Shown: positions 1-64,000 of the stretch, one piece after another
How positions within the stretch are numbered: position 1 is the first letter of the stretch
How the letters are laid out: each line of letters begins with the position of its first letter
Origin: Saprospiraceae bacterium
GTDB lineage: Bacteria; Bacteroidota; Bacteroidia; Chitinophagales; Saprospiraceae
Length of the DNA: 64,000 bases
Assembly (NCBI GenBank): GCA_013140975.1
Contig: JABFRV010000041.1
Coordinates: 82,164-146,163, forward strand
Direction: 5' to 3'
Notes under the pieces: model-generated
Seen by the model: only the letters and a program-made list of their open reading frames with translations
The model's database searches: none
Told to the model about the DNA's origin: nothing
Translations under genes and position numbers: made by a program

Positions 1-1
1 T

Positions 2-1744
2 AAAGACGATGACAAATCAAACAAAACTTGGAATCTTTGGCTTTTTAAAACTGCAAATATTGGTGATGTAGTTTTTGCAACTAAAGGAGTGAATACCTGC
101 TTAGGAATTGGTATAATTGAAGGTAGTTACTTTTTTGACGGCATATGGGACAATTTTAATCACAGAAGAAAAGTAAAATGGATAACAGATAAAGTTTATC
201 AATACAAATCAAACACTTTAAAGAATTACAAAAACCTTTTCAGACCTGATACATTTAGCCCGACAATAGTATATGAGTTTATATTGAATGAGTATGTAAG
301 ACTTTATCCTGAACTAGCTTCGATTTTTGCAGCAAATAATTTAAAATTTACAGCAGAAAAAATAGGAACTACTCCTATCGTTTCAGAGCCACTAGTAGAA
401 ATAGATGAAGTAAATGAAGAAACAGAGCCTTTGAATTTTTGGTGGCTGAATGCTAATCCTAAAATTTGGAGCATTAGCAATCATACGGAAGGACAAAGGC
501 AAACCTATACAACGCATAACGAAAAAGGAAATAAAAGAAGAATCTATAAATACTTTGAAGCAGCCAAACCAGGAGATTTAATCATTGGTTACGAAAGCAC
601 ACCCACCAAACAGATTAAAGCTATTTATGAGGTTACAAAAGGAATTCACAACACGGCAAACGGAGAAGAAATAGAATTTGAACTGGTTGAAAAGCTGGAA
701 ATCCCTGTGCATTGGAACGACTTGAAAAACAATGTAGCGTTGCAGCATTGCGAAGTATTCATCAATAATCAAGGAAGTTTATTCAAACTTACAGAAGAAG
801 AATACGACATTATTCGTGAGATAATTGATAACAAAAACATTATCACTGAAAAACTACTTCAAAGCAGTAACATTAAAAAATACAAGTTTACTGACGACAG
901 CGATAAACCTTTTATAAGTGAAGCCGATTTTTTACAAACCGTTGCTTTATTAAAAAGAAAGAAGAATATTATTCTACAAGGTCCGCCCGGAGTTGGAAAG
1001 ACCTTTATAGCCAGAAAATTGGCTTATGAAATAATGCAAGAAGTAAAAGATGCAAACATTGAAATGGTTCAGTTTCACCAATCATACAGTTACGAAGATT
1101 TTATTCAAGGACTTAGACCAACACAAAAAGGCGGTTTTGATTTAAGAGACGGAATTTTTTATTCATTCTGTCAAAGAGCATTGGCACATCCCGACAGACC
1201 TTTCTTTTTCATTATTGACGAAATAAACAGAGGTAATTTGAGCAAAATTTTTGGAGAATTGATGATGCTAATTGAAGCAGATAAAAGAGAAGAAAAATTT
1301 GCACTAAAACTAACTTACGCAGAAGACGAAGAAGACCGCTTTTATGTTCCTTCAAATTTATACATCATTGGAACTATGAACACGGCAGACCGTTCATTAG
1401 CCATTGTTGATTATGCTTTAAGAAGACGATTTGCTTTTATTACACTTCAACCTGATTATGGTAATAATTTCCGTTCATTCCTTACTTCAAAAGGTTTATC
1501 TGCTGGAATGGTTGAACATATTTGTTCAGCAGTTACAAAAGTTAACAGCAAAATAAAAGAGGATATTAATCTTGGTGAAGGGTTTCAAATTGGACACAGT
1601 TATTTCTGCACTTTTACTACGAATGAAGATGAAAATAAATGGTGGAATGAAATTCTAAGTTTTGAATTGAAACCTCTGCTTGAAGAAATATGGTTTGATG
1701 ATTCAACAATAGTTTCAGAAGTTTTAAAACAACTATCAAGATAA
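2..1744 (+). CDS. mcrB: McrB-like AAA+ GTPase/ATPase subunit with EVE/PUA-like reader domain(s), 5' truncated by window edge
   Basis: Frame is open from base 2 (KDDDKSNKTWNLWLFKTANIGDVVFATKG before the listed GTG at 89). EVE-like NFWWLNANPKIWSI...GDLIIGYEST; Walker A GPPGVGKTF; Walker B FFFIIDEINRGNLSKIFGE; GTMNTADRSLAIVDYALRRRF. Confidence 0.9.
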   Translation, partial: KDDDKSNKTWNLWLFKTANIGDVVFATKGVNTCLGIGIIEGSYFFDGIWDNFNHRRKVKWITDKVYQYKSNTLKNYKNLFRPDTFSPTIVYEFILNEYVRLYPELASIFAANNLKFTAEKIGTTPIVSEPLVEIDEVNEETEPLNFWWLNANPKIWSISNHTEGQRQTYTTHNEKGNKRRIYKYFEAAKPGDLIIGYESTPTKQIKAIYEVTKGIHNTANGEEIEFELVEKLEIPVHWNDLKNNVALQHCEVFINNQGSLFKLTEEEYDIIREIIDNKNIITEKLLQSSNIKKYKFTDDSDKPFISEADFLQTVALLKRKKNIILQGPPGVGKTFIARKLAYEIMQEVKDANIEMVQFHQSYSYEDFIQGLRPTQKGGFDLRDGIFYSFCQRALAHPDRPFFFIIDEINRGNLSKIFGELMMLIEADKREEKFALKLTYAEDEEDRFYVPSNLYIIGTMNTADRSLAIVDYALRRRFAFITLQPDYGNNFRSFLTSKGLSAGMVEHICSAVTKVNSKIKEDINLGEGFQIGHSYFCTFTTNEDENKWWNEILSFELKPLLEEIWFDDSTIVSEVLKQLSR

Positions 1745-1747
1745 ATA

Positions 1748-2803
1748 ATGCAAATACCTATTGAAAATATTTACTACTTACTTTGCTATGCTTGGAACAA
1801 GCTAGATGAGAAAGAACGTGTAAATGTTTCGATAGACGATAAGACGGAACTTCTTGACCTTTTTGCAAAGATTTTAATTAATGCCACAAAAATGCTTTTG
1901 AAAAGAGGCATTGATAAAAATTATATTGACTACACAGAAGAACTTGCAGGCGTAAAAGGTAAAGTTCAAATTAGTCAGACATTGAAAAGCAATTTACTTT
2001 TTAAGCAACGAACAATTTGCACATTTGACGATTTTTCCGCCAACATAATTTCAAACCGTATTTTGGCTTCAACCATTTATAGACTTACGAGAACCAAAGG
2101 ACTTGACAAGCAGCTAAAAAATGAATTAGTTAGTTTACAAAGAATGTTGGCAGACATTGAACAAATTGAAATTACTAATTCACTCTTCAAGCAAGTAAAA
2201 CTAAATAGAAACAACCGTTTCTATGGCTTTGTAATGAATGTTTGTCAAATTATTTATGAAAGCACTTTACCATCTGAAGAACAAGGTAAATATAAATTTT
2301 CGGACTTCACAAGGGATGATAAAAAAATGAATCAATTGTTTGAATCGTTTATTAGAAACTTCTATAAAATCGAACAACAGAAATACAAGACAGTAAAAAA
2401 GGAAACTATTAAGTGGCAATTTGATAACACAGACAAAGAAAGTTACCAATATTTACCTCAAATGGAAACCGATATAACTTTAGAAAGTGACGAAGAAAAA
2501 ATAATAATTGATGCAAAGTTTTACAGTGAGACAATGACTTTGAATTACGATAAGGAACGCATAAAATCTGCGAACTTATATCAGTTATTCAGTTACCTGC
2601 TCAACCAACAAGACACTAACTTAAAAACACATAATGCAACAGGCATTTTGCTTTATCCGACAATTGAAACAGACTATAATTTAAATTTCAAATACAATGA
2701 ACATAAAATACAAATAAGAACAATTAACTTAAATTCAAATTGGAGAAATATATCATCACGTTTAAAAGAAATAATTGAGGTGGACAAAAAAGCCATCGCA
2801 TAG
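1748..2803 (+). CDS. mcrC: McrC-like restriction endonuclease subunit
   Basis: Starts 3 nt after McrB; McrC-like N-terminus (IPIENIYYLLCYAWNKL); C-terminal PD-(D/E)XK-like METDITLESDEEKIIIDAKFY. Confidence 0.9.
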   Translation: MQIPIENIYYLLCYAWNKLDEKERVNVSIDDKTELLDLFAKILINATKMLLKRGIDKNYIDYTEELAGVKGKVQISQTLKSNLLFKQRTICTFDDFSANIISNRILASTIYRLTRTKGLDKQLKNELVSLQRMLADIEQIEITNSLFKQVKLNRNNRFYGFVMNVCQIIYESTLPSEEQGKYKFSDFTRDDKKMNQLFESFIRNFYKIEQQKYKTVKKETIKWQFDNTDKESYQYLPQMETDITLESDEEKIIIDAKFYSETMTLNYDKERIKSANLYQLFSYLLNQQDTNLKTHNATGILLYPTIETDYNLNFKYNEHKIQIRTINLNSNWRNISSRLKEIIEVDKKAIA

Positions 2804-2872
2804 CTAACACAACAATGACAAACAAACTCAATATTGACAATAGTTTGCAAGGAATGTGGACAATAACCACTA

Positions 2873-3000
2873 GCTATAACAGCACCAACCCAAAAGGCGG
2901 GATTACATGTTCCAAAGACAGCTTGGTGGTTAATCAAACATTAGTTTTTCAAATCAGGTTTTGTGGTAAAAGTCCCGCCCTTCGGGTAGCTGCAAAACAT
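2873..3000. repeat. Palindromic element A (imperfect inverted repeat, cassette-boundary-like)
   Basis: GCACCAACCCAAAAGGCGGGA (2882-2902) pairs with TCCCGCCCTTCGGGTAGCTGC (2973-2993) at 17/21 positions; shares GCTATAAC, GGCGGG and TTTTGTGNTAAAA blocks with elements B/C. Confidence 0.75.
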
Positions 3001-3030
3001 TCGGTGTAATAAAATACAGAAAATAGAAAT

Positions 3031-4233
3031 ATGAAAAAATCCGCTTACGGAAAACCTTTATTAATCAACAATGGGAATATTAACACTTTAAGGAAAATAG
3101 AAAGTATTGATGAGTTGACTATACAAGACTTAGTTTACCAAATTCCTGAATCATTGCCAATTAGCGATATTGATGAAAGCTACAACCCTGTAATTCCTGT
3201 ATGCAAAGAATTAAATACTCCCGCTGGTGCAATTGACATTTTCATGATAACTCCAAACGGAGACCTAGTCATAATTGAAACTAAACTATGGAGAAATCCA
3301 GAAGCTAGAAGGAAAGTGGTTGCACAAATACTTGATTATGCAAAAGAGTTAGCAAATTGGACTTATGAAGACTTGCAAAGAGAAGTAAATAAAAGACTTA
3401 AAACTAAAGGAAATACTTTATATGAGTATTCAAAAAAAGCTAGCTCAGATTTAATTCTTTCTGAGTCTGATTTTGTAGATGCTGTCAGTAGAAATCTTAG
3501 AATCGGAAAATTTATGCTTCTTATTGTTGGAGATGGGATCCGAGAAGGTGCGGGGGGAATAGCCGAATTTATAAATAGAGCAGGTAATTTAAATTTCAAC
3601 CTATCTATGGTTGAATATTCGATATACACAAATGAACTTGGCATAAAGTTAGCACTTCCTAGAATCATAGTTAAAACTATAGAAATACAGAAAATTAATA
3701 TTGAAACCGCTGTGGGGTTAACAATTACTAATAACGTTGATGAAAACGTTTCTGATAATGAATCAACTGAAGATATTTCTCTTGAACTAGCATTGACACG
3801 TCAAATGCATTTAAACTTTTGGACTGAATTAATAAGTGAATTAGAATTTGACGATCCAGGACAACAAATGCCCTCGCCTTCAATAGGAAATAATATTTAC
3901 ATATATCCAGCAAACACTAAATCTTGTTGGATTAGTGCATATTTTGCTCAAAGTCTGAAAAGAGTTGGAGTATATTTTCGATTTCAGAAAAATAATTTTG
4001 GAAAACCTCTTAAAGAATATTTGGAAGAATATAAAGATGAAATAAAAAGCGAACTAGGTAAAGAAGTAATCTGGCAATGGGAAGACGAGGAAAAATCTGG
4101 ATTTGTGGTAAGGCTTCCTTTGGAAGATATTTACAGTAAAGAGAACAAAGAAAAAATAAAAGACTTTTTCAAGAAGTGGTTGAATCATTTTGTTAATGTA
4201 ATCAGACCAAAGCTAAAAGAATACAACACCTAA
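3031..4233 (+). CDS. PD-(D/E)XK nuclease-like protein with DUF4268-like C-terminus
   Basis: Nuclease-like core AIDIFMITPNGDLVIIETKLWRNPEARRKVVAQILDYAKEL; C-terminal MHLNFWTELISELEF...CWISAYFAQSLKRVGVYFRF resembles DUF4268. Confidence 0.75.
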   Translation: MKKSAYGKPLLINNGNINTLRKIESIDELTIQDLVYQIPESLPISDIDESYNPVIPVCKELNTPAGAIDIFMITPNGDLVIIETKLWRNPEARRKVVAQILDYAKELANWTYEDLQREVNKRLKTKGNTLYEYSKKASSDLILSESDFVDAVSRNLRIGKFMLLIVGDGIREGAGGIAEFINRAGNLNFNLSMVEYSIYTNELGIKLALPRIIVKTIEIQKINIETAVGLTITNNVDENVSDNESTEDISLELALTRQMHLNFWTELISELEFDDPGQQMPSPSIGNNIYIYPANTKSCWISAYFAQSLKRVGVYFRFQKNNFGKPLKEYLEEYKDEIKSELGKEVIWQWEDEEKSGFVVRLPLEDIYSKENKEKIKDFFKKWLNHFVNVIRPKLKEYNT

Positions 4234-4340
4234 CAAAGTGCAAAAAATATTAATGAATATTGTTGCTCCGATCGGACGATTATTTGCTTACCTAGCAATA
4301 TATAAAAAGTATTCAGGAATAAAAAGATAAAATCAGTAAC

Positions 4341-4447
4341 AGCAGCTGGGTGCTATAACGGGCTTAGTGCTTCATATCCCAGCCACGCCTTAGGTTCAAG
4401 TTCAATTCTTCTATTGAGCTTTATTACTATAAATACAGCAAGCCACG
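4341..4447. repeat. Palindromic element B (degenerate member of the same family as A and C)
   Basis: GCTATAAC-GGGCTTAGTGCTTC...GGTTCAAGTT...ATTGAGCTTTATTACTATAAATACAGCAAGCC; GGCTT (4361-4365) pairs AAGCC (4440-4444); shares AGTGCTTC and GGTTCAAGT with C. Confidence 0.6.
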
Positions 4448-4591
4448 AAGCATTCTCCTGAAACTACATCTGTTTATACTCATATTACAGATAAGATGAA
4501 CCGGATATCAAAAAGTTCCTCTGCGGCGTATATACATACGGATATCGGCTATTATAACAAGACCGTCCACAAATGACAACCACTTTGAAAG

Positions 4592-4676
4592 TTGAACGAG
4601 AGTAATCTTTACCTTCATTTTTGACATCGAGAGTAATTAATTAGTATTTTTGCCCTTGTATTGACAATGAGAGTAA
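4592..4676 (+). promoter_or_regulatory. Three direct repeats TTGA(CA)NNGAGAGTAA overlapping a putative Bacteroidota promoter of fic
   Basis: 4592-4605 TTGAACGAGAGTAA; 4621-4636 TTGACATCGAGAGTAA; 4661-4676 TTGACAATGAGAGTAA. Putative -33 TTTG 4620-4623 and -7 TATTTTTG 4645-4652 (TAnnTTTG consensus, 21-nt spacer). Confidence 0.65.
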
Positions 4677-4694
4677 AACACATCTTTGAACATA

Positions 4695-5783
4695 ATGGCA
4701 AAATTTGACCGTAAAATTCCGTATAACAACCTGCCGCTGCTGCCACCCAAGACAGACATAGAAACTAAACAGATACTTCGAAAAACTATTTCGGCAGGAC
4801 GAGCTTTGGCACAACTTAATGGAACTTTACTCAATTTACCCAACCCTACTCTGTTTTTAGACACGATTTATTTGCAAGAAGCGAAGGCAAGCTCGGAAGT
4901 AGAAAACATTATTACAACAAACGATGAACTTTACAAATCATTAGTTTCTGATAGAAAAATAGAAAACTCAGCAACAAAAGAAGTTTTAAGCTACAAAGAA
5001 GCCCTATGGTTAGGCTTAGAAGAATTGAAAACTAAACCATTTATAACTACCAATCTATGTGTCAAAATTGTGCAGTGTATTAAACAAAATAACGCCTCAA
5101 TACGGAATACACCCGGGACTACATTGAGCGATACAGAAGGTGAAGTTATATACACCCCTCCAAGCGAAGAACATATTATACGAGAGAAATTAGCCAATTT
5201 AGAAAAGTTCATAAACGAAGATGAAACAATAGACCCTTTAATTAAAATGGCAATATTGCACTATCAATTCGAAGCCATACACCCATTTTCGGACGGCAAT
5301 GGAAGAACGGGAAGAATTTTATTGTTACTATATATAAAACTTTCAGGATTATTGGACACACCTGCAATCTACTTGAGTGAATATATCATTAAAAACAAAA
5401 TTGAATATTATAGATGTTTACGAGATGTAACCGAAAAAAATGAATGGGAAGACTATATTTTATATATGTTGGATATGATTGAAGAAACTGCAAATAAAGG
5501 CTTAAAGAGACTAAATAAAATTACAGTCGCTATGGAAGAAGCCGCAAATGAAATCAAAAAGAAGTTGCCTAAAGTTTATTCTAAAGACTTGATTGAGATT
5601 TTATTTCGTTTACCCTACACCAAACGTCAACACCTAATTGACGAAAATATTGGTAACTTAAAGACAGTCGGGAATTATTTAATTGCGTTAGAAGAAATCG
5701 GCTTTTTGAAATCAGAAAAAGTGGGAAAAGAGAAACTATACTTGAATCAAAAACTATTAAAAATATTAGAAGACAAAGAATAA
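4695..5783 (+). CDS. fic: Fic family protein (AMPylator-like) with C-terminal winged-helix-like region
   Basis: HPFSDGNGRTGRI Fic motif; N-terminal SSEVEN fits the (S/T)xxxE(G/N) inhibitory motif; ATG at 4695 preferred over upstream TTG 4686. Confidence 0.93.
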   Translation: MAKFDRKIPYNNLPLLPPKTDIETKQILRKTISAGRALAQLNGTLLNLPNPTLFLDTIYLQEAKASSEVENIITTNDELYKSLVSDRKIENSATKEVLSYKEALWLGLEELKTKPFITTNLCVKIVQCIKQNNASIRNTPGTTLSDTEGEVIYTPPSEEHIIREKLANLEKFINEDETIDPLIKMAILHYQFEAIHPFSDGNGRTGRILLLLYIKLSGLLDTPAIYLSEYIIKNKIEYYRCLRDVTEKNEWEDYILYMLDMIEETANKGLKRLNKITVAMEEAANEIKKKLPKVYSKDLIEILFRLPYTKRQHLIDENIGNLKTVGNYLIALEEIGFLKSEKVGKEKLYLNQKLLKILEDKE

Positions 5784-5786
5784 CAG

Positions 5787-5905
5787 ACGATAACAGGCGT
5801 TTGGCTCAATGGCGGGTGCAGTGCTTCTTATGACAGTTGTATGGTAGGTTCAAGTGAGTTATTCGATTGAACTTTTGTGCTAAAAATCGCCACCTTAGCC
5901 AAGCC
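5787..5905. repeat. Palindromic element C
   Basis: TTGGCT (5801-5806) and TGGCG (5810-5814) pair with AGCCAA (5897-5902) and CGCCA (5888-5892); inner TTCAA/TTGAA arms; GGCGGGTGCAGTGCTTC and CTTTTGTGCTAAAA blocks shared with A/B. Confidence 0.75.
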
Positions 5906-5972
5906 AGAAGAACGAACGATTTCAAAAAAGTAAAAACATGGATGTTAAATAATTATTCAAAAAGATATAAAT

Positions 5973-6416
5973 ATGGATAAAACTAAAATTGTAAAAAAAT
6001 ATACCAATGGTGAAGTCACCATAGTGTGGCAATCAGAGAAATGCATACATTCAAAAAAGTGCTGGAATGAAAGCGAGGGATTACGCTCAGTTTTCAATCC
6101 AAGAGAAAGGCCCTGGATAAAACCGGAAGGTGCATCAACAGAAAAAATAATAGAACATGTTTGTAAATGCCCATCCGGTGCTTTAAGTTTTTACATGAAT
6201 CATGAAGAAGATGTAAAAAAAGAAGAAATAACGACCGAGCAAGTTGTAGAAATAGTGGAAAACGGACCATTGTTGGTATATGGAAACATAACAGTAAAAG
6301 ACAAAGAAGGAAATCAGACGCAGAAAAATAAAGTAACAGCTTTTTGCAGATGCGGCCAATCTAACAATAAACCATATTGTGACGGGTCTCATGTTAAATG
6401 CGGATTTAAAGGATGA
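5973..6416 (+). CDS. Fe-S protein: YjdI-like (Fer4_19) domain fused to CDGSH iron-sulfur domain
   Basis: CIHSKKCWNE...CKCPSGAL Cys pattern; CRCGQSNNKPYCDGSH CDGSH motif. Confidence 0.9.
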   Translation: MDKTKIVKKYTNGEVTIVWQSEKCIHSKKCWNESEGLRSVFNPRERPWIKPEGASTEKIIEHVCKCPSGALSFYMNHEEDVKKEEITTEQVVEIVENGPLLVYGNITVKDKEGNQTQKNKVTAFCRCGQSNNKPYCDGSHVKCGFKG

Positions 6417-6445
6417 CATTTTACATAATTGAAATAAACTAAAAA

Positions 6446-7432
6446 ATGTACATAGGAAAAAAATTAGAGATACAGGGTCTGTGGTTCTGGGCAAAAAAGA
6501 ATATCTATATCACCTTCGCCTTAAGCAGCACTGTTGTAATACTATACGAATTTTTCGATTTTAAATTTATTGGCATTCCATTTTTACCTGTCGCCACTAT
6601 TGGTACAGCTGTAGCGTTTTATGTAGGTTTTAAAAATAATCAAGCGTACGACAGACTCTGGGAAGCAAGACGTTTATGGGGCGGCTTTACCAATACTAGC
6701 AGAACATTAGCAGCCTCTTTTATTTCACTTGTGAAAGATGAAAATATCCAAAAAGAATTTCTATATCGGCATATTGCGTATTTAAATTTGGTTCGCATCC
6801 AATTACGCAAACGCATTCCGTGGGCTACAGGCCATGAAGATTACCATCAACAGGTGATTTCTAATTCAGAAGAAGTAAAAGAATACAATGCAGCGGTAAG
6901 AGAATTTTTTGAAAAAATTGGAAAAATGGATATTTATGAGAAAACAAAGGACAAAGGAAATATTGCCAATATTGCTTTGAAATATCAGTTTGCAAAAGTC
7001 ACGGAATTAAAAAGAAATAAAATTATTGATGAATATGAACACAGCGACCTTTCCAGACTTTTAGGAGAATTATTCAATCTTCAGGGAGGATGCGAACGAA
7101 TTAAAACCACGCCTTTGTTTCGCCAGTTCAGTATGTTTAGCCGATTGTTTGTAAAACTTTTTATTTTTATTTTACCATTTTCCTTAGTCGTTGAGTTGAG
7201 TAAAATTGGTGAGCATGGAATTTGGCTCGTTGTCCCTTGTACTTTACTGATTTCCTGGGTTTTTATGTCCATGGAACAGGTAGGAGAATCGAGTGAAAAT
7301 CCATTTGATAATGGGGTTAACGACACTCCTATTTCAAGCATTTGCAGAAATATCGAAATTGATATATTAGAAATGTTGGGAGAAACAAAATTACCCCCAA
7401 GAATAGAACCCTATAAGGATGTGTTGCTTTAA
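6446..7432 (+). CDS. Bestrophin family (UPF0187-like) anion channel
   Basis: NQAYDRLWEARRLWGGFTNTSR and C-terminal ENPFDNGVNDTPISSICRNIEIDILEMLGE typical of bestrophin-like proteins. Confidence 0.88.
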   Translation: MYIGKKLEIQGLWFWAKKNIYITFALSSTVVILYEFFDFKFIGIPFLPVATIGTAVAFYVGFKNNQAYDRLWEARRLWGGFTNTSRTLAASFISLVKDENIQKEFLYRHIAYLNLVRIQLRKRIPWATGHEDYHQQVISNSEEVKEYNAAVREFFEKIGKMDIYEKTKDKGNIANIALKYQFAKVTELKRNKIIDEYEHSDLSRLLGELFNLQGGCERIKTTPLFRQFSMFSRLFVKLFIFILPFSLVVELSKIGEHGIWLVVPCTLLISWVFMSMEQVGESSENPFDNGVNDTPISSICRNIEIDILEMLGETKLPPRIEPYKDVLL

Positions 7433-7494
7433 AATAAATAATAACTTTAAGCGAAAGAGAAAAGCGAAAAATTATATATCAGAATAAACTGAAT

Positions 7495-10161
7495 TCAATT
7501 CCCGGTTTTTGTAAAAGGCAACCATATAAATCCATTGCGTTTGTTTATCTTAATCCAATAAGCCCCTTGAGGAATCGTGCTCAAATTCAGTTTTAAATTT
7601 ATTTCTTTTCCAGCAACGAAATATGCTTGTATATACTTGCTATTGGCATCATAAAGCTCTACTTTCACTTCATTCTGATCATCAAATTCAAGTTCTAATT
7701 CTAATTCATCAAATGCCGGATTGGGATAGAGACTTACTTTTTTCAAGCCAGTCAAATGATTCACGCCGGTCTTGAATAATATGTCCGCGCAAAATGTATC
7801 CACGCAAGAATTGCAATCACTGATTGTAACACAATAAACTCCAATAGCTAATCCATTAATAGAAGAACTTGTCTGCCCTGTACTCCATTTATATTCATAT
7901 GGAGAACAGCCACCTTGAGGAATTAAAAGAATTGAACCATTCATTTGACCCGGATCTGTCGGAACAATGATCGCATTCAAATTCCATTTCTGTGCTTGCT
8001 TCACAATAAAAGGCCCATACAAAGATCTGTTGCCTGTTTCTGATATAATCTCACACGAATATGAACCTGCTGTTAGCCCCTTAATAAATCTTCCGGTATC
8101 CAAAGAATGCAACCACTTTATCTGTACAGCTGGTGTGCCTCCGGAAGTTTGCAGTTGAATACTTCCAGTAGCTGCGCCATAACAATCAACATCCGTAATC
8201 ATTGCAGTGACCTTTGGCAAACTTGAAACAACATTGACTTGTTGGCAAGAATTATCTACTACACATCCATCAGATGCATAAAGACAAATATTATAGTTAC
8301 CTTCTTTTACATAAAGGTGAGTTGGTTGAACCTCTGTGCTTTGCAATCCATCACCAAAATTCCAAACAAAGGAAGTACTGTTGACAGAATTGTTCTTCAA
8401 TATTAATTCATCATAATATAGAGTAGATTGAAAATCTGCATTTGCTTTATAATTAGAATCGTCTTTTTGAATCGATGCGATGACTCCGGGACTCAGATTA
8501 TAAAATGTACCGCTGGCACTCATTCGTAATTCAACACTTCGCACCTGAAATTGTATCATTCCCTGACCTGCACAGGAATCTACATATGTTTCTGTTGTTA
8601 TCGGATTCTGATTAAGAAGCAAGAACAATGAATCCGAGATTGTTTTTTTATAGACAAAATATCCAATGCTGTTGGCAGGTTTTTTCCAATCTAATTGAAC
8701 ATGTAAACCGTTTTGTTTTATTTGAAGATTTTCAACGGGTGAGTGATTGTACATCTTAAGAGTCGGATCTCCCAATAGCGCTGTATGTGCAAATCCTCCA
8801 TAATAAGGCGGATCATACAAGCCCCGGTTGTTCATTGTAAGTTGAGCAGCATATCCTATCTGCTCTCCTAATGCCATGTGATGAAACATCCATGAAGGCC
8901 TGTTCCCCCAAGTACTTGCAAGACAGGTCCTCGAAGCAATAGTTGCTCTCAGAAAATTATTAGGATAATCCCAGTCACCAAAATAAGAACCAAACAACAT
9001 CATAAAAATAACTTGTAATGAATCGCTTGCAAAACTGGTTGTACTGGATATATCAGATGCACTTTCAGGTCCTCCTCCACCGCAACCATAAGCCCACATG
9101 TAAGATTGCGATAAAAGCGTTTGTCGAAAAGGCAAATCTTTGACTTGTGAAATACCAAACATAGGAGTGAAATTTTTCCATCCAACAGAACCAAGCCCCT
9201 CAATATCTCCAAAATTATTATCGATGAGTGCTCTTTCTTTTGCTATAACTCTACCCTTCCTCCATTGATGATCTTTGTCGAGATACCTTCTCAATAATTG
9301 CTCTTCTGATTCTGCAAACTTTGTCATGTTTGCAAAATCTACACGACCGATTTGAATTTTAACAGGAACAGGAATTACACTGTTATCAAATTTTCCATCT
9401 CCCGGACGATTGTCATTACGTGAACCCGGAGGATTGGCATTGACAGTTTGATCTGTCCATGTTCCATTGATATCAGCATAGTAGCCATCGCAGGGCCATG
9501 CTCCCCAATGATCATTATGATGACCGTCAGGAACAATATTTCCGGAATACGGAACAGGTATACGACCCAATAAGAAAACGGACTGATTTGAATCTCTTTG
9601 TTGAATAGACCAATTACGAATACGATCCCTGACGAAGCGCACAGAATCATTGCGACTCACAAAAATTGAATCGACAAGCAATCCATCTGCTTCAATATCC
9701 TCCATTAATCTGGAGATTTCAATAGCTAACAATTGTTTAAAACTGTTGTCTATGACTACCAGACAAGTACCTCTATGGTGAAGAGGAGGAACACGTATTC
9801 CTGAGTAAATGAAACCAGTTCCAAAATTAGGAGCACCATTCCCATAAGGAAATGCAGGTAGACTCTTTATGATTTTGTATTCATAAGCGATACCCGTTTT
9901 TACGGTAGTATCTGTCCAGGAAACACTAGAAGGACTTAGGCGCGCCAGACTATCTGTCCAGCTTCGGTCGTATTTAGATTTTCTACAAATCGTGTAACCA
10001 CCATTGGCAGTATCACGAACCCAGTTTAAAATTATTCTTGGTGGATTTTCCTGCACTGTAGCCTGAACCAATATGGATTGTCGTGCGTCATATATCTGCT
10101 GTGAAAGTAGATTGGCGATTAAGAATAATAAGATTACAGCACTTCCAACTCTTAGTTTCAT
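7495..10161 (-). CDS. Large secreted protein with PKD-like and SprB-like repeats and T9SS C-terminal sorting tail
   Basis: Signal peptide MKLRVGSAVILLFLIANLLS; PKD-like FVWNFGDGLQSTEVQPTHLYVKEGNY; DVDCYGAATGSIQLQTSGGTP; tail KVSLYPNPAFDELELELEF...GAYWIKINKRNG. Confidence 0.8.
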   Translation of the reverse strand: MKLRVGSAVILLFLIANLLSQQIYDARQSILVQATVQENPPRIILNWVRDTANGGYTICRKSKYDRSWTDSLARLSPSSVSWTDTTVKTGIAYEYKIIKSLPAFPYGNGAPNFGTGFIYSGIRVPPLHHRGTCLVVIDNSFKQLLAIEISRLMEDIEADGLLVDSIFVSRNDSVRFVRDRIRNWSIQQRDSNQSVFLLGRIPVPYSGNIVPDGHHNDHWGAWPCDGYYADINGTWTDQTVNANPPGSRNDNRPGDGKFDNSVIPVPVKIQIGRVDFANMTKFAESEEQLLRRYLDKDHQWRKGRVIAKERALIDNNFGDIEGLGSVGWKNFTPMFGISQVKDLPFRQTLLSQSYMWAYGCGGGGPESASDISSTTSFASDSLQVIFMMLFGSYFGDWDYPNNFLRATIASRTCLASTWGNRPSWMFHHMALGEQIGYAAQLTMNNRGLYDPPYYGGFAHTALLGDPTLKMYNHSPVENLQIKQNGLHVQLDWKKPANSIGYFVYKKTISDSLFLLLNQNPITTETYVDSCAGQGMIQFQVRSVELRMSASGTFYNLSPGVIASIQKDDSNYKANADFQSTLYYDELILKNNSVNSTSFVWNFGDGLQSTEVQPTHLYVKEGNYNICLYASDGCVVDNSCQQVNVVSSLPKVTAMITDVDCYGAATGSIQLQTSGGTPAVQIKWLHSLDTGRFIKGLTAGSYSCEIISETGNRSLYGPFIVKQAQKWNLNAIIVPTDPGQMNGSILLIPQGGCSPYEYKWSTGQTSSSINGLAIGVYCVTISDCNSCVDTFCADILFKTGVNHLTGLKKVSLYPNPAFDELELELEFDDQNEVKVELYDANSKYIQAYFVAGKEINLKLNLSTIPQGAYWIKINKRNGFIWLPFTKTGN

Positions 10162-10489
10162 GTACAATATTAATAATATTTATGGAACAAGCTTAATAGT
10201 ATTTTTCTGTACTCATGAAATGAGCCATTTTGGAATTAAGTTGGATTCATGTTTAGGATTCTCTAACGAACGAGAAAAAAATCATAGCCTCAAGTTCTAT
10301 AATCATATGACATATGGGCAGCCATTACGTTTCGCAGAATCCAGACAGCCAAAAGCTAAAGTTATTCTTTATTAATTTTTTCTGCTTATGAAAAATTATT
10401 TCCTTATTTTTGGCTTCGAATGGCTTGGCGATAAGGCAGAATTACCAGATCCATTTTCACCAGGCTTACATAGACCTTGAAAGATTAAA

Positions 10490-11302
10490 ATGCAAAAAAC
10501 ATCTGACATATACTTTCCAACAGGTGAAATCGAAAAGGCCTTCATAAATTTTATCTGGCGACTATCAGAAAATGATTTGCACAAAAGGAAGGAAATAATA
10601 CTGCCAAAAGGAACAGTAGAAATCATATTTAACTTCTCAGATGAAATAAATTACTTCAATCCTTCACAACAGGTTTCGAAAAAACTACCGATCGTTTTTG
10701 TGAATGGAATAAACTTCAAGCCATTTGAACTGACTAAAACCGGTCGTCAAGAATTTTTAGGAATTCAACTTAACAGTATTGGACTTCGACTGCTTTTTAA
10801 TATTTCCGCAAAGGAGTTTAACAATAGTGTATACGATGGGAAAGAGCTATGCACACATCTTGACAGCTTGGCAAATGCATTGTTTCACCAGCAGACATTT
10901 GCCCAACAAGTAAATATGATATTAGTATGGATTCGCAATAAAATTCCTTTCAAAAATTACCAACATTCAATCGATAGGGTTCAAAAATTAAAGAGCTATA
11001 AAGACATTCAGAACCTTAGCGTTAAAAAGATTTGTGAAGAAATATATTTATCCGACAGACAACTCAGAAGGTTTTCACAGGATTGGCTGGGAATGAATAC
11101 TGAAGAATTTATTCTCTATGGAAGATATCTTAACTGTCTAAATCTTCTTCACTATTCTAAGCAATCCCTTACTGCAATAGGATTAAAAGCAGGTTATTAT
11201 GACCAATCACATTTTATTCGTGAATTTAAAGCCTATACAGATCTAACACCCAAACAGTATCAAGAAGCGAATACTGATCTGCCCGGACATATTTTTGTAT
11301 AA
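10490..11302 (+). CDS. AraC family transcriptional regulator
   Basis: C-terminal LTAIGLKAGYYDQSHFIREFKAYTDLTPKQYQE HTH_18 signature. Confidence 0.9.
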   Translation: MQKTSDIYFPTGEIEKAFINFIWRLSENDLHKRKEIILPKGTVEIIFNFSDEINYFNPSQQVSKKLPIVFVNGINFKPFELTKTGRQEFLGIQLNSIGLRLLFNISAKEFNNSVYDGKELCTHLDSLANALFHQQTFAQQVNMILVWIRNKIPFKNYQHSIDRVQKLKSYKDIQNLSVKKICEEIYLSDRQLRRFSQDWLGMNTEEFILYGRYLNCLNLLHYSKQSLTAIGLKAGYYDQSHFIREFKAYTDLTPKQYQEANTDLPGHIFV

Positions 11303-11311
11303 ATTCAAAAA

Positions 11312-11329
11312 TGTCCGAATTGTACAATT
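11312..11329 (+). promoter_or_regulatory. Operator-like 18-mer copy 1 (TGTCCGAATTGTACAATT)
   Basis: 17/18 identical to 13200-13217; contains 12-bp palindrome AATTGTACAATT. Confidence 0.45.
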
Positions 11330-11502
11330 CCTGTACATTCTTCAAATCTATTTTTACAACACATTTTAATGTGACAGTAGAATTAAACCAAGAAATTTAG
11401 TTGGGTTAAAAATTTTTGTTGATTTTTTTTAGATTTTACTGTTCACGCAATTGATATTATTGTGAATAAAAACAATCTTTACAATTACAATATAACTTTT
11501 TT

Positions 11503-12048
11503 ATGAATAGAAAAGAGACAGATTTATTAATTAAGTTATTGATTGTCGGTTACAGTCTGAATTTTTTATTTGGAATGTTAGGATCATTTTTTGAACCACA
11601 GAGTTATGGCCAAATGACCTCATGGATGCTTGGGGACTCAATGGCGATTTTTGCGAGTGTATTGGCCAGCAGGTATATTGGATTTAGAGGACAAAACATT
11701 GCAGCAGCAGGATACACATCATTTGGAATCGCTTATGGCGTATCCTTTGCATCGAGCGCTATCAATGCAGTAAACGAAGAAAAGATGGCTACAATAATCC
11801 TGCCCTTAGTTCCTGCAGTATTTCTGATTAGCTTCTGTAAAATATTCCCGGGCTGGTTACGATTTGGAGGACTTCTGATTTGTATCCCATTTTTTCTGAT
11901 GTATAAACATGTTATACAAGGCACTTATAAACATGAAGATCTTTCAAATCTTTTCGCATATGTTGGAATTCAAGTGTTAGGATTGCTGTGGTCCTACTTT
12001 ATGTATAAAGACAATGTCAAACAAAAATCAAATGAAAAGAATAATTAA
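11503..12048 (+). CDS. Multi-pass membrane protein, unknown function
   Basis: Several hydrophobic segments; overlaps downstream cytochrome gene. Confidence 0.7.
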   Translation: MNRKETDLLIKLLIVGYSLNFLFGMLGSFFEPQSYGQMTSWMLGDSMAIFASVLASRYIGFRGQNIAAAGYTSFGIAYGVSFASSAINAVNEEKMATIILPLVPAVFLISFCKIFPGWLRFGGLLICIPFFLMYKHVIQGTYKHEDLSNLFAYVGIQVLGLLWSYFMYKDNVKQKSNEKNN

Positions 12049-13009
12049 AATTATTGTATATTTTGTTGGCTTCATTATTATTTTGATTGGAGGCTTTCTT
12101 TCTTATCTAAAGTTTGCTTTACCAAATTTAGCTGCGGCACCAGAACTGGTTATTGAAAAGACCACTGAAAAACTAGAACATGGCAAGTATCTCGCCAATC
12201 ATGTTATGTTATGTATGGACTGCCACTCAACCCGTGATTGGAGTACTTTTTCAGGACCAATGGTCTCAGGAACTGAAGGTAAAGGAGGTGAAATATTTGA
12301 TCAAAATCTTGGCTTCCCTGGAAAATATATAGCTCCAAACATAACTCCATTTAATTTTCAAAATTGGACTGACGGAGAAATTTTCAGAGCCATAACAACA
12401 GGAGTATCAAAAGACGGAAGAGCTTTATTTCCTATAATGCCACATCACAATTATGGCCAACTCGATAAGAACGATATTGAGTCTGTAATAGCATATATCA
12501 GAAGCCTTAAACCTATTGAGAACAAAACTGAAATGTCGAGTTCCGATTTCCCGATGAATTTTATCATCAACACCATACCAAAAGAACCAAGCCTAAGCAA
12601 GATTCCTTCACAATCAGACAAAATCAATTATGGTAAATATATGATCACAGCAGCATCGTGCATAGATTGCCATACCAAACAAGACAAAGGGAAATTTGTA
12701 GGCCCGCTGTATGCCGGAGGTTTTGAATTTAAATTTCCTGACGGTTCAGTTGTAAGGTCATCTAATCTTACTCCTGACAAAACAACAGGACTTGGTACTT
12801 GGACAAGTGAGCTTTTTATTAGACGCTTTAAAATGTATTCTGACAGTTCCTATGTAAATAAGAAAGTATCATCAGGCGAGTTTCAGACGACTATGCCTTG
12901 GACAATGTATACAGGCATGAAGGAAACAGACTTAGAAGCAATATTTGCATATCTTCAGACTTTAGCTCCGGTTACGAATGAAGTTGAAAAATTTACTTCA
13001 TCAAAGTAA
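12032..13009 (+). CDS. Diheme cytochrome c family protein, membrane anchored
   Basis: Two CxxCH motifs (CMDCH, CIDCH), N-terminal TM; ATG at 12032 preferred over 12014. Confidence 0.9.
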   Translation: MKRIIKIIVYFVGFIIILIGGFLSYLKFALPNLAAAPELVIEKTTEKLEHGKYLANHVMLCMDCHSTRDWSTFSGPMVSGTEGKGGEIFDQNLGFPGKYIAPNITPFNFQNWTDGEIFRAITTGVSKDGRALFPIMPHHNYGQLDKNDIESVIAYIRSLKPIENKTEMSSSDFPMNFIINTIPKEPSLSKIPSQSDKINYGKYMITAASCIDCHTKQDKGKFVGPLYAGGFEFKFPDGSVVRSSNLTPDKTTGLGTWTSELFIRRFKMYSDSSYVNKKVSSGEFQTTMPWTMYTGMKETDLEAIFAYLQTLAPVTNEVEKFTSSK

Positions 13010-13199
13010 ATTTGTTTAGAATAAATTTATTTTCACAGGCCAGAGTGTTCTATACATTGTGTAAAATGTAAGCTCATTTCGTTTGACAAATCTCCGGTTA
13101 CTTTGTATTCATAAATTGATACTATACTCTGATCTTACTCCTAAAAATAAAGTCTGGAAAATTCTAAATATCAATGACATCATTCTGTTTAATGTATTA

Positions 13200-13217
13200 T
13201 GTCCGAATTATACAATT
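13200..13217 (+). promoter_or_regulatory. Operator-like 18-mer copy 2 (TGTCCGAATTATACAATT)
   Basis: 17/18 match to 11312-11329; about 54 bp upstream of the methyltransferase start. Confidence 0.45.
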
Positions 13218-13270
13218 TTATTTATTTAACTCCTTCCACTTTTGTATCAACAAATTAAACGTGTAATTAT

Positions 13271-14308
13271 ATGATATATAAATTCTCATTTATAGAAAAA
13301 ATTCTTTTATCAAACGATATTATTCCTCATCCATTTGCTGACGCATCATCATCAGTGGGACTTGGCTTTGCATTAGGGAGTGCAGTGAAATTAAAAATTG
13401 CTGATCAACTTACTATGAATTTCAAAGAGGTCAAGAGCATTGCTAATGATGCTAGCGTAAGCGAAATTGGCGCTGAGTTGATTCTTGATTGCCTCGATGC
13501 ACTTGGATATGTTCAGAAAAGTGGAACGCAATATGCTTTTACAAAAAGAGGATTTAAAAATTTATCAACTCAGTCACCAAATAACTTTCGTTACTTCATT
13601 CTCTTTTGTGACTATTTGTATAAAGGCTATCTTCAATTAGATGATACTATCCGATTGGGTAAAAGGCCACATTCCAATATGCTCGAAGAAATGAGCGATT
13701 ACGAATGGGAGTTATTTTCACGAGCAATGATTGATATTTCACAAACCAATTATAAAGAAGTTGCCGGTAAAATTCCGATAACTAAAACACAGCATAAACT
13801 ATTAGACCTTGGTGGCTCTCATGGTCTGTACAGTATTGAATTATGCAAAAGGTTTTCAAATCTTCAGGCAACGATTGTTGATTTACCTCCTGTAAAAAAA
13901 TATGCTGATGAGTGTATTGAAAAATATATGGCATCAAAAAACGTTTCCTTTCTCCCATCAGACTTCATGAAAGATGAATTGCCACAGGGTGTTGATGTTA
14001 TTCTCGCATTTAATATTATTCATGGTCTGAATCCACCTGAGAATGAGATTTTAGCGAAGAAAGCTTTCAACGCACTCAATAAAGGCGGTATGTATGTAAT
14101 TCTCGACCAGATAAAAGGAATTGGCGGCAGTTCGCAAATGTCAAAAGCTACAACTTCATTCATGGCCTTAAACCTTTTACATCAGGCAGGAGGCAAGACC
14201 TATTCGCATAATGAAATAAACGCTTTCACCAAAAAAGTTGGGTTTGAAAAAACGGAACTGAAAAAACTAAACGCACCGGGATTTGGTGTGGTTATTTGCT
14301 ATAAATAA
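13271..14308 (+). CDS. O-methyltransferase (acetylserotonin O-methyltransferase-like family)
   Basis: SAM-binding LLDLGGSHGLYSIELCKRF; DVILAFNIIHGLNPPENE; N-terminal dimerisation-like helices. Confidence 0.85.
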   Translation: MIYKFSFIEKILLSNDIIPHPFADASSSVGLGFALGSAVKLKIADQLTMNFKEVKSIANDASVSEIGAELILDCLDALGYVQKSGTQYAFTKRGFKNLSTQSPNNFRYFILFCDYLYKGYLQLDDTIRLGKRPHSNMLEEMSDYEWELFSRAMIDISQTNYKEVAGKIPITKTQHKLLDLGGSHGLYSIELCKRFSNLQATIVDLPPVKKYADECIEKYMASKNVSFLPSDFMKDELPQGVDVILAFNIIHGLNPPENEILAKKAFNALNKGGMYVILDQIKGIGGSSQMSKATTSFMALNLLHQAGGKTYSHNEINAFTKKVGFEKTELKKLNAPGFGVVICYK

Positions 14309-14399
14309 ATCACAAGGATGATTTATCAGACATGTTTATTTACAAATTAAATGAGATATAGTTCTTAATAAGAGTTATATCTTAGAAAGTCATAAAAAT

Positions 14400-14996
14400 T
14401 TATGCTGCCAATTTTTTCCATTGCAAAATTGCCTTCGCTGGTTGAGCAGAAGTAATAAAGATATCATGCGTTTCTCCGAATTGCATTTCAATAAAATCCC
14501 CTTGTCCTAAGCGCACTACGCGGAGTTTGCCCGCCTCGTCAGTAATATGACATTCACAGGAGCCTTCCAGAAGTAAAAAACTTTCTATTAAATCATGATG
14601 CACTTCTTCCGGAATATATTCTTTTACCCAAACCACAAAAAGTGTACGTTCTTCTGTTTCTTCCAGGGTGTGGAGATGAATGTCTTCATATTCAGGAGGC
14701 TCTATCTCGGCAACGGCCTCCTGCCAATCGTACCAGCTGGAATTGGCATCAAGCATCGGTAATTGGTTCAAGTGTAATCGAATGCTATTTTTTTTCTGAT
14801 TGTTTAGAGACTTTAGTTTATTCAATATTTCATCACGTAATTCCGACGGAGGCGCTACAGACTGTGCTTCTGCAAAAAGCAATAAGGCATCTTCTGTCTG
14901 TTGTAATTCTGCATCATCAGGTAAGCGCCCATCCTTATTGGTTAGCCACTCCCGTAGCTGATCTTTTGTTATTTCATTTTTCTTTTTCATAATCAA
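14400..14996 (-). CDS. Cupin-domain anti-sigma-like protein (ChrR-type C-terminal cupin)
   Basis: Directly downstream of the ECF sigma; C-terminal cupin LLLEGSCECHITDEAGKLRVVRLGQGDFIEMQFGETHDIFITS. Confidence 0.7.
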   Translation of the reverse strand: MIMKKKNEITKDQLREWLTNKDGRLPDDAELQQTEDALLLFAEAQSVAPPSELRDEILNKLKSLNNQKKNSIRLHLNQLPMLDANSSWYDWQEAVAEIEPPEYEDIHLHTLEETEERTLFVVWVKEYIPEEVHHDLIESFLLLEGSCECHITDEAGKLRVVRLGQGDFIEMQFGETHDIFITSAQPAKAILQWKKLAA

Positions 14997-15013
14997 TATT
15001 ACGTTTGCAGTGT

Positions 15014-15559
15014 TTAAGAAAATGCATTTTTCAGCTCCATCAAAGCGATGCGTGCGCGCGTTTTAACTGTGCCCAGAGGGATATTGAAATTTTCAGAAAT
15101 CTCCTGTTGGGTATAGCCTTCAAAGTACATCCATTCAATCACTTCCCTACAAGATCCAGGGAGCTTTTCCACTAATTGACGCAAGCCCACTGTGTCTTCT
15201 ACATGTCGAACAGATATACGTTCCGCTACAGGAAATACGAGATTATCCAGGTTCTGGTTTTTACGTTTTTGAGAAAAATGTTTAGATCGCGTAAAATCAA
15301 TAGCGGTATGGCGGGCTATATTAATCATCCAGGTGGCCAGACGCCCTTTCTCTTCATCAAAAGACTCTATGTTTTTCCAAATTTTAATAAAACAATCCTG
15401 TAATAAATTCTGAGCTTCCTGGTAATCATCCACAACCCTTGATATAACCCCAAACAACATAGCACTATAATTGTCGTACAACAATGTGAAAGCCTCCTCC
15501 TCTCCTGCTATTAGCATCGGGACCAGTCTTCGCTCTATGTCTGCTATCACATTCAGCAT
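15014..15559 (-). CDS. ECF RNA polymerase sigma factor
   Basis: Region 2 EAQNLLQDCFIKIWKNIESFDEEKGRLATWMINIARHTAIDFTRS; region 4 SCREVIEWMYFEGYTQQEISENFNIPLGTVKTRARIAL. Confidence 0.93.
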   Translation of the reverse strand: MLNVIADIERRLVPMLIAGEEEAFTLLYDNYSAMLFGVISRVVDDYQEAQNLLQDCFIKIWKNIESFDEEKGRLATWMINIARHTAIDFTRSKHFSQKRKNQNLDNLVFPVAERISVRHVEDTVGLRQLVEKLPGSCREVIEWMYFEGYTQQEISENFNIPLGTVKTRARIALMELKNAFS

Positions 15560-15851
15560 AAATACCTCTTGGTTTTTCTAGGAATTCGTATTGATTCTAA
15601 TTCGCCGGATGTATGTAAAAGAATCCGGTGCCAGGTCAATACTTCTTCTTCTACCCTTTTGTTTTGCGAATATACGAATCCTGCCAAATTAAGGCCTGCC
15701 TTTTCCAATAGTTTCTTAAACGGTGAAAAGTATTTATTGCTTTTCGAAAAAAAATTTCTCGTCCCGAAATCCGAAATTCAGATGACTTCGTAAGTGGTTT
15801 TAAAGTTTAAAAAAGGCTTTTGTTTTCTAAAACCATTAAAACTAAATTATC

Positions 15852-16151
15852 ATGCGTACCTTATTAAAATTTCAACTCGATGTAGAAGATGCCTATAAGG
15901 CAATGAGAGATGGCTCGTTCTCAAAAATAATGGAGAAACTGATGCACTTAACAAAGCCTGAAGCGTCTTACTTCGGTATAGAAGAAGGCAACCGCACAGG
16001 TTTCATTTTCTTTGAGCTCAAAGACCCTTCTTTTATTCCACAGATCGGTGAATTGCTATTCATGGGATCTAATGCTAAAATATCGCTGATCCCAATCATG
16101 AATCAGGAAGATTTGCAAAATGGACTTACAAATGCTTTCGCTAAAACCTAG
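15852..16151 (+). CDS. Small conserved-type hypothetical protein
   Basis: Clean ORF after a long intergenic region, divergent from the sigma operon. Confidence 0.6.
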   Translation: MRTLLKFQLDVEDAYKAMRDGSFSKIMEKLMHLTKPEASYFGIEEGNRTGFIFFELKDPSFIPQIGELLFMGSNAKISLIPIMNQEDLQNGLTNAFAKT

Positions 16152-16235
16152 TTGATAGCTATTCTTAACTAGAATTTTACTAACAAAACAATTATAAAAT
16201 CAAAAATTATTTTTTAACAATCAAATTTTATTTCA

Positions 16236-17498
16236 ATGAAAAAAATTATGTTTTATCTACCAATGATGGTTTTCATGATCAGTTTCGTTTCTGCAAAAGG
16301 AATGAATTCTCCAAAGCAAACCATTCTCGATTTTTACACGGCTATTGATGCAGGTGCCATAGAAAAGGCTTCTGAATTTCTGAGTGAAGATGTAAAAGTG
16401 TATTTACCATTTTCTCCAACAGCAATGGACAAGATGAGTTACAACCAAATTCGTTTGGCTTTCAAAGCTGGTTTCCCAGATATGAAACACAGTGTATTGG
16501 AAACAAGCGAAAGTAAAGGTATTATCTCTTACAAAGCTCTTTTTACCGGAACTAACACAGGCTCTTTAAAAGGCAATCCTCCTACCGGTAATTATGTAGA
16601 ATTACCGTTCCTGGGTTTTGTAAAAATGAACAAGTCTGGCAAGATTACCGAGTTGAATGTACAATTCGATTTGAGTAATTTTAATGCCCAACTTATGAAA
16701 GGCATCAATCCTCATGCTGCTGCAGAAGCAAGCATTCGCAAAGCTTACTCTTCGCTTGAACGTAAAGATTTCAATGCTTTTGCAAGTGTGTGTGCCAATG
16801 ATTTTACAGAAAAAGCCGATCCTGAACCTATAGTCGGCGTTTGGAATGCAATAGAATATTACAAGAACTTTCTAAGTGCATTCCCTGATATTAAATTTAC
16901 AATAGAATCTATTGTACCAGCCGGTGATAACACATACTATTTGAAAACACTTGCTTCAGGTACGAATACAGGATCCTTTGCTGGATTGCCTGCAACAGGA
17001 AAATATGTATCCGTTCCCGATGTTGACATTATAACCATGAATGCAGAAGGGAAATGCACATCGCACAGTTCCATTAATCATAATGGAATGATCACTGCAA
17101 TTGGCTATGGATCTCTAGCTAATCCTTCAAATGCTGTAGTAATGGATGTGTATGAAAAATTCGGAAAGGGCGATGTACCTGCAATACTTTCCGTTTGTAG
17201 TGAAGACGTTCTATTCGATGTTCATGATCGTTTGTTTGATACTAAAGCTCGGAAATTTAAAGGCAAAGCAGAAGTTGGAAGTTTCTTCAAAGAACTAAGT
17301 ATAATGTTTAAATACAGCAAGTTCCAACCCACCCGATTTGTTGCTGATGGAGATGATGTTTTCGTAACTATTGATGTAGCTTATACTCATGTTCCATCCG
17401 GTAAAAATTATAGTACTAACTATACTCATCAATTCAAAGTGGTAAACGGCAAGATCGTTTACTTCCGCGGAATGGATAGTTTTCAACAAATGCAATAA
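16236..17498 (+). CDS. Secreted protein with three tandem SnoaL/NTF2-like domains (ester cyclase-like)
   Basis: Signal peptide; repeats at ILDFYTAIDAG..., IRKAYSSLERKDFNAF... and VMDVYEKFGKGDVPAI..., the first two with GTNTGSxxGxPxTGxYVxxP. Confidence 0.82.
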   Translation: MKKIMFYLPMMVFMISFVSAKGMNSPKQTILDFYTAIDAGAIEKASEFLSEDVKVYLPFSPTAMDKMSYNQIRLAFKAGFPDMKHSVLETSESKGIISYKALFTGTNTGSLKGNPPTGNYVELPFLGFVKMNKSGKITELNVQFDLSNFNAQLMKGINPHAAAEASIRKAYSSLERKDFNAFASVCANDFTEKADPEPIVGVWNAIEYYKNFLSAFPDIKFTIESIVPAGDNTYYLKTLASGTNTGSFAGLPATGKYVSVPDVDIITMNAEGKCTSHSSINHNGMITAIGYGSLANPSNAVVMDVYEKFGKGDVPAILSVCSEDVLFDVHDRLFDTKARKFKGKAEVGSFFKELSIMFKYSKFQPTRFVADGDDVFVTIDVAYTHVPSGKNYSTNYTHQFKVVNGKIVYFRGMDSFQQMQ

Positions 17499-17517
17499 CA
17501 CAAAACTTTATTTGATT

Positions 17518-17566
17518 GTCTCTTCCTTTAGTTGCATCTGATATATAAGCATATTAAGGAAGAGAC
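17518..17566 (+). terminator. Inverted repeat / possible terminator after SnoaL gene
   Basis: GTCTCTTCCTT (17518-17528) pairs perfectly with AAGGAAGAGAC (17556-17566); 27-nt loop. Confidence 0.4.
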
Positions 17567-17613
17567 TCTTAATTTTCAAATTTATTTTTTAACTCAATAA
17601 AATATTTTTTAAA

Positions 17614-18123
17614 ATGAAAAACAATCTTTTATTTATGACTTTCTTGTTAACATCAATTCTTAGCAGTTGCAAGCAAGAACCAAAACCAGATCCGGCAATC
17701 GAACTGGGCAGAACAAATGCTGAGATGACTTCTAAAGTGCATGATCTCTTTTCCAAAAATCAGTTTGATGAATGCACAAAATATGCTACACCAAATGTAC
17801 AGATTGTAGCACACTCTATGGGTGCAAGCTTCAATGGGCAAGAAGAGTTCCTTAATTTTATGGCAGGATTTAAACAGGCATTTCCCGATATGGTGATTAC
17901 ACACAATAATATATTGGGCATCGGAGAAAAGGTGGCTGTAGAATTTACTGCCATCGGTACTCATACAGGTCCTTTACAAACACCCAACGGTGCAATTCCT
18001 GCGTCAGGTAAAAAAGTAGAACTAAAGGTCAGCGAATTTTGGGAATGGAAAGATGGAAAGATATCAAAAATAACGAATTATCAGGATGCAGTTTCTCTGC
18101 TGCGTCAGATTGGAGCAATGTAA
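17614..18123 (+). CDS. SnoaL-like ester cyclase lipoprotein
   Basis: Lipobox-like LTSILSSCKQ; SnoaL pattern FKQAFPDMVITHNNILGIGEKVAVEFTAIGTHTGPL. Confidence 0.8.
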   Translation: MKNNLLFMTFLLTSILSSCKQEPKPDPAIELGRTNAEMTSKVHDLFSKNQFDECTKYATPNVQIVAHSMGASFNGQEEFLNFMAGFKQAFPDMVITHNNILGIGEKVAVEFTAIGTHTGPLQTPNGAIPASGKKVELKVSEFWEWKDGKISKITNYQDAVSLLRQIGAM

Positions 18124-18235
18124 AAGCAAGAATAAAAAAATACTATTACAAGTTTTCGATAAATATTCATTCCTTTAAATAATGGAATTGATTTTATTCG
18201 TGGGACGAAATAATTACCTTTAAAACAATTGACCA

Positions 18236-18802
18236 ATGTCTAATTACCATTTTATTACTCACTGGCAAATGGATGCCACTTGCGAAGAAGTTTATCGTAC
18301 CCTTGAAAAAGTAGAAGACCTACCCCGATGGTGGCCCAGTGTGTATCTTGATGTAAAAGTATTAGAAAAAGGGCAAGCTGGCGGGGTAGGTAAATTGGTC
18401 GATCTTTATACCAAGGGTTGGCTACCTTATAAGCTTCGCTGGCAATTTAAAGTGATCGAAACAGATTTTCCCAAGGGTTTTACACTTACTGTTACAGGAG
18501 ATTTTAATGGCATTGGTGTGTGGACATTTCGTCCGGCCGAAAACGGAAAATGCGATGTTATTTATGACTGGCGCATCAGTGCAGAAAAACCATTATTGAA
18601 AAAGATGAGCTGGTTGTTGCGTCCGATTTTTTCTGCCAACCATGAATGGGCAATGCGCCAGGGAATGGAAAGTCTTCGATTAGAACTGTTGCGCAACAAA
18701 GCAAAAACGGCAGAAGCATTATCCGAAATTCAGGCACCACCAGCACCTACTTTTACAAGTCCTTTTTTCGCAAAGTCGAAAAACAAAATACTAACAGGCT
18801 AA
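18236..18802 (+). CDS. SRPBCC family protein
   Basis: FITHWQMDATCEEVYRTLEKVEDLPRWWPSVY typical START/polyketide-cyclase-like N-terminus. Confidence 0.8.
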   Translation: MSNYHFITHWQMDATCEEVYRTLEKVEDLPRWWPSVYLDVKVLEKGQAGGVGKLVDLYTKGWLPYKLRWQFKVIETDFPKGFTLTVTGDFNGIGVWTFRPAENGKCDVIYDWRISAEKPLLKKMSWLLRPIFSANHEWAMRQGMESLRLELLRNKAKTAEALSEIQAPPAPTFTSPFFAKSKNKILTG

Positions 18803-19241
18803 TCATTTCCTGATGATTCTGTAATCTTTCAAATTCATTGCTCGAAGCTAATAATAAAGTATGTCTGCAGACTGAACACTTATAGTTAAAAAAAACCATG
18901 TTTCGAAAACAGAACGCGTCTGAATTAAGTGTAGAAATTTGCAATAAATAAATCACCTCAATAATTATTTAGGATCATTCTGCTAACAGATTACTGCTAC
19001 AATAGAAGCTGATAAAAGTATATCAAGAGATGTACTTCTGTCAGCTTTTGCTTTATAATAGAATTTCTGGCCTTTATATGATCCTACTTCTGCAAGAACC
19101 GAAACTTGTCTGTAGCAGGAGCTTATGAAGCGAGAAAATGAAGTTCATCAGGGAAGCGAGACAAGTTGATCTTTTAATTAACTTTGCATCAAGAATCATG
19201 TAATGCACCAACCGGTAAGCTATTTCAGTATCAACAATAAA

Positions 19242-19748
19242 ATGAAATACATAGTTTTATTTTTTACTTTAAGTATTTGTGCTTGTAATAACACATTGAA
19301 AAAAGACCATAAACACGAATATTTAAGACATGTTGGCGATATCCCTTTTGATAATACATTAGATGACCCTGCCTTTAGACCCTGTAATGAAGAATCAGCA
19401 AGAGTCCATCATAATTTTAATAATCCTGATTTGTATGAAGGAGAAAAACCTGCAATGATCAAGCCGCTTATGCAATTAGAATTCGCAAAAATAGAAGGTG
19501 AATCCGGATATATAACGATTCGCTTTATGGTTAACTGCGAAGGCAAAACCGGAAGATATCGTGTTGAACAACTCGATTTTGAATATAAAGATAAAAAATT
19601 CAACGAGAAAATAATCGACTCACTACTATCCAAGACAAAGTCATTAGACAAATGGATTCCTGCGAAATCAGAAGACTTCGTTTATGATTACTACAAATAC
19701 CTGACATTTAAAATTATTGATAACCAAATCAAAGATATACTTCCATGA
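19242..19748 (+). CDS. Hypothetical lipoprotein
   Basis: MKYIVLFFTLSICACNN lipobox; ATG 19242 chosen over upstream 19203. Confidence 0.6.
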   Translation: MKYIVLFFTLSICACNNTLKKDHKHEYLRHVGDIPFDNTLDDPAFRPCNEESARVHHNFNNPDLYEGEKPAMIKPLMQLEFAKIEGESGYITIRFMVNCEGKTGRYRVEQLDFEYKDKKFNEKIIDSLLSKTKSLDKWIPAKSEDFVYDYYKYLTFKIIDNQIKDILP

Positions 19749-20563
19749 TCAGTAGAAAATTGTTAATTGTGGCGATTTCTTTCATTTGCACAAATTATGG
19801 CCCACCAAACTGCAATTTATACAAAGCAGATGCAAGATGCTATAAAGCTTGCAATGAAGCGGAGATGGCCATCACGTTTGCTCAAGGGTCAAGAAAATCT
19901 CAAGAGCATTTTGACAAATCAATACAAAGTTGTCCAAGCTTTGATTATTCCCATTACGAAAAAGCTGTGCCTTATGCAAAAAGAGGATTAATGAAAGAAT
20001 GGAAAGTGATGATTGACGAAGCGGTAAGACTGGACCCCAAAGAACACTTAGGTACCCGGGGATGGTATCACTTCTTTTTTATGCATAATTATGAAGCAGC
20101 AATAAAAGATATTGAGAAGTTGGATTCATTGATTGATTATAATATTGGATTTACAGGTGATGCCGATTATCATCTGAATATTATGAAGGCTCTTTGTTGG
20201 AAAGGATTAGGAAAAACTGAAAAGGCAATTACTATTATCCATGAGCAAATGGCAAAAAAAGATCACGATATTGGACTATTTGATTATTTACATTTAGGTG
20301 TTTTGTATTTAGAAATGGGAAATTATGAAAACGCTTTGGAAATACTTGACAAGCAAATTGAAATCAATAATTTAAGTGAAATTTATTTTTACAAAGCATT
20401 ATGTTATAAACAACTCAACATAAAGGATGAATATAAAAGCAATTTGGAGAAGGCATTAAAATTATATAAGAGAGGATCAAAAATGTCAAACCCATATCGA
20501 GAATTAGTTGATGAAATTTATCTATCTGAAATTGAAAATGAAATAACCATTGCTAATAAGTAA
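19745..20563 (+). CDS. TPR-repeat protein
   Basis: TPR-like helices (YLEMGNYENALEILDKQIEINNLSEIYFYKALCYKQLNIKDEY); 4-nt overlap with upstream gene. Confidence 0.7.
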   Translation: MISRKLLIVAISFICTNYGPPNCNLYKADARCYKACNEAEMAITFAQGSRKSQEHFDKSIQSCPSFDYSHYEKAVPYAKRGLMKEWKVMIDEAVRLDPKEHLGTRGWYHFFFMHNYEAAIKDIEKLDSLIDYNIGFTGDADYHLNIMKALCWKGLGKTEKAITIIHEQMAKKDHDIGLFDYLHLGVLYLEMGNYENALEILDKQIEINNLSEIYFYKALCYKQLNIKDEYKSNLEKALKLYKRGSKMSNPYRELVDEIYLSEIENEITIANK

Positions 20564-20824
20564 ACATTATTATAATCTTGAATGTCCGCAAGACAACGAA
20601 TTGAGTTATTTAATTCTTTACTGGATTTCATTGATGATGAATCCTAATCTTGTGCAGAATAATCGAAACATTCTGCATTATAGGTGTACTAACATTGCTT
20701 TTAATTATTCTAATGATAACATAATACGTCGATAACTTAAGGCAGTTCTCTCCACTAGAATTCTCCCTTTGTAAAGAAATTTAATCAAAGACCATTAAAA
20801 AGAAATATACATTACGCTCAAAAG

Positions 20825-21349
20825 TTGAAACTAGAAGAAATATATAAATTACACAGTGATTTGGTTTACAACCTGGCATTACATTATTCGCAAAATGTTG
20901 AAGATGCACAGGAAATAACCCAGGACGTATTCGTTGCGGCATATCAGAATTTAGATTCTTTTAGAAATGATTCAGCAATTTCGACCTGGTTATATCGAAT
21001 TACTATCAATAAGAGTTTGGATTACTTGAAGTCTAAAAAGCGGAAGAAGCGTTTTGCCTTTATCAGCTCACTGTTTTTTGATGACAGCAATGACTTAAAA
21101 CACAATCCAGCTGAATTAAATCATCCGGGCATTCAAATGGAAGATAAAGAAGCATTGGAAGAACTATTAAAGCAGATAAACGAATTACCGGACAGCCAAA
21201 AAACCGCCCTGATTCTGAATAAGATTGAACAAAAATCACTGGCCGAAATAGCTGAAATTATGAATATCAGCTCCAAAGCAGCAGAGTCACTGATACAAAG
21301 AGCCAAAACCAATCTTTCAAAAAAAGTCAATATTGAGCGAAGGATATAA
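20825..21349 (+). CDS. ECF RNA polymerase sigma factor
   Basis: NVEDAQEITQDVFVAAYQNLDSFRNDSAISTWLYRITINKSLDYLKSKKRKKR; region 4 present. TTG start. Confidence 0.9.
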   Translation: MKLEEIYKLHSDLVYNLALHYSQNVEDAQEITQDVFVAAYQNLDSFRNDSAISTWLYRITINKSLDYLKSKKRKKRFAFISSLFFDDSNDLKHNPAELNHPGIQMEDKEALEELLKQINELPDSQKTALILNKIEQKSLAEIAEIMNISSKAAESLIQRAKTNLSKKVNIERRI

Positions 21350-21379
21350 AATTAATAATCGTCTAAAAGTGATAACAAA

Positions 21380-21634
21380 ATGGATTTAGAAAAATTAGCT
21401 AAAATTCAGAGAGTGGACGCCCCACCCTTTCTGTTTACGAGAATTCAGCTGAAAATAGCGCAGGAGAATAGTGAACCTATGCCATTAAGAACTGTCCTGG
21501 CAATCAATCTATCATTTGCACTTCTATTGGCTTTGAATTCAGTTGCAATAGCCAACTACCTTGCAAAGCCCATCCCTACTGAAAACTATGTTGAAACTTT
21601 CAATCTCACTTCTAACAACTCCTTATACAAATGA
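21380..21634 (+). CDS. Small single-TM protein, putative anti-sigma
   Basis: Position after sigma gene; one TM (VLAINLSFALLLALNSVAIANYL). Confidence 0.5.
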   Translation: MDLEKLAKIQRVDAPPFLFTRIQLKIAQENSEPMPLRTVLAINLSFALLLALNSVAIANYLAKPIPTENYVETFNLTSNNSLYK

Positions 21635-22092
21635 ATAAAGTAAAAGTATTGGGTATTGTTTCCTTAGGCTTGCTGCTTGCAAATATTGTATTGATTTGGT
21701 TTTTACTATCGCACAAACCTCCTCACCCTAAACGTGAAAATCCTAAAAAGGTGATAGTGGAAAAACTACATTTAGATAAACAACAAACGAATGATTATGA
21801 AAAATTGATTCAAGATCATCAAGGAAATATTCAAAAATCAGAACAACAAATTGCGCTTCTGAAAAATCAATTGTATTCAAGGCTAAATGATGAACAAAGA
21901 ACGAATGAAGTAGATTCTTTAATTGCAGAAATTGGAAAAGTCCAAATAAATATTGAACAAATCCACTACAATCATTTCCTTGATATTAAAAATCTATGCA
22001 AGCCTGAGCAGCTAAAGGATTACAATGAACTTACTTCAAAGATTGCCAATTTATTTACACCTTTACCTCTTCGTAATAATGAAAATCATTAA
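21631..22092 (+). CDS. Spy/CpxP-like periplasmic protein (metal-sensor-like)
   Basis: N-terminal TM then LHLDKQQTNDYEKLIQDHQGNIQKSEQQIALLKNQLYSRL, a CpxP/Spy-like helical pattern; overlaps neighbours. Confidence 0.65.
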   Translation: MNKVKVLGIVSLGLLLANIVLIWFLLSHKPPHPKRENPKKVIVEKLHLDKQQTNDYEKLIQDHQGNIQKSEQQIALLKNQLYSRLNDEQRTNEVDSLIAEIGKVQINIEQIHYNHFLDIKNLCKPEQLKDYNELTSKIANLFTPLPLRNNENH

Positions 22093-22777
22093 TTTCATTC
22101 TTGCATTTTTCTTAATCGCCTTTAACTCTACTTCGTATTCTCAATCAAAAAGAATTCAAATTTCGATTACTCCTACTTTTGAACATCAGATTTTACATCT
22201 GGATGATTCATCATTCATAAGAAATGATTGGAACAATTTACAAATTGAAGTTTTAAAGTTTTACATATCCAATATACAATTCCTTAAAAGCGGCAAACTC
22301 GTTTTAGAAGAAAAAAACAGTTTTCATTTAATTGATGCAGCAGATAAAAATACATGGAATATTGTAGTAGAAAATCATGAGAATGCAATTTACGATGAAG
22401 TCAGATATAACTTAGGCATTAACAGCAGCACCAATGCTGCCGGTGCTTTAGGAGGCGATCTTGATCCTACAAAGGGAATGTATTGGACATGGCAAAGCGG
22501 TTATATTAATTTTAAGTTAGAGGGAACAAGCTCTGTATGTAAAACCAGAAATAACTCATTTACCTTTCATTTAGGAGGCTTTCTTGAGCCGTTTTATGCG
22601 ATTCAGTTTTTGTCTTTTTTTATAAAAGATCAACAACAAATAAACTTAAATTTGGATATAGCTCAATTACTACGCAGAATTGAGCTGAGCAAACAGAATC
22701 ATATCATGTCGCCAAGCACTGACGCTGTGAATCTTTCAAAAATTGTAGCTGAATCTTTCAAAATTTCTGAAAATTGA
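22079..22777 (+). CDS. MbnP-family copper-binding-like protein
   Basis: GALGGDLDPTKGMYWTWQSGYINFKLEG motif typical of MbnP; ATG 22079 gives a signal peptide. Confidence 0.85.
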   Translation: MKIINFILAFFLIAFNSTSYSQSKRIQISITPTFEHQILHLDDSSFIRNDWNNLQIEVLKFYISNIQFLKSGKLVLEEKNSFHLIDAADKNTWNIVVENHENAIYDEVRYNLGINSSTNAAGALGGDLDPTKGMYWTWQSGYINFKLEGTSSVCKTRNNSFTFHLGGFLEPFYAIQFLSFFIKDQQQINLNLDIAQLLRRIELSKQNHIMSPSTDAVNLSKIVAESFKISEN

Positions 22778-23805
22778 AAAGTAAGTTCACAATACTATCT
22801 GCTCTATTTATAATTCTTGCAGGCTTTCGATTGTCGGATAGTTTGTTTGTTACTCCTCCACATTTTCCAAAACCGAATTACGACTTCTCCAAAAACCCTT
22901 TGACTAAGAGCAAAATACAATTAGGCAGAGCCTTATTCTACGATCCGATTTTATCTCGTAACAACACCATTTCTTGTTCCAGTTGTCACTCGCAGTATTC
23001 AGCATTTACACACACTGATCATGATTTGAGTCATGGCATTGACGATAGAATTGGTTTTCGCAACTCTCCAAGCCTTATGAATCTGGCATGGAAAAGCTCA
23101 TTTATGTGGGATGGAGCAGTTCATCATCTGGACCTTCAGTCTCTGGCTCCAATAAGCAACCCGCTGGAAATGGATGAAAAAATTGAAAATGTCGTTTCAA
23201 AATTGCAGACGAGCAATATTTATCCCAATTTATTTTATGAGGCATTTGGCGATTCAATTATCACAGGTGAAAATACACTTAAGGCTATATCACAATTTAT
23301 GCTAACCTTGGTTTCTGCCAATTCAAAATACGATAGCGTAATGCTAAAATTATCTTCATTCACTTTGCAGGAGAATATTGGATATAACTTATTCAAAAAA
23401 AATTGCGCTTCATGCCACAAAGAACCCCTATTCACTAACGATGAATTTAAAAATAATGGTTTGCCTTTAGATACAACTCTTAACGATTTGGGCAGATATA
23501 AAGTAAGTCAAAATCCACTTGACTCATTAAAATTTAAAGTCCCAACCCTTAGGAATATAGAGTTTTCATTTCCTTATATGCACGATGGCAGATTCAAGAA
23601 TCTTAAACAAGTTCTGAATCATTATACAAAAGGGATTGCTTCCAATAATCGTATTTCCGATGAACTTAAAGCTCCAATTATTCTATCGTCCAATGAAAAA
23701 GTGGACATGATTGCTTTTCTACTCACTTTAAGTGACAAGCAATTTTTATTCAATCCTCAACATTCATACCCAAAAGAAATACTATTAGGCACTGTGAAAA
23801 ATTGA
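22774..23805 (+). CDS. Di-heme cytochrome c peroxidase / MauG (MbnH-like)
   Basis: Heme motifs CSSCH and CASCH; PHFPKPNYDFSKNPLTKSKIQLGRALFYDPILSRNNTISCSSCHSQYSAFTH; TTG start overlapping the MbnP stop. Confidence 0.92.
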   Translation: MKSKFTILSALFIILAGFRLSDSLFVTPPHFPKPNYDFSKNPLTKSKIQLGRALFYDPILSRNNTISCSSCHSQYSAFTHTDHDLSHGIDDRIGFRNSPSLMNLAWKSSFMWDGAVHHLDLQSLAPISNPLEMDEKIENVVSKLQTSNIYPNLFYEAFGDSIITGENTLKAISQFMLTLVSANSKYDSVMLKLSSFTLQENIGYNLFKKNCASCHKEPLFTNDEFKNNGLPLDTTLNDLGRYKVSQNPLDSLKFKVPTLRNIEFSFPYMHDGRFKNLKQVLNHYTKGIASNNRISDELKAPIILSSNEKVDMIAFLLTLSDKQFLFNPQHSYPKEILLGTVKN

Positions 23806-23899
23806 AAAATAATTGTGGACGAATGTTAAATAAAATTTATCTTGCAAATTCATACGAATCCAAATTGGGTTTGTACATTATCAATTTACCTATCCACAC

Positions 23900-25474
23900 A
23901 TGAAACAATTTTACACAATAGTATTTTTAGCACTATTCATAGCAAGAACGAATGCGCAACAAAATACAATTCTAATCATTGCTGACGATGTAAGTCCGGA
24001 CTATTTTGGATTTTTGAGTAGCAATACCGACACTGCACATACTCCAAATTTGTATGCTCTCTCAAGACGAGCTGTTCGCTTTTCAAAAGCATGGGCATCT
24101 CCCATTTGCTCACCAACAAGAGCAGGGATTTTTACCGGACGATATTCATTTCGCACAGGTGTAGGTGACGTTATTATGTCTGCAAGCAGTCCTCAAATAA
24201 GTCTTAGCGAAATGAGCATTGCTAAATTATTACAAGCTCATGCTCCAATAAAATATAACACGGCCTGTGTTGGCAAATGGCATTTGAATAATAATCAACC
24301 CAGCAAAAGACTTATTCCAAATACAATGGGTTATGATTTATATTCTGGAAATTTTAGTGGGGCTATCCCAAGTTTTACCAATTATACAAGAATAAAAAAT
24401 GGAATCCTGGACACAGTTACAACTTACGCAACAACACAAACAGTGAATGATGCAATCGCCTGGATGGATACCATGAATACGAATAAACCATTTTTTTTGT
24501 GGTTGGCGTTTAATGCACCACACTCCCCCTATCACTTACCACCGGCAAATCTTTGCAATACAACCGGATTAAGTGGAACTACTGCACACATTAATGCTAA
24601 TCCCAGGTTATATTTTAAAGCAGCATTGGAAGCACTGGACACGGAAATAGGTAGATTGATTCAATACTTACAAGAAAATAATTTTATTGACAGCACCAAT
24701 ATAATTTTTATAGGTGACAATGGAAACGCTCCCCAAGTGGCACAAATAACAAGAACTTCAAGAGCAAAAAATACAATATATGACTATGGTGTTCGTGTGC
24801 CATTTATGGCTGCTGGGCCGGCAGTCGTCAATCCGAATCGTGTTTCTTCAGAGTTGGTAAACACACAAGATTTATTTGCTACGATAGCAGAACTTTCCGG
24901 TTTTTCAAATTGGAGTAACTCAATACCTAATAATACTATAATTGATAGCAGAAGTTTTTTGCCAATTCTAAAAAATCAAGCTGGCACAATCAGAAGCTGG
25001 ATATTTTCAGAACAATTTTCTTCTACAGCAGATCCGTCTGATGGAAAAACGATTAGAAATCAAGATTATCATTTATTAAGGTTTGATAATGGCAAAGAAG
25101 AGTTTTATAATCAGACAATAGACCCTGAAGAAAATAATAATTTATTGATAGGATCAATGAACTCCACTGATATTGCTAATTACAATTTTTTATGTGATTC
25201 GATTTCATTGCTTACCGGAACAGGTTCAGATTGTTTGACCTTATCAACCAAACATTTCGAAATTGATGACACAGCGGATATTTATCCAAACCCATTTTCA
25301 AGCTATTTAAGTATTGGGAAAAATAAGAATGGCAATATACAGATGTTAAATTCATTTGGACAAGTAATATATCAAGGGAATTCTCTTGAAAAACAAGATT
25401 TTAGCTATTTATCCAATGGAGTATATATGATAATAATTGGGATAAATCAATATAGAAAAGTAGTTAAAAACTAG
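23900..25474 (+). CDS. Sulfatase family hydrolase with T9SS sorting tail
   Basis: WASPICSPTRAGIFTGRYSFRTG sulfatase motif (Cys-x-Pro-x-Arg); tail IYPNPFSSYLSIG...GVYMIIIGINQYRKVVKN. Confidence 0.92.
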   Translation: MKQFYTIVFLALFIARTNAQQNTILIIADDVSPDYFGFLSSNTDTAHTPNLYALSRRAVRFSKAWASPICSPTRAGIFTGRYSFRTGVGDVIMSASSPQISLSEMSIAKLLQAHAPIKYNTACVGKWHLNNNQPSKRLIPNTMGYDLYSGNFSGAIPSFTNYTRIKNGILDTVTTYATTQTVNDAIAWMDTMNTNKPFFLWLAFNAPHSPYHLPPANLCNTTGLSGTTAHINANPRLYFKAALEALDTEIGRLIQYLQENNFIDSTNIIFIGDNGNAPQVAQITRTSRAKNTIYDYGVRVPFMAAGPAVVNPNRVSSELVNTQDLFATIAELSGFSNWSNSIPNNTIIDSRSFLPILKNQAGTIRSWIFSEQFSSTADPSDGKTIRNQDYHLLRFDNGKEEFYNQTIDPEENNNLLIGSMNSTDIANYNFLCDSISLLTGTGSDCLTLSTKHFEIDDTADIYPNPFSSYLSIGKNKNGNIQMLNSFGQVIYQGNSLEKQDFSYLSNGVYMIIIGINQYRKVVKN

Positions 25475-25520
25475 AGAAATTGAACAATAACTCAAATTTG
25501 ATACTAAGTCCATTTGCCTT

Positions 25521-25553
25521 AAAAAAATATTATCAGGCACTGCGAGGGATTGA
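25521..25553 (+). pseudogene. Relic of a MauG C-terminus (KKILSGTARD*)
   Basis: Aligns to the MauG 3' end KEILLGTVKN* (ending 23805); surrounding ~47 nt similar, including AGGCACTG and ATTGAAAAAT. Confidence 0.6.
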
Positions 25554-25591
25554 AAAATGAATGTCGACTAACATTATACAAAACAAATAAA

Positions 25592-26968
25592 ATGGTAAAA
25601 AATTTCTCATTCGTAGCGCTAATACTCGCAACTAGCATATGTAACGCACAATTAAGTCCTGCAATCACGTCCTGGTTGCAAAACAATACGATTTTTGGCA
25701 GTTATTATACAGCTGCTTCTGGATCTACTCCAATTCCTATGACTGTTTTAGCAAATTGTCAGGAAGTAAGTTATTCAAGTTCCTGGGTATATGTAAAAAC
25801 CAGAGGTATTCCTATATATCCAACAGGTGTTTTTACAGGTGATGGAAATAGAAATTTGGCCGGAGATCAAAATGCAATCTATAGATTTCCTTTAGTTCCT
25901 GCAAAAAATACCGGTACACTTGTATCAACTTCTCCTGGCAATAACGGTGTTTTTATAAATGGTGTTTCAATATTTGATTATCAGGATGGGGTAAAATATT
26001 TATCTACAGCTGTTAATGGAATTTGTGGTGGTCCGGGTAATCCTCAATGCCCCGGAGGCATGAGCTATGTGTCTCCATGGAATAGAGATGCAATCCCGGC
26101 AGAAAGAAAAGGCTTCGATTGCGCCAAAGGACATCCTGCAGGAACAAACTATCACCATCATCAAAATCCAAGTGCTTTTAAGCATGACGGAAAAACTTCT
26201 ATTAGCTGGTCAGACATTTGCAGCACCTATAATTCTGATGCACTTTACACAATTGACACTTCCAAACATTCACCTCTTCTTGGATATGCCTATGATGGTT
26301 TTCCAATTTATGGCGCTTATGCATATAAAAATCTTGACGGAACAGGTGGTATTGTTAGAATACTTTCTAGCTATAGTTTGAAAAATCATACAACAAGAAC
26401 GAATGGACCTAATGTTGGACAAACAATCGGTACACAAACATTTTTTAACGGATATTTTAGAGAGGACTATGAATATATAGCAAGCACAGATCCTGAACGC
26501 CTTGATCTAAGCAATGGCCGTTTTTGTGTGACTCCTGAATATCCTAATGGAACGTATGCTTACTTTACAACTGTAAATGCAGATCACTCTTCTGCTTATC
26601 CTTATATTATTGGACCAACATTTTATGGTACCAGAACAGCATCAAAAGTAACTGGTATTAATGAAGCTGTAACTGTTTATACAGCAGGAACAACCGGGGT
26701 TTCTAATCTCGATTTAAACAATTTTGAAATTAACATTTTTCCAAATCCTTCTGAAGAATTTATTGCAGTGCAAATAAATGGACTCAATAAAGAAAACTTG
26801 AAAATTGAAATGTTTAATTTTGAAGGAAAACTTATTCAGACTGCTTCCTTAAATGCCGGAGCAACTCTCTCCTATTTAGATATAAGAACCGTTTATGCCG
26901 GAAGTTATTTGGTAAAAATTTCCGGAGCAAAAACATCTTCGAATCATAAGATAGTTATTTCTAAATAG
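25592..26968 (+). CDS. YHYH domain protein with T9SS sorting tail
   Basis: CAKGHPAGTNYHHHQNP and LLGYAYDGFPIYGAYAY; tail IFPNPSEEFIAVQINGLNKENLKIEMFNFEGKL. ATG 25592 gives a signal peptide. Confidence 0.88.
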   Translation: MVKNFSFVALILATSICNAQLSPAITSWLQNNTIFGSYYTAASGSTPIPMTVLANCQEVSYSSSWVYVKTRGIPIYPTGVFTGDGNRNLAGDQNAIYRFPLVPAKNTGTLVSTSPGNNGVFINGVSIFDYQDGVKYLSTAVNGICGGPGNPQCPGGMSYVSPWNRDAIPAERKGFDCAKGHPAGTNYHHHQNPSAFKHDGKTSISWSDICSTYNSDALYTIDTSKHSPLLGYAYDGFPIYGAYAYKNLDGTGGIVRILSSYSLKNHTTRTNGPNVGQTIGTQTFFNGYFREDYEYIASTDPERLDLSNGRFCVTPEYPNGTYAYFTTVNADHSSAYPYIIGPTFYGTRTASKVTGINEAVTVYTAGTTGVSNLDLNNFEINIFPNPSEEFIAVQINGLNKENLKIEMFNFEGKLIQTASLNAGATLSYLDIRTVYAGSYLVKISGAKTSSNHKIVISK

Positions 26969-27111
26969 AAAAGCTGATTATTTTTTAAAAGCATTTAGAG
27001 TAATTAAGTTCATTAGTTTTTCTATCTTTATAAAACTATTTTAATAAATTAGCAATTCGATAGGAAAACAAAACAACTTTTACATCAATCTTTTAACTGT
27101 ACTCCTAAAAA

Positions 27112-28074
27112 ATGAAAAGTTTATTTTACATTATATCAGTATATTTCTTCTTAACCTCATGCGTGACTTCACAGAACAAGAAGACTGGAAACGACAAGCA
27201 ATATTTCATTGCCTACAATATACATGAACACGATACAATTCATAAAAATAATTATGAAGTTATAACAATGAACATGGACGGTTCAAATAAAAAGAATATT
27301 ACCAACAATCCCGATGTTGCTTGGACATATTATGCATATAAAAATCGTTTATTTTTAATAAGCGACAGAGACACTTGTAAGCGTTGTTTTTTTCTTTATG
27401 AAACAGATGTGAATGGGGCGAACACGAAAAAAATAAGTGACTTAATGCTGGAAGATAGTTGGATGAGTGGTAGAAAAAATGGCGAAGAACTCGTTGCTGC
27501 AGGAAGAATTGGAAAAGAACTACGATACCAACTTTTTATAATAAATACCAGGACTGGAGAACACAAGCAACTGACCAATGAACCCGATGCTAAATACGGA
27601 GATCCATGCTTTTCTCCGGATGGTAAAAAAATTGCCTTCTATTATCAAAAGAATAAAAAAGACAGAAAGAGCCATGAAGAATTATTCATAATGAATGATG
27701 ATGGAACTGATATGACACAATTGACACATTACCCGGAAGACAATCCATCTGCAAAAGAATATGGCTACAGAGCCGGTGCAACGAAATGGCATCCAACTGA
27801 AAATTTTATTAGTTATATTTCATTACAAGATGGTAGACATAGCATCTATGCTATAACGCCAGATGGAAAGAAGCAGTGGAAACTTATAAATAATGAACTT
27901 TCAGAAGCTTACCACGATTGGAGCTCAGATGGCAAATAGCTTACTTTTAATAAATCTGACATTAAAGAAACGCAGTATCATATTATGCTTATGAATTGGA
28001 AAACAAAAGAACAAAGGCAGTTAACAGATACAAGCTATAAATCTCAACTGTCGCCGGTATTTATTGAAAAATAG
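27112..28074 (+). pseudogene. TolB-like beta-propeller lipoprotein interrupted by in-frame TAG at 27937-27939
   Basis: FSPDGKKIAFYYQ, HDWSSDGK*LTFNKSDIKETQYHIMLMNWKTKEQRQLTDTSYKSQLSPVFIEK*; same frame continues past TAG to 28074. Confidence 0.8.
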
Positions 28075-28122
28075 TAAGGACCATTCATAAGAAGAGTTAT
28101 TAAGCATTGAATAAAATGACAA

Positions 28123-28162
28123 AACCGGATAAACCAACAAAATTTGAAGAATTTATCCGGTT
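28123..28162. terminator. 11-bp perfect inverted repeat between convergent genes
   Basis: AACCGGATAAA (28123-28133) / TTTATCCGGTT (28152-28162). Confidence 0.4.
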
Positions 28163-28237
28163 CTGACAATTAAATATTGAAGAGAAAACAGAATTTAATA
28201 AAGTATTTTTCAATTTCCTAAAGACCCTAAGAGCATT

Positions 28238-29635
28238 TTAGTTCATGATCATTTTGATAATAAAATTGCCTTCTTCGTTTTGGATATGTAACATATAAAT
28301 ACCGGAAGGCATTGTTGAAATATCTACATTTACAATCCCTTGTTGTTGATTTGCAGAATATACAGCCTGGCCTTGAATATTAATAACTACGAGATTAGAT
28401 AAGACATCATTACTAAGCTTTACCTGAAATATACCATTGCCAGGATTTGGTGATAAAAGCTTATTTATTGGGTAAACATCAGAATTTTTAAAATTGCTTC
28501 GTGCATTCAAATCATTATCCTCTCCCTTTTGTACATTATCATCAGACTTCATCGACCCCATACATTGCGCATCAACTTCTGACTTGCTCCAACAGCCGGT
28601 GGCATTTCCCACTATCGTTATTAAGTGCGGGGCTCTATCTATCAGATTACATATTGAAACTACGTGACAAGTACTCAGGCTAAGATTATAAGTAATAATT
28701 CCAAACCCTACAAGAAAATTTCTATTAAAAGCTGAAATATTATTCAAGCTTCCATTTTCAGAAATTATTAAATATTCAAGTCTATTTAGGTTATTAAATC
28801 CTGAAACCGTACTAAGGTTTGGATTAAATGTAAGAGAAAGAGAATTGGCTTCATTCAAATTTGGAAATCCGTCCACATGAACCAGGGATGGATTCTCAAT
28901 CATTGTAATATCTTTAACACTCAACAGTGAATTCATACCATTGGTAGATATGAGATTATTATTCCCACGAATATACAAATAACCATTAATAGTCGATAAA
29001 TCACTTAAGCCATTGAAGTTTTGTAGGTTTTGGTTATTAATCACACTCATTCCTGAATAAATAGTAGTAAGATATTCCATACCATTAAAGTTATAAATGT
29101 TATTATTACCAATTACATTAAAATAACCCACTGAAATCAATCTGCTCCCACTAAAATTACTAATTGATGTTCCACTAACAATAAAGGATCCTCCAATTGT
29201 ATGCAAGTCATACAATCCAGCCAAATTGGTTAAATTACCAGTTCCTGCAAGAATAAAATCAAAATCAACATTTTGCAAATTAATAAAACCGTGAAGATTA
29301 AATACCGGTACATTTATTAACTGTAGTGAATAAACGCTTCTTACATTTCTAAAACCCCAAACATTATTTAAAATAGTTCCTTCTATATATAACACTCCCT
29401 GAATGGATTCAATATTGTGAAATGCTTCTACACTATGAATAGCATTACCAACAATAAAGACATCTCCAATGATTTGGGTACATGTAGGATTATCTATAAT
29501 GAATGCATCCACTTCTGATTGTGTGGAAAACACAAAAGGCCCTGTGCATGTTTGGGATACCCCTATTTTAGAGGCCAATAAAGTCAATAAAAAGAAGATT
29601 ACTTTTAACTTACTTGTGAAAATTTGATTAGTCAT
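28238..29635 (-). CDS. Secreted receptor-L-domain/leucine-rich-like repeat protein with T9SS sorting tail
   Basis: Recurring (G/N)(L/M)xxLxxI/V units (NFNGLSDLSTINGYLYIRGNNNLISTNGMNSL); tail LLSPNPGNGIFQVKLSND...GIYMLHIQNEEGNFIIKMIMN. Confidence 0.8.
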   Translation of the reverse strand: MTNQIFTSKLKVIFFLLTLLASKIGVSQTCTGPFVFSTQSEVDAFIIDNPTCTQIIGDVFIVGNAIHSVEAFHNIESIQGVLYIEGTILNNVWGFRNVRSVYSLQLINVPVFNLHGFINLQNVDFDFILAGTGNLTNLAGLYDLHTIGGSFIVSGTSISNFSGSRLISVGYFNVIGNNNIYNFNGMEYLTTIYSGMSVINNQNLQNFNGLSDLSTINGYLYIRGNNNLISTNGMNSLLSVKDITMIENPSLVHVDGFPNLNEANSLSLTFNPNLSTVSGFNNLNRLEYLIISENGSLNNISAFNRNFLVGFGIITYNLSLSTCHVVSICNLIDRAPHLITIVGNATGCWSKSEVDAQCMGSMKSDDNVQKGEDNDLNARSNFKNSDVYPINKLLSPNPGNGIFQVKLSNDVLSNLVVINIQGQAVYSANQQQGIVNVDISTMPSGIYMLHIQNEEGNFIIKMIMN

Positions 29636-30015
29636 ATTTAATAATTTTAAACAAAGGTGAGCCATTCGAAATATGCAAAAAAGCCTATCGAGTATTTGGC
29701 ATAAACAATTAGTATTTGGTATTAAATCAATAATATTAAAACAAGATTAAGCCCGTTAAAAAATAATGATATGACAGCTACAGCTCTAAAAGAATTCCCG
29801 GAAGATAAATATTTAAAAGCTGAATTCACATACTTGATTATGCCCTATAAAGTAATCCGAAAAACAAGCCAATAAACTTAATCCAGTCACTAAACTTAAA
29901 AAAGAAATTTAATGTACATTTGCAGATAAATGATCATTCTACATACGAATAGTACCCATTAATAAGACTTTAAACAGAGTGCTAATTTTGGGAAAACCCT
30001 TTAAGCCAAAAGAAA

Positions 30016-30606
30016 GTGAGTAAAAAGACAGATATTTTCTACAATAATTTTTCAACGCTCTACCCTCTCGTTGACATTTTTTATAAACCACAAAAACGGA
30101 AATTATTTGAATTAATTAATAATCTTCCATTTGGACAATTACTTGAAATTGGCGTTGGAAATGGAACCCATTTTCAATTATACAAAACTCATAAGGTCAT
30201 TGGAATAGACACTTCGTCGAAGATGCTTGAAATTGCCAATAAATATAAGAAGAACAACATCACTCTTGAGCGAATGAATGCAGAATCTCTTTCTTTTCCA
30301 GATCAAACTTTTGATTACATTGTAATGTCTCATGTAATTTCAGTGATTGATAATCCTGAAAAAATGCTTGAAGAAAGCTACAGAGTTCTAAAACCCAATG
30401 GAAGAATTTATATTCTCAATCATTTTACACCAGAGAACTGGTTAAGGTGCTTTGACAATTCTATTCAAACTATTTCAAAACGATTACATTTCAAATCAGT
30501 CTTTCATATAGAAAGTTTGAAGACAATCAAGAAATTTACCTTACTGAAAGAAATTCCATTTGGAAAATTTTCGTATTTTAAACTCTTAATTTATTGTAAG
30601 GCGTGA
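30016..30606 (+). CDS. Class I SAM methyltransferase (phospholipid methyltransferase-like)
   Basis: LLEIGVGNGTHFQLY; FPDQTFDYIVMSHVISVIDNPEKMLEESYRVLKPNGRIYILNHF. GTG start. Confidence 0.88.
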   Translation: MSKKTDIFYNNFSTLYPLVDIFYKPQKRKLFELINNLPFGQLLEIGVGNGTHFQLYKTHKVIGIDTSSKMLEIANKYKKNNITLERMNAESLSFPDQTFDYIVMSHVISVIDNPEKMLEESYRVLKPNGRIYILNHFTPENWLRCFDNSIQTISKRLHFKSVFHIESLKTIKKFTLLKEIPFGKFSYFKLLIYCKA

Positions 30607-31106
30607 AAAAAATATATGTCTATATAATTTTATGCTTATTGATCTGCTTATATATTTATTTGTTCTATCGAACAGAAAAAACAGTTATTAATGAAATTCT
30701 TATTTCTATAATTTCATTGGAAAAGTTTGCTGAGATACGAAACACAATATCAGGCCTTTTTCCTCTACACAAACAAATTATAAACTCTTTACCTGAGGGC
30801 TTATGGGTTTTTTGTATTACATTGACATCAAAGTCTTTATATGTCAATGTTGGACGTCGTGAAATGAATTTGCTTTTTGTTCCTTTAATATTTGCCTTTG
30901 GCCTGGAACTGCTACAACTACTTCATCTTACAAACGGACGATTTGACTTATGGGATATAGCGTATTCGGTCTTATTTTGGGCTGCCGCCAATTACTTAAT
31001 TAAAGATAAACTTAAACGACAAGACATTCTTAATCCATTTACAACCAACAGCATGGTTTGCATATTTAGTTATCTTATTGTCTATTTAGCACATGTATGG
31101 AAATAG
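30603..31106 (+). CDS. VanZ-like membrane protein
   Basis: LPEGLWVFCITLTSKSLY, GLELLQLLHLTNGRFDLWDIAYSVLFWAAANYL; overlaps the upstream stop. Confidence 0.7.
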   Translation: MKKIYVYIILCLLICLYIYLFYRTEKTVINEILISIISLEKFAEIRNTISGLFPLHKQIINSLPEGLWVFCITLTSKSLYVNVGRREMNLLFVPLIFAFGLELLQLLHLTNGRFDLWDIAYSVLFWAAANYLIKDKLKRQDILNPFTTNSMVCIFSYLIVYLAHVWK

Positions 31107-31789
31107 TTGAACGGCATGAGAAATTAAACTTCTTTGACAAAAATGAAGACCTTTCTACCCTACATATCAGCGACATTCATTTGTGGTATTCAACCAGAAT
31201 ATTGAATAAAATTGAACTTAGTATTATTTCAAATAAGCCTGACTTAATTGTTTTAACGGGAGATTACTATGACATACCTGCAGGTGCATATAATTTCAGA
31301 AATTTTTTATGCAAAATTTCACAATTACATACAATACTATTTATCAAAGGGAACCATGATGAAATTTATGGAACCAAGATTTCAAACCTTCTCTTAGGCA
31401 TTCCAAATTGCTACTCTGTTGATTATTCAGTTTATAAATACCAATCTAGAAAAGGAAATCAATATAACATCACTTCCTGGGGAAACAAACATAATTTACC
31501 CACTCAAAAAAGTGAAATAAATATTCTACTCATGCATAACCCTGAAGGGATCAAATCCAGGGAACTAACAAATATTCAAGCTATTTTTGCAGGGCATTTA
31601 CATGGTGGACAATTCATATTTTTCAAAACAAAAAATAATTCAGATTTTCCGGGATCTATAGTATACAAACATTGTTCTGACAGAAAACAAATTGACAACA
31701 CAACACTGATCTTTAGCAAAGGTTTGGGCGACACATTTCCTTTTAGACTGAACTGCCCGAAGGAAATTGTGAGAATTACCATTGAATAG
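31097..31789 (+). CDS. Calcineurin-like metallophosphoesterase
   Basis: LHISDIHLWY, LTGDYYD, KGNHDEIYG, FAGHLHGGQ motifs. Confidence 0.92.
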   Translation: MEIVERHEKLNFFDKNEDLSTLHISDIHLWYSTRILNKIELSIISNKPDLIVLTGDYYDIPAGAYNFRNFLCKISQLHTILFIKGNHDEIYGTKISNLLLGIPNCYSVDYSVYKYQSRKGNQYNITSWGNKHNLPTQKSEINILLMHNPEGIKSRELTNIQAIFAGHLHGGQFIFFKTKNNSDFPGSIVYKHCSDRKQIDNTTLIFSKGLGDTFPFRLNCPKEIVRITIE

Positions 31790-31852
31790 AAAGAGGAAGT
31801 ATTTGAACCTCTTTTATTTCTTACTACTTTAGTATGCTTATGAAACAGGATT

Positions 31853-33034
31853 CTAAAAATTATACTTCAACCTTAAATACCCTCTGTGATTCAAAGCTTC
31901 AAACTGATTCAGACTTGCATAAAAACTCTGCCATACCAGATCAACATTCAGATTTTCCCCAAGGCTATACTTCAATCCGGGCAAAAAAAGTAAAAGATTT
32001 GTTCCGGGAGAATAGAGCACAGAAAGATTTGCTGAAAAAAGTGGGGTGATTTCCTTTCCTGAAGCAATTGTAAAATTCCATTTGGTCGGCATCAAGTTGG
32101 CAGGTGAAAAGTTGAAATTCAATTGTGACGGATTTAATATTTTAGTATCCAAACCAATATTGTTAAAAAGAAATGAACCACTGAAATACCAACCACTCTC
32201 AAAAACATAATCACTTTCGATAGTCATATTTATATGAAATTTTTCCGATGAAGTTTTGGTAAAAAATTGTGTTTCTCCCTTAAAACCTGCATCTCCGATA
32301 CTTCCTGCCCATCCTCCCCCGGCAGTAAATCTATTACCATATATTCCGAATAGCAACTGAATGTCATATCCACCAGAATTGACAAAATATTTTCCGGCGA
32401 GTACTTTTTCATTCACTTTATTTCCCGGTGAATACGCAATTTCCACATTGGAAAAACCACTAATGTCCCCGGAGAATTTGATAGCATCAGTTCCCGGCCT
32501 TTCTTCATAATCAAAATCAAGAAAGTTATACGTGTTGAAGAGATCATTAGGATTCCAGATGGTCGATATTCCCCAATTAATCCTATGTCTTCCGGCTCTA
32601 ATGCTTAGTCTGCTCAATTTATAATCTATATACAAGCGATCAATATTTGTATGCATCACCATAGATGAATTGGAAAACCAAATATTAGAAATATTCACCA
32701 ATTCATTGGAGTTCCTGAGAAGTTGATTATAATCAGGAATGATTCTTACATCATCACCCCAAATCAATCTATTTCTCAACTCAGTCGCGAACGTCAAATT
32801 CATAAAAGGAAACCATTTAAAGTTGATTCGATTGTGAATCAGATTGGTAGCAAGCAAACTTTTAAAATCCTTTGGAAAACTAAGTGATTGCATATCTTTC
32901 ACATATCCATTAAATGAAAATTTAATGCTGGCAGGTTTTACTTCAGTAATTAAGGAATCTTCTACTAACAATTCCTGTGACCATATCAAAACTGAATTTA
33001 GAAGAAATGCGATAATGAAAATAATTGTCTTCAT
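31853..33034 (-). CDS. Outer-membrane beta-barrel protein
   Basis: Signal peptide, alternating beta pattern, terminal aromatic GYLRLKYNF; last gene of Lol-like operon. Confidence 0.75.
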   Translation of the reverse strand: MKTIIFIIAFLLNSVLIWSQELLVEDSLITEVKPASIKFSFNGYVKDMQSLSFPKDFKSLLATNLIHNRINFKWFPFMNLTFATELRNRLIWGDDVRIIPDYNQLLRNSNELVNISNIWFSNSSMVMHTNIDRLYIDYKLSRLSIRAGRHRINWGISTIWNPNDLFNTYNFLDFDYEERPGTDAIKFSGDISGFSNVEIAYSPGNKVNEKVLAGKYFVNSGGYDIQLLFGIYGNRFTAGGGWAGSIGDAGFKGETQFFTKTSSEKFHINMTIESDYVFESGWYFSGSFLFNNIGLDTKILNPSQLNFNFSPANLMPTKWNFTIASGKEITPLFSANLSVLYSPGTNLLLFLPGLKYSLGENLNVDLVWQSFYASLNQFEALNHRGYLRLKYNF

Positions 33035-33045
33035 TCAAACTATGT

Positions 33046-33756
33046 CTAATGAGCGTAAGATGTCATTATTGGTTCAGTGTCTGAAGCTATCTGCCCATCA
33101 ACCAAGGTTATCACTCTCCTTGCTCTGTCAATAACTCTTTGGTCATGGGTTGAGAATAAAAATGTTATATTTTCTTCCTTATTAAGTTTGTTCATGATGT
33201 CAAGTAAATTGGATGCTGATTTAGAATCGAGGTTTGCAGTTGGTTCATCTGCAAGAATAAACTGTGGCTTGCTAGCCAGAGCTCGTGCCACAGCTACTCT
33301 TTGTTGTTGACCTCCGGAAAGTTCGCTTGGCCTTCGTTCTATCTGCTCCTCAAGATCTACCTGTCTGAATAATTGTTTTATTCTTTCGTCTCTTTCATTT
33401 TTACTTATGCCTTGCAACAACATAATAAATTCAGCATTTTCTCTTGCCGTTAGCACAGGTATCAGATTAAACGATTGAAATACAAATCCGATATTGTGCA
33501 ATCTGAAATCTATAAGTTTTCCAGGACTGAGTTTGGTAATATCTGTTCCATTGATTACAATCTGTCCTTCATCAGGTTTATCAAGTCCTCCAATGAGATT
33601 GAGCAACGTAGTCTTTCCTGATCCTGATGGCCCAACCAAAGCCGTAAACTCACCACGCCTAATGTGTAAGTGGAGGTTTTTAATTGCATACACAGGAATC
33701 GTAGTAGGGTTATAAACTCTACTGATGTTATGAGTATCTATAACTATGTCATTCAT
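33046..33756 (-). CDS. ABC transporter ATP-binding protein (LolD/MacB-type)
   Basis: GPSGSGKTTLLNLIGGLDKPDEG; LSGGQQQRVAVARAL; LADEPTANLDSKSA. Confidence 0.95.
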   Translation of the reverse strand: MNDIVIDTHNISRVYNPTTIPVYAIKNLHLHIRRGEFTALVGPSGSGKTTLLNLIGGLDKPDEGQIVINGTDITKLSPGKLIDFRLHNIGFVFQSFNLIPVLTARENAEFIMLLQGISKNERDERIKQLFRQVDLEEQIERRPSELSGGQQQRVAVARALASKPQFILADEPTANLDSKSASNLLDIMNKLNKEENITFLFSTHDQRVIDRARRVITLVDGQIASDTEPIMTSYAH

Positions 33757-33772
33757 TTTATCAATTTATGAA

Positions 33773-34987
33773 TCAGTTTTTAAGAGCATCAATCGGTTTC
33801 ATATTTATTGCTTTCAAGGCTGGTATAATACTCGAGAGCAAGGCTGTAACAACAACAATAATCAAGACCGGAAGTAATTTTTCAGCTGGAAATGAGGGAT
33901 AAATTATGACCTTGAAACCAAAGCTACTCAAGACATCTTCACCCATACCTGAAAGATTTAAACCGTTTTTATTGAAATATACTGACAAAAGCCATCCTAT
34001 TAGTAAACCAAGGGGCGCACCACCAAGCGTAAGAAATACTGTTTCCAACAAAACCAAAAAAAATATTCTTATTCTGCTGGCACCAAGTGCAGCAATCATA
34101 CCGATTTCTCTTGTACGCTCCATTATAGCCATCAACATGGTGTTGAGTATTCCAAAAGCAAGTGCAATCATGATAATAATCAAAATGATGTAAGAATAGG
34201 AATCAACAGTTTTTACCATAAATTCTGTTTCCGGAGAAATTTCCTTCCAGGTTTCAACTTTCAGATTTGGCAAAAGGCTCTTAAGTTTACTTGCAACCAG
34301 ATCAACTGCTTTGTCATCATTGAGTTTTAATCCAATTTCATGGATTTGTCCGGGCAATCCTAACAATTCACTCAGTTCAGATCCTGAAACATAAATCAAT
34401 CTTTCATCCACTGGCGCATTCGTGCTTTGATAGATTGATGAAACTCTGAATGCCGATGACACAAGATTATTTGTTGTATCATTAAACATAAGCACCAGCT
34501 TGGATCCGATTTTAAGTTTCATTTTATCCGCAAGCTTTTTACCAATGATGACCTGATTTCTTTTATAAGAGGTTAAATCGTTTCCTTCTTTAATTTTTTG
34601 CTTCAATGAAGAATAGCTGAATTCTGTAGCGGTATCAATTCCAAACACCTGGACTCCTGCAGTACCAGTCGGAGTTGACATCATACCATTCACTAAAGTT
34701 CTTTTATTTATTTGAATGATTTCCGGAATATTTCGAAGTATCTTAAATATTTCTGTTGTATCTCCAATAATAAATTTTGATTCATTTTCATCAGAAAAAT
34801 TTGGGTGATGAAGTTGAATATGTCCTGTTTCTTCATCAATGACTGTTCGAATCCTGCTAACCAGCATGCCTTCATACAAAGCCAACACAGCTATACCTGC
34901 CAATAAACCTAAAGTTATCGACATCATAATAACCAAGCTTCTGGCTTTATGCCTCCAAATATTCCGCCATGCCATTACTACAAGCAT
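33773..34987 (-). CDS. ABC transporter permease (FtsX/LolC-E-like)
   Basis: N-terminal AWRNIWRHKARSLVIMMSITLGL; C-terminal MERTREIGMIAALGASRIRIF. Confidence 0.92.
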   Translation of the reverse strand: MLVVMAWRNIWRHKARSLVIMMSITLGLLAGIAVLALYEGMLVSRIRTVIDEETGHIQLHHPNFSDENESKFIIGDTTEIFKILRNIPEIIQINKRTLVNGMMSTPTGTAGVQVFGIDTATEFSYSSLKQKIKEGNDLTSYKRNQVIIGKKLADKMKLKIGSKLVLMFNDTTNNLVSSAFRVSSIYQSTNAPVDERLIYVSGSELSELLGLPGQIHEIGLKLNDDKAVDLVASKLKSLLPNLKVETWKEISPETEFMVKTVDSYSYIILIIIMIALAFGILNTMLMAIMERTREIGMIAALGASRIRIFFLVLLETVFLTLGGAPLGLLIGWLLSVYFNKNGLNLSGMGEDVLSSFGFKVIIYPSFPAEKLLPVLIIVVVTALLSSIIPALKAINMKPIDALKN

Positions 34988-34997
34988 ACTATTTAAT

Positions 34998-36215
34998 TTA
35001 TCTTTTCATCGATGTGGTAGGATCGAGTATTATTATTTTATATACCGGATAAAGCGACAATAATAAACCTATAATCAGAACTGTAAACCCTTGATTATAA
35101 AAAATTGCCGCGTTTGTTGATGTTGGAAAGACAGCTTCAAAACCAAATCTTTCATAAATAACTGCTATTTCTCCACCCATTACCAAAGGTTTTTTATTGA
35201 AATAATAAATGATAGGAATACTTGCCAACAAACCTAAAAGACATCCTCCCATAACTGTCAGAACTGATTCTATAATAATGATTAGGGATAGCTTGGTTTT
35301 ATTCATTCCAATAGCGACAAGCATTCCCAATTCATATTTTCGTTCTACCATCATCATAAGAAGAGTACCAAAAATTCCAAAGCTAACCAGCAAATAAAGT
35401 ATCCCCTGAATGTATTTCATACTTCTGGTATCAGACTCAATGTGTTGCTTAACATCAGGAATCATAGTTTCCCAACTCATGACTTCGTATTCACTACTTA
35501 TTTTTTGCTGAATCGCATCAACAGATTCCTTCAATGCTTTAGGATTTTTTAATGACACTACTAGTGAAGTTGATAATCCTTCGGCACTGAATAGTTCGGC
35601 AGCAGCCGGCAAACTAAGATATATGATTTGATTGTTTAATTCAGGTGAACCAAATCTCAATAAGCCTTTCACTTCAAACATTCCTGCTGCAGTGGCTCCA
35701 TGATATCCTTGCCCTATGAGATAAACGGTGTCATTAATTTCTGCCTTTATACGATCGGCTAATCCTTCAGAAAGCAAAACTCCTTTGTCTCCATCAGCCA
35801 GATATGATCCTTTAATGATTTTATCTTTCAGAGATGTAACCAGATTCTCTTTTTCAGGATCTATGCCTACCACCATGCATCCTTTCGTATTTTTATTGGT
35901 AGATATCAGACCAAATGTCTCAAGTCTTGGTGTACCACCTGAAACATTTTCAATACTGAGCAAAGGAGCGTTAACTTTTTCATTGTAAGCCATACTGTTA
36001 TCAAGTACCTGCTCATCCCAATATCCTTTCTTGCGCACCTGAATATATCCGGTATAGAAACTAACAACATTTTTTACAAGATTGTCAAATATACCATCCT
36101 TCAGACTCGTTGTAAAAACAGATAATATTACAGCAAAAAAAACAGCAGCCATGGTAATGGCTGTTCGGTTTTTATTCCTCCAAAGATTTTTCCACGCAAG
36201 ACTGATCAACCACAC
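34998..36215 (-). CDS. ABC transporter permease (FtsX/LolC-E-like), second paralogue
   Basis: LAWKNLWRNKNRTAITMAAVFFAV; MVERKYELGMLVAIGMNKTKL. Confidence 0.92.
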   Translation of the reverse strand: MWLISLAWKNLWRNKNRTAITMAAVFFAVILSVFTTSLKDGIFDNLVKNVVSFYTGYIQVRKKGYWDEQVLDNSMAYNEKVNAPLLSIENVSGGTPRLETFGLISTNKNTKGCMVVGIDPEKENLVTSLKDKIIKGSYLADGDKGVLLSEGLADRIKAEINDTVYLIGQGYHGATAAGMFEVKGLLRFGSPELNNQIIYLSLPAAAELFSAEGLSTSLVVSLKNPKALKESVDAIQQKISSEYEVMSWETMIPDVKQHIESDTRSMKYIQGILYLLVSFGIFGTLLMMMVERKYELGMLVAIGMNKTKLSLIIIIESVLTVMGGCLLGLLASIPIIYYFNKKPLVMGGEIAVIYERFGFEAVFPTSTNAAIFYNQGFTVLIIGLLLSLYPVYKIIILDPTTSMKR

Positions 36216-36970
36216 TATTTTAATAATTTCATTGTATTCAGATTGAAAAAGTCATCGTTGATCGGTTGATCAAAAACAATATTATTGTAGATCATTTCTG
36301 TCTTATGACCTTTTTTATCAACAGGTATCATTTCAAATCTTGAAGGTATTACTCTGCCTCCTATCAATTTGGGATCATAACCATTCATTATATTAATCAA
36401 TACTCCATCTTCATCATATAAACGCATATGTAGCTCAATATAATCCTTTTTATCTATACAGGATATCACTTTACCCCACACAACTGCGGAACCTTGTTTG
36501 GGTGTCATTTCAATTGTGTAACAAGAGCGGCTTCCGATAATTGTATCCCCGATGAGTTTATGTGTATAATCATGGATAACAGAAGATTCTTTGACAAGAT
36601 CGTCATTGGTAAAATCGGTACCCATCCAGCTTTGGTTCATCATAGATGGTGGAAGCTTGATTACTCTTTCGAGTGTAGGATACCAATTCCAAACTTCTTT
36701 TTTCCGTTTGAGAAATGAAACACCTTTATCCTTTGCAGGCGACGTAATAAGTACCATTGAAAAATCAGAACCCTTTGACCACACTTTAATTTGCATGGAT
36801 CTTTTCCATGTCGGACGAATGGTATTAATGGTCATTTCCATTTTGGCCGTAACGCCTCTCATTTTTTCATCTGCTTTTTTCACAATAGAAAGAGCATCCT
36901 GCGAAAATCCCTGAACGTTTACCATTAAAAAAATAACAACTAGACTCCTAACCCAAAACTTTACCATCAT
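36215..36970 (-). CDS. Outer membrane lipoprotein-sorting protein (LolA-like fold)
   Basis: ALSIVKKADEKMRGVTAKMEMTINTIRP...NWYPTLERVIKLPPSMMNQSWMGTDFTNDDLV characteristic of LolA-like proteins. Confidence 0.88.
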   Translation of the reverse strand: MMVKFWVRSLVVIFLMVNVQGFSQDALSIVKKADEKMRGVTAKMEMTINTIRPTWKRSMQIKVWSKGSDFSMVLITSPAKDKGVSFLKRKKEVWNWYPTLERVIKLPPSMMNQSWMGTDFTNDDLVKESSVIHDYTHKLIGDTIIGSRSCYTIEMTPKQGSAVVWGKVISCIDKKDYIELHMRLYDEDGVLINIMNGYDPKLIGGRVIPSRFEMIPVDKKGHKTEMIYNNIVFDQPINDDFFNLNTMKLLK

Positions 36971-37091
36971 TGTAAAATATTAAAGGATGTTGATTATACT
37001 CCTAAAAATCCAACAAATAGGAAGTGAAAGAAGTTTCTGTTTTGATTCAGTATTATTTGTCAGTGCAAGTAAAAATAATTGAATTCTTTAA

Positions 37092-37407
37092 TTAAGTTCA
37101 GAAATTTCTCCATATAACGGATATCCTGGTTATTACTTATCTGACGTAACAACTCCTAGTTATTGGCCACTTAATAATAATTGCAACCCAATTTCTACAT
37201 TGTGTAATGTAAGGCCAAGTGCAGAGTATAATGGACTGTATTTTACTGATCTTAATGGCAATAAAACTACTGAAGCCATAGCTGTAAAAAATACAAATAT
37301 CATTACAAGACTATTTAAATACAAATTTCGATAATGAATATGTGAAAAGAGTATTGAAGCTCCATTACAAAGTTGGTATGTTCAAAGACCATACGTTTAA
37401 AAAATAG
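37092..37407 (+). pseudogene. Decayed coding fragment; second frame resembles glycoside hydrolase family 3
   Basis: No good start. Frame A 37092-37334 reads LSSEISPYNGYPGYYLSDVTTPSYWPLNNN...; frame B 37288-37407 reads ...NEYVKRVLKLHYKVGMFKDHTFKK*, like BglX-type VRHVLNVKYDMGLFNDPY. Confidence 0.5.
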
Positions 37408-37415
37408 AAACAACA

Positions 37416-38294
37416 CTATTCATTCGGCTCTATATGTATTAATACATGCCCGATTTGAGGTATCTCTTGTCGTAAGAGGTCTTTTAGTTTGTGTGCAATA
37501 TCATGTCCTGCTCTAACCGATAGTTCAGCATCAACTATCGCATGAAGGTCAACATGATATTGCATACCCGCTTTTCTGACAAAACATTTTTCTGTATCGA
37601 TGATGCCATCAACTTTAAGTGCAACCTCTCTGATCTCTTGAATTAAATCATCATAAACATGCTCATCCATGATTTCACCCAATGCTGGTCTAAATATTAA
37701 AAAGCTATTATAAAAAATAAATCCTGCAGCAAATAATGCAGCCCAATCATCGGCTGATTCATATCCTTTACCAAGAATAAGTGCAATTGAAATACCAATG
37801 AATGCTGCAACAGAGGTTATTGCATCGCTTCTATGATGCCAGGCGTCAGCTTTGAGTGATGAACTATTGGTTTCTTTACTATTTCTTATAACTATTCTGT
37901 ATGAAATTTCTTTCCAAATAATAATTATTCCTAGTACTATAAGTGTCCAGGTTTTTGGTAAGTCATGCGGAGTTCTAATGTTGAGAATGCTCTCATAAGC
38001 TATTACTGTAGCTGATGCCATTAGAAAACCAACTACTAAAAACGTAATTAAAGGCTCAGCTTTCCCATGTCCATAAGGATGGTTTTCATCTGCTGGTCTA
38101 TTAGAGTATTTTATACCAAATAAAACTAAAAAAGAAGCAAATACATCTGAAGTCGACTCTATAGCATCAGCAATTAAAGCAAATGAATTTCCAAAGTATC
38201 CGGCTAATCCTTTAACTATAGCCAGACAAGAATTTCCAATGATACTGAAATATACGGATTTTACAGCTTTTTGCTCATTCGTTTTAGGCATCAT
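37416..38294 (-). CDS. Cation diffusion facilitator family transporter
   Basis: ALIADAIESTSDVFASFLVL, HPYGHGKAEPL, SLKADAWHHRSDAITS motifs. Confidence 0.95.
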   Translation of the reverse strand: MMPKTNEQKAVKSVYFSIIGNSCLAIVKGLAGYFGNSFALIADAIESTSDVFASFLVLFGIKYSNRPADENHPYGHGKAEPLITFLVVGFLMASATVIAYESILNIRTPHDLPKTWTLIVLGIIIIWKEISYRIVIRNSKETNSSSLKADAWHHRSDAITSVAAFIGISIALILGKGYESADDWAALFAAGFIFYNSFLIFRPALGEIMDEHVYDDLIQEIREVALKVDGIIDTEKCFVRKAGMQYHVDLHAIVDAELSVRAGHDIAHKLKDLLRQEIPQIGHVLIHIEPNE

Positions 38295-38500
38295 TGTGAC
38301 TAACTGGTATTTAAGAATAACTTACAAGAATCAGTATTTATAAGCCAAATGTAATGGAATATTTAATAATGAGTTCTTGTTGTTCTAATATAAGGCATTT
38401 TGGGCTTGGCATCAAAGCGATGGGGGTCCAAATTCTTTTGGCTTTATAAAATGAAGTGCTTCTATAAATCATTTTCCGCCAGGTAATGATAAGAAATGCA

Positions 38501-38531
38501 AGGCTCATTTCATACAAAATGCAATGAGCCT
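38501..38531. repeat. Inverted repeat upstream of Crp/Fnr gene
   Basis: AGGCTCATT (38501-38509) / AATGAGCCT (38523-38531). Confidence 0.4.
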
Positions 38532-38599
38532 GCCATGCTACCGCGACATTTAACCAACAAAAAAACATTACCTTTGACAAGAAATTATAGAATAACAAA

Positions 38600-39172
38600 G
38601 TGGACAAATTCAAACAGTTTTTAAAAAATATAGCACCAATTACAGATAAAGAATTTGCAGACAGCATTTCTGTATTTACAGAATTACATTTAAAGAAAGG
38701 CGATTTTTTTGTAAAACAAGACAAGATTTGTCGAAACATTGCATTTATAGTAAGTGGAACGATAAGGATCTATTATATCAATCAAAAATCGGAGGAAACT
38801 ACCTATAGCTTCTGCCAGGAAAATTGTTTAACCACTTCTTTTAAAAGTTTTATTTTTCAAACTCCCAGTCAATTGACTTTACAAGCATTAGAAAACACGG
38901 TCTTGCTTACGATTGATTATGATAAATTAAATGTATTGTATAAAGATTATCCGATTTGGCAAAATATCGGAAGGATTATTACACAGAATGAATTTTTAAA
39001 TATGGAAAAATATGCTTCCGTATTAAATAACGAAACGGCGAAAGAAAAATATTTACGCCTTTTAAAAGAACAACCCAACATACTCCAGAAAGCAAGTATT
39101 GAAGATATTGCATCCTATCTTGGCATCACAAGAAGAACATTATCAAGAATACGTCAGGAAATCTCAAAATAA
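38600..39172 (+). CDS. Crp/Fnr family transcriptional regulator
   Basis: Cyclic-nucleotide-binding-like N-terminus; HTH IEDIASYLGITRRTLSRIRQE. Confidence 0.9.
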   Translation: MDKFKQFLKNIAPITDKEFADSISVFTELHLKKGDFFVKQDKICRNIAFIVSGTIRIYYINQKSEETTYSFCQENCLTTSFKSFIFQTPSQLTLQALENTVLLTIDYDKLNVLYKDYPIWQNIGRIITQNEFLNMEKYASVLNNETAKEKYLRLLKEQPNILQKASIEDIASYLGITRRTLSRIRQEISK

Positions 39173-39253
39173 TCATTTGAGGACATTTGTCCTTGTTAAC
39201 CCTTGAAAGTTATCTCAATTTTGCGTTATCATTCACAATTAAACAATGTAAAA

Positions 39254-40086
39254 TGGATAACAATCAAATTCAAAAAAATGTAAAAAGTGCTTACGCTGAT
39301 ATTGTCAGGCGAAATACCAAAAAATCTATCTTGCCGGGCATTTTTCAATGCTGCAACCCAAAGGAAATAGCCACAGCCATTGGTAAAAAAATTGGGTATA
39401 GTGAAGAGGACCTTAAGAATGTTCCCGAAGATTCCAATCTAGGAATTGGTTGTGGAAACCCTACTGCCTTAGCTTCCATTAAAAAAGGGGAAACTATTTT
39501 AGACCTTGGTTCGGGTGCAGGCTTTGACTGTTTTTTGGCTTCGAGAGAAACAGGCGAAACAGGCAAGGTTATTGGTGTGGACATTACACCGGAAATGGTA
39601 ACACAAGCCAAAAAAAATGCAGAAAAAGCCAATTATAAAAATGTAGAATTCAAAGTTGGTGAAATAGAAAATTTACCTGTTGAAAACAATAGCATTGATT
39701 TGATAATTTCAAATTGTGTCATCAACTTATCGAATCAAAAAGAACAAGTTTTTAAAGAGGCATATAGAGTTCTAAAACCAACCGGCCGAATCATGATTTC
39801 GGATATTATTTTACTGAATGATTTACCCGATTATGTAAAAAATTCTGTAGCAGGACACATTGCTTGTCTTGCAGGAGCAGTACGTAAAGAAGATTACATT
39901 CAAGCAATTGAAAAAGCTGGATTTACTGACATAAGCATTGATAAACAAGCAGCTTTCCCTATAGAATTGATGATGAATGACCCAATTGCCGAAAAAATTG
40001 TACGAGAAAATAATCTTTCAGAAAAAGAAATCAAAGACATTACAAATTCTATTGCCAGCATTTCAATTCGTGCTAAAAAATCCTAA
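39254..40086 (+). CDS. arsM: Arsenite S-adenosylmethyltransferase (ArsM-like)
   Basis: NLGIGCGNPTALASIKKGETILDLGSGAGFDCFLASRETG; ISNCVINLSNQKEQVFKEAYRVLKPTGRIMISDI; conserved Cys. Confidence 0.92.
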
Positions 40087-40088
40087 CA

Positions 40089-40325
40089 ATGAAATCAAAT
40101 TATAAGAAATCTTTATTAGGAAGCATCTTGGCATTCACACTAGGCACAAGTTGTTGTTGGCTTACCTCATTGGCAGCGTGGCTTGGAGGCGCCACATTTT
40201 TAACAGCATTTGCTACATTTATTGGACGCATTAATACAATTGTAATTATCTTCGCGATATTACTATTTGGCCTTGGGATTGTTCAACTTTGGACACACAG
40301 AACAAAAATAAAGAAGCAGAGTTGA
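40089..40325 (+). CDS. Small membrane protein, MerT/MerF-like with vicinal Cys pair
   Basis: GTSCCWLTSLAAWLGGATFLTAF followed by TM helix; 2 nt after arsM. Confidence 0.55.
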   Translation: MKSNYKKSLLGSILAFTLGTSCCWLTSLAAWLGGATFLTAFATFIGRINTIVIIFAILLFGLGIVQLWTHRTKIKKQS

Positions 40326-40646
40326 TACAATTAAAAGAACATTACTGTTGACTGCTTATATTTAATCTTGATTTATAGCACTATCAAAAATTCCTTCTTG
40401 GTTTTTACCCATTCTGAAAGACTATAAGATCACTAAAATTAGGTCACTGAAAAAATGCAATTCTGCACTATCAATATATTAAAAAGCTATATTTTCCAAT
40501 ATAAGTAACGAGCAAAAATAAAGTCATAACTATAGTTTATTTTTTAAAATAAATATCACTAAAAGATATGATAGTAATCATATTCTTTGTCATTAATATA
40601 TAATAAGTTTACGTCGAAAAAAAAATTATCTAATAAATTATCGTAA

Positions 40647-41237
40647 ATGAAAAAATTACTTTTTTTAGCCTGTCTATTCATGATTTTTGCATGTAATGAA
40701 GATTCAACAACACCGGATACTGATACAGAATATTGGGAAATTGTAAGTAACAGAGTTTATGATACAATACCACCTGGCTCTGATAGTTATAGTGCTACCG
40801 TTTTAGAAGGATCGATTAAAATGCGTTATGCATTAAGCCCAGATGAATGGGAGTTTTTATGCAGTTACACAAGCCCGCCAAATAGAATACGAAAAACAGA
40901 TAAAATTCCTATTACTATGGAAGTTTCTATTTTGCAAAATTCTGGCCAGCAGTATTCCGCAAATGGTGATTTTGCCATATTCTTTGACCGCCCGGAAATC
41001 GAACCAGGATTTGTCATAGCACCCATTTCACTAAAGACAGAAACAGGAGTAAATAGTTATATAGCACTTACTCACAGACTTGGGGTTCCTCCTGCTCCTG
41101 CATCTAAGTTGGATGTATTCATAGATGGCAAAGCATTACCTACCGGAGTTAAAGGAGATCGTATCGCTTTTTTAGTTGCTGTTGGAAATGGCCGTAATGT
41201 GGGCTATAAGTATATATATGAGTGGAAGGGGAAGTAG
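40647..41237 (+). CDS. Hypothetical lipoprotein
   Basis: MKKLLFLACLFMIFACNED lipobox. Confidence 0.7.
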   Translation: MKKLLFLACLFMIFACNEDSTTPDTDTEYWEIVSNRVYDTIPPGSDSYSATVLEGSIKMRYALSPDEWEFLCSYTSPPNRIRKTDKIPITMEVSILQNSGQQYSANGDFAIFFDRPEIEPGFVIAPISLKTETGVNSYIALTHRLGVPPAPASKLDVFIDGKALPTGVKGDRIAFLVAVGNGRNVGYKYIYEWKGK

Positions 41238-41338
41238 TCTAGTGTAATTACAAGGCAATAATAAAGTAACTTTCAAAATGAGGATAATATTTTATTACTA
41301 ATTGGATATTACAAATTCCTAATGTAAACTTCTTTAAA

Positions 41339-41605
41339 ATGAAAGAATACAAATTTTGTCAAAGCTGCGCGTTTCCCTTAAAAAAAGATGAAAAAGGCGG
41401 CGGAACTGAAAAAGATGGATCAATCAGTAAAAAGTACTGTTCCATGTGTTATGAAAACGGAGTTTTTATAACACCTCCTGAAATCGATACACCGGAAAAA
41501 ATGCAAAAATTCTGCATTCAAGAAATGAAAAAGAGCGGAATAAACAGCATACTTGCATGGCTGGCAACCAGAACCATTCCAAGCTTGGAAAGATGGAAAA
41601 AATAA
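41339..41605 (+). CDS. Putative zinc-ribbon protein
   Basis: FCQSCAFPLKKDEKGGGTEKDGSISKKYCSMCYENGVF (paired CxxC). Confidence 0.8.
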   Translation: MKEYKFCQSCAFPLKKDEKGGGTEKDGSISKKYCSMCYENGVFITPPEIDTPEKMQKFCIQEMKKSGINSILAWLATRTIPSLERWKK

Positions 41606-41730
41606 AAAACCTGGCAAAATCAGAAGTAAGCTATTTTTAAAAAATCCAAACATTAAGTTATGGTGTAAGAAACAAATAGCAACTTATCTGTTTATACTTG
41701 CTGAACAATATTTTGAATACATAATAAAGT

Positions 41731-42258
41731 ATGACTTTCAGCAATTTTACAATAAGACCTTTGACAATAAACGATTTAGATGCATATTTCCGTCTTGTTG
41801 ATAAGAATAGAAAACGACTAGAAGATTTTTTTACAGGAACAGTCTCAAAAACTAAAACTTTCGAAGACACAAAGCAATTCTTGTTGGATATCGTTCAGCG
41901 ATCTAAAGACAGAACCTATTTTCCTTACATTATAATTGATAATTCAAATCAAAAAATTGCCGGTTTCATAGACCTGAAAAATATTGACTGGAATATTCCC
42001 AAATCAGAAATGGGGCTTTATATAGATGAAGACTATGCGAATCAAGGAATTTCAACAAAGGCGTTTGGAGTGTTTTGTGAGCATTGTTTTAGCGAACACA
42101 AATTTCAAAAACTATTTCTTAGAACTCATCAGAATAATACGTATGCAAGAAAGGTGGCAGAAAATTGCGGATTTCAAATTGAAGGCACTATCAGAAGAGA
42201 TTACAAGACCACTTCGGGAGAAATTGTTGATTTAATTTATTATGGGAGAATAAATTAA
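41731..42258 (+). CDS. GNAT N-acetyltransferase (RimJ/RimL type)
   Basis: FTIRPLTINDLDAYFRLV; LRTHQNNTYARKVAENCGFQIEGTIRRDYKTTSGEIVDLIYYGRI. Confidence 0.9.
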   Translation: MTFSNFTIRPLTINDLDAYFRLVDKNRKRLEDFFTGTVSKTKTFEDTKQFLLDIVQRSKDRTYFPYIIIDNSNQKIAGFIDLKNIDWNIPKSEMGLYIDEDYANQGISTKAFGVFCEHCFSEHKFQKLFLRTHQNNTYARKVAENCGFQIEGTIRRDYKTTSGEIVDLIYYGRIN

Positions 42259-42499
42259 AAAATACAAGCTCTAAGCTTTTAAAAGATTTTATTGACACAG
42301 GATATTATTTCACACGGCTATTTATTTCCTAAAGCTTCAAAAACGCAAAGGATATTATTACTATTAGATTAAATAGTTCACGAGTAAAAGTTAAATTTTT
42401 TGTTTGTCGTTTGCAATTTTATAAGATAGAATTTCGTTCTACTGCGATATTAAATACGTCTTAATAGTAGTCAGATTCTATACAATAAAAATAAATTAG

Positions 42500-43087
42500 A
42501 TGGATAAAAGCTTAAAATATTTTTTAATTTTATTTCTTCTGATCTTCGCACGTGGTTGTGATTTTTACTCAACCTCTTTGTGGATATTTCAGGAAGGTGG
42601 GCTGGAAGATGAAACAAACCCATTAACCCAATTTTTTGGCGTAGGATGGAATGGCTTGGTTCTTGTGAATATAATAGTCACAATTATTATTGGGTATTGC
42701 TTTTACATTTATATGTTCAAGTATAAAGTTATCGGAAATTTGAAATTTATTCCTGAATCAGCAATTCAATATGCTTCCATTCTATATTATGAAAAGAAAA
42801 ACCAATTATGGAAGCTTCTTTACAAAATTCCGAACAATAAATTAGCAGCTGTGGCCCACACAGGTTATGTTGCTACCTGGGGAATAATAATTGCGAGCAT
42901 CATTGTTACAATTCATAATTTGTTACAATTCTATGAGAATCAATATTATGATATTTATTTAGAATTTGTAAAATATCCTCGACCCATATTTTACATCATC
43001 ATTTTCAGCCCAATGATATTGTTATCTCTTAATCTTTATAATAAGGAATTTCAGGAATATAAACTTCGAAAGAATAGGCATAAGTGA
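42500..43087 (+). CDS. Multi-pass membrane protein, unknown function
   Basis: Hydrophobic segments; FARGCDFYSTSLWIFQEGGLEDETNPL. Confidence 0.65.
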   Translation: MDKSLKYFLILFLLIFARGCDFYSTSLWIFQEGGLEDETNPLTQFFGVGWNGLVLVNIIVTIIIGYCFYIYMFKYKVIGNLKFIPESAIQYASILYYEKKNQLWKLLYKIPNNKLAAVAHTGYVATWGIIIASIIVTIHNLLQFYENQYYDIYLEFVKYPRPIFYIIIFSPMILLSLNLYNKEFQEYKLRKNRHK

Positions 43088-43228
43088 AGTAATGGACCAA
43101 AAGAATATATGCAATTACTCACCGGTGCTATATTCTACTACCCCGCTTTACCAATTTATTACTTTGTTAAACATTAGGAAAAACCCCTATTTGACTCTAT
43201 TTTTGCCTTGTTAATCGAATCGACCTGA

Positions 43229-44359
43229 ATGGAGAATCTGGAACTAATCAGAAATAGTGTAAGGGAATTTGCAGAAGCAGAAATACGACCTAAGTTTATG
43301 GAATGGGATGAAACCCAACATTTTCCTATAGATTTAATGCATAAACTTGGAAAACAGGGATATTTAGGAGCCCTTGTGCCTACCGAATATAACGGATCAG
43401 GCTTAGGATATCAGGAATACATAACTATCATTGAAGAAATTGCCAAGGTCTGCGGATCTATTGGCCTTTCAGTTGCAGCACATAATTCGCTTTGCACAGG
43501 TCATATTCTGGCTTTTGGAACTGAAGAACAAAAGAAGAAATATCTTCCAAAACTTGCAACCGGCCAATGGATCGGAGCATGGGGACTTACGGAAGCTGAA
43601 ACAGGTTCGGACGCAATTCGCATGAAATGTGTCGCAAAGCAGGAAGGAGAATATTGGATAATTAATGGAACTAAAAACTGGATCACGCATGGGATCTCGG
43701 GAGATATAGCAGTAGTTATTATTAGAACTGGAGAATTGCTTGATAGCAATGGAATGACTGCATTTATTATTGAAAGAGGAACTCCAGGTTTTTCTGGTGG
43801 TAAAAAAGAGAACAAACTTGGAATGCGTGCGTCAGAAACTGCTGAATTAATTTTTGACAATTGCAAGGTTCATCAATCACAGATTCTTGGCAAAGTTGGC
43901 GAAGGATTTAAACAAGCAATGAAGATTTTAGATGGTGGCAGAATCAGCATCGCTGCCCTATCATTAGGCATAGCTAAAGGCGCTTATGAATGCTCTGTCA
44001 AATATTCTAAAGAAAGAGAACAGTTTGGTCAACCGATTTCTCGTTTTCAAGCAATAGCTTTTAAACTTGCAGATATGGCTGTGAAAATTGAGGCTGCAGA
44101 AGCGCTTACACGTCAAGCCGGTTACATGAAAGACAACGGCATCAAGATGACTAAAGAATCAGCAATGGCTAAATATTACGCTTCAGAAATTTGTGTTCAA
44201 GCTTCCACCGAAGCAGTCCAAATTCACGGCGGATATGGTTATACTAAAGACTTTCCGGCAGAAAAATACTATCGTGATTCAAAGCTTTGTACTATTGGCG
44301 AAGGAACGTCTGAAATACAGAAACTTGTTATAGTTAGAGAATTAATCAAATCTAACTAA
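43229..44359 (+). CDS. Acyl-CoA dehydrogenase
   Basis: GAWGLTEAETGSDA; QFGQPISRFQAIAFKLADMA; QIHGGYGYTKDFPAEKYYRDSKLCTIGEGTSEIQKLVI. Confidence 0.97.
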   Translation: MENLELIRNSVREFAEAEIRPKFMEWDETQHFPIDLMHKLGKQGYLGALVPTEYNGSGLGYQEYITIIEEIAKVCGSIGLSVAAHNSLCTGHILAFGTEEQKKKYLPKLATGQWIGAWGLTEAETGSDAIRMKCVAKQEGEYWIINGTKNWITHGISGDIAVVIIRTGELLDSNGMTAFIIERGTPGFSGGKKENKLGMRASETAELIFDNCKVHQSQILGKVGEGFKQAMKILDGGRISIAALSLGIAKGAYECSVKYSKEREQFGQPISRFQAIAFKLADMAVKIEAAEALTRQAGYMKDNGIKMTKESAMAKYYASEICVQASTEAVQIHGGYGYTKDFPAEKYYRDSKLCTIGEGTSEIQKLVIVRELIKSN

Positions 44360-44422
44360 ATATAGCTTGAATCCTGTGAAGGATTTAAGAAACATTTTAA
44401 TACCTTATCGCGTTGATTTGAT

Positions 44423-46672
44423 ATGACCGAACATAAGTTCTTTACCCGTATCGCAATTGCTGTAACTACATTCTTATTCCTAAATTCTTTGATTTATTCG
44501 CAAATAGTTACAGGAACTGTCGTTGATAGCAAAAATCAAGGGCTTGAAGGGGTAATGGTTTTCTTCCTCAACACAACAGTTGGTACAAGGACACTTAAAG
44601 ATGGGAGCTTTGTCATTGAAAAACCAAACAATGAAAATCGATTGGTAATCCGTTATCTCGGATTCAAAGAAGATACACTTATTCTTAAGGATGATCAGAC
44701 ACAATTATTCCTTCAACTAAAAGAAGGAGTCGACTTACAGGATGTTACAATAACAGGAACAAGAAGTTCGCATTCTTTCTCTCTACTAAATCCGCAAAAT
44801 GTAGAAACCCTCACTTCCAAAGAATTCCGTAAAGCAGCCTGCTGCAGTTTGGCAGAAAGTTTTCAGACAAGCAATACAGTTGACCTTGCATATAGCAATG
44901 CAGTAGTGGGAAATCGGGAAATTCAATTTTTAGGTTTGCGTGGAATGTATACTCAGCAACTCGTTGAAAACAGACCTGTATTCACAGGAATCTTAAATAC
45001 ATTCGGATATGATTTTATTCCCGGAACCTGGTTAGATCAGATCAATATACAGAAAGGTGCGTCTTCCGCATTACACGGCGCTCAAAGTATGACTGGTGCC
45101 ATTAATACAGGTTTAAAAAAACCGGACCTTGATTATCCTGTATACGTGAATGGATATGCAGACTATCATGGAAGATTTGAAGGCAATCTACATTTGAATA
45201 AATCCTGGAGTGACTTTGATCATTCCGGTATATATCTACATGCTAGCAGACATAGCGGATTTAGAGATCATAACAAAGACGGGTTTTTTGATGATGCTAA
45301 AAATAATTTATTAAATGGAATGATAAAAAATACCTTCTTTGGAACTTCCTGGGAAGGAATGGTAAATGCGCAAGCCTTACACAATACGCGAAGCGGAGGC
45401 GAAGTAAATGATCAAGGAAAATACTCTTTTCAACAAACAATTACACATACAAATCTAAGTGGAAATTTAGGCTACGTGGGTTTTGAAAATCCAAGCCAAA
45501 GCACTGGATCAATTTATGATTTGGCATTTTCTGAATTGTACGGAAGTTTTGGGACAGAACATCAATTTTCGAACAAGGAAAAACGTGGATTAATTCAATT
45601 TATATATAGTCATGCATTTAGTGATGACAAACATAAAATAACCGTTGGACCTGCATTGACTTACAATGAGGCGCATGAAAAACTAACTGGACTTAATAAC
45701 TTTGATCATCATTATAAAGAAATTACACCCGGAATTTTTGCAGACTACGATATAAAGTTTGGCGAAATGGAATGTGATGATCTTAAGAGATGGATAATCA
45801 GCACAAGTCATAGACTGGAATATATAAAATCCTCAAAATTATTTTGGACACCCAGAGCAAGTCTTCGCTACAATATAGATGAAGAATGGACAACTAGATT
45901 GTCTATTGGAAGAGGTTATCGTTTTTTTAGATTGGTTAGTGATCAACTTAGTCTTTTAACCACCAATCGTATGTGGATCATTAATGATCTACCTGAATAT
46001 GAATCGAGTTGGAATTATGGATTAAACCTTGTAGGCAAACCAACAATATTTAACAAAGCTGCTGAATTGAACTTTGATTTTTATGTAACAAGATTTGAAG
46101 AACAGCTTGTTCTTGATCTGGATGCTGACATACCAACAAGACCACTCGCAATTTTCTCATCCTTGAATGGAGATTCACGTGCAGTAGTTCTCAGCGGAAC
46201 TTTCAGTTATCCTATTACAAATCAAATTACAGCAAAAACCGGTCTTCGTTATCAGGATACAAAGCAGACCAATTCAACAGGATTCAGAGATCAGGTTATG
46301 ATTCCGAAGTGGAGAGGTCTATTATCCATAGACTTTGAATCCACTGACAAAAAATGGCTTTGCAATTTTGCAACTCACTACATTGGAAAGATGCGTCTTC
46401 CGGATAAAACGTATTATCCTGGCGATCTTATCCATGATCACAGAGAATATTCTAAACCATATTTTCATCTTCAGGCACAGGCAAACTATACATATCAATT
46501 ATGGGAATTTTATGTCGGTTGTGAAAACATAACAAATTATACACAGCATCAAGCTATAATTGATCCTTTAAATTCAAGTGGACCATTCTTTAATGCAAGT
46601 GAAATTTATGCTCCAATTAATGGAATCAAACCATATATTGGATTTAAGTATAGGATAGAAAAAAAGATCTGA
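44423..46672 (+). CDS. TonB-dependent receptor with carboxypeptidase-regulatory-like N-domain
   Basis: IVTGTVVDSKNQGLEGVMVFFLNTTVGTRTLKDGSFVI; plug QINIQKGASSALHGAQSMTGAINTGLKKP; beta-barrel to the end. Confidence 0.92.
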   Translation: MTEHKFFTRIAIAVTTFLFLNSLIYSQIVTGTVVDSKNQGLEGVMVFFLNTTVGTRTLKDGSFVIEKPNNENRLVIRYLGFKEDTLILKDDQTQLFLQLKEGVDLQDVTITGTRSSHSFSLLNPQNVETLTSKEFRKAACCSLAESFQTSNTVDLAYSNAVVGNREIQFLGLRGMYTQQLVENRPVFTGILNTFGYDFIPGTWLDQINIQKGASSALHGAQSMTGAINTGLKKPDLDYPVYVNGYADYHGRFEGNLHLNKSWSDFDHSGIYLHASRHSGFRDHNKDGFFDDAKNNLLNGMIKNTFFGTSWEGMVNAQALHNTRSGGEVNDQGKYSFQQTITHTNLSGNLGYVGFENPSQSTGSIYDLAFSELYGSFGTEHQFSNKEKRGLIQFIYSHAFSDDKHKITVGPALTYNEAHEKLTGLNNFDHHYKEITPGIFADYDIKFGEMECDDLKRWIISTSHRLEYIKSSKLFWTPRASLRYNIDEEWTTRLSIGRGYRFFRLVSDQLSLLTTNRMWIINDLPEYESSWNYGLNLVGKPTIFNKAAELNFDFYVTRFEEQLVLDLDADIPTRPLAIFSSLNGDSRAVVLSGTFSYPITNQITAKTGLRYQDTKQTNSTGFRDQVMIPKWRGLLSIDFESTDKKWLCNFATHYIGKMRLPDKTYYPGDLIHDHREYSKPYFHLQAQANYTYQLWEFYVGCENITNYTQHQAIIDPLNSSGPFFNASEIYAPINGIKPYIGFKYRIEKKI

Positions 46673-46721
46673 AAATTATTGCGTTTACTGACTGACGCCA
46701 GATCCACTTCATAGAATAATT

Positions 46722-47573
46722 TCAGGATAAGGCATGTACTACAATTACTCTATTTTTTCCTTGCATATCTTTTCGTAGTTCAACGTTTTGATAATTCAGA
46801 GAGCTGAATATTTCTGCTACTTCTCCGGATCGGAACTCATTCAGTTCACAATAGATTTTACCATTCGAATGAAGATGTGTTTTTCCAAATTCCGCAATTA
46901 CTTTATAAAAAACATCCGGATCATTCTCATTACCAAAAAGGGCTATATGCGGTTCGAATTGAAGCACTTCTTTACTTAGTATGTTTTGTTCCTGATGAGA
47001 AATATAAGGTGGGTTGGATATAATTATATCATATTTATTATCCAGGAGATTTGACTGTGTCAAAAAATTCAATTCCAAAAAATTTATTTTTGCGGCATGT
47101 CTAATTGCATTCAGTCTTGCAACATCTAATGCATCTTTAGAAACATCTACAGCATCAATATTCCAATGTGGAAATTTATTTGCAAGTGAAATTGCTATGG
47201 CTCCACTTCCTGTGCCAATATCAAGAACATGAAGTTCGTTCTTAGTATCCTTAAAATCATTTATACAATTGAATACCAATTCTTCGGTCTCCGGTCTTGG
47301 AATCAGGACTCTTTCATCAACAAATAATACCAGGTTCATAAAAGCTGCCTCTCCTATACAATATTGAACGGGTCTACCCTCTCTTAACTGATCTGTTAAT
47401 TGCGTCCAAGGCTCAGTTTTAAAAAAATCGACAGATCCACTATACAAAATATTATTCTTAAAATAATTAGAATTATAGATGTAAAATGCTATATTATTCA
47501 AATTATCAATACTATATTCGTCAGATAAGACCCTTGATAAAATTTGGCATAGTTCTTGTTGTGTTACATACAT
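46722..47573 (-). CDS. prmC: Peptide chain release factor N5-glutamine methyltransferase
   Basis: VLIPRPETEELV; VLDIGTGSGAIAISLA; IISNPPYI. Confidence 0.95.
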   Translation of the reverse strand: MYVTQQELCQILSRVLSDEYSIDNLNNIAFYIYNSNYFKNNILYSGSVDFFKTEPWTQLTDQLREGRPVQYCIGEAAFMNLVLFVDERVLIPRPETEELVFNCINDFKDTKNELHVLDIGTGSGAIAISLANKFPHWNIDAVDVSKDALDVARLNAIRHAAKINFLELNFLTQSNLLDNKYDIIISNPPYISHQEQNILSKEVLQFEPHIALFGNENDPDVFYKVIAEFGKTHLHSNGKIYCELNEFRSGEVAEIFSSLNYQNVELRKDMQGKNRVIVVHALS

Positions 47574-47591
47574 ATTATAATTTTATTTAAT

Positions 47592-49793
47592 ATGTTCAAA
47601 CTCAAAAACAAGCTCTCGAACCAGACAAAAATTGTGGTGAATTTCATAACCACTGCAATATTACTGTTTGTTGCTCTTACTGAAACTATATCTCAAAACA
47701 TTTCAAAGGCTAAATTAGAAAGCATCAATTTCCTTACCAATGAATTGAATATTCAGTGTAAGCTAGGCACACATACTAAAGCGGTTTTAAACATGTCAGA
47801 CTTTGAAGCTTTATTGAATTGCGAGAAAGCAACAGTGAATGTAAACAAAGCCCTACATTCTAACCAATCTGAAAAGCTAGTGCTTTATTCCAAAGAATTT
47901 TTCGAACCAAACTATAAAATATGGGTAGATAGTTCGAATGGTATGAACATGATTGAATGCAATACCGGAAAGCATTTTACAGGAATAATAGAGAATGAAC
48001 CCAATTCCACTATAACTTTAAGTATCTACGACAATTCATGTCGAGGATTAATAATACACGATAATGGAGAACAAAGCCTAATCTCTTCTACAATCACTGA
48101 GTCCGGAATTGAATTAAATTTCACACCTGCTCCTATTCGCCAAAAAGAATTGCATTGCATGACCCACGATATAGAGCATTTTATTGAAGCAGACAATTCA
48201 CTTTCACTAAGAACTCGTGAATCTTGTAATCGTGTCGCGATTTCTATTCGTGCTGATTATGAACTGTATCTTAGATTCAACAAAAATTCCCAATCCGTAG
48301 TAACATATGTTACTTCCCTATTCAATCAGGTTCATTCTATTTACAGAAAAGAAGAAATACAAATTTCTATTTCAGAAATAATTATCAATACTGTTGCCGA
48401 TGGGTTTCCGCACACAAGCTCCAATGCAGATTTGAACTATCTTAAGAATAAATATAAAGCCTTCAACGGAAACATAAGTTTAGTTTTATCAGGATTTCTA
48501 CGTAGCGGAAAAGCCAGTCTTGGTGGAGTAGCATATATTAATAGTGTTTGTCTAAAATCCTTTGCGTTTGGATTTGCAAATATTGAAATTAGCGACAATA
48601 AGAATCCTAACTTTAATTATGACGCCTTTCTCGTTGCACACGAATTAGGACATGTTATGGGATCAAGACATACACATGCCTGTGTCTGGGGACCCAATAA
48701 AAACCAGGCATTGGATAATTGTGCTACAGTCGAAGGTAGTTGTAAGCCCATATCTTCCACTTTCAAGGGAAGCATTATGAGCTATTGCTATTTACCCGGT
48801 AAGCCCGGGATAGATTTTAATACAGGATTTGGACAAGAACCGGGAGATCTTATTCGCAAAAACATAAAAGCCTCCAGCTGTTTGACGCCATATTCTCCAC
48901 AATTAAGTACTATTTCAAATCCAGCTACAACAATTCAAGCAAATGTGGAGTGTTCAGATGGTCAGTATTCACATTACTATTTTGACAATAATACGATCGA
49001 TGAAAAAGATGATATCCTTATCGCTTCAATTAAAAAGAATACGGAGGATATTGGAAATATTTATGATGGTTCATTACAAATTAAAGCACACACAACAACA
49101 CTTTATGGAACAAGCAAAGCGATAGAATTAAAAGTCGCTTATTCACAAAAAAATGTAATACCGGCTAATCGATATTGGGAAATAAATTCTAACAAGCAAA
49201 TTACTAAACCTATTCATATAAAACTTAATTATTCAGCATCAGATCTAAAGGATATACAATTTATTCTTCCAACAATTTCTACAGAGAAATTAAGCTTCTA
49301 TACAGTTAAAGAACCTGCTTCCGCGAATCCGGATCTAAAGCACTCAGGAATTACAACCATGGTATACAAAGAATATAAAAATTCTTCCATTGCCGGTTCC
49401 TCTTTCTGGCTTAACAAGAAACTGAATGAAAATATCTACTCCGCTGAATTTCAAATTGAATCTTTAAACCTGGACATAGGCTTAAGTTACAATAAGTCAA
49501 ATTCATTCAATGATCTTTCTTCAAGAACTTCTTCAGAAATTAAAATAAAATCAATTAACAATCCCATTTCGAATGATGAGCTACTCATTTTTGCTGATTT
49601 TGTTTCCCAACCTTTACAACCGGTAACTATACAACTTTATGATCTTGCAGGAAAGCAAATGAAAACAATTTCTATCGCGCTTCAAAAATCGTACAATTCA
49701 ATCCCTGTGAGTGATATTATGCCAGGTATGTATCTAATTGTAATTGATTCTAATGGACAAAGGATATTTAAACAGATTTTGACAAGGCTTTAA
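47592..49793 (+). CDS. Secreted reprolysin-like (M12B-like) metalloprotease with T9SS sorting tail
   Basis: HELGHVMGSRHTHACVW zinc motif; tail ISNDELLIFADFVSQPLQPVTIQLYDLAGKQMKTI...GMYLIVIDSNGQRIFKQIL. Confidence 0.9.
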   Translation: MFKLKNKLSNQTKIVVNFITTAILLFVALTETISQNISKAKLESINFLTNELNIQCKLGTHTKAVLNMSDFEALLNCEKATVNVNKALHSNQSEKLVLYSKEFFEPNYKIWVDSSNGMNMIECNTGKHFTGIIENEPNSTITLSIYDNSCRGLIIHDNGEQSLISSTITESGIELNFTPAPIRQKELHCMTHDIEHFIEADNSLSLRTRESCNRVAISIRADYELYLRFNKNSQSVVTYVTSLFNQVHSIYRKEEIQISISEIIINTVADGFPHTSSNADLNYLKNKYKAFNGNISLVLSGFLRSGKASLGGVAYINSVCLKSFAFGFANIEISDNKNPNFNYDAFLVAHELGHVMGSRHTHACVWGPNKNQALDNCATVEGSCKPISSTFKGSIMSYCYLPGKPGIDFNTGFGQEPGDLIRKNIKASSCLTPYSPQLSTISNPATTIQANVECSDGQYSHYYFDNNTIDEKDDILIASIKKNTEDIGNIYDGSLQIKAHTTTLYGTSKAIELKVAYSQKNVIPANRYWEINSNKQITKPIHIKLNYSASDLKDIQFILPTISTEKLSFYTVKEPASANPDLKHSGITTMVYKEYKNSSIAGSSFWLNKKLNENIYSAEFQIESLNLDIGLSYNKSNSFNDLSSRTSSEIKIKSINNPISNDELLIFADFVSQPLQPVTIQLYDLAGKQMKTISIALQKSYNSIPVSDIMPGMYLIVIDSNGQRIFKQILTRL

Positions 49794-49798
49794 AAAAT

Positions 49799-50281
49799 AT
49801 GAAAGAAAAAATAAGCATAGAATACAGCATATATGAAAGTATAAGTTCTATAGAACCCACACAACAAGAACTCTTACAATCAGCTTACAACTCTTCAAAA
49901 AATGCATATGCTCCTTATTCGCATTTTAATGTCGGCGCAGCAATACTGCTGGAAGATCAGACAATAATTTGTGGAAACAACCAGGAAAATGCATCCTATC
50001 CATGTGGAATATGCGCAGAAAGAAATGCAATCCATAATGTTCGTGCTAACTATCCGGATTTCAAAATTCATTCCATAGCTATAACAACATTTCGATTACT
50101 GAAGCAATCAATACCTGCAACTCCATGCGGCTTATGCAGACAGGTATTATCAGAAACCGAACAAAACAATGGCTCAGTCATAGAGCTTATCCTGGGCCAT
50201 CCGGAAGGAAAGGTATTCATTTTCAACAGTTGCCAATCTTTACTACCCTTGGCCTTTCAATCAAAAAATCTATTTAACTAA
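49799..50281 (+). CDS. cdd: Cytidine deaminase
   Basis: AYAPYSHFNVGAAIL; NQENASYPCGICAERNAI; TPCGLCRQVLSE. Confidence 0.95.
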   Translation: MKEKISIEYSIYESISSIEPTQQELLQSAYNSSKNAYAPYSHFNVGAAILLEDQTIICGNNQENASYPCGICAERNAIHNVRANYPDFKIHSIAITTFRLLKQSIPATPCGLCRQVLSETEQNNGSVIELILGHPEGKVFIFNSCQSLLPLAFQSKNLFN

Positions 50282-50282
50282 A

Positions 50283-50711
50283 ATGAAAGAATCCATTTAT
50301 CCTTGCTTATGGTTTGACGGAAAATCACATGAAGCTGCCGATTATTATTGCAGTATTTTTCCTGATTCCAGAATACTCAACAAAACTCCTATGGTATGTG
50401 TATTTGAGTTGGGTGGAAGAAAAATGATGCACCTAAATGGAGGTCCGGAATTTACTTTTAATGAATCTATTTCCTTTGTTATCTCTTGTGAATCTCAGGA
50501 GGAAATTGACTATTACTGGTCTGCTTTAACAAGTAACGGTAGGGAAGGTAAATGCGGTTGGTTGACAGATAAATATGGCGTTTCATGGCAGGTTGTCCCA
50601 TCGATATTGGGTGGCCTCATGAGTGATCCAGAAAAAGCTCCAAAGGTGATGTATGCCTTTATGCAAATGAAAAAATTTGATATACAAAAACTTATGGATT
50701 CCGCTCTGTAA
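50283..50711 (+). CDS. VOC family (PhnB-like) protein
   Basis: ITPCLWFDGKSHEAADYYCSIFPDSRI-like start; GWLTDKYGVSWQVVPSILGGLMSDPEKAPKVMYAFMQMKKFD. Confidence 0.93.
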   Translation: MKESIYPCLWFDGKSHEAADYYCSIFPDSRILNKTPMVCVFELGGRKMMHLNGGPEFTFNESISFVISCESQEEIDYYWSALTSNGREGKCGWLTDKYGVSWQVVPSILGGLMSDPEKAPKVMYAFMQMKKFDIQKLMDSAL

Positions 50712-50713
50712 CT

Positions 50714-52009
50714 CTACTCAGCAAAACCTGGAAAAGAGCGAATCAAATAATTTTTAAATGGTCTTTCTACGATTCTTCCATTAAGCTTAAGAAATGAAAT
50801 ATATTTTCTATACACGTTCTCATAAAGTTTTAATTTTTCCTCTTTATACTCTTTATCTCTAATCAAAAGTTCTATCCATTCCTGAGGATCAAGATTGGAT
50901 TTGGTTTGTGGATTTTCCAATAAGCTTTTTACCAGGCTTTTTTCTGAAAAAGAATCAACGAATTTGTAATGTTGGATGGCAGAAAGAAGTTCATTTTTTG
51001 CAATTGTTATCCGATCTTTATTTTCTTTCTTTTTGGAATCTAATTCATTTCTCTCTTCCATAATATCCAAAATCGCCTCAGCCTTCCTGAATCTGTTATT
51101 GGCGGTAAGTGGAACACTTAATCCAACTCTAAACGAAAAATTATTCAATGTATTAAATTTATTCGGTCGGTCCAGGTATAATGGATTATCATAACTTAAG
51201 CGTATGTCATTTAAAATTTTCCGGTTTTGAGAATTTATATAATTGTATTTAGATTGTAAGTAATCTATTCGATGTTCCAATACAGTTTCATCCGGAAGAT
51301 TCTTAGTTCGATTGCTAATTGCAAGACCTAGAACTTCATCTTCAATCTCCTTTACTTTTAGTAATTGTTCTTCATAGATCGGATTAACACTTTGACCTTG
51401 TACATACCCATTGATTTTATCTGTACAATTTTTTTGGGATTGAAATATTTTATTCCTATTTTTTTCAGATTCGTGTAGTTCCTTGTCATTTCTAAGGAGA
51501 TCCTGAAGATCAAATTTTTGATTCAACTCGATCGCTTTCTTTAAAAAGTCTTTCTTTACATGTAGAAGGCTATCCAATTCCTTATAATGCTTAGACCAAA
51601 TCGAAATCCACATATGGTCAAGCAACAAATCATAACGTTCATCCAAAGCTGATTGAAGGATTTCATCATATTCTGATCTATAAAGCTCAAGCTTTGCATC
51701 TTTGAGTTTCTTTTGTCGCTTAATTTCCAGGAGACTGTTCGGTTCTATAAAAATAGCGTAGTTATCTTCATTTCGCAGATATCCATAAATTGTGTCACCC
51801 AATGCTGCGCCGCTAATTCCAATTCTGGCATTAATACTTCTAATCCAGGGCGATTGAAATTTAATATTTTCTGCTGCACGAACCAATTCAATATTCTGTA
51901 ATACTTTAGGATCACTAAATGAAGAACATAACAAGGAAGACATCCAGTTATTTTCTTGACCAAAAATAAAATTACAGGATAACGAACAAAGGATAAACTT
52001 CCAGTTCAC
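50714..52009 (-). CDS. TolC-like outer-membrane-factor protein
   Basis: Long alpha-helical hairpins; FRVGLSVPLTANNRFRKAEAILDIMEERNELDSKKKENKDRI resembles OMF VGLSLPLF...R.; 1-nt overlap with upstream gene. Confidence 0.6.
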   Translation of the reverse strand: MNWKFILCSLSCNFIFGQENNWMSSLLCSSFSDPKVLQNIELVRAAENIKFQSPWIRSINARIGISGAALGDTIYGYLRNEDNYAIFIEPNSLLEIKRQKKLKDAKLELYRSEYDEILQSALDERYDLLLDHMWISIWSKHYKELDSLLHVKKDFLKKAIELNQKFDLQDLLRNDKELHESEKNRNKIFQSQKNCTDKINGYVQGQSVNPIYEEQLLKVKEIEDEVLGLAISNRTKNLPDETVLEHRIDYLQSKYNYINSQNRKILNDIRLSYDNPLYLDRPNKFNTLNNFSFRVGLSVPLTANNRFRKAEAILDIMEERNELDSKKKENKDRITIAKNELLSAIQHYKFVDSFSEKSLVKSLLENPQTKSNLDPQEWIELLIRDKEYKEEKLKLYENVYRKYISFLKLNGRIVERPFKNYLIRSFPGFAE

Positions 52010-53004
52010 TATTTATTTTGATTTAATGAAATAGAAATTTTTTCGCCAATATAAAATCCCTGATTACTATTCATCTGAATAAAGACCTCTCTTCCCCAGG
52101 CACGCACCTCGATAAATTTCCTGAGACGTAAAGGCAACTCAACCAATCTGGGACTAACAGAAGTTATAATTCCACTCGAGATTAAATCCTGACGCGTTGC
52201 AGATGAAAGCTGAACTGAATCACCCAATTGAAAATTAATTTGAGAAGATTCATGAATAAATCCTATGATTCTTGTCGGCACTTTAGGATTAATTCTAAAT
52301 AAATCTTTAAATGCCTGAATAGAAGCATTCTCCTGAACCGCAATCTGATCTACATACCCATCAAATGGCGCTGTGATCACAATGTTTCTATATACTTCTT
52401 TGTTGTATTGATAATTCTTAATTCTTGCATTTATCTTACCAGTAGAATACTTTCTAAGCGAACGTAACTCTTCATCCATTAATCCGGATTTATTAAGATA
52501 AATACTATGCAATTTACCAATCTGCACTTGAAGATCCTTTATCTTAGATTGATTAACAGTTGAGGCATTACTTACTTCTTTTGATATAAGCAAGCTGTAT
52601 TTGGCATCCATCGAATCTTTAATCAAAAGTGCATTCAACTCGGATTGCAACTTACCAATCTCGTAATTAGATTGAGATTCCAACAATTGTTTGTCTTTAT
52701 TTAATTCAGCAATTCTGTTCCCTAACTCCAGCCTTTCAAGTAAGTTCGTTTCATTTAAGCTTAAAGAATCTCTGTCAACCAATTTCCTGGAAGCGATCAT
52801 TAAAGTATCACCTTCTTCTACATATTGGCCTGGTGAAACAAACAATTTATCAACGAGAAGATCCTTGTCAAAATTTATTACTCTTGAATCAGATTCCGCA
52901 GTCCCAAAAAAACGAAAATCGCTATTTCCTTTTAAATTGTTGATGATGTATAATGCGCCTAAAAAAGCAATCGCAAGAATAATATAAAAAGGATTAAATT
53001 TCAT
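52009..53004 (-). CDS. HlyD-like periplasmic adaptor / membrane fusion protein
   Basis: N-terminal TM; lipoyl-like halves VDKLFVSPGQYVEEGDTLM and ITAPFDGYVDQIAVQENASIQAFKDLFRI around a coiled-coil hairpin. Confidence 0.82.
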   Translation of the reverse strand: MKFNPFYIILAIAFLGALYIINNLKGNSDFRFFGTAESDSRVINFDKDLLVDKLFVSPGQYVEEGDTLMIASRKLVDRDSLSLNETNLLERLELGNRIAELNKDKQLLESQSNYEIGKLQSELNALLIKDSMDAKYSLLISKEVSNASTVNQSKIKDLQVQIGKLHSIYLNKSGLMDEELRSLRKYSTGKINARIKNYQYNKEVYRNIVITAPFDGYVDQIAVQENASIQAFKDLFRINPKVPTRIIGFIHESSQINFQLGDSVQLSSATRQDLISSGIITSVSPRLVELPLRLRKFIEVRAWGREVFIQMNSNQGFYIGEKISISLNQNK

Positions 53005-53007
53005 TCC

Positions 53008-53694
53008 TTAAATTTCAGTTGATTCTGAATTTAGATTCTGAAAACGACGAACATCAATCCCCTGTTGCGAAAACTGCTTTATCATTATTTCGCGTTCAGA
53101 ATCATCGTTCATTACCAACAAGTAATCTCTATCTTGAGTAAAAACGCCTTCTGCCCCCGTATTTTTTATACCTTCTAATGATGACTTTTTACAAAATTTT
53201 GAAAGATATAATTCAATATCATTAATTTTATCTTCTGTCTTAATTCTTAGCCTTACACTCCAAATAAGATGATTACCAAGTGAAAAATTTGTAAACTTAA
53301 GTGAAACGGCCAATATACAAAACGTGAGTGTTCCTATTATTGCAATTGTAAATACATATGAACCACACGCAATTCCTACCCCTAAAGCTGCGAACATAAA
53401 TATAATATCTCTGGGGTCTTTAAAGTTCGTGCGAAAATTAATAATTGTCAAAGCACCCAATATCCCTAAACCGGATGCTACATTATCTCCAATACTTTGA
53501 AGTATCATTGTAGCAATTACGGAACTGAGCATAAGCGCCTGAATGTAATTTGAAGTTTTTAAAGTATTGGGTGTAGTAAAATAATAACAAAGTGCAATTG
53601 CTGAAGAACAAAGAAAAGCCACGATAAAGGTGAAGATCACCATTTCTGTAGTTGGATTCTCTATTTTCGAAAATAATGAAAATAAATCCTGCAT
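53008..53694 (-). CDS. DUF4956-like membrane protein
   Basis: GLGILGALTIINFRTNFKDPRDIIFMFAALGVGIACGSYVFTIAIIGT characteristic of DUF4956. Confidence 0.82.
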   Translation of the reverse strand: MQDLFSLFSKIENPTTEMVIFTFIVAFLCSSAIALCYYFTTPNTLKTSNYIQALMLSSVIATMILQSIGDNVASGLGILGALTIINFRTNFKDPRDIIFMFAALGVGIACGSYVFTIAIIGTLTFCILAVSLKFTNFSLGNHLIWSVRLRIKTEDKINDIELYLSKFCKKSSLEGIKNTGAEGVFTQDRDYLLVMNDDSEREIMIKQFSQQGIDVRRFQNLNSESTEI

Positions 53695-53777
53695 ATTATG
53701 TCAATTCAATAGAATCCACAAATATACACGCCCCACTGATAGATTTTCAATTTTTTAGGTCAAAGTGACTCATTACA

Positions 53778-53803
53778 TAAAAAAAGCCCTGAAAGGCAGG
53801 GCT
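53778..53803 (-). terminator. Rho-independent terminator (minus strand)
   Basis: Minus-strand AGCCCTG-CCTTT-CAGGGCT followed by T7 run. Confidence 0.8.
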
Positions 53804-53848
53804 CAAGTAATAGGTAACACAACTTAAAATATCCTATGTAACACCCGA

Positions 53849-54844
53849 TCAGAGTGTTGATAGGTATTTCTTTATTTCTTCTAAAGATTTCTTTTCTATT
53901 TTTATTTCTGTTAGATCTACATCAGATATTACAGTTTCTTTTGCGCCCAAATAATAATCTGACACACCCTTTCCAATGACTATATAAATAACCTTCTTTT
54001 CAAATGGCAAATTCTTAAAACAAATTTTACTGCTTTTATTAGGCTCTGTTTCTGCACAACAAGGAAAAAGTGCAGTGTTAATGTCTTTAAAAATACAGTA
54101 AGTCGTCAATTGAATTTTATCACCTGAAGGATCCGAAGTAACACTGACACAACTACTAACAAGTTTGGCATTCTGTAATCCCAAGAAATAATCACAATTT
54201 ACCCAGCCTAATCTTTCAGGAAAACATTCTATTCCAAGTACAAAATTATTCTTATTACTTCTCCATTCAGAAATATTCACATTATCTGTGATATTAGGAT
54301 CCATATCTGCTTCTTCCCATGTTACATTTCCATCTGCATTGACATCACCATAAAACATTTCCAGTTGATCCTTAAATTTATTCTGATCATAAACCAAACG
54401 AAGTGTGTACTTTTTCCCTGGTGCTAATTGCAACTCTCTTTCATTACAAAAAACCCTTATGGATACCATACCTGCGGAGACCAATAATCTGTCTTTAGTT
54501 GCATTGGTTCCCACTCCATTTTGCATCATCTCGTCTTTATTTTGAACCTTTGCAATTTTTACAAGAATTGTATCACATGTAACAGCACTTCCTTTATCTG
54601 TAAAACAATTTTTTGGAAAAACGACCTGGCTTCCATCTTCAAAATTTAGAATATTGTCCTGATTAGGCTTAATGCTAAATTCTGTCTGCGTATTATTTAT
54701 AGACGCCAATGAATTTCTAACTCCTGAAGGATTCCAAGAATGAGGGATAAAATCAAATGGATCGAAGACATTTACGTTCTCGCACCTTGATAAAATCAGA
54801 ACTGTACTAACTGCTAAAATTATGAATTTGAAATAAGTTTTCAT
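53849..54844 (-). CDS. Hypothetical lipoprotein with calcium-loop-like DVNADGNVTWEEAD
   Basis: MKTYFKFIILAVSTVLILSRCEN lipobox; ATG at 54844 chosen over 54919. Confidence 0.7.
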   Translation of the reverse strand: MKTYFKFIILAVSTVLILSRCENVNVFDPFDFIPHSWNPSGVRNSLASINNTQTEFSIKPNQDNILNFEDGSQVVFPKNCFTDKGSAVTCDTILVKIAKVQNKDEMMQNGVGTNATKDRLLVSAGMVSIRVFCNERELQLAPGKKYTLRLVYDQNKFKDQLEMFYGDVNADGNVTWEEADMDPNITDNVNISEWRSNKNNFVLGIECFPERLGWVNCDYFLGLQNAKLVSSCVSVTSDPSGDKIQLTTYCIFKDINTALFPCCAETEPNKSSKICFKNLPFEKKVIYIVIGKGVSDYYLGAKETVISDVDLTEIKIEKKSLEEIKKYLSTL

Positions 54845-54893
54845 GTTTCTTGTATCTGCTCTATTGACTTTTAGAATGGTTGTATTGTTGCCT

Positions 54894-56204
54894 CTATTGA
54901 AATAAATATTGCAAACCAAATTTCAGTTGATAAGAACTAAATTTTTGATCCAATGAATAAGAGGAATTGGTAAATGTTGGATGAAGCTGTATCTGTGGCT
55001 CAACATAATACCTCAAATTATGCATAATAGGGCCACTCCATTGAATATTGAAAAACGGAGAAATTCCTACTGCAGATTTATATATATTTAGCGGGCTGTT
55101 AAATTGTGCCGGTCTAAGTAATGGATCCAATACAGCACCATTGCTTCGCATGAATAAATTCAAAGAAGCTCCTACGTTAAATTGAATGGAATTCTCTTTG
55201 CGATTCACCTGATATCCAATAGATATTGGCAGGTTGAACATATGATGATTATTATGATGTTTTATTGTTCTTCTTCCAAAAACTGTATCCGTTACGACAA
55301 TCGTTCCATTGATAGTTCTTGTATTGATTATTGTATCATTTCCATTAAAATAATTCAACTGATAATAGATGTTCTGATATTCCAGGCCTGCTTTTACATT
55401 CCATTTCTTGTTTTGAATTCCAATTCGAACTCCGGCAAGCATAGACACTTTTTCAGATTCAGTATCTTCTCGAAGTAGTTTTAAATAATTATACTCCGCT
55501 ACATTTGTAGAAAATGTAAACGGAGAATATTGTGGCCCAGCGTACACATCTACTGAAAACTTAGCTTTCCTTCTACCATTGAAATCATAACATTCCCCTT
55601 TTAAAGGAAGATCCAGAGATACATTGCTATAAGAAAGAAGAGAAGTTACCTTCGTAGGCAATACATTTAAACTTGCTTCTGATTCTTGTTCTATAGAATT
55701 ATTAGCAATAGAACGATTATCAATATTATTATGAGAGACAGTCTTTACTACAATCTGATTTTGAATCGAAGCAGATTCAATATTTTTATTTTCCTGCATC
55801 AGGTGATCTTGTGATCTATGATTTTTTGCGGAATTAAGTTTCTTTGAAATTTTTATTTCTGATTGATTCTTTTCTACATTGATGTTTTTACTTTCTGATT
55901 CCTTTGTATTACTTAAATTTAAGGAAGTTAACTCTTTCGTTTCATTTTCAATAGTGGAGACAGAACTTACATTCTGCGAATTTTGAATTCCCTTTTTATC
56001 ATCTAATGGATTAGAATTATAAAAATAATAAGCAACCATCCCGGCGCCTAAAAGCAATGGAAAAAATAACCAAATAGGTTTACGATTCCGCTTCTCTCCT
56101 TTTGGCAAATGAGGGATAACATTTTCCCAAATTCTTTCAGGAACTTTTGGTGTTTTTGTATTTTCCATATCTCTTATGTGATCTGTCCATGTAGTCTTTT
56201 TCAT
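54894..56204 (-). CDS. Putative anti-sigma-like N-terminus + TM + periplasmic linker + beta-barrel-like C-terminus
   Basis: Cytosolic-like N-term; TM PIWLFFPLLLGAGMVAYYFY; polar linker; beta-rich FSVDVYAGPQYSPFTF...SYQLKFGLQYLFQ; 4-nt overlap with sigma gene. Confidence 0.7.
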   Translation of the reverse strand: MKKTTWTDHIRDMENTKTPKVPERIWENVIPHLPKGEKRNRKPIWLFFPLLLGAGMVAYYFYNSNPLDDKKGIQNSQNVSSVSTIENETKELTSLNLSNTKESESKNINVEKNQSEIKISKKLNSAKNHRSQDHLMQENKNIESASIQNQIVVKTVSHNNIDNRSIANNSIEQESEASLNVLPTKVTSLLSYSNVSLDLPLKGECYDFNGRRKAKFSVDVYAGPQYSPFTFSTNVAEYNYLKLLREDTESEKVSMLAGVRIGIQNKKWNVKAGLEYQNIYYQLNYFNGNDTIINTRTINGTIVVTDTVFGRRTIKHHNNHHMFNLPISIGYQVNRKENSIQFNVGASLNLFMRSNGAVLDPLLRPAQFNSPLNIYKSAVGISPFFNIQWSGPIMHNLRYYVEPQIQLHPTFTNSSYSLDQKFSSYQLKFGLQYLFQ

Positions 56205-56794
56205 AAGGAGTATTTAAGGTTGGGATTCAATTTGATAATTTGACGTGCTAAATAATTTTTAGCTTTAAACAATTGCGACCTGCAGGTTGATTCAGTTACA
56301 TTGAGCAATTCTGCAATTTCAGTATAAGAATAACCTTCGACTATACTAAGGTTAAATACAGTCCTATATCCCGGAGGCAATTTATTGATCAGTATTTCAA
56401 TTTCCTGATAAGAAATCTCACTAATTGCGTCCGGCTCAACGGATCGATCATAGAATGCTTCTTCATTCGATTCCATATGAACTGAATACCAGGACTTAAT
56501 TTTGGACAGACAGGTGTTTACCATGATTCTCCTTATCCAGGCACCTAGCGGCCCATCTGACTTAAAAGTGTGAAGGTTCTGAAAAATCTTGATAAAACCA
56601 TCTTGGACTGCATCTTCTGCTTCATTTGAATTGGTAAAATACCTGTTACACAATGCCAACATAGGGGATGCATATTGGTCAAACAGCTCCTTACAAGCTT
56701 TCTGATCACCGGAAAGGCATTTTTCAACGAGGATTTTGTCGTCCATCACTTTATTAGACGTCACAAAATAGGGATCTGTTGCCCAAAAGCCCAA
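56201..56794 (-). CDS. ECF RNA polymerase sigma factor
   Basis: NEAEDAVQDGFIKIFQNLHTFKSDGPLGAWIRRIMVNTCLSKIK; GYRTVFNLSIVEGYSYTEIAELLNVTESTCRSQLFKAKNYLARQI. Confidence 0.93.
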   Translation of the reverse strand: MGFWATDPYFVTSNKVMDDKILVEKCLSGDQKACKELFDQYASPMLALCNRYFTNSNEAEDAVQDGFIKIFQNLHTFKSDGPLGAWIRRIMVNTCLSKIKSWYSVHMESNEEAFYDRSVEPDAISEISYQEIEILINKLPPGYRTVFNLSIVEGYSYTEIAELLNVTESTCRSQLFKAKNYLARQIIKLNPNLKYSL

Positions 56795-57051
56795 AAAAAT
56801 GGGAAATTCTATAAAGGCAATGTCTCGAACAAATGCCCAAACTCAATTTTAAAATTATAAAGACTTGGCCATAATTGCAAGGCCTTTAATAGCTCTTTTT
56901 TAAAATATATTATGTAAGCCTAACAATGTATAAAGGTTTGTCATTACACTTGAAATCATATAGCAAATCCCAACCAATGTCGTTTACATCGTATAGACCA
57001 GTCCTTACCAAAAAGTGTTGTAAATAATAAGTAAGGATTTTAATCGGTGAA

Positions 57052-57644
57052 CTACTTCACAATGACTTTCTTCACTTGTGCATGTATAGGACTGATTTGA
57101 ATCGAATTTAATGAATCAGTTACATAGAAAACATATCCGGAATTCATGCCAATCAAAGTAACGTCCATTTCACTCCATCATTAAATTCTATTACAGTATT
57201 CGTTTTAAGAGAATTACTCGCTATCCTACGTTTGATTTTACTTGCAGATCCAAATCTAAATCCAATCAAGATTCCTGAAATAAGAAATACAAGAAACATA
57301 ACATTTCTAGAAGAATTATATTTCTGAGGCTTGGATTTATCAAGACGAAAATCAAACCACATCTGAATATTTTTATTATCTTTATATTTCTCAAAATAAT
57401 GTTGCGCCCTCTCTACATAAATATATCCGAGAATTAAAAATACAATTACCGCAATTGTAAACTTAAATTCATGCAAGAGTAATTTAATCGGAGAAAGCAA
57501 TACATCAGTAATGGAAGAATAATCTAAGATATTAATGCCTAATATTTTATAATAAAGAACATCTAACACAATTCCCAGTCCGATAAGGAATATATAGCTG
57601 ATGGATAAAATTTCCTGTAAATGTAACTTGCGATTCAAAATCAT
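57052..57644 (-). pseudogene. Membrane protein with apparent 1-nt frameshift near 57168-57170
   Basis: Listed ORF ends at 57153 (GVKWTLL*); inserting one A gives ...NDGVKMDVTLIGMNSGYVFYVTDSLNSIQISPIHAQVKKVIVK* ending at 57052. Confidence 0.6.
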
Positions 57645-57687
57645 ATTCTATCGCAAATATACATGCTTACAAATCTAAATTCGTATT

Positions 57688-58329
57688 CTATTTTTGAAAC
57701 GGATTAAGATCACTAAGTGCCACCTCTGTTTTTATAATCCATGATACTCCAAATGCAATCAAAGCAACAGCTTCACCAATAAAAGTTGTTTTATATCGAA
57801 TGTTATAATCGTCGCCAATTATCCATCCCAGAAATACAAACACCATACTTAAAAACATAACAATAGCACATACCAAATACATTCTTTTTCGAAGCACTTT
57901 GCTTTCTTTTTTATAAAACATGAAGGCAAAATATATGAATATAAAAAATAGCAAACTTGCGGATACCCAATGAGAAGTAGAAACCCAAGACAGCATGCTT
58001 GTAGTTGGCAAAAGAGCCGTAGCAATAGCGAAAAATGCAGCTATCGTTGCCAGAATACTTTCTTGATTAGACTCTCCCCTATAAGAACTTAAGAAAAATC
58101 CTAATGCAAATAAAATTCCAACGAAAATATCACCTGCAACATTATTATCATAATAATCTGAAATAGAATCTTCAAAAATCAAACCACCGCCTCCAATTAT
58201 ATTTGAAATAAACAACATAAAAGGAAACATTACACCTATGAGTCCAATTCCAAATCTTAATTTTAAGTACGAAATAACCTGTTCCCTGCCCTGGTCATCT
58301 GCCTGCCTGAATTTAGTTAATAACTTCAT
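57688..58329 (-). CDS. Multi-pass membrane protein, unknown function
   Basis: About six hydrophobic segments; SISDYYDNNVAGDIFVGILFALGFFL. Confidence 0.7.
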   Translation of the reverse strand: MKLLTKFRQADDQGREQVISYLKLRFGIGLIGVMFPFMLFISNIIGGGGLIFEDSISDYYDNNVAGDIFVGILFALGFFLSSYRGESNQESILATIAAFFAIATALLPTTSMLSWVSTSHWVSASLLFFIFIYFAFMFYKKESKVLRKRMYLVCAIVMFLSMVFVFLGWIIGDDYNIRYKTTFIGEAVALIAFGVSWIIKTEVALSDLNPFQK

Positions 58330-58587
58330 ATTGTTGAATCTTTACTTTATACATAACTGGCTTTCGAATTCAATTTTCTTAAAAATAAATCAATTTAATT
58401 AGTTTATTAAGACAATAAGCTTTTTCTACTATTTCCAAAAAAATAGTATCTTCGATTTATATTACATTCCCAAAAAATTCAATTGTTATCATTACGATTA
58501 AACTATTTCACAATTTTGAGGTCTTAAAGATAAAGAAAAGAATCAATCATTGGTTCAAGCTCATTCATTTTATAAATCTTTCCACTC

Positions 58588-59886
58588 ATGAATAAGATAT
58601 TAATCACCATAATCTGTGGTTATTTTAGTCTCAATACTTTTTCACAATCATTGTATTTTCCTCCCGTAGATGGCAGCAGTTGGGACACGATGTCTTATTC
58701 AAGATTGGGTTGGTGTTCTGATAAAATTGACAAACTTTACGACCTGCTGGAGTCAAATAATTCTAAGGGCTTTATTCTGCTCAAAGATGGCAAAATAGTA
58801 CTTGAGAAATACTTTGGTGACCATAATGAAAAAAAGGTCTGGTATTGGGCATCAGCAGGAAAGACCTTAACTGCTTTTATGGTAGGATTGGCTCAGGAAG
58901 ACGGATTTTTAAAGCTGATTGATCCATCAAGTAAATATATGGGTAAAGGATGGACGTCCTGCACACCGGAACAAGAAGAAAAAATAACTGTATTAAATCA
59001 ACTCTGTATGACCTCAGGTCTAGATGATGGACTTGGTGATGCCTATTGCACCCTGGACTCTTGTTTAAAATATAAAGCGGATGCAGGTACTCGATGGGCG
59101 TATCACAATGCACCTTATACATTACTTGATTCAGTGTTAAAAAATGCAACCAAAACTCAACTCAACACCTATATTTCTCAAAAGCTTTCAAGATCAACAG
59201 GAATCACAGGCTTGTTTCTCAAGCAGGATTTCAATAACGTATTTTATAGCACCGGTAGAACTATGGCGAGATTTGGATTATTATGTCTCAATCAAGGAAA
59301 CTGGAACGGAACACAAATAATGAAAGACCAGGATTATTTTTTTAAAATGACACACACTTCGCAGAACATCAATCTTTCGTATGGATATTTATGGTGGTTA
59401 AATGATGCAGAAAGCTATAGGCTTCCGGGCTCTCAGTTTACTTTCAGAGGTCATTTAATTCCTAATGCACCTTACGACATATACGCTGCAATGGGAAAAA
59501 ATGGTCAGTTTATAAATGTTGCTCCCAGTAAAAATATGGTTTGGATAAGATTTGGTGACGCTCCGGATAACTCACCGGTTCCCTTTGGTTTGAATGATAC
59601 TATATGGAGAATGATCAATAATTTGCCATGTATCGCATCAGGCATAAACTCTAACTCTTTACCTGAAATAAAAATTTTCCAGTCACAGAAGGACATATTC
59701 CATATTCAATCTCCAATTACAATTCAGAAGTATGAAGTATTCGATTCTTTTGGAAATGTAGTTCAAGAAAAAGCAATTCAAGAGGAGAGATTTCAAATTC
59801 AACTCAATATTCCGGCTGGTTTATATTTTATTCAATGCAATTTTGATAACGATTCAAATAAAGTTTATAAAATTGTAGTTCATTAA
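58588..59886 (+). CDS. Serine hydrolase (beta-lactamase-fold) with T9SS-like tail
   Basis: SxxK in YWASAGKTLTAFMVG; WAYHNAPYTLLDSVL; tail ...YFIQCNFDNDSNKVYKIVVH. Confidence 0.85.
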   Translation: MNKILITIICGYFSLNTFSQSLYFPPVDGSSWDTMSYSRLGWCSDKIDKLYDLLESNNSKGFILLKDGKIVLEKYFGDHNEKKVWYWASAGKTLTAFMVGLAQEDGFLKLIDPSSKYMGKGWTSCTPEQEEKITVLNQLCMTSGLDDGLGDAYCTLDSCLKYKADAGTRWAYHNAPYTLLDSVLKNATKTQLNTYISQKLSRSTGITGLFLKQDFNNVFYSTGRTMARFGLLCLNQGNWNGTQIMKDQDYFFKMTHTSQNINLSYGYLWWLNDAESYRLPGSQFTFRGHLIPNAPYDIYAAMGKNGQFINVAPSKNMVWIRFGDAPDNSPVPFGLNDTIWRMINNLPCIASGINSNSLPEIKIFQSQKDIFHIQSPITIQKYEVFDSFGNVVQEKAIQEERFQIQLNIPAGLYFIQCNFDNDSNKVYKIVVH

Positions 59887-59896
59887 GAACTTTTTT

Positions 59897-60379
59897 GTGG
59901 CTCAGAAGAAAATCAACATCCAGTTCAGCAAAGGGATTAACACGATGATTGTTTTTGGAATTGCGATGGCTGTATTATTATTGATTTTACGAGTCATTCA
60001 TTGGAAATTCTTGCTTATCGATAGATCTCAGGAACTGTATAGCGCAGGTATTGCAATTCTATTTACTACAATGGGCATTTGGCTGGCAAGCAAACTCATA
60101 AAAAGGAATAACAGCCCATTGAGTGCTGACAAAGCTTCTATAGGATTAAATGCTATACCAAATACGCTTCTAAGTGATCGAGAATTAGAGATTCTTTTGT
60201 TGATTTCAAAGGGAAATACGAATCAGGAAATAGCCGACGAGTTGTTTCTTTCACTAAGTACCATAAAATCGCATGTCTCCAATATTTTTGGAAAATTAGA
60301 TGTCAAAAACAGAACCCAAGCTCTTGAAAAGGCTAGAAATTTGAAAATCCTTCAATTTGCTGATCATACTAAAGTATGA
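59897..60379 (+). CDS. Membrane-anchored LuxR-type HTH regulator
   Basis: Two TMs then LSDRELEILLLISKGNTNQEIADELFLSLSTIKSHVSNIFGKLDVKNRTQA. GTG start. Confidence 0.88.
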   Translation: MAQKKINIQFSKGINTMIVFGIAMAVLLLILRVIHWKFLLIDRSQELYSAGIAILFTTMGIWLASKLIKRNNSPLSADKASIGLNAIPNTLLSDRELEILLLISKGNTNQEIADELFLSLSTIKSHVSNIFGKLDVKNRTQALEKARNLKILQFADHTKV

Positions 60380-60466
60380 AATACTCGATTCATTGATTAA
60401 CTTAGCACTATAGTATTACTCGTTTTATTGCCGGGCAGCATTTCTTTGTGGAATAATTATTTAAAT

Positions 60467-60982
60467 ATGAAAAAAATCATTCTTACCTATGGCCTTATAA
60501 GCGGCGCACTCATTTCAATTTTCATGCTTGTATCTATGTCAATTGCGAAGGGCAAACAAAGCATGGGCAGTTCAGAAATCATTGGATATTCAGCAATGGT
60601 AATTGTATTCTCTCTAATTTTTTTTGGAATCAGATCATACAAGAATCAAAATCCCGAAATTTCATTGAGCTTTGGAAAAGCATTTAAGATAGGTTTTCTA
60701 ATTGCACTCATAGGATCAACTTGTTATGTTTTGAGTTGGATTATCTTTCAAAAATTCTACATGCCGGATTTTATGGAAACGTATGCACAATCCATAATAG
60801 AAAGTCTAAAAGAAAAAGGAGCTTCAGAATCCGAAATCCAAAGGCAAACGGAATCTATGAATAAAGCAAAAGAAATGTATAAGAATCCATTCTTTATGAC
60901 AGCAATAACCTACGCTGAAATATTGCCTTTAGGTCTGATTATATCTTTAATTAGTGCAGCCATTCTTAGAAACAGGAAATAA
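60467..60982 (+). CDS. DUF4199-like membrane protein
   Basis: MKKIILTYGLISGALISIFMLV...EIIGYSAMVIVFSLIFFGIRSYKNQNPEISLSFGKAFKIGFLIALIGS. Confidence 0.85.
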   Translation: MKKIILTYGLISGALISIFMLVSMSIAKGKQSMGSSEIIGYSAMVIVFSLIFFGIRSYKNQNPEISLSFGKAFKIGFLIALIGSTCYVLSWIIFQKFYMPDFMETYAQSIIESLKEKGASESEIQRQTESMNKAKEMYKNPFFMTAITYAEILPLGLIISLISAAILRNRK

Positions 60983-60988
60983 ATCTTG

Positions 60989-61033
60989 AATTATGAGTTA
61001 TGAATTATGAATTATGAATCATAACTCATAATT
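60989..61033. repeat. Heptamer-based hairpin repeat between convergent genes
   Basis: AATTATGAGTTATGA (60989-61003) / TCATAACTCATAATT (61019-61033); tandem AATTATG-type 7-mers. Confidence 0.75.
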
Positions 61034-61742
61034 ATTCAACAATAATTACATTTGATTCATCAATATCTTCTTCATAACGCAGTCGATGGAAGACCCGCGC
61101 TGTTAGCACAACATCCTTTTGGCAATAATTTGCTATTCGTTGAATATCATTGTCTTTCCAATACACAACACCCACATCTTTCCCGCTTATATCATTCTTA
61201 CTTGTAGGAAGATTCAAGCAATGAGCAAGCAGATCAAGCGAAGTGAAATTTTTATAATCGCCAAATTTCCACATTTCCAGTGTATCAAAAATATGAAGAA
61301 CCTCCCAGGGCTTTCTACCGGAGAGATCAAAGCTTGGGGGTATTCGTATCCCGTGTATAACCGACCTTCTGCATAAATATGGAATATCGAATTCTTTGAT
61401 ATTGTGCCCTACAAAGGAACATTGTCTGGCGTCCGAATAAGATTTATTGACCAAATCAAAAAAGTTAGTCAATAGAGCTTTTTCTTCCCCAATAAAAGAC
61501 TTCACACGGAATTTATTCTCATCCTTAATCCCAACACTGATGCAGATTACTTTTCCAAATTCAGCATAGATAGCGGACTTTTCAGAGTACAGATCTGAGG
61601 CAGTTTTGGTCAAATCTCTTTCTGCATAGTATCTAATCTTCTGAGCCCAAAGCTCCTTTTCCTGATTATTAAGCTCATCAAATTGGGCTTTACTTGAAGC
61701 TGTTTCTATGTCTAAAAACAGTAATTTTGGTCTCATACTCAT
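61032..61742 (-). CDS. 3'-5' exonuclease (DnaQ/PolB-exo-like)
   Basis: LLFLDIETASS; SFVGHNIKEFDIPYLCRRSVIHGIRIP; YCQKDVVLTARVF. Confidence 0.85.
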   Translation of the reverse strand: MSMRPKLLFLDIETASSKAQFDELNNQEKELWAQKIRYYAERDLTKTASDLYSEKSAIYAEFGKVICISVGIKDENKFRVKSFIGEEKALLTNFFDLVNKSYSDARQCSFVGHNIKEFDIPYLCRRSVIHGIRIPPSFDLSGRKPWEVLHIFDTLEMWKFGDYKNFTSLDLLAHCLNLPTSKNDISGKDVGVVYWKDNDIQRIANYCQKDVVLTARVFHRLRYEEDIDESNVIIVE

Positions 61743-61835
61743 TTCTCTAGCTCTTTTAGGTAAAAAAATACAGATTTCAGGGCAGCCTCAAGCAATAAGT
61801 AGTAAATTTACGCATTATTATAAAAATTTTGTAAG

Positions 61836-62816
61836 ATGACAAATCAAAAATCCAATTCTTCTCTAAAAGCCGCTGTTGCCGTAGCCATATTAGCCCTGTT
61901 TGGAGCTAATATTTACCAGTTTATGAACAACAAAAGCTTAAAAGAGGATAACGAAGCTAAAACCCAGGACATTATAGAGTTAGATAGTGCCAAAAGCGAG
62001 CTGGATAAGCAGTACCAGCAATCTATTGCAGATCTTAATTCTATGAAGACCGACAATGAAGAACTTAATAAGAGTATTGAAGTTCAGAAAGAAGAGCTAA
62101 GACTTCAAAAGGAAAAAATTTCTGTACTTCTTAAAGATAGCAAGAACTTGAAAACAGCGAAATCGGAAATGAACGCTATGAAAGTTAAAGCTGAAGAATA
62201 TATAGCTGAAATAAATCGACTTAAAGGAGAAAATGAAAAGCTCTCTTCTAGCAATAAAGAATTACTAACATCTAAAGATGCACTTACATCTGAAGTCGAA
62301 AAGAAAAATGTCGAAAATCAAAAACTTACAGAAGTCAATAGCAACCTTTCAACTCAGAAAGATGAAATCAGTAAAGAAAAAGAAATGCTAAGCCGAAAAT
62401 ATAATCGTGCTGCAGCAATTCAGGTTGCCAAATTGGACGCAACCGGATACCAAACACGCGAAGGAAAAAAACCTTCTTCTAAGTCCAGAGCTTCTGATGT
62501 TGATTTTATTGAAGTGTGTTTCAAAACGACAGAGAATAAAAACTCTGATGCAGGAAATGAAACTTTCTATATTCGTATAATAAGCCCAACAGGAGAGACA
62601 CAAAGCATTGGCAGTGAAGGCAGCGGCACGCTTACCAATAATGCTACAGATGCAGCTATAAATTATTCTACAACTGCAGTTGTAGATTATAAAAATGATG
62701 AACTAAAAACTTGTGGTAAGTTTTCCAATCCGGGATCCTTCCAAAAAGGCGTTTATCAAATTGAAGTTTACAACAAAGGCTACCTTGTTGGAACAACAAC
62801 AATGAAACTAAAATAA
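61836..62816 (+). CDS. Coiled-coil membrane-anchored protein, unknown function
   Basis: N-terminal TM, long heptad region, beta-rich C-terminus. Confidence 0.75.
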   Translation: MTNQKSNSSLKAAVAVAILALFGANIYQFMNNKSLKEDNEAKTQDIIELDSAKSELDKQYQQSIADLNSMKTDNEELNKSIEVQKEELRLQKEKISVLLKDSKNLKTAKSEMNAMKVKAEEYIAEINRLKGENEKLSSSNKELLTSKDALTSEVEKKNVENQKLTEVNSNLSTQKDEISKEKEMLSRKYNRAAAIQVAKLDATGYQTREGKKPSSKSRASDVDFIEVCFKTTENKNSDAGNETFYIRIISPTGETQSIGSEGSGTLTNNATDAAINYSTTAVVDYKNDELKTCGKFSNPGSFQKGVYQIEVYNKGYLVGTTTMKLK

Positions 62817-62831
62817 GAAATTATTCCAGAT

Positions 62832-62875
62832 AATAAAACCATACTTACTCATCATAAGTATGGTTTTATTTTTAT
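62832..62875 (+). terminator. Strong rho-independent terminator
   Basis: AATAAAACCATACTTA (62832-62847) / TAAGTATGGTTTTATT (62855-62870), 16-bp perfect stem then T-rich. Confidence 0.85.
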
Positions 62876-62892
62876 GCTCAGAACGAAAATCA

Positions 62893-63825
62893 ATGGCAGA
62901 AAAAATTCTAATGATTGGTTCCAATGGTCAGATTGGAACAGTACTTTCGAAAGAACTTAGGAAAAAATACGGAGGTGACAACGTGATATGTTCCGACATC
63001 CGCGAACCCATTAAATCCGCTGACCCATTTCTAATTATTGATGTTCTTGATAAAGCAAAACTTCAAAGCATAATTCATGATCATTCTATTACGCAGATTT
63101 ATCATCTTGCTGCTTTGCTATCAGCCAAAGGAGAGCAAAATCCAGAACTGACTTGGAAAATCAATATGCAAGGTTTGTTAAATGTTCTGGATTTATCAGT
63201 GCAAGAAAATGTAAAAAAAGTTTTCTTCCCAAGCTCGATAGCTATTTATGGACCAACCACTCCAAAAATTAACACTCCTCAGTATGCAAGTTTCCAACCA
63301 ACTACAATTTATGGAATTAGCAAAATTGCTGGTGAAATGTGGTGCGAGTATTATTACAAAAGATATAAGCTCGATGTCCGTTCAATCCGCTATCCCGGAG
63401 TCATAGGCTGGCAATCGTTACCTGAAGGAGGAACTACAGATTATGCTGTCGAGATTTTTCATGCAGCACTTAAGTCAGGACATTATGATTGCTTCCTTGC
63501 AGAACATACTGCACTCCCAATGATATATATGGATGATGCAATTAGAGCTACACTGGAGTTAATGGAAGCCAACGCAGAATCAATAACGGTAAGAACAAGT
63601 TATAATCTGGTTGGAATGAGCTTTACACCAGGTGAAATCTACAGTGTCATAAAAAATAAAATACCCAATTTTACCATTCAATACAAGCCGGATTTTCGTC
63701 AAAAAATAGCAGAATCCTGGACGGAATCAATCGATGACTCCTATGCTAGAAAAGACTGGGGATGGAAACCCAATTATGATCTTGATAAGATGTGTGAAGA
63801 TATGATTGCCCATTTAAAGCAATAA
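62893..63825 (+). CDS. NAD-dependent epimerase-type L-threonine 3-dehydrogenase-like protein
   Basis: ILMIGSNGQIGTVLSKEL; IYHLAALLSAKGEQNPELTWKINMQGLLNVL; IRYPGVIGWQSLPEGGTTDYAVEIFHAAL; ATG 62893 preferred over 62860. Confidence 0.88.
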   Translation: MAEKILMIGSNGQIGTVLSKELRKKYGGDNVICSDIREPIKSADPFLIIDVLDKAKLQSIIHDHSITQIYHLAALLSAKGEQNPELTWKINMQGLLNVLDLSVQENVKKVFFPSSIAIYGPTTPKINTPQYASFQPTTIYGISKIAGEMWCEYYYKRYKLDVRSIRYPGVIGWQSLPEGGTTDYAVEIFHAALKSGHYDCFLAEHTALPMIYMDDAIRATLELMEANAESITVRTSYNLVGMSFTPGEIYSVIKNKIPNFTIQYKPDFRQKIAESWTESIDDSYARKDWGWKPNYDLDKMCEDMIAHLKQ

Positions 63826-64000
63826 ATGCCTGAAAAAACACCAAGGATTAAAGGAACTATTTTAAAGAATTCCAAAGCCATCTGATAGAGAAATCGGGCA
63901 TCCTGACTCCTTTCCTATTTCTTTTTTAAAACAAGTTTTAGGCCTTAAATTCAAATCATTTAGTTTAAACTTTTCTCAATATTTATAGCATTAATAATCC

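Follow-up and report, generated by a model that had tools for sequence, protein, structure and literature searches.

The sequence analyzed here, which we call the window, is a stretch of 64,000 nt (G000:C139:82164-146163) within a 3.97-Mb draft genome whose closest named relatives are Saprospiraceae. Three consecutive minus-strand genes, with frames read from the sequence, encode a DUF4956 protein, an HlyD-type adaptor, and an outer-membrane factor (OMF), in that order (Table 1). The DUF4956 stop at 53008 and the adaptor start at 53004 are separated by 3 nt. The adaptor and OMF genes overlap by 1 nt, with the last G of the adaptor stop codon (TAG) doubling as the G of the OMF start codon (GTG) at position 52009. 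An earlier sequence-only reading had described three minus-strand genes with a 3-nt gap followed by a 1-nt overlap, and the coordinates bear this out.

Table 1. Features of the DUF4956 locus, with positions numbered along the window
Feature	Position	Strand	Basis
DUF4956 inner-membrane protein, 228 aa	53008..53694	-	PF16316, 45.4 bits; AlphaFold model
HlyD/EmrA-type periplasmic adaptor, 331 aa	52009..53004	-	HlyD_D23 and HlyD_3 over curated cut-offs; alignment A2
TolC-fold outer-membrane factor (OMF), 431 aa	50714..52009	-	AlphaFold model compared with PDB; alignment A3
Intrinsic terminator closing the upstream sigma-factor gene group	53784..53804	-	8-pair stem followed by a T-run
TATATTTG, candidate -7 promoter element of Bacteroidota type	53719..53726	-	Read from sequence

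The terminator has a folding energy of -12.4 kcal/mol (z = -3.4). As it lies between the sigma-factor group and the triad, the three genes constitute their own transcription unit. A candidate promoter element, TATATTTG, is located approximately 25 nt ahead of the DUF4956 start; the consensus for the Bacteroidota -7 element is TAnnTTTG. Downstream of the OMF, the next gene is on the opposite strand and ends at 50711, adjoining the OMF stop.

The sigma-factor group (53849-56794, minus strand) encodes an ECF-type sigma factor (Sigma-70 family), a protein of 436 aa containing barrel-like repeats and a single transmembrane (TM) helix, and a secreted protein or lipoprotein of 356 aa. We considered and rejected it as part of the operon, because the terminator intervenes and because, among the loci fetched, the same trio precedes the operon only in the closest relative (L032). 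On the other side of the triad, a plus-strand gene (47556-49793) encodes a secreted metalloprotease-like protein that carries the motif HELGHVMGSRHTH and ends in a sorting-like tail; homologues occupy the equivalent position in L032 and L033. A search of viral contigs found no relative. An anti-phage role was likewise rejected, as PADLOC returned nothing above one chance-level match.

Protein families and predicted structures

The DUF4956 protein matched PF16316 over residues 34-134, exceeding the cut-off of 30.6 bits. All 15 of its aligned relatives matched this family too. Its AlphaFold model, of moderate confidence (pLDDT 76.7, pTM 0.54), contains five TM helices (residues 16-40, 48-68, 70-87, 94-111, and 115-134). 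These are followed by a predicted C-terminal cytosolic domain with a beta-alpha-beta-beta-alpha-beta, ferredoxin/ACT-like topology. Basic residues K45, R88, K92, and R95 are predicted to lie in loops facing the cytosol, and R88 is invariant in 179 of 179 aligned homologues. The whole-protein model gave no clear match to PDB structures.

As modeled, the combination of a TM bundle with a cytosolic ACT/ferredoxin-like domain may resemble the layout of MgtC/SapB proteins, to which DUF4956 also bears weak sequence similarity. Sub-threshold similarity to MgtC was found in 4 of the 15 relatives (E to 1e-4) and in locus L227. The window protein itself falls below the curated MgtC cut-off (PF02308, 21.7 vs 31.4 bits). 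The modeled C-terminal domain weakly matched 2lqj, the C-terminal domain of MgtC (E ~0.015), as one of many ferredoxin-like matches.

The adaptor scored above curated cut-offs for HlyD_D23 (33.3 vs 30) and HlyD_3 (25 vs 22.2), and its profile matched solved EmrA, HlyD, and MacA chains. It has one N-terminal TM helix, a lipoyl domain whose halves are split around a helical hairpin, and a conserved C-terminal block (P-x-R-x-R/K-K...G-R-E). The RLS/RLT motif by which adaptors dock to TolC (R...L......S/T; PMC3391258) is absent from the hairpin of the window adaptor. It is present in 36 of 132 relatives, where 12 were expected by shuffling.

The third protein begins with a signal peptide and is recognized at the sequence level only below threshold (OEP, 17.5 vs 22 bits). 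Its AlphaFold model, built from a 16-sequence alignment (pLDDT 84.8), shows long helices and strand pairs arranged on the two-fold plan of TolC. All PDB matches at E <= 0.001 were OMFs (OprN, TolC, OprM, OprJ, SilC, and CusC; best E 2.7e-10). The predicted structure thus confirms the protein as an OMF of the TolC/OprN fold. The three identities proposed by the sequence-only reading (DUF4956, split-lipoyl adaptor, and OMF-like protein) are upheld by Pfam scores for the first two and by comparison of the AlphaFold model with the PDB for the last.

Conservation of the gene order and the search for a linked pump

We scanned the DUF4956 alignment against 84,980 species genomes and retrieved the best 80 of 389 confirmed loci. 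At most of these 80, the genes for DUF4956, HlyD-type adaptor, and OMF occur in that order. The triad spans several bacterial phyla and was found in Saprospiraceae, Lewinella/Neolewinella, Cytophagales, Pleomorphovibrio, Fibrobacter, Chitinispirillaceae, and one Halobacteriovoraceae genome. Across all loci fetched, and counted irrespective of kinship, DUF4956 is directly followed by the adaptor at 104 distinct loci, with the OMF next at 90 of them. Median gaps are 3 nt between DUF4956 and adaptor (104 loci) and -4 nt between adaptor and OMF (90 loci). With some 90 distinct loci repeating it in overlapping or near-touching genes, the order is far beyond chance. Conservation of the three-gene linkage had been set as a check on the original proposal, and these counts provide it.

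The adaptor is specific to this context. In 26 related genomes, its subfamily yielded 11 matches (332-418 bits), all at DUF4956 loci, while no other adaptor in those genomes scored above 67 bits with the adaptor profile. Tree distances of DUF4956 and adaptor were strongly correlated over 121 loci (Spearman 0.95, uncorrected for species relatedness). In three sister species (L046-L048), DUF4956 and the adaptor are separated by a CotH gene.

No ABC, RND, or MFS gene was detected in the operon by Pfam, and neither Pfam nor the models pointed to a domain in these proteins that could supply energy. Among the 25 families listed for 55 same-strand neighbors, no pump family was common to at least two. 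When the 1145 genes lying up to 8 kb from the 104 loci were screened crudely by motif and hydropathy, 14 pump candidates emerged. We rejected these as a pump hidden beside the triad: they are scattered singletons, apart from ABC genes at L035, L103, and L137 that represent one small clade. The sequence-only claim that a canonical motor is missing therefore stands when checked as gene neighborhood, both within the operon and as a conserved feature around the 104 loci. A polyphosphate kinase was present beside the locus in 1 of the 55 neighbors. The suspected case at L079 turned out to encode an S1-domain protein.

Association with CotH and VTC genes

Related loci place the triad within a broader group of genes. 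The phylum was sampled evenly (297 genomes, 74 with DUF4956), and classification of 74 DUF4956 neighborhoods revealed the adaptor in 41 and a VTC (polyphosphate-polymerase-type) gene in 46. Three arrangements recur in this sample: DUF4956-adaptor-OMF, adaptor-VTC-DUF4956, and VTC-DUF4956-adaptor. The adaptor thus keeps with DUF4956 while the other genes vary. Five-part loci also exist. L227 encodes CotH, DUF4956, HlyD, OMF, and VTC together with an LTD protein, all identities being backed by Pfam matches, and L100, L118, and L150 likewise carry CotH, VTC, DUF4956, HlyD, and OMF. L138 carries DUF4956, adaptor, OMF, and VTC along with an LTD protein. On a Hymenobacter plasmid the order is adaptor-DUF4956-TolC, with the adaptor matching our own profile (E 8.5e-08) and not Pfam.

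CotH genes near triads were counted with a kinase-domain profile, which leaves out LTD and sorting-tail proteins; by this measure, 17 CotH genes lie no more than 6 kb from a triad, every one encoded on the same strand as the triad, and of the 87 triads without VTC just 13 have a CotH at that distance. The window belongs to this VTC-less branch (HO-, 87 rows), which has no VTC gene within 6 kb. In a tree of 179 DUF4956 proteins, the window protein belongs to a large group whose loci have adaptor and OMF and no VTC, and the closest outsiders to this group carry adaptor, OMF, and VTC. The simplest reading of this topology, which depends on the root, is that VTC was lost in the window's group.

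The window genome contains one DUF4956 gene, one polyphosphate kinase, and three CotH genes; a domain search gave no VTC match. None of the CotH genes is linked to the triad, and the window locus showed no pel genes. One of the three, on another contig (L215:7765-10128, G000:C190), encodes a CotH kinase with an LTD domain and a type IX sorting tail. The CotH embedded in the sister-species operons finds by far its best match here (999-1114 bits), making this gene a likely, though unlinked, partner of the triad. It appears to be an operon member that has moved out or in.

Four loci from single-membrane bacteria (Planococcus, Pseudobutyrivibrio, Paenibacillus, and Nonomuraea) carry DUF4956 with VTC, three of them also with CotH. 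The Nonomuraea DUF4956 is known from a tblastn match rather than a gene call. Adaptor and OMF are absent at all four.

Several groups of loci depart from these patterns. A small DUF4956 clade (L114, L117, L122, and L151), nested among triad-bearing relatives, has short CotH/LTD-like genes as neighbors and neither adaptor nor OMF; its members have likely lost the conduit secondarily. At L178, L180, L181, L183, and L186, a short DUF4956 protein (~185 aa) occurs a few genes from a CotH-like protein of ~530-545 aa, with no VTC, adaptor, or OMF nearby. Fourteen loci within L201-L229 (family code f43) have the triad amid fixed neighbors and no adjacent CotH or VTC: BrkB-like, methylpurine glycosylase, YceI, and DUF6580 genes upstream, and a short-chain dehydrogenase downstream. 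These may offer a system for genetics free of CotH and VTC.

A possible envelope-spanning conduit

An adaptor together with an OMF implies a duct leading through the periplasm and out across the outer membrane. Its sole constant inner-membrane partner is DUF4956. In our preferred reading, which we regard as about equally likely to be right or wrong, the triad represents the CotH-VTC-DUF4956 set as adapted to double-membrane cells. The three proteins would then assemble into one envelope-spanning conduit with DUF4956 as its inner-membrane base or gate. Single-membrane loci retain VTC, DUF4956, and usually CotH; the one portion missing from them is the machinery for passing the outer membrane, as this model predicts. 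The sequence-only reading had likewise suggested DUF4956 as the inner-membrane component of an undescribed conduit. The checks of linkage and of adjacent pumps left that suggestion unrefuted, and it is partly supported; that the three proteins assemble into one complex, that DUF4956 serves as gate or translocator, and the nature of the cargo are inferred. The sequence-only reading did not see that the unit is nested in a CotH/VTC/DUF4956 set, which partly explains the triad. Counting against the conduit are the moderate DUF4956 model with no clear whole-protein PDB match, the docking motif missing from the window adaptor, the scarcity of CotH near VTC-less triads, the f43 loci with neither CotH nor VTC alongside, and the lack of a reported effect when SIR_1593 is deleted in Streptococcus intermedius.

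In the preferred reading, DUF4956, with its five predicted TM helices and cytosolic ACT-like domain, would form the inner-membrane base, the HlyD-type adaptor would span the periplasm, and the TolC-type protein would provide the outer-membrane exit. At complete loci, a cytosolic VTC-type polymerase would make a phosphate chain or similar anionic polymer and push the growing chain through DUF4956, such that synthesis itself would be the motor. Adaptor and OMF would carry the polymer outside, and surface CotH kinases would work on the same product or on the matrix. Since the window's branch lacks VTC, a polymer-synthesis motor cannot be general. In this branch DUF4956 would probably act as an export gate for some polymer or phospho-compound that the cell makes at another site, driven by membrane potential or by synthesis. 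A bolder version, possible but rather unlikely, has DUF4956 defining a new type of inner-membrane partner for HlyD-TolC conduits. It would be a small gate resembling MgtC; a cytosolic VTC-type polymerase, or another source in VTC-less branches, would drive an anionic phosphate polymer through it directly to the surface, for CotH kinases to act on.

Adaptors and OMFs are often common to several pumps. Such sharing would fit an ordinary tripartite exporter whose pump is encoded elsewhere, with DUF4956 an unrelated neighbor in an old operon. We disfavor this reading as very improbable: DUF4956 and adaptor stay paired as VTC, CotH, and OMF shift, their trees agree, and the adaptor subfamily was never seen without DUF4956 in 26 genomes. 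Another proposal, unlikely yet deserving consideration, retains a generic pump elsewhere for adaptor and OMF and casts DUF4956 as an MgtC-like regulator, or a sensor of phosphate or energy, that controls or assembles the complex. The sub-threshold MgtC similarity and the weak resemblance of the C-terminal domain to 2lqj, among many ferredoxin-like folds, point this way. According to work cited in PMC12345266, MgtC regulates ATP synthase and phosphate uptake. Set against this are the absence of a conserved pump beside the triad (104 loci, 1145 genes) and the exclusivity of the adaptor subfamily. An adaptor private to DUF4956 argues against a shared pump, which would need no private adaptor.

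The triad could instead be a structural bridge or anchor across the envelope, for instance for surface CotH or a polysaccharide complex, with nothing passing through it. The missing energy-giving domain is consistent with such a role, as are the CotH/LTD surface proteins encoded beside some loci and the altered Pel-dependent aggregation of streptococcal mutants (PMC12345266). We nevertheless judge it improbable, because the modeled OMF preserves the complete TolC fold, including its long hairpins and its strands, because proteins of the OMF type are known channels, and because VTC-linked loci suggest a cytosolic source of polymer.

The conduit reading relates the triad to several known systems. 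Like AcrAB-TolC, MacAB-TolC, EmrAB-TolC, and HlyBD-TolC, the operon combines an adaptor of the EmrA/HlyD/MacA fold with a TolC-fold OMF. It differs from tripartite pumps and type 1 secretion in that the inner-membrane partner is DUF4956 rather than an ABC, RND, or MFS protein, with no linked energized pump. To our knowledge, DUF4956 is not in the same Pfam family as the Vtc membrane domains. The eukaryotic VTC complex (Vtc1/3/4) nonetheless offers a parallel in its polymerase feeding a chain into a small basic membrane channel, and in yeast polyphosphate synthesis is coupled to passage through this TM channel (PMC9911596). VTC-domain genes lie beside DUF4956 in related loci, whereas the window genome has no VTC domain. 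FUSC-type pumps (FusCDE with Bucl8; PMC7682875) are also adaptor/OMF systems outside ABC, RND, and MFS. However, the operon contains no FUSC gene, and its inner-membrane protein is a DUF4956 of 228 aa with 5 predicted TM helices.

Functional information comes from Gram-positive pel accessory genes encoding CotH, VTC, and DUF4956 (PMC7112168; SIR_1592-1594, PMC12345266), which share with our loci a DUF4956-type protein with a C-terminal ACT-like domain and the link to CotH and VTC. Five-part loci combine this accessory set with the adaptor/OMF set. In contrast, the monoderm loci have no adaptor or OMF, and the window locus has no VTC and an unlinked CotH. In Streptococcus intermedius, deletion of SIR_1592 (TM-plus-ACT) or of SIR_1594 (CotH) alters Pel amount and aggregation, while no effect is reported for deletion of the polymerase-like SIR_1593 (PMC12345266). 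We equate SIR_1592 with the DUF4956 gene described in PMC7112168. These phenotypes link the CotH-VTC-DUF4956 set with surface polymer, without naming the cargo. The same study states that the three genes were not found in synteny outside pel loci. We find VTC, DUF4956, and CotH together in loci of Bacteroidota, Fibrobacterota, and Bacillota where pel genes are neither annotated nor recognized, as judged without a specific pel search.

A major review defines tripartite conduits by their ABC, RND, or MFS motor (PMC8277102). In the full-text literature, with subscription papers and preprints outside its scope, three papers name DUF4956 and none links CotH, HlyD, and TolC. Each kind of component is known; their combination and its breadth appear undescribed. 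If the conduit reading is true, a widespread conduit with a different and unstudied inner-membrane partner would be an added class, and DUF4956 would gain its first role. The function of the CotH, VTC, and DUF4956 genes in streptococci and clostridia, where mutants have a polysaccharide phenotype without a mechanism (PMC12345266), would become testable.
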